A DNA stretch of 8,907 nucleotides from Bacteroidota bacterium (GCA_013696965.1 JACCXN010000062.1:1-8907), one strand, 5' to 3'; shown: positions 1 to 8,907, numbered from the stretch's first letter. Notes: generated from the letters alone by a model not told the origin. Program-made: numbers and translations.

Positions 1-2
1 TG

Positions 3-1463
3 GTTTTAGAAGGATTTGAGTCCCCATTCGAAAAAAAATTAAATTCAGATAATCGATGGGTTATTTTGGCAAACCTCATTCCATGGGACGAGATTTGTAA
101 TATTTATCGGAAAGCCATACCAAAAAGTACAACTGGCCGCCCTGGATTAAACCCAAGAATAGTTTTAGGTTCCATAATTATCAAACACTTATGTGATATT
201 GATGACAGGGAAACGGTAAGTCAAATTTCCGAAAATATTTATATGCAATATTTCCTGGGATATTCAAGCTTCTCGGACGAAGCTCCATTCGATGCATCAT
301 TGTTTGTAGAGTTCCGCAAACAATTAGGAATGGATGTGATAAATGAAATCAACGAAAAAATTGTTGACTTAAAAACAAAATTAGAACAAAAAAATGCTCC
401 CAAAGCAGAAAACAAAGACCAAGGGCCAGACGAGAAAAACAACAATAAAGGACAAGTAATAATGGATGCAACTGCTTGCCCACAGGACATTGCATACCCA
501 ACAGATTTGAATTTACTCCATGATGCAAGGGAGAAATCTGAGATGCTAATCGATAGGCTTTACAATAAAGAACTACATGAAAAAAAACCACGTTGCTATC
601 GTGAAAAAGCAAGGAAATTATATCTCCATACGGCACAAAGAAAAAGCAAAACAGGTAAAATAATCAGGAAAGGTGTTGGAGAGCAACTCCGTTTTTTAAA
701 ACGAAACATTAAATTTTTACATAGTTTATTGGACAAATACGAGGCAATCCCTCTCGAAAAAAGCGAACTTAAATATTTATATGTGATCCAAACGCTTTTT
801 GAACAACAGGAATTGATGTTCAAAACAAAAACCAAAACAGTTGAGCATAGGATTGTAAGTATTCATCAGCCCCATGTAAGGCCTATAGTAAGAGGAAAAA
901 GTCAATCCAAAGTAGAGTTTGGGGCTAAGATCCATTGCTCATTGGTTGATGGAATTGTATTTTTAGACGAATTGAGCTGGGATGCTTTCAATGAAGGAAG
1001 CCATTTGATGGAGTATATAGAAATATACAAGAGAAGATTTGGGTTCTATCCAAAGGAACTTTTGGCAGACAAAATTTATTGTACACGAGCTAACCGGGCG
1101 GCTTTGAAAGAAAAAGAAATATTGCTGATTGCCAAACCCTTGGGACGTCCTAAATTGGCAGCGCAAATCGTAGTAAGTCCAGGAGAAAGAAATCCAATCG
1201 AAGGTAAATTTGGCCAAGCTAAAACAGGATATGGTTTAGACCGTATTAAAGCCAGGTTACAAAACACCAGCGAATCTTGGATTGCCAGCATCTTTTTGGT
1301 GCTCAACCTAGTCAAGTTGGCTGGGGTGGCACTCCCATGCTTTATATTTAAGATGTTAAAAAGTATAAAAGCAAATTTCATTGAAAAAAGCACCTTCAAA
1401 ATCAATGTAATTGATTTAACAGGAAATTACACCTCAAGGCATAGGATTTTATGGGAATTTTAA
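3..1463 (+). CDS. IS5/IS1182-type DDE transposase, 5' end outside the window
   Basis: This is a cut-and-paste transposase that acts on the ends of its own insertion sequence. The frame is open to the left edge and has no ATG before position 66. Residues encoded at 3-65 (VLEGFESPFEKKLNSDNRW) read as normal family sequence, so the TTG at 66 is not the true start and the N-terminus lies outside the window. Counting from that TTG, residues 18-105 match the family's N-terminal DUF772-like domain (GRPGLNPRIVLGSIIIKHL, DRETVSQISEN, QYFLGY, PFDASLFVEFRKQLG). The DDE catalytic triad is visible: D134 in MDATACPQD, D335 in LLADKIYC and E379 in IEGKFGQAK. A basic insert around residues 175-220 sits between the first two acidic residues. 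The C-terminus is complete, followed 14 bases later by the probable right terminal inverted repeat. No frameshift or stop is seen, so the enzyme could be active if its left part is intact. IS5 versus IS1182 assignment is uncertain. Confidence 0.93.
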   Translation, partial: VLEGFESPFEKKLNSDNRWVILANLIPWDEICNIYRKAIPKSTTGRPGLNPRIVLGSIIIKHLCDIDDRETVSQISENIYMQYFLGYSSFSDEAPFDASLFVEFRKQLGMDVINEINEKIVDLKTKLEQKNAPKAENKDQGPDEKNNNKGQVIMDATACPQDIAYPTDLNLLHDAREKSEMLIDRLYNKELHEKKPRCYREKARKLYLHTAQRKSKTGKIIRKGVGEQLRFLKRNIKFLHSLLDKYEAIPLEKSELKYLYVIQTLFEQQELMFKTKTKTVEHRIVSIHQPHVRPIVRGKSQSKVEFGAKIHCSLVDGIVFLDELSWDAFNEGSHLMEYIEIYKRRFGFYPKELLADKIYCTRANRAALKEKEILLIAKPLGRPKLAAQIVVSPGERNPIEGKFGQAKTGYGLDRIKARLQNTSESWIASIFLVLNLVKLAGVALPCFIFKMLKSIKANFIEKSTFKINVIDLTGNYTSRHRILWEF

Positions 1464-1477
1464 AAAATAAGTTCTGT

Positions 1478-1495
1478 GAGTTTTTCAGCAGACCC
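1478..1495 (+). repeat. Probable right terminal inverted repeat of the IS
   Basis: The sequence GAGTTTTTCAGCAGACCC lies 14 bases after the transposase stop. Read inward from the outside it is GGGTCTGCTGAAAAACTC, which has the form I associate with ends of Bacteroidota elements of this group. Without the left end it cannot be confirmed by pairing. DNA to the right changes to AT-rich sequence with no coding potential. Confidence 0.55.
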
Positions 1496-1556
1496 TAAAT
1501 AAACATTAAATAGACTGTAATCTAACTACATTTTTTTAGGTCATTTCTATAAATCC

Positions 1557-1615
1557 TTTATGTTTTTTTCTATATGCGATTTTCTAAAATAATAATTAAG
1601 AAAAAAAAGCATAAA
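1557..1615. other. Long A/T-rich inverted repeat after the IS
   Basis: TTTATG followed by seven T and a C (1557-1570) is complementary to G, eight A and GCATAAA (1600-1615), with two extra bases (one A and one C of the second arm's complement) and a 29-base loop. It could act as a weak terminator for transcription leaving the transposase gene. The AAAAGCATAA part is also the upstream edge of repeat copy A, because the same bases precede copy D on the other strand. A-tract complementarity is easy to get by chance here. Confidence 0.35.
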
Positions 1616-1850
1616 CTATTCTTTATAAATATTGCAGGAACTTTGGGTGGAAAAAAAATAGCTTTTTGACTTTTGCCGAGGGAGTTGGTCTGTGTGGTTG
1701 AGGCAAAAGGCAAAGTGCTATTTTGTGCGGTAGGGATTTCAATTTTTTTATTGCGGGGAGGAAAAAAACAAAGCACGAGGCGCGGGCCTGCTTCTGGTGT
1801 TGAAAGTAGTATAAAAGTTGCTCAATGAAAAAGGTTTACTGCCCCTGCTG
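1604..1850 (+). repeat. Structured hairpin repeat, copy A
   Basis: This is the best-formed copy of a repeat seen five times in the window. It begins with AAAAGCATAA, then TGCAGGAACTTTGGGT (1633-1648). A two-part hairpin follows. The outer stem AAAATAGC (1655-1662) pairs with GCTATTTT (1717-1724), and the inner stem CTTTTGCC (1670-1677) pairs with GGCAAAAG (1702-1709). The 24-base apical loop holds the motif GTTGGTCTGTGTG (1684-1696). After the hairpin come GGGATTTCAATTTTTTTA (1733-1750) and AAAGCACGAGGCG (1770-1782). Homology to copy C continues to about 1850 (AAAGTTGCTCAATGA against AAAGTTACTGAATGA). Open frames here are not credible genes. The role is unknown: structured RNA, miniature mobile element and recombination site are all possible. 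Confidence 0.7.
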
Positions 1851-1876
1851 ACCCACTGGTCCGCAATGCTTACGGC

Positions 1877-2005
1877 TAACGGTTTTTGCATATACGCTGG
1901 TGGCGATTATCGCACCGAACCAAAAACCGTGAGCAGCAAAGTTAATAGAAATTCCAGGCTTTGCAATAGAGCACCTAGACCGCCACTGGCGGATATGCAA
2001 TGTTA
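1877..2005 (+). repeat. 127-base near-palindromic repeat, copy A (attC-like shape)
   Basis: The unit runs from TAAC (1877-1880) to GTT (2002-2004) and is matched without gaps by a second copy at 8703-8830, with about ten substitutions by eye. Its arms form an imperfect inverted repeat: TTGCATATACGCTGGTGGCG (1886-1905) against CGCCACTGGCGGATATGCAA (1981-2000), 17 of 20 pairs. Inside are smaller palindromes: GCGATTATCGC, CCGCCACTGGCGG, and ACGGTTTTTG with CAAAAACCGT. An AAC/GTT pair at the ends, unequal spacers next to it and imperfect arms recall integron attC sites, but the ends do not match RYYYAAC and GTTRRRY, and no integrase gene is visible. The 80-codon frame at 1818-2060 is an artefact of this GC-rich repeat. 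Confidence 0.75.
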
Positions 2006-2144
2006 TATGATGGCGTTTCCTGCCTTTCAAAACCCTCCTGTTGTTGCGGTTTGCATATAATTATTAGAACATTTTTTGGCTCTGTGGGTTGGGTGTTTTA
2101 TCCTTTTTAAAAGGGGGGAGAAAAATTTAAAATTCTTCTTTTAC

Positions 2145-2242
2145 CTGGGTGGGAAAGACAGAAGCTTATTTGCAATTTTTGGATTGTGAGATGGCTGGTG
2201 TGAATTGTAAATGTGCTTATGGCGGTGTGAAAGGGGATAAGC
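2145..2242 (+). repeat. Structured hairpin repeat, copy E (diverged)
   Basis: This copy is recognised more by fold and loop than by flank. The outer stem AAGC (2162-2165) pairs with GCTT (2215-2218). The inner stem TTTGCAATT (2169-2177) pairs with AATTGTAAA (2203-2211), nine pairs with one G-T wobble. The 25-base loop contains GATGGCTGGTGTG (2190-2202), the same 13-base pattern as copies A and B. CCTGGGTGGGAA upstream weakly recalls the TTTGGGTGG of copy A. The ATTTCAATTTTTT flank is missing. GCTTAT (2215-2220) can alternatively pair with ATAAGC (2237-2242). From here to 2334 I see no gene. Confidence 0.55.
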
Positions 2243-2334
2243 ATTGGCTTTCTTGTTTAGTACTAATATTGGTCGAGGGATAGATTTTGTAAACCCAATT
2301 TTTAACTTTAATTAGAAAATAAATAGTTTAAGAA

Positions 2335-2640
2335 TTATTGCTTTTTGCTAGATGTAAAGTCAAACTTAAATAAATCCTCCACAGGTAATTGAAGAGCATT
2401 GGCCAAATTAAAAACGGTACTTATTGTTGTATTGATTTTGCCTTTTTCAATCTTAGCTATTTGAGAATATTCTATGTCAGCCTGTTCTGCAAGCTTTTCC
2501 ATTGACATACTTTTTTCTTTTCTTAGCTTTCTTATTTGTTCTCCAAAAGCAATAATGTATTCTTTATTTCTTGTAGTATTCACTTTGCGAAGGTGGAATT
2601 CTATTGTGTAATTTGTTAGGGCATATATGCCATAATTCAA
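2335..2640 (-). CDS. Small XRE-family helix-turn-helix regulator
   Basis: This is a single-domain DNA-binding protein of the Cro/C1 (HTH_3) class, most likely a repressor or antitoxin-like regulator. From the ATG at 2640 it has 101 residues. The five-helix domain spans about residues 30-91: FGEQIRKLRKEKSMSMEKLA, then ADIEYSQIAKIEKGKINTT with the recognition helix at about 57-68, then VFNLANALQLPVEDLFKF. Family members usually start just before the FGEQIRKLR block. A GTG at 2583-2581 would give an 82-residue protein beginning MNTTRNKEYI, which fits the family better than the unrelated first 19 residues of the longer form. With that start, the palindrome at 2620-2631 falls upstream of the gene. 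It is divergent from the alpha-CTD-like gene 38 bases away, suggesting that it controls that gene and itself. The domain is certain, the start uncertain. Confidence 0.88.
   Translation of the reverse strand: MNYGIYALTNYTIEFHLRKVNTTRNKEYIIAFGEQIRKLRKEKSMSMEKLAEQADIEYSQIAKIEKGKINTTISTVFNLANALQLPVEDLFKFDFTSSKKQ
2620..2631. promoter_or_regulatory. Perfect 12-base palindrome, possible operator
   Basis: GGCATATATGCC is a perfect two-fold symmetric site between the divergent XRE and alpha-CTD-like genes, 19 bases upstream of the proposed -7 box of the latter. Symmetry and length suit an XRE dimer. If the XRE gene starts at the ATG at 2640 the site lies in its first codons; if it starts at the GTG at 2583 the site is intergenic. 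Binding is inferred only. Confidence 0.3.
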
Positions 2641-2649
2641 TATTTTGTA

Positions 2650-2657
2650 TAAATTTG
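2650..2657 (+). promoter_or_regulatory. Bacteroidota-type -7 box for the alpha-CTD-like gene
   Basis: TAAATTTG matches the TAnnTTTG -7 consensus of the Bacteroidota primary sigma factor. It would place the transcript start near 2664, about 15 bases before the ATG at 2679. No clear -33 TTTG is seen at the expected spacing, so recognition may need help from an activator. Confidence 0.45.
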
Positions 2658-2678
2658 TTAAATAGTTATGAATTGAAA

Positions 2679-3164
2679 ATGTCTAATGAATCACTATTGA
2701 ATCAATATCAAGAAGCCATAAATCCTTATGGTAATTGGATTTGTCAATGGGTTGAATCATCTCAATGTAGTTTGAGAAAAGCAGAAAAAGAATTATTCTA
2801 TCTTCTTAATGAATCAATGGATTTAAAAAGCATTGCTCTTTTTCTTAAAAAAAGTCTATCGCAAATAAAATATAAACTTTGGATTTTAGCTATAAAAATC
2901 CGGCAGGATTATCCATATTTCCGGAAATGGATTACTTCAAACCGTGAGGAAAATTTTCTCACAGCACATTTTGCTTCTTTTGAAATATCTTCAAGGCTTT
3001 ATAACAAGCTTAACTCAACAGGTACTCGAAATTTAAAGGAGTTATTAGAGGAATATGAAGTAAAAGATCTACTAAAATTAAGAGGATTCGGTAAGAAAGG
3101 TTATTTTGAATTTATTACTTTGCTACACTATACAAATAGTGGAAATATCGATTTTGAGTTCTGA
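2679..3164 (+). CDS. Putative regulator: HTH plus RNA polymerase alpha-CTD-like domain
   Basis: This is a 161-residue cytoplasmic protein without signal peptide. The frame is open from 2604, but ATG 2679 (MSNESLLNQY) is preferred because it follows the -7 box and clears the XRE gene. Residues 35-75 (EKELFYLLNESMDLKSIALF, SLSQIKYKL, AIKIR) resemble the helix-turn-helix of sigma region 4 or LuxR proteins. Residues 102-149 resemble the C-terminal domain of RNA polymerase alpha: EISSRLYNKL, then LKELLEEYEVKDLLKLRGFG, then KKGYFEFITLL. By hand alignment to E. coli RpoA, R106, N109, G138, K140 and E144 fall at R265, N268, G296, K298 and E302, residues known for UP-element contact; S299 is replaced by G141. 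The protein is too short to be RpoA and lacks its assembly domain. It may bind promoter DNA or sigma factor. A divergent XRE gene sits upstream. The alpha-CTD-like call is fairly secure; the HTH call less so. Confidence 0.8.
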   Translation: MSNESLLNQYQEAINPYGNWICQWVESSQCSLRKAEKELFYLLNESMDLKSIALFLKKSLSQIKYKLWILAIKIRQDYPYFRKWITSNREENFLTAHFASFEISSRLYNKLNSTGTRNLKELLEEYEVKDLLKLRGFGKKGYFEFITLLHYTNSGNIDFEF

Positions 3165-3166
3165 AA

Positions 3167-3181
3167 GGTAATACATTTACC
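3167..3181 (+). terminator. Weak hairpin after the alpha-CTD-like gene
   Basis: GGTAA, five bases, TTACC forms a 5-pair hairpin three bases after the stop codon. It lacks a T-run, so it may only slow polymerase or protect the 3' end. Confidence 0.2.
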
Positions 3182-3209
3182 TATTCACTTTAGTCAATTA
3201 ATTATTACT

Positions 3210-3459
3210 CGGCAGTCTTTATTATACGCTGGGCATATAGGTGATTGGTGGGTCTTCTTGCCTTTTACACTCAACCAGTTCTACGCTTTGTAGTTTAATT
3301 TCTTTTGGCATAAAAAAATTGAAATCCCCCTACACACAAATAGAATCTTTTACTTTCTCCAAAACGGGCAGATTCTACACACCTAGGAACAAGTAAAAGA
3401 GAGCTGTTTTCTCCAACCCAAAGTTCCTGCATCATATATAAATAAAGGCTTATGCTTTT
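3210..3459 (-). repeat. Structured hairpin repeat, copy D (minus strand)
   Basis: Read on the minus strand this copy begins AAAAGCATAA (3459-3450), has TGCAGGAACTTTGGGT (3431-3416, identical to copy A), and ends its hairpin with GATTTCAATTTTTTTAT. The inner stem is 10 perfect pairs (3346-3355 with 3391-3400), and its sequence differs from copy A by two compensated changes. A weaker outer stem pairs AAATAG (3338-3343) with CTGTTT (3404-3409). The loop is longer, 35 bases, and contains a variant of the loop motif, GTTCCTAGGTGTG (3390-3378). TAGAATC (3341-3347) can instead pair with GATTCTA (3371-3377), an alternative fold. Further on, GGCAAGAAGACCCACCAATC (3262-3243) matches copy C at 17 of 20 bases. 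TATACGCTGG (3223-3232, plus) recalls the arm of the 127-base repeat. Outside it, 3460-3577 is plain AT-rich DNA. Confidence 0.7.
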
Positions 3460-3577
3460 AAACTACTAATAATAATGGACAGTTTATAAAATAAAATATT
3501 ATTTTCTTTGAATTTACTTTTAAAACTGATATTCAATGACTTATTACAATAATATGATTATTTACAAGTATTTTATT

Positions 3578-3585
3578 TATCTTTG
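3578..3585 (+). promoter_or_regulatory. Bacteroidota-type -7 box for the T9SS operon
   Basis: TATCTTTG is an exact TAnnTTTG match, followed by an A-run. The predicted transcript start near 3592 would leave an untranslated leader of about 130 bases before ATG 3722. No good -33 TTTG is present. It is the only such box I see between copy D and the gene. Confidence 0.4.
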
Positions 3586-3721
3586 AAAAACTATAGTTTA
3601 TCTATTAATTTTTCTCGTTCATTTTTGAGTTACCCCAGTAAAGATCGATTTCCCCGATTTCATTTATTTTTTTTTATATTTTATCCTTAAAAGATTCATG
3701 TGTACATACATTTTGAAAGTT

Positions 3722-4660
3722 ATGCGAAAGAAAACTACAATTGTTGTCTTATTGTTTTTAAGTGTTTTTGCTGTAAAATCCCAAACTTATACCATTCCTG
3801 GTGCTACAAAGCAGCCTGCATGGACATTTCCTATATGGATGGAAGATGGCAGCGGACAAAAAGATTCTGTTTACATTGGGTATGATCCTAATAGTAGCGG
3901 ACATTTCGGAGGGAATTTTTGGATGGCCCCACCTTATAATGAAGGAGCGGCAGATACTTCTTTTGGAGAAAAATGGGTAAAAAGAGGGAGTGGATTTTAT
4001 ATTGAACTCCTTGAGAATCCCACCTTAGATTCAATATCAAAAGTCATTGTTACTCAATGGAATTTTTTGAATCTTAATATAAGATTAAACAACGGCATCT
4101 GGCCTATCACCATTAAATATGATGTGGGCTTATTTTATGCTGATACATTACCATTTACTGATACCATAAAACCGGAAGCGTATGCTGAATTTTATTGCAG
4201 TGATGTTTGGCCAGATTCTGATTTTAATTGCTTTACAAATGGCCCGACATATTATTTAACGGATTCTACCCATTACTATTTTGGAAGTAATTGGAGAGTA
4301 ATGCCAGGTGGTTTTGTATTAACTGGTGATAATACAACAACTTCTCCCAATGGAATGGGAATTGACATAATATTCAAAGATTTTTATTCATTTTTTAATC
4401 AAGTAAAAGTTAAAGAAAACATTGGCAATAATTCTTTAAAGGTATTTCCAAATCCTGCGAATAATAATATTACAATTGAAGGTGCTACAGAAGGACCATA
4501 TAATGTTGCAATTTTAGATTATTCAGGAAGAACTGTATTTTCAAAAAATAATCTCCCTAATAAAAGTTCAATACCTGTTTTTTATTTAGAAGCCGGACTT
4601 TATTTTATCAAAGTATCAACTTCAGAATCAGTAAATCTAATTAAACTAATAAAACAATAA
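3722..4660 (+). CDS. Secreted T9SS cargo protein of unknown function
   Basis: This protein has 312 residues when started at ATG 3722 (MRKKTTIVVLL). An upstream in-frame ATG at 3698 would put eight extra residues before the basic start of the signal peptide, so the shorter form is preferred. The signal peptide has a KK start, a hydrophobic core and a likely cut near VKS-Q at about residue 20. Residues 21-238 form an extracellular region rich in aromatic residues, Asp and Gly, which I do not recognise; it is probably beta-rich, with a cysteine pair in FYCSDVW and DFNCFTN. Residues 239-312 are a type A T9SS sorting domain: LKVFPNPANNNITIEG, VAILDYSGRTVF, then AGLYFIKV and a KLIKQ end. The protein should cross the inner membrane by Sec and the outer membrane by T9SS. 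The next gene starts two bases after the stop, so the two form an operon. Confidence 0.88.
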   Translation: MRKKTTIVVLLFLSVFAVKSQTYTIPGATKQPAWTFPIWMEDGSGQKDSVYIGYDPNSSGHFGGNFWMAPPYNEGAADTSFGEKWVKRGSGFYIELLENPTLDSISKVIVTQWNFLNLNIRLNNGIWPITIKYDVGLFYADTLPFTDTIKPEAYAEFYCSDVWPDSDFNCFTNGPTYYLTDSTHYYFGSNWRVMPGGFVLTGDNTTTSPNGMGIDIIFKDFYSFFNQVKVKENIGNNSLKVFPNPANNNITIEGATEGPYNVAILDYSGRTVFSKNNLPNKSSIPVFYLEAGLYFIKVSTSESVNLIKLIKQ

Positions 4661-4662
4661 AT

Positions 4663-5202
4663 ATGAAAAATTTCAATTTGATTATTTGCTTTTTTTTTAT
4701 GTCTATAATTGCTAATGCTCAATTAAGAGAAATAAAGAATGGCGTTAGCATTCCTCCTAAAGGTGAGTTTAGGGCTTTTATTGTTTTTGTTGATATAGAT
4801 TACTCACAATCGGTATGTCCTTGTGGTTTTGGATCAGGTGATGATTATGCTCCTACTTGGCCTGTTATTAATGGAGTTACTCAGGTCCCCACGGATGCTC
4901 ATACTTATTTTAACCCAAATTTGATTAGTTTTCAAAGCAATCCCGCTTTTATTACTGACTATTTTTACCAAGCCTCTTTTGGCTCCTATAAACTTTTTGG
5001 TGACTATTATCCAAAAGTAATAAAGGTAAACTGCGATGAGGTTGATTTTGGGAATGGATTAAATCTCATTTTAGGTAAACTTCAACAAGAACCATTACAA
5101 AATGGCACTTTATATTCAGCAAGTGGTTTGCCACTGGCAGCATTTGATTCATGGACACCTACGGCTCAAGGATTCCAAAAATTAAATACAAGCGAAAAAT
5201 AG
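4663..5202 (+). CDS. N-terminal part of a secreted M6-like protein, truncated by a frame break
   Basis: This frame encodes 179 residues starting with a clear signal peptide (MKNFNLIICFFFMSIIANAQ, cut near residue 19). The mature part resembles the beginning of secreted M6-like (immune inhibitor A-type) metalloproteases of Bacteroidota: FRAFIVFVDIDYS at about 37-49, and FITDYFYQASFGSYKLFGDYY at about 95-116, the segment that normally precedes the catalytic domain. No HExxH zinc site is present, and the frame stops at TAG 5200-5202 shortly after FDSWTPTAQGF, so no protease activity is expected. It has a signal peptide but no sorting domain; the overlapping next frame has a sorting domain but no signal peptide. 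That suggests both are pieces of one gene. One added A in the A5 run at 5195-5199 would join them into 807 residues. The M6 relation is moderately supported. Confidence 0.7.
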   Translation: MKNFNLIICFFFMSIIANAQLREIKNGVSIPPKGEFRAFIVFVDIDYSQSVCPCGFGSGDDYAPTWPVINGVTQVPTDAHTYFNPNLISFQSNPAFITDYFYQASFGSYKLFGDYYPKVIKVNCDEVDFGNGLNLILGKLQQEPLQNGTLYSASGLPLAAFDSWTPTAQGFQKLNTSEK

Positions 5203-7085
5203 TGTCAAATTCAATCCTATATTTAGATAATGTATTATTTACATCTACTACAGGTGCGAAAAATAATCATCATGGACTTCATGCCTCGGTTGATGTAACT
5301 CATCATATTCATAATTCCACTTTTGAATATGGGCGCTATGGAGCTTATTCCGTCTTAACTTTAAATCATGTCCATTCCAATTTTGCTGAAACAATTAAAT
5401 TCACTAATTGTATTTTTCGCAATAATGATTATGGTTTAGTAACTGTTGGGCAAGGAGCACATATAGAAAACACTCAATTTTTAAATAATTCTAATACAGG
5501 CTGGTCTGCGCAGGGAATGACCATGCCATCTGAATTTAAAAATAGTAGCATTCTTAATAGTCCTACTGGGATTAATTACATAGCAGGTTCTACAGGGAAT
5601 TTATTTATTAATTATTCCAATGTAACCAATACCTCAAGTAATGGAATAGTGTTTTTAGGCAATGCTTTATTAAGTGTTAATTGCAGTAATATTAATTCAA
5701 CAAATAATAGTTCAAGCAAGGGAATATATTTAGGAGACGGAGCATCAATTAACATGAGTCCTTCACTATCTCCTCCATCTGGAAGATCTAGAGTGACAGG
5801 AAGGATTTCCATTCAAGGAGCAGAAGAAGCGCTAATTTCAAACCCTACTGAAAGAGTCAAAATAATTGGCGCAGCAAATGAATTATTTCTTGATCAGGGA
5901 CAGAACAACCTTAGCCCACAAAGTTCCCAAGGCAAGGCCATCAATGGGAATTTTTACTTTGATGCTTGTCCTACAAGCCCAATTATTGCCAATTTTAACA
6001 GATGGAATTCTTCAAATACCAGTCCGGCAAATGGTATTGATTATCATGTTCGCTCACCAATGTGCATTAATACTACTATTTTTATAACAGATAATAATCC
6101 GGGAAGTATAGTATGTACAGCAATTGCCAGGCCTCGCCAATCTTTTTATAAGCCGCACGAAATGGCGGAAGCAAACCAAGGAGGCCCTAACTCAATTTTT
6201 AAAAAATTTGAAAGGGGATTAAACAAACTTGAAAGTAAAGATTACATTGACGCGATAAATGAGTTTAGAGATATATTATTTGCGAACATTCCTCAACCAA
6301 CTCCACTTTCAAAAAAAGTAACAGAGCTTTCTTATAATTATATGCATTATGCTGTAGGAAAAGCTTATTCAGAGGGACTGATTAATAATACAGGTTCAGG
6401 AACTAATCAATATATGGCAAGTCTTTTAGCAATTGAGGATATTAGGATTAATAAAGCTATCCTTGATTCGGATATTAGTGCTGAATATACAGCGAAAATG
6501 GATAAAGCAAAATCACTGGTGTTAGCAGATAAAAGAACTGATGCATTACCTATTTTTTATGGGAATTATATAATTTCAGATTCAAGCAATTTTGAAGAAC
6601 TTGATAGTTGGATTTGTATTATTAATAAAGAGCAGGATTTGATTGATGGAATTCTTGAATTAAAGGATTTTGCCGAAGCTTTAATTAACTGTCAAGAGCA
6701 AACCACTGTATTAAATAGAATTAATAATAGTAATGATCCTCAGGAAATAATGAGGATTTTTGAATCTAAAGGAAGATCAAAGAATTCCAATGAAGCAAAA
6801 ACTTCAAATAATCCTGCTGCTTTTTTGGAAGAAACTACTGCTATTGCTAATATTCCAGTTTTTAAATTTTATCCAAACCCTACAAATGGCAAATTTACTA
6901 TCGAATCTAAAAACATTCATAATATCAAAATCTTCAACCTAATTGGGGACCTTATCTATGAATATAAGCCTAATACAGAACAATCCTTGTTTGAAATAGA
7001 TCTTTCTGCCCATGCTAAAGGGGTTTATATAATTAAAGTAAATGGAGAGAATTATATTGAAGTAAAAAAATTGGTTCATCAATAA
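5151..7085 (+). CDS. Beta-helix and T9SS sorting-domain protein, 5' end broken or fused to the preceding frame
   Basis: The frame has 644 codons if counted from ATG 5151, but the first 17 overlap the end of the M6-like frame and look like shadow sequence. Meaningful sequence begins near GTG 5202 (VSNSILYLDNVLF), which overlaps the upstream stop as TAGTG, so coupled re-initiation is possible. Residues about 20-215 are a right-handed beta-helix of the pectate-lyase-fold kind, with repeated Asn-rich turns (FTNCIFRNNDYG, IENTQFLNNSNTG, INYSNVTN). Residues about 345-540 are helical and partly TPR-like (FERGLNKLESKDYIDAINEF). Residues 571-644 are a type A T9SS sorting domain: FKFYPNPTNGKFTIES, IKIFNLIGDLIY, KGVYIIKV, KKLVHQ. 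No signal peptide is present in this frame. It is followed 39 bases later by a strong terminator. Likely a surface-anchored adhesin or glycan-binding protein if expressed as a fusion; otherwise a pseudogene fragment. Confidence 0.75.
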   Translation: MDTYGSRIPKIKYKRKIVSNSILYLDNVLFTSTTGAKNNHHGLHASVDVTHHIHNSTFEYGRYGAYSVLTLNHVHSNFAETIKFTNCIFRNNDYGLVTVGQGAHIENTQFLNNSNTGWSAQGMTMPSEFKNSSILNSPTGINYIAGSTGNLFINYSNVTNTSSNGIVFLGNALLSVNCSNINSTNNSSSKGIYLGDGASINMSPSLSPPSGRSRVTGRISIQGAEEALISNPTERVKIIGAANELFLDQGQNNLSPQSSQGKAINGNFYFDACPTSPIIANFNRWNSSNTSPANGIDYHVRSPMCINTTIFITDNNPGSIVCTAIARPRQSFYKPHEMAEANQGGPNSIFKKFERGLNKLESKDYIDAINEFRDILFANIPQPTPLSKKVTELSYNYMHYAVGKAYSEGLINNTGSGTNQYMASLLAIEDIRINKAILDSDISAEYTAKMDKAKSLVLADKRTDALPIFYGNYIISDSSNFEELDSWICIINKEQDLIDGILELKDFAEALINCQEQTTVLNRINNSNDPQEIMRIFESKGRSKNSNEAKTSNNPAAFLEETTAIANIPVFKFYPNPTNGKFTIESKNIHNIKIFNLIGDLIYEYKPNTEQSLFEIDLSAHAKGVYIIKVNGENYIEVKKLVHQ

Positions 7086-7124
7086 TTCATTAATAAGCTT
7101 TGCTTTTTAAGCTTAACTGCAAAT

Positions 7125-7164
7125 AAAAAAAGGCTGCTTATAATTGTGAAAGCAGTCTTTTTTT
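7125..7164. terminator. Strong bidirectional intrinsic terminator
   Basis: Seven A and GGCTGCTT (7125-7139) pair with AAGCAGTC and seven T (7150-7164), giving a 15-pair stem with one G-T wobble and a 10-base loop. T-runs follow on both strands, so it should end transcription of the plus-strand T9SS operon and, from the other side, of the convergent gene at 7448-8335. Confidence 0.85.
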
Positions 7165-7191
7165 ATTTTGTTTTTCTGTTTTTTCATCATT

Positions 7192-7358
7192 AAAATTAGC
7201 TTTCTAAATACATTGCAGCCAATGTGCAGTTTTGTGTGCTGTGTATTTCAATTTTTTGGATGCATGAAGAAAAATTAAATTGCGAAGCATAGGACTGCCC
7301 CTGTATTTTAAAATTGCAGAAAGTTACTGAATGATTAAGGCAAGAAAGGCCACCAATC
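7192..7358 (+). repeat. Structured hairpin repeat, copy C (short-loop form)
   Basis: This copy lies between two convergent genes. It has a small hairpin, ACATTG (7210-7215) with CAATGT (7220-7225) and a 4-base loop, instead of the long loop of copies A, B and E, and only a weak outer pairing (AAAA with TTTT). The 3' flank is clearly of the family: TTTTGTGTGC, then ATTTCAATTTTTT (7245-7257), then a GCGAAGCATAGGACTGCCCC block like those after the hairpin in A and D, AAAGTTACTGAATGA (about 7320) like copy A, and GGCAAGAAAGGCCACCAATC (7339-7358) like copy D. The upstream TGCAGGAACTTTGGGT is absent. The rest of the gap, 7359-7447, holds a small hairpin CCTTC/GAAGG and no gene. Confidence 0.55.
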
Positions 7359-7447
7359 CCTTCTGTGACTAGTGAATAAAAGTCTGCCGCAGAACATTTC
7401 CTTCATACCGAAGGTGGGGCTGATTTGCAACTTTTCTGGATCCAGTG

Positions 7448-8335
7448 TTATGGCGCATTTTTTATTATTTTTCTTCGAACTATTCCTTGATTAGTTTCAA
7501 CCTCTAATATATACATTCCATTATTTAAACTAGAAGTTAAAATTGATGAATTTTCTGTGGTAAATAATAAACTGCCATTTAGATCAAAAACTTTAATTCT
7601 ACTAATTATAGTTTCATTTTCTGTTTCTATATTTAAATATGTAGAATTGGGATTGGGAAAAACTCTTATTTTGTTACTTAGCACAGTTGATTCAATTCCT
7701 GTTCCTAAACAATTAAACTCAAAATCATCAAACATCCATCCATCTTTATTAGTTTCTATATTGTCACTTGAGAATGTAAATCGAAATCTTACATAATTTA
7801 ATGCATAACCTAAAATTTGGGATTTTGTCCATTCTTTCGTTCCTGAAAAACCAGGTTTATTTGAGTTGCTGGAAATAATACTTGAACTTTCATAAAAATT
7901 CTCTAACGTAAATTGAGGCGCATTGACTATGTTTGTCCAAGTGACGCCACCATCACTAGAAATCTCAACAATTCCCCCATCTGCCAGAGTATCTGAATTA
8001 ATTTTATGCCAAAAGGAAATATGGGTTGCGTCATCGGAACGGATTACTAATTCAAAAGAGGATACATTATTAACTGGATAAGTATTTATTGTGTCTGTTA
8101 ATAAAGCGAGTGGTGCAGAATAAGCTATGTCAAAGAATGATTTGGAAGGATTGCCTATTTGCCAAATGTTATTCAGTTGATTTGTGTCGACATAAAAATA
8201 ATTAGAAGTGTCTCGGTCTTCAAAATTACTATTAGGTTGAGGAAAATTATAGGCAATTGAATATATAGTGTCTTGTCCAAAGGCAAAAAGCTTTACAAAA
8301 CCTAATAAAATCAATGTCAGTAAACCTTTTTTCAT
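7448..8335 (-). CDS. Secreted T9SS cargo protein with jelly-roll (MAM-like) domain
   Basis: The frame is open from 8443, but the ATG at 8335 is preferred: it gives 295 residues starting with a proper signal peptide (MKKGLLTLILLGFVKLFAFG, cut near FG-Q) and sits about 35 bases downstream of a -7 box. The extra 36 residues of the longer form are AT-rich and family-unlike. Residues 70-215 look like a beta-sandwich ligand-binding domain found in many Bacteroidota exoproteins: SSFELVIRSDDATHISFWHK, ADGGIVEISSDGGVTWTNI, YVRFRFTFSSDN and DGWMFDDFEF. Such domains bind carbohydrate or protein, but the ligand here cannot be told. Residues 223-295 are a type A T9SS sorting domain (IRVFPNPNSTYLNIE, IKVFDLNGSLLF, NGMYILEV, RRKIIKNAP). 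It is transcribed towards the plus-strand operon and separated from it by copy C and a bidirectional terminator. Confidence 0.88.
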   Translation of the reverse strand: MKKGLLTLILLGFVKLFAFGQDTIYSIAYNFPQPNSNFEDRDTSNYFYVDTNQLNNIWQIGNPSKSFFDIAYSAPLALLTDTINTYPVNNVSSFELVIRSDDATHISFWHKINSDTLADGGIVEISSDGGVTWTNIVNAPQFTLENFYESSSIISSNSNKPGFSGTKEWTKSQILGYALNYVRFRFTFSSDNIETNKDGWMFDDFEFNCLGTGIESTVLSNKIRVFPNPNSTYLNIETENETIISRIKVFDLNGSLLFTTENSSILTSSLNNGMYILEVETNQGIVRRKIIKNAP

Positions 8336-8376
8336 AGCATAAATTTTAAATGCGTTATAACTAAGACTTATATTAA

Positions 8377-8384
8377 CAAACTTA
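8377..8384 (-). promoter_or_regulatory. Bacteroidota-type -7 box for the minus-strand T9SS gene
   Basis: On the minus strand TAAGTTTG matches TAnnTTTG. Transcription would begin near 8370, leaving a leader of about 35 bases to ATG 8335, which supports that start over 8443. No convincing -33 box is seen. Confidence 0.5.
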
Positions 8385-8455
8385 ATGTTTATTTTAATCT
8401 TTATTAATAGAATAGTAATAAATTTCATAATGAGTTGTATCATCTAAAATACAAA

Positions 8456-8690
8456 GCAGAAACTTGTGGGTAGGCGGAAATGGCTCTTTTCCTTTTGCAT
8501 TGTGTGATGGTTCGTGTGTATGGGCAAAAGTAAATGTGCCATTTCCTGCGCTGGCAATTTTAAATTTTGTGCGAGAGGTAAAAAGGATAAAGCACGAAGC
8601 GTTTGGTTGCTCTGTTTTTGAGAGTTTTACAAAAGGTGCTAAATGCTTCTGCCTAAAGGATTGCGGCCTATTCTGTCTCTCCGAAAACCA
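8456..8690 (+). repeat. Structured hairpin repeat, copy B
   Basis: This copy is parallel to copy A in order and spacing. GCAGAAACTTGTGGGT (8456-8471) corresponds to the conserved start. The outer stem GGAAATGGC (8476-8484) pairs with GCCATTTCC (8538-8546), nine perfect pairs; compared with copy A two pairs have changed on both sides. The inner stem CTTTTGC (8492-8498) pairs with GCAAAAG (8524-8530). The 25-base loop holds GATGGTTCGTGTG (8506-8518). AAAGCACGAAGCG (8589-8601) matches copy A. The 127-base repeat follows, as it does after copy A. Both long open frames across this stretch, one per strand, lie within the repeat and look spurious. Confidence 0.7.
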
Positions 8691-8702
8691 TACGCTATCA
8701 TA

Positions 8703-8830
8703 TAACGGTATTTGCATATACGCAGGTGGCGATTATTGCACCGAACCAAAAACCGCGGGCAGCAAAATTAATAGAAATTAAAGGCTTTGCAATAGAGCAC
8801 CTAGACCGCCACTTGAGGATATGCAATGTT
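8703..8830 (+). repeat. 127-base near-palindromic repeat, copy B (attC-like shape)
   Basis: The second copy of the unit at 1877-2005 lies in the same orientation 6826 bases downstream, with no length difference between AAC and GTT. Arms are TTGCATATACGCAGGTGGCG (8712-8731) and CGCCACTTGAGGATATGCAA (8807-8826). The block CTTTGCAATAGAGCACCTAG is identical in both copies. The centre of the arms is less well paired than in copy A, while the CATAT and GTGGCG parts of the stem are kept. After it, 8831-8907 shows no gene or signal I can support. Confidence 0.75.
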
Positions 8831-8907
8831 GTGCGTAGTGCATTCATAAAGTCCACTCAATAAAACTCGTCAAAAATTATGGTCATAAAGTATTCCAACT
8901 AAGTAAT

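Follow-up and report, generated by a model that had tools for sequence, protein, structure and literature searches.

The 8,907-nucleotide stretch of DNA analysed here (hereafter the window) is contig C62 of a 3.86-Mb Bacteroidota genome of 106 contigs, and is very probably a piece of a large chromosomal integron-like array. The most conserved repeat within it is a folding site of about 127 bp, present at 1878-2004 and 8704-8830 in copies that are 92% identical to each other. Covariance models were employed to trace this site and the hairpins around it. R1 was built from the sites of the host genome and found divergent homologues across the Bacteroidota; R2 is a wider model, partly built from the R1 matches, and its E-values are rough; R3 represents the leader hairpin and was built from 27 host-genome copies. 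The features of the window are listed below.

3-1463, plus strand: IS transposase (DUF772 and DDE domains), in the neighbouring cassette region
1643-1746, minus strand: leader hairpin of the next cassette, close to its start (covariance model, covariation)
1878-2004, minus strand: attC-like recombination site of the complete cassette, with AAC..GTT ends and covarying outer stems (R2, 104 bits)
1880-8705, minus strand: complete integron-type cassette of 6,826 bp, starting G^TTATATGAT at 8706/8705 and carrying its own attC-like site (2004-1878) at its end
2149-2244, minus strand: trailer hairpin of the second subtype, toward the end of the complete cassette and about 145 nt away from the attC-like site there
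2335-2640, minus strand: cassette gene for a Cro/C1-type HTH regulator
2679-3164, plus strand: gene for a protein with an RNA polymerase alpha C-terminal-like domain
3316-3422, plus strand: leader hairpin, inverted copy, upstream of the plus-strand genes 3698-7085
3698-7085, plus strand: T9SS-sorted secreted proteins, in inverted orientation inside the cassette
7192-7358, minus strand: partial leader copy without the hairpin (no match to R3)
7448-8338, minus strand: cassette gene for a secreted protein with a T9SS sorting domain (Por_Secre_tail)
8465-8567, minus strand: leader hairpin of the complete cassette, close to its start and upstream of gene 7448-8338 (covariance model, covariation)
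8704-8830, minus strand: attC-like recombination site of the preceding cassette (R2, 103 bits)

About 51 such sites were identified in the host genome, 0.5-8 kb apart and as a rule on one strand per contig. They are imperfect palindromes with AAC..GTT ends in which the fold is conserved rather than the sequence, as is characteristic of attC sites. Double changes were observed at 8 pairs of the outer stems of the host sites against 1.9 in shuffles, and the stems of the Bacteroidota-wide sites in R2 contain 105 double-changed cells against 31 in shuffles. The R' box consists of GTT followed by A or G and then by variable bases, which departs from the integron consensus GTTRRRY. Many of the host contigs end inside a site and several of the host sites are degenerate; the host array is fragmented over many contigs.

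The diagnostic trait lies in the ends of the segments between the sites. The bases flanking any one site are not complementary to each other; rather, the bases after one site are the reverse complement of the bases before the next. In the window, GTTATATGAT, the start arm at 8706-8697 on the minus strand, and ATCATATAAC, the end arm at 2011-2002 on the same strand, are reverse complements. None of 20,000 permutations gave a flank complementarity between adjacent host sites as good as that observed, and in the other genomes with arrays the 53 adjacent pairs match on average at 6.83 of 10 positions, as against 3.49 when permuted (0 of 5,000 as good). Because each segment ends in the reverse complement of its own beginning, excision as a circle would restore a long hairpin. 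When rejoined in silico, the site of the window's cassette becomes one long hairpin, and the rejoined circles fold better than the copies in the arrays in 57 of 66 cases (p=7e-11; mean -30.5 vs -24.6 kcal/mol). Complementarity of the start of each cassette to its own end, with a crossover at G^TT, is the signature of integron gene cassettes.

The first-pass annotation, made from the window alone, had counted a MITE- or REP-like element among its options. On such a view, the hairpins or the 127-bp core would be non-autonomous transposons. Many dispersed copies with inverted repeats are indeed present, but the terminal inverted repeats common to all copies that define a MITE were not found: the arms are unique to each cassette, and they pair across the cassette, its end with its own start, and not across the core. 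The fixed orientation of the sites, their polarity from a recombinase gene (see below) and the compact genes between them also speak against such elements, and this explanation is regarded as scarcely credible.

The genes between the sites are compact and read predominantly toward the site (119 vs 24, the site being taken in the orientation opposite to the window's plus strand). A reading of the core as a plus-strand element was overturned, as this gene orientation and the polarity of the recombinase indicate that the reverse complement is the true orientation. Ten cassette ORFs from other genomes were searched against Pfam and gave no match.

A distinct tyrosine recombinase is encoded at the start of the arrays, so that, as in integrons, a tyrosine recombinase gene lies adjacent to the cassettes. 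Of the 102 sites at 40 recombinase loci, 99 lie 3' of the gene, all in matching orientation. A 3' site was found at 34 of the 40 loci; three of the other six end within about 250 bp, and L208 and L212 are among the loci with no site nearby. Of 20 control loci, 19 had no sites and the twentieth matched another array. In the named genomes, which include Flavobacterium aciduliphilum, Algoriphagus ornithinivorans, Arundinibacter roseus, Algibacter onchidii and Zunongwangia mangrovi, 62 of 63 sites agree with the polarity. This polarity and the flank complementarity described above rest on features that lie outside R2.

In the search for an attI-like site, the end arm belonging to the first cassette's site was used to predict where that cassette begins. 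At 43 of 51 loci a GTT agreed with the prediction at no fewer than 8 of 10 positions, compared with 1.5 when the targets were permuted (maximum 7 in 300 permutations). It lies a median of 94 bp past the recombinase stop codon, in the motif TATAWAnnA|GTT. Pairs of related genomes are 77-97% identical over the 300 bp up to this point and 34-47% identical beyond it, the individual drops being from 97 to 34%, from 95 to 34% and from 90 to 47%; therefore, different first cassettes stand behind the same attI. Both the position of the motif and the drop in identity at the junction are as expected of an attI site that receives cassettes beside the recombinase.

The host genome contains two recombinase genes beside sites, on contigs C14 and C44, and this small number, together with the fragmentation of the array and the degenerate sites, could suggest a CALIN-like remnant in a host with no active recombinase, the nearby recombinases being unrelated phage or Xer proteins. 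Such a reading is quite improbable, however, as each of the two genes is an open reading frame followed by an attI-like site (L211, L045), and dozens of genera have a recombinase of this family 5' of the array together with a matching attI.

The recombinase itself is not a canonical integron integrase, and no canonical IntI was found over the cut-off in the host genome. Its match to the integron integrase profile TIGR02249 is better than that to XerC/D but falls below the cut-off, and profile positions of about 178-240 are skipped. The alignment with the Vibrio cholerae enzyme (VchIntIA, 2A3V) breaks at the additional domain, where VchIntIA has 60 residues and the array recombinase 17, so that about 42 residues are without counterpart; the K-to-H spacing is about 65 aa in nearly all of the array recombinases measured. 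The IntI-specific additional domain with its I2 helix is thus absent. This helix docks extrahelical bases of attC; it is regarded as necessary for single-strand attC recombination and is credited with giving integron integrases that ability (PMC7790495). Both the helix and single-strand recombination are exclusive to these enzymes, and evolutionary intermediates are lacking (PMC7790495). Among the simple tyrosine recombinases, the integron-like subgroup conserves the IntI insertion only incompletely (PMC8138268). The catalytic domain of the array recombinase is closest, by sequence and by fold, to XerA / NF040815 and to such integron-like simple tyrosine recombinases, and a C-terminal SPxD motif is present, as in IntI. 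One plasmid copy bears the product name 'site-specific tyrosine recombinase/integron integrase'. The structure model (mean pLDDT 86) predicts an extra N-terminal domain of beta-beta-alpha-beta-beta-alpha topology. Pfam HARP (SMARCAL1) was matched at E=0.001 in 1 of 18 sequences, the best Foldseek match was a weak one to 4o66 (E 0.39), and HARP was not among the matches listed by a second aligner (VIA-align); as a weak lead, the domain may have a fold resembling HARP, a fork-recognition domain, or XPB. No paper tying such XerA-like enzymes to cassette arrays was found in the literature.

The affinity of the recombinase to XerA, the missing I2 helix and the double-stranded appearance of the attI-like sites would also be expected if an ordinary Xer-type enzyme acted on double-stranded palindromic sites, the hairpin potential being a by-product of symmetric half-sites. 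The L stem, however, varies freely in sequence while its pairing is kept (TACCC/GGGTA, TTGGC/GCCAA, TTTGC/GCAAA, TATAC/GTATA), which a fixed half-site with symmetric binding would not give. In addition, every cassette has start and end arms of its own, which can pair only once it is excised, and the strand that folds better is the one corresponding to the attC bottom strand (-30.5 vs -27.2 kcal/mol). Double-strand recombination is therefore considered unlikely, though it retains more weight than a remnant array.

In the integron-like array favoured here, a cassette would span one G^TT crossover to the next and would comprise, in order, a short variable start arm, a leader hairpin (in this genome), the gene or genes, a trailer hairpin and the attC-like site, with a promoter-like motif beside the leader hairpin in several cassettes. 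On excision, the ends of the cassette would meet and complete a long imperfect hairpin, in which a variable arm about 10-15 bp long is followed by AAC/GTT, an asymmetric spacer, the L stem and a GTGGCG stem, with a variable loop at the tip. The recombinase, encoded just upstream of the array in the orientation of the cassette genes, would recombine the folded strand with the double-stranded attI-like site (TATAWAnnA|GTT) about 94 bp past its stop codon, and new cassettes would be inserted there. From this arrangement we infer that recombination takes place, that its substrate is single-stranded and that one strand is chosen; the canonical single-strand mechanism cannot simply be assumed, because the recombinase is without the IntI additional domain. 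Judged by its anatomy, the system would operate as an integron does. It is not classed among the integrons, since two of their traits, the GTTRRRY box and the IntI additional domain, were looked for and found to be absent.

The hairpins proper, with which the first-pass annotation was concerned, appear to be accessories of the cassettes. It had described five hairpin copies filling all four intergenic gaps longer than 300 bp. The gaps are real (1464-2334, 3165-3697, 7086-7447 and 8339-8907) and each contains repeat sequence; nevertheless, only part of a copy, without the hairpin, is present at 7192-7358, and the copy at 2149-2244 is a second subtype with a covarying stem of its own. The stems it named were located at 1655/1717 (AAAATAGC/GCTATTTT), 8477/8538 (GAAATGGC/GCCATTTC), 1670/1702 (CTTTTGCC/GGCAAAAG) and 3347/3392 (CTTTTACT/AGTAAAAG). 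The compensatory changes that it saw in them are borne out in the 27 host copies of the leader hairpin, where 95.2% of the stem cells are paired and 51 carry a change on each side, compared with 12.6 in shuffles (0 of 500); in the stem of the trailer subtype, 98.1% are paired and 28 cells are double-changed against 6.8. Its proposal that a fold is under selection is thereby supported. The copies are not confined to the window either, as R3 matched about 31 forward copies genome-wide, nearly all on contigs with a recombination site; away from such contigs there are only one clear copy (C42) and one weak copy (C80). A further suggestion, that the element could be a recombination site, came close, but the hairpins it listed are not themselves the site and stand about 135-145 nt to either side of it. 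The best-conserved repeat, the 127-bp site, had been overlooked, though it adjoins two of the copies listed.

The leader hairpin lies about 135 nt from the site and upstream of the gene, and is followed in several cassettes by a Bacteroidota-like promoter motif, TATGTTTG; the trailer hairpin often lies 0-70 nt past a stop codon. The compact cassettes of other genomes have no room for these hairpins. They would serve as boundary elements of the cassette transcription unit, whether as insulators, terminators or leader RNAs. Alternatively, and compatibly with an integron-like array, it is possible, if rather tentative, that these hairpins, as distinct from the site, are small RNAs or riboregulators in their own right and spread with the cassettes. 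The strong covariation of both subtypes and their positions relative to the promoter-like motif and to the stop codons would agree with this, but an Rfam search of the window gave nothing above threshold, and the same positions also fit insulators or terminators.

Beyond the host genome, a plain DNA search in 60 relatives found nearly nothing, and the homologues were reached by covariance models only. With R2, a site at E<=0.001 was identified in at least 178 of 386 Bacteroidota genomes and at least 102 of 173 genera; these are lower bounds, because only 8 candidates per genome were scored. Complete genomes contain arrays that, like those of the host, lie on one strand with sites 0.5-8 kb apart (such as G111, with about 15 sites over 37 kb), and a Chryseobacterium plasmid carries the recombinase with five sites. 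No sites were found beside the recombinase matches outside the Bacteroidota. IntegronFinder 2.0 reported complete integrons in Bacteroidetes only in Salinibacter ruber and otherwise essentially none (PMC9024848). No description of the present system was found in the literature on integron-like arrays in Bacteroidetes, preprints and subscription papers lying outside the search.

Among the known systems, the arrays most resemble the sedentary chromosomal integrons, such as the Vibrio cholerae superintegron with its VCR/attC sites. They share with it a recombinase, an attI, extended arrays in which most genes are unknown, folding sites of comparable length that end in AAC/GTT, cassettes whose start and end are complementary, the gene orientation and the presence of different cassettes behind the same attI. 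Like most attC sites (PMC2727003), the array sites have a G after the bottom-strand AAC. Unlike in the superintegron, the recombinase lacks the IntI additional domain, has the extra N-terminal domain and points toward the array; the R' box is GTTR and not GTTRRRY, the pairing arms are about 10-15 bp long with a conserved G.T, and the asymmetric spacer is about 5 nt instead of 1. The enzyme differs from XerA / NF040815 in being encoded at the start of attC-like arrays and in its SPxD motif and N-terminal domain. CALINs, the attC clusters lacking integrases, are similar in being attC-like arrays without a recognised IntI, whereas a recombinase that fails the IntI profile is present here.

Integrons are textbook gene-capture devices reported to be almost absent from Bacteroidetes (PMC9024848). 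If the present reading is true, a phylum that ranks among the most abundant in bacteria carries an integron-like system in about half of its sampled genomes, and current finders have missed this system because they require IntI. The cassettes constitute a large pool of genes of unknown function. On balance, we favour the view that a separate integron-like lineage is present in about half of the sampled Bacteroidota, and that its recombinase takes up folded single-stranded cassettes without the help of I2, having either kept a state that preceded I2 or solved the problem with another domain. The occurrence of a recombinase without I2 beside attC-like arrays makes the question of how I2 and single-strand recombination evolved (PMC7790495) directly testable.

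The stem at 7093-7179 of the window is strong, carries A and T runs on its flanks and looks like an ordinary terminator; its match to the Rfam family Thr_leader was weak and far under the threshold. The overlapping ORFs at 4663-5202 and 5151-7085, which are in different frames, look like a single T9SS secreted gene broken by a frameshift. The small protein encoded at 2679-3164, within the cassette and adjoining the HTH regulator gene, has an RNA polymerase alpha C-terminal-like domain.

In the complete Bacteroidota genome G111, a 324-aa ORF, probably an insertion sequence, is repeated across several cassettes and is oriented opposite to the cassette direction in every case.

Copies of the 324-aa ORF in G111, by locus
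L123: 15057-16031
L124: 1901-2875
L124: 4522-5496
L124: 17016-17990
L125: 5798-6772

A recombinase form of 646 aa is encoded on host contig C44 (L022:73-2013), and in its long N-terminal extension the extra domain seems to be present at least twice. No site lies within 10 kb of the recombinases of this family at the loci L208 and L212. Within attI, the stretch from the stop codon of the recombinase gene to the crossover point often includes an inverted repeat of 10-20 bp, for example at the loci L174, L177 and L192.
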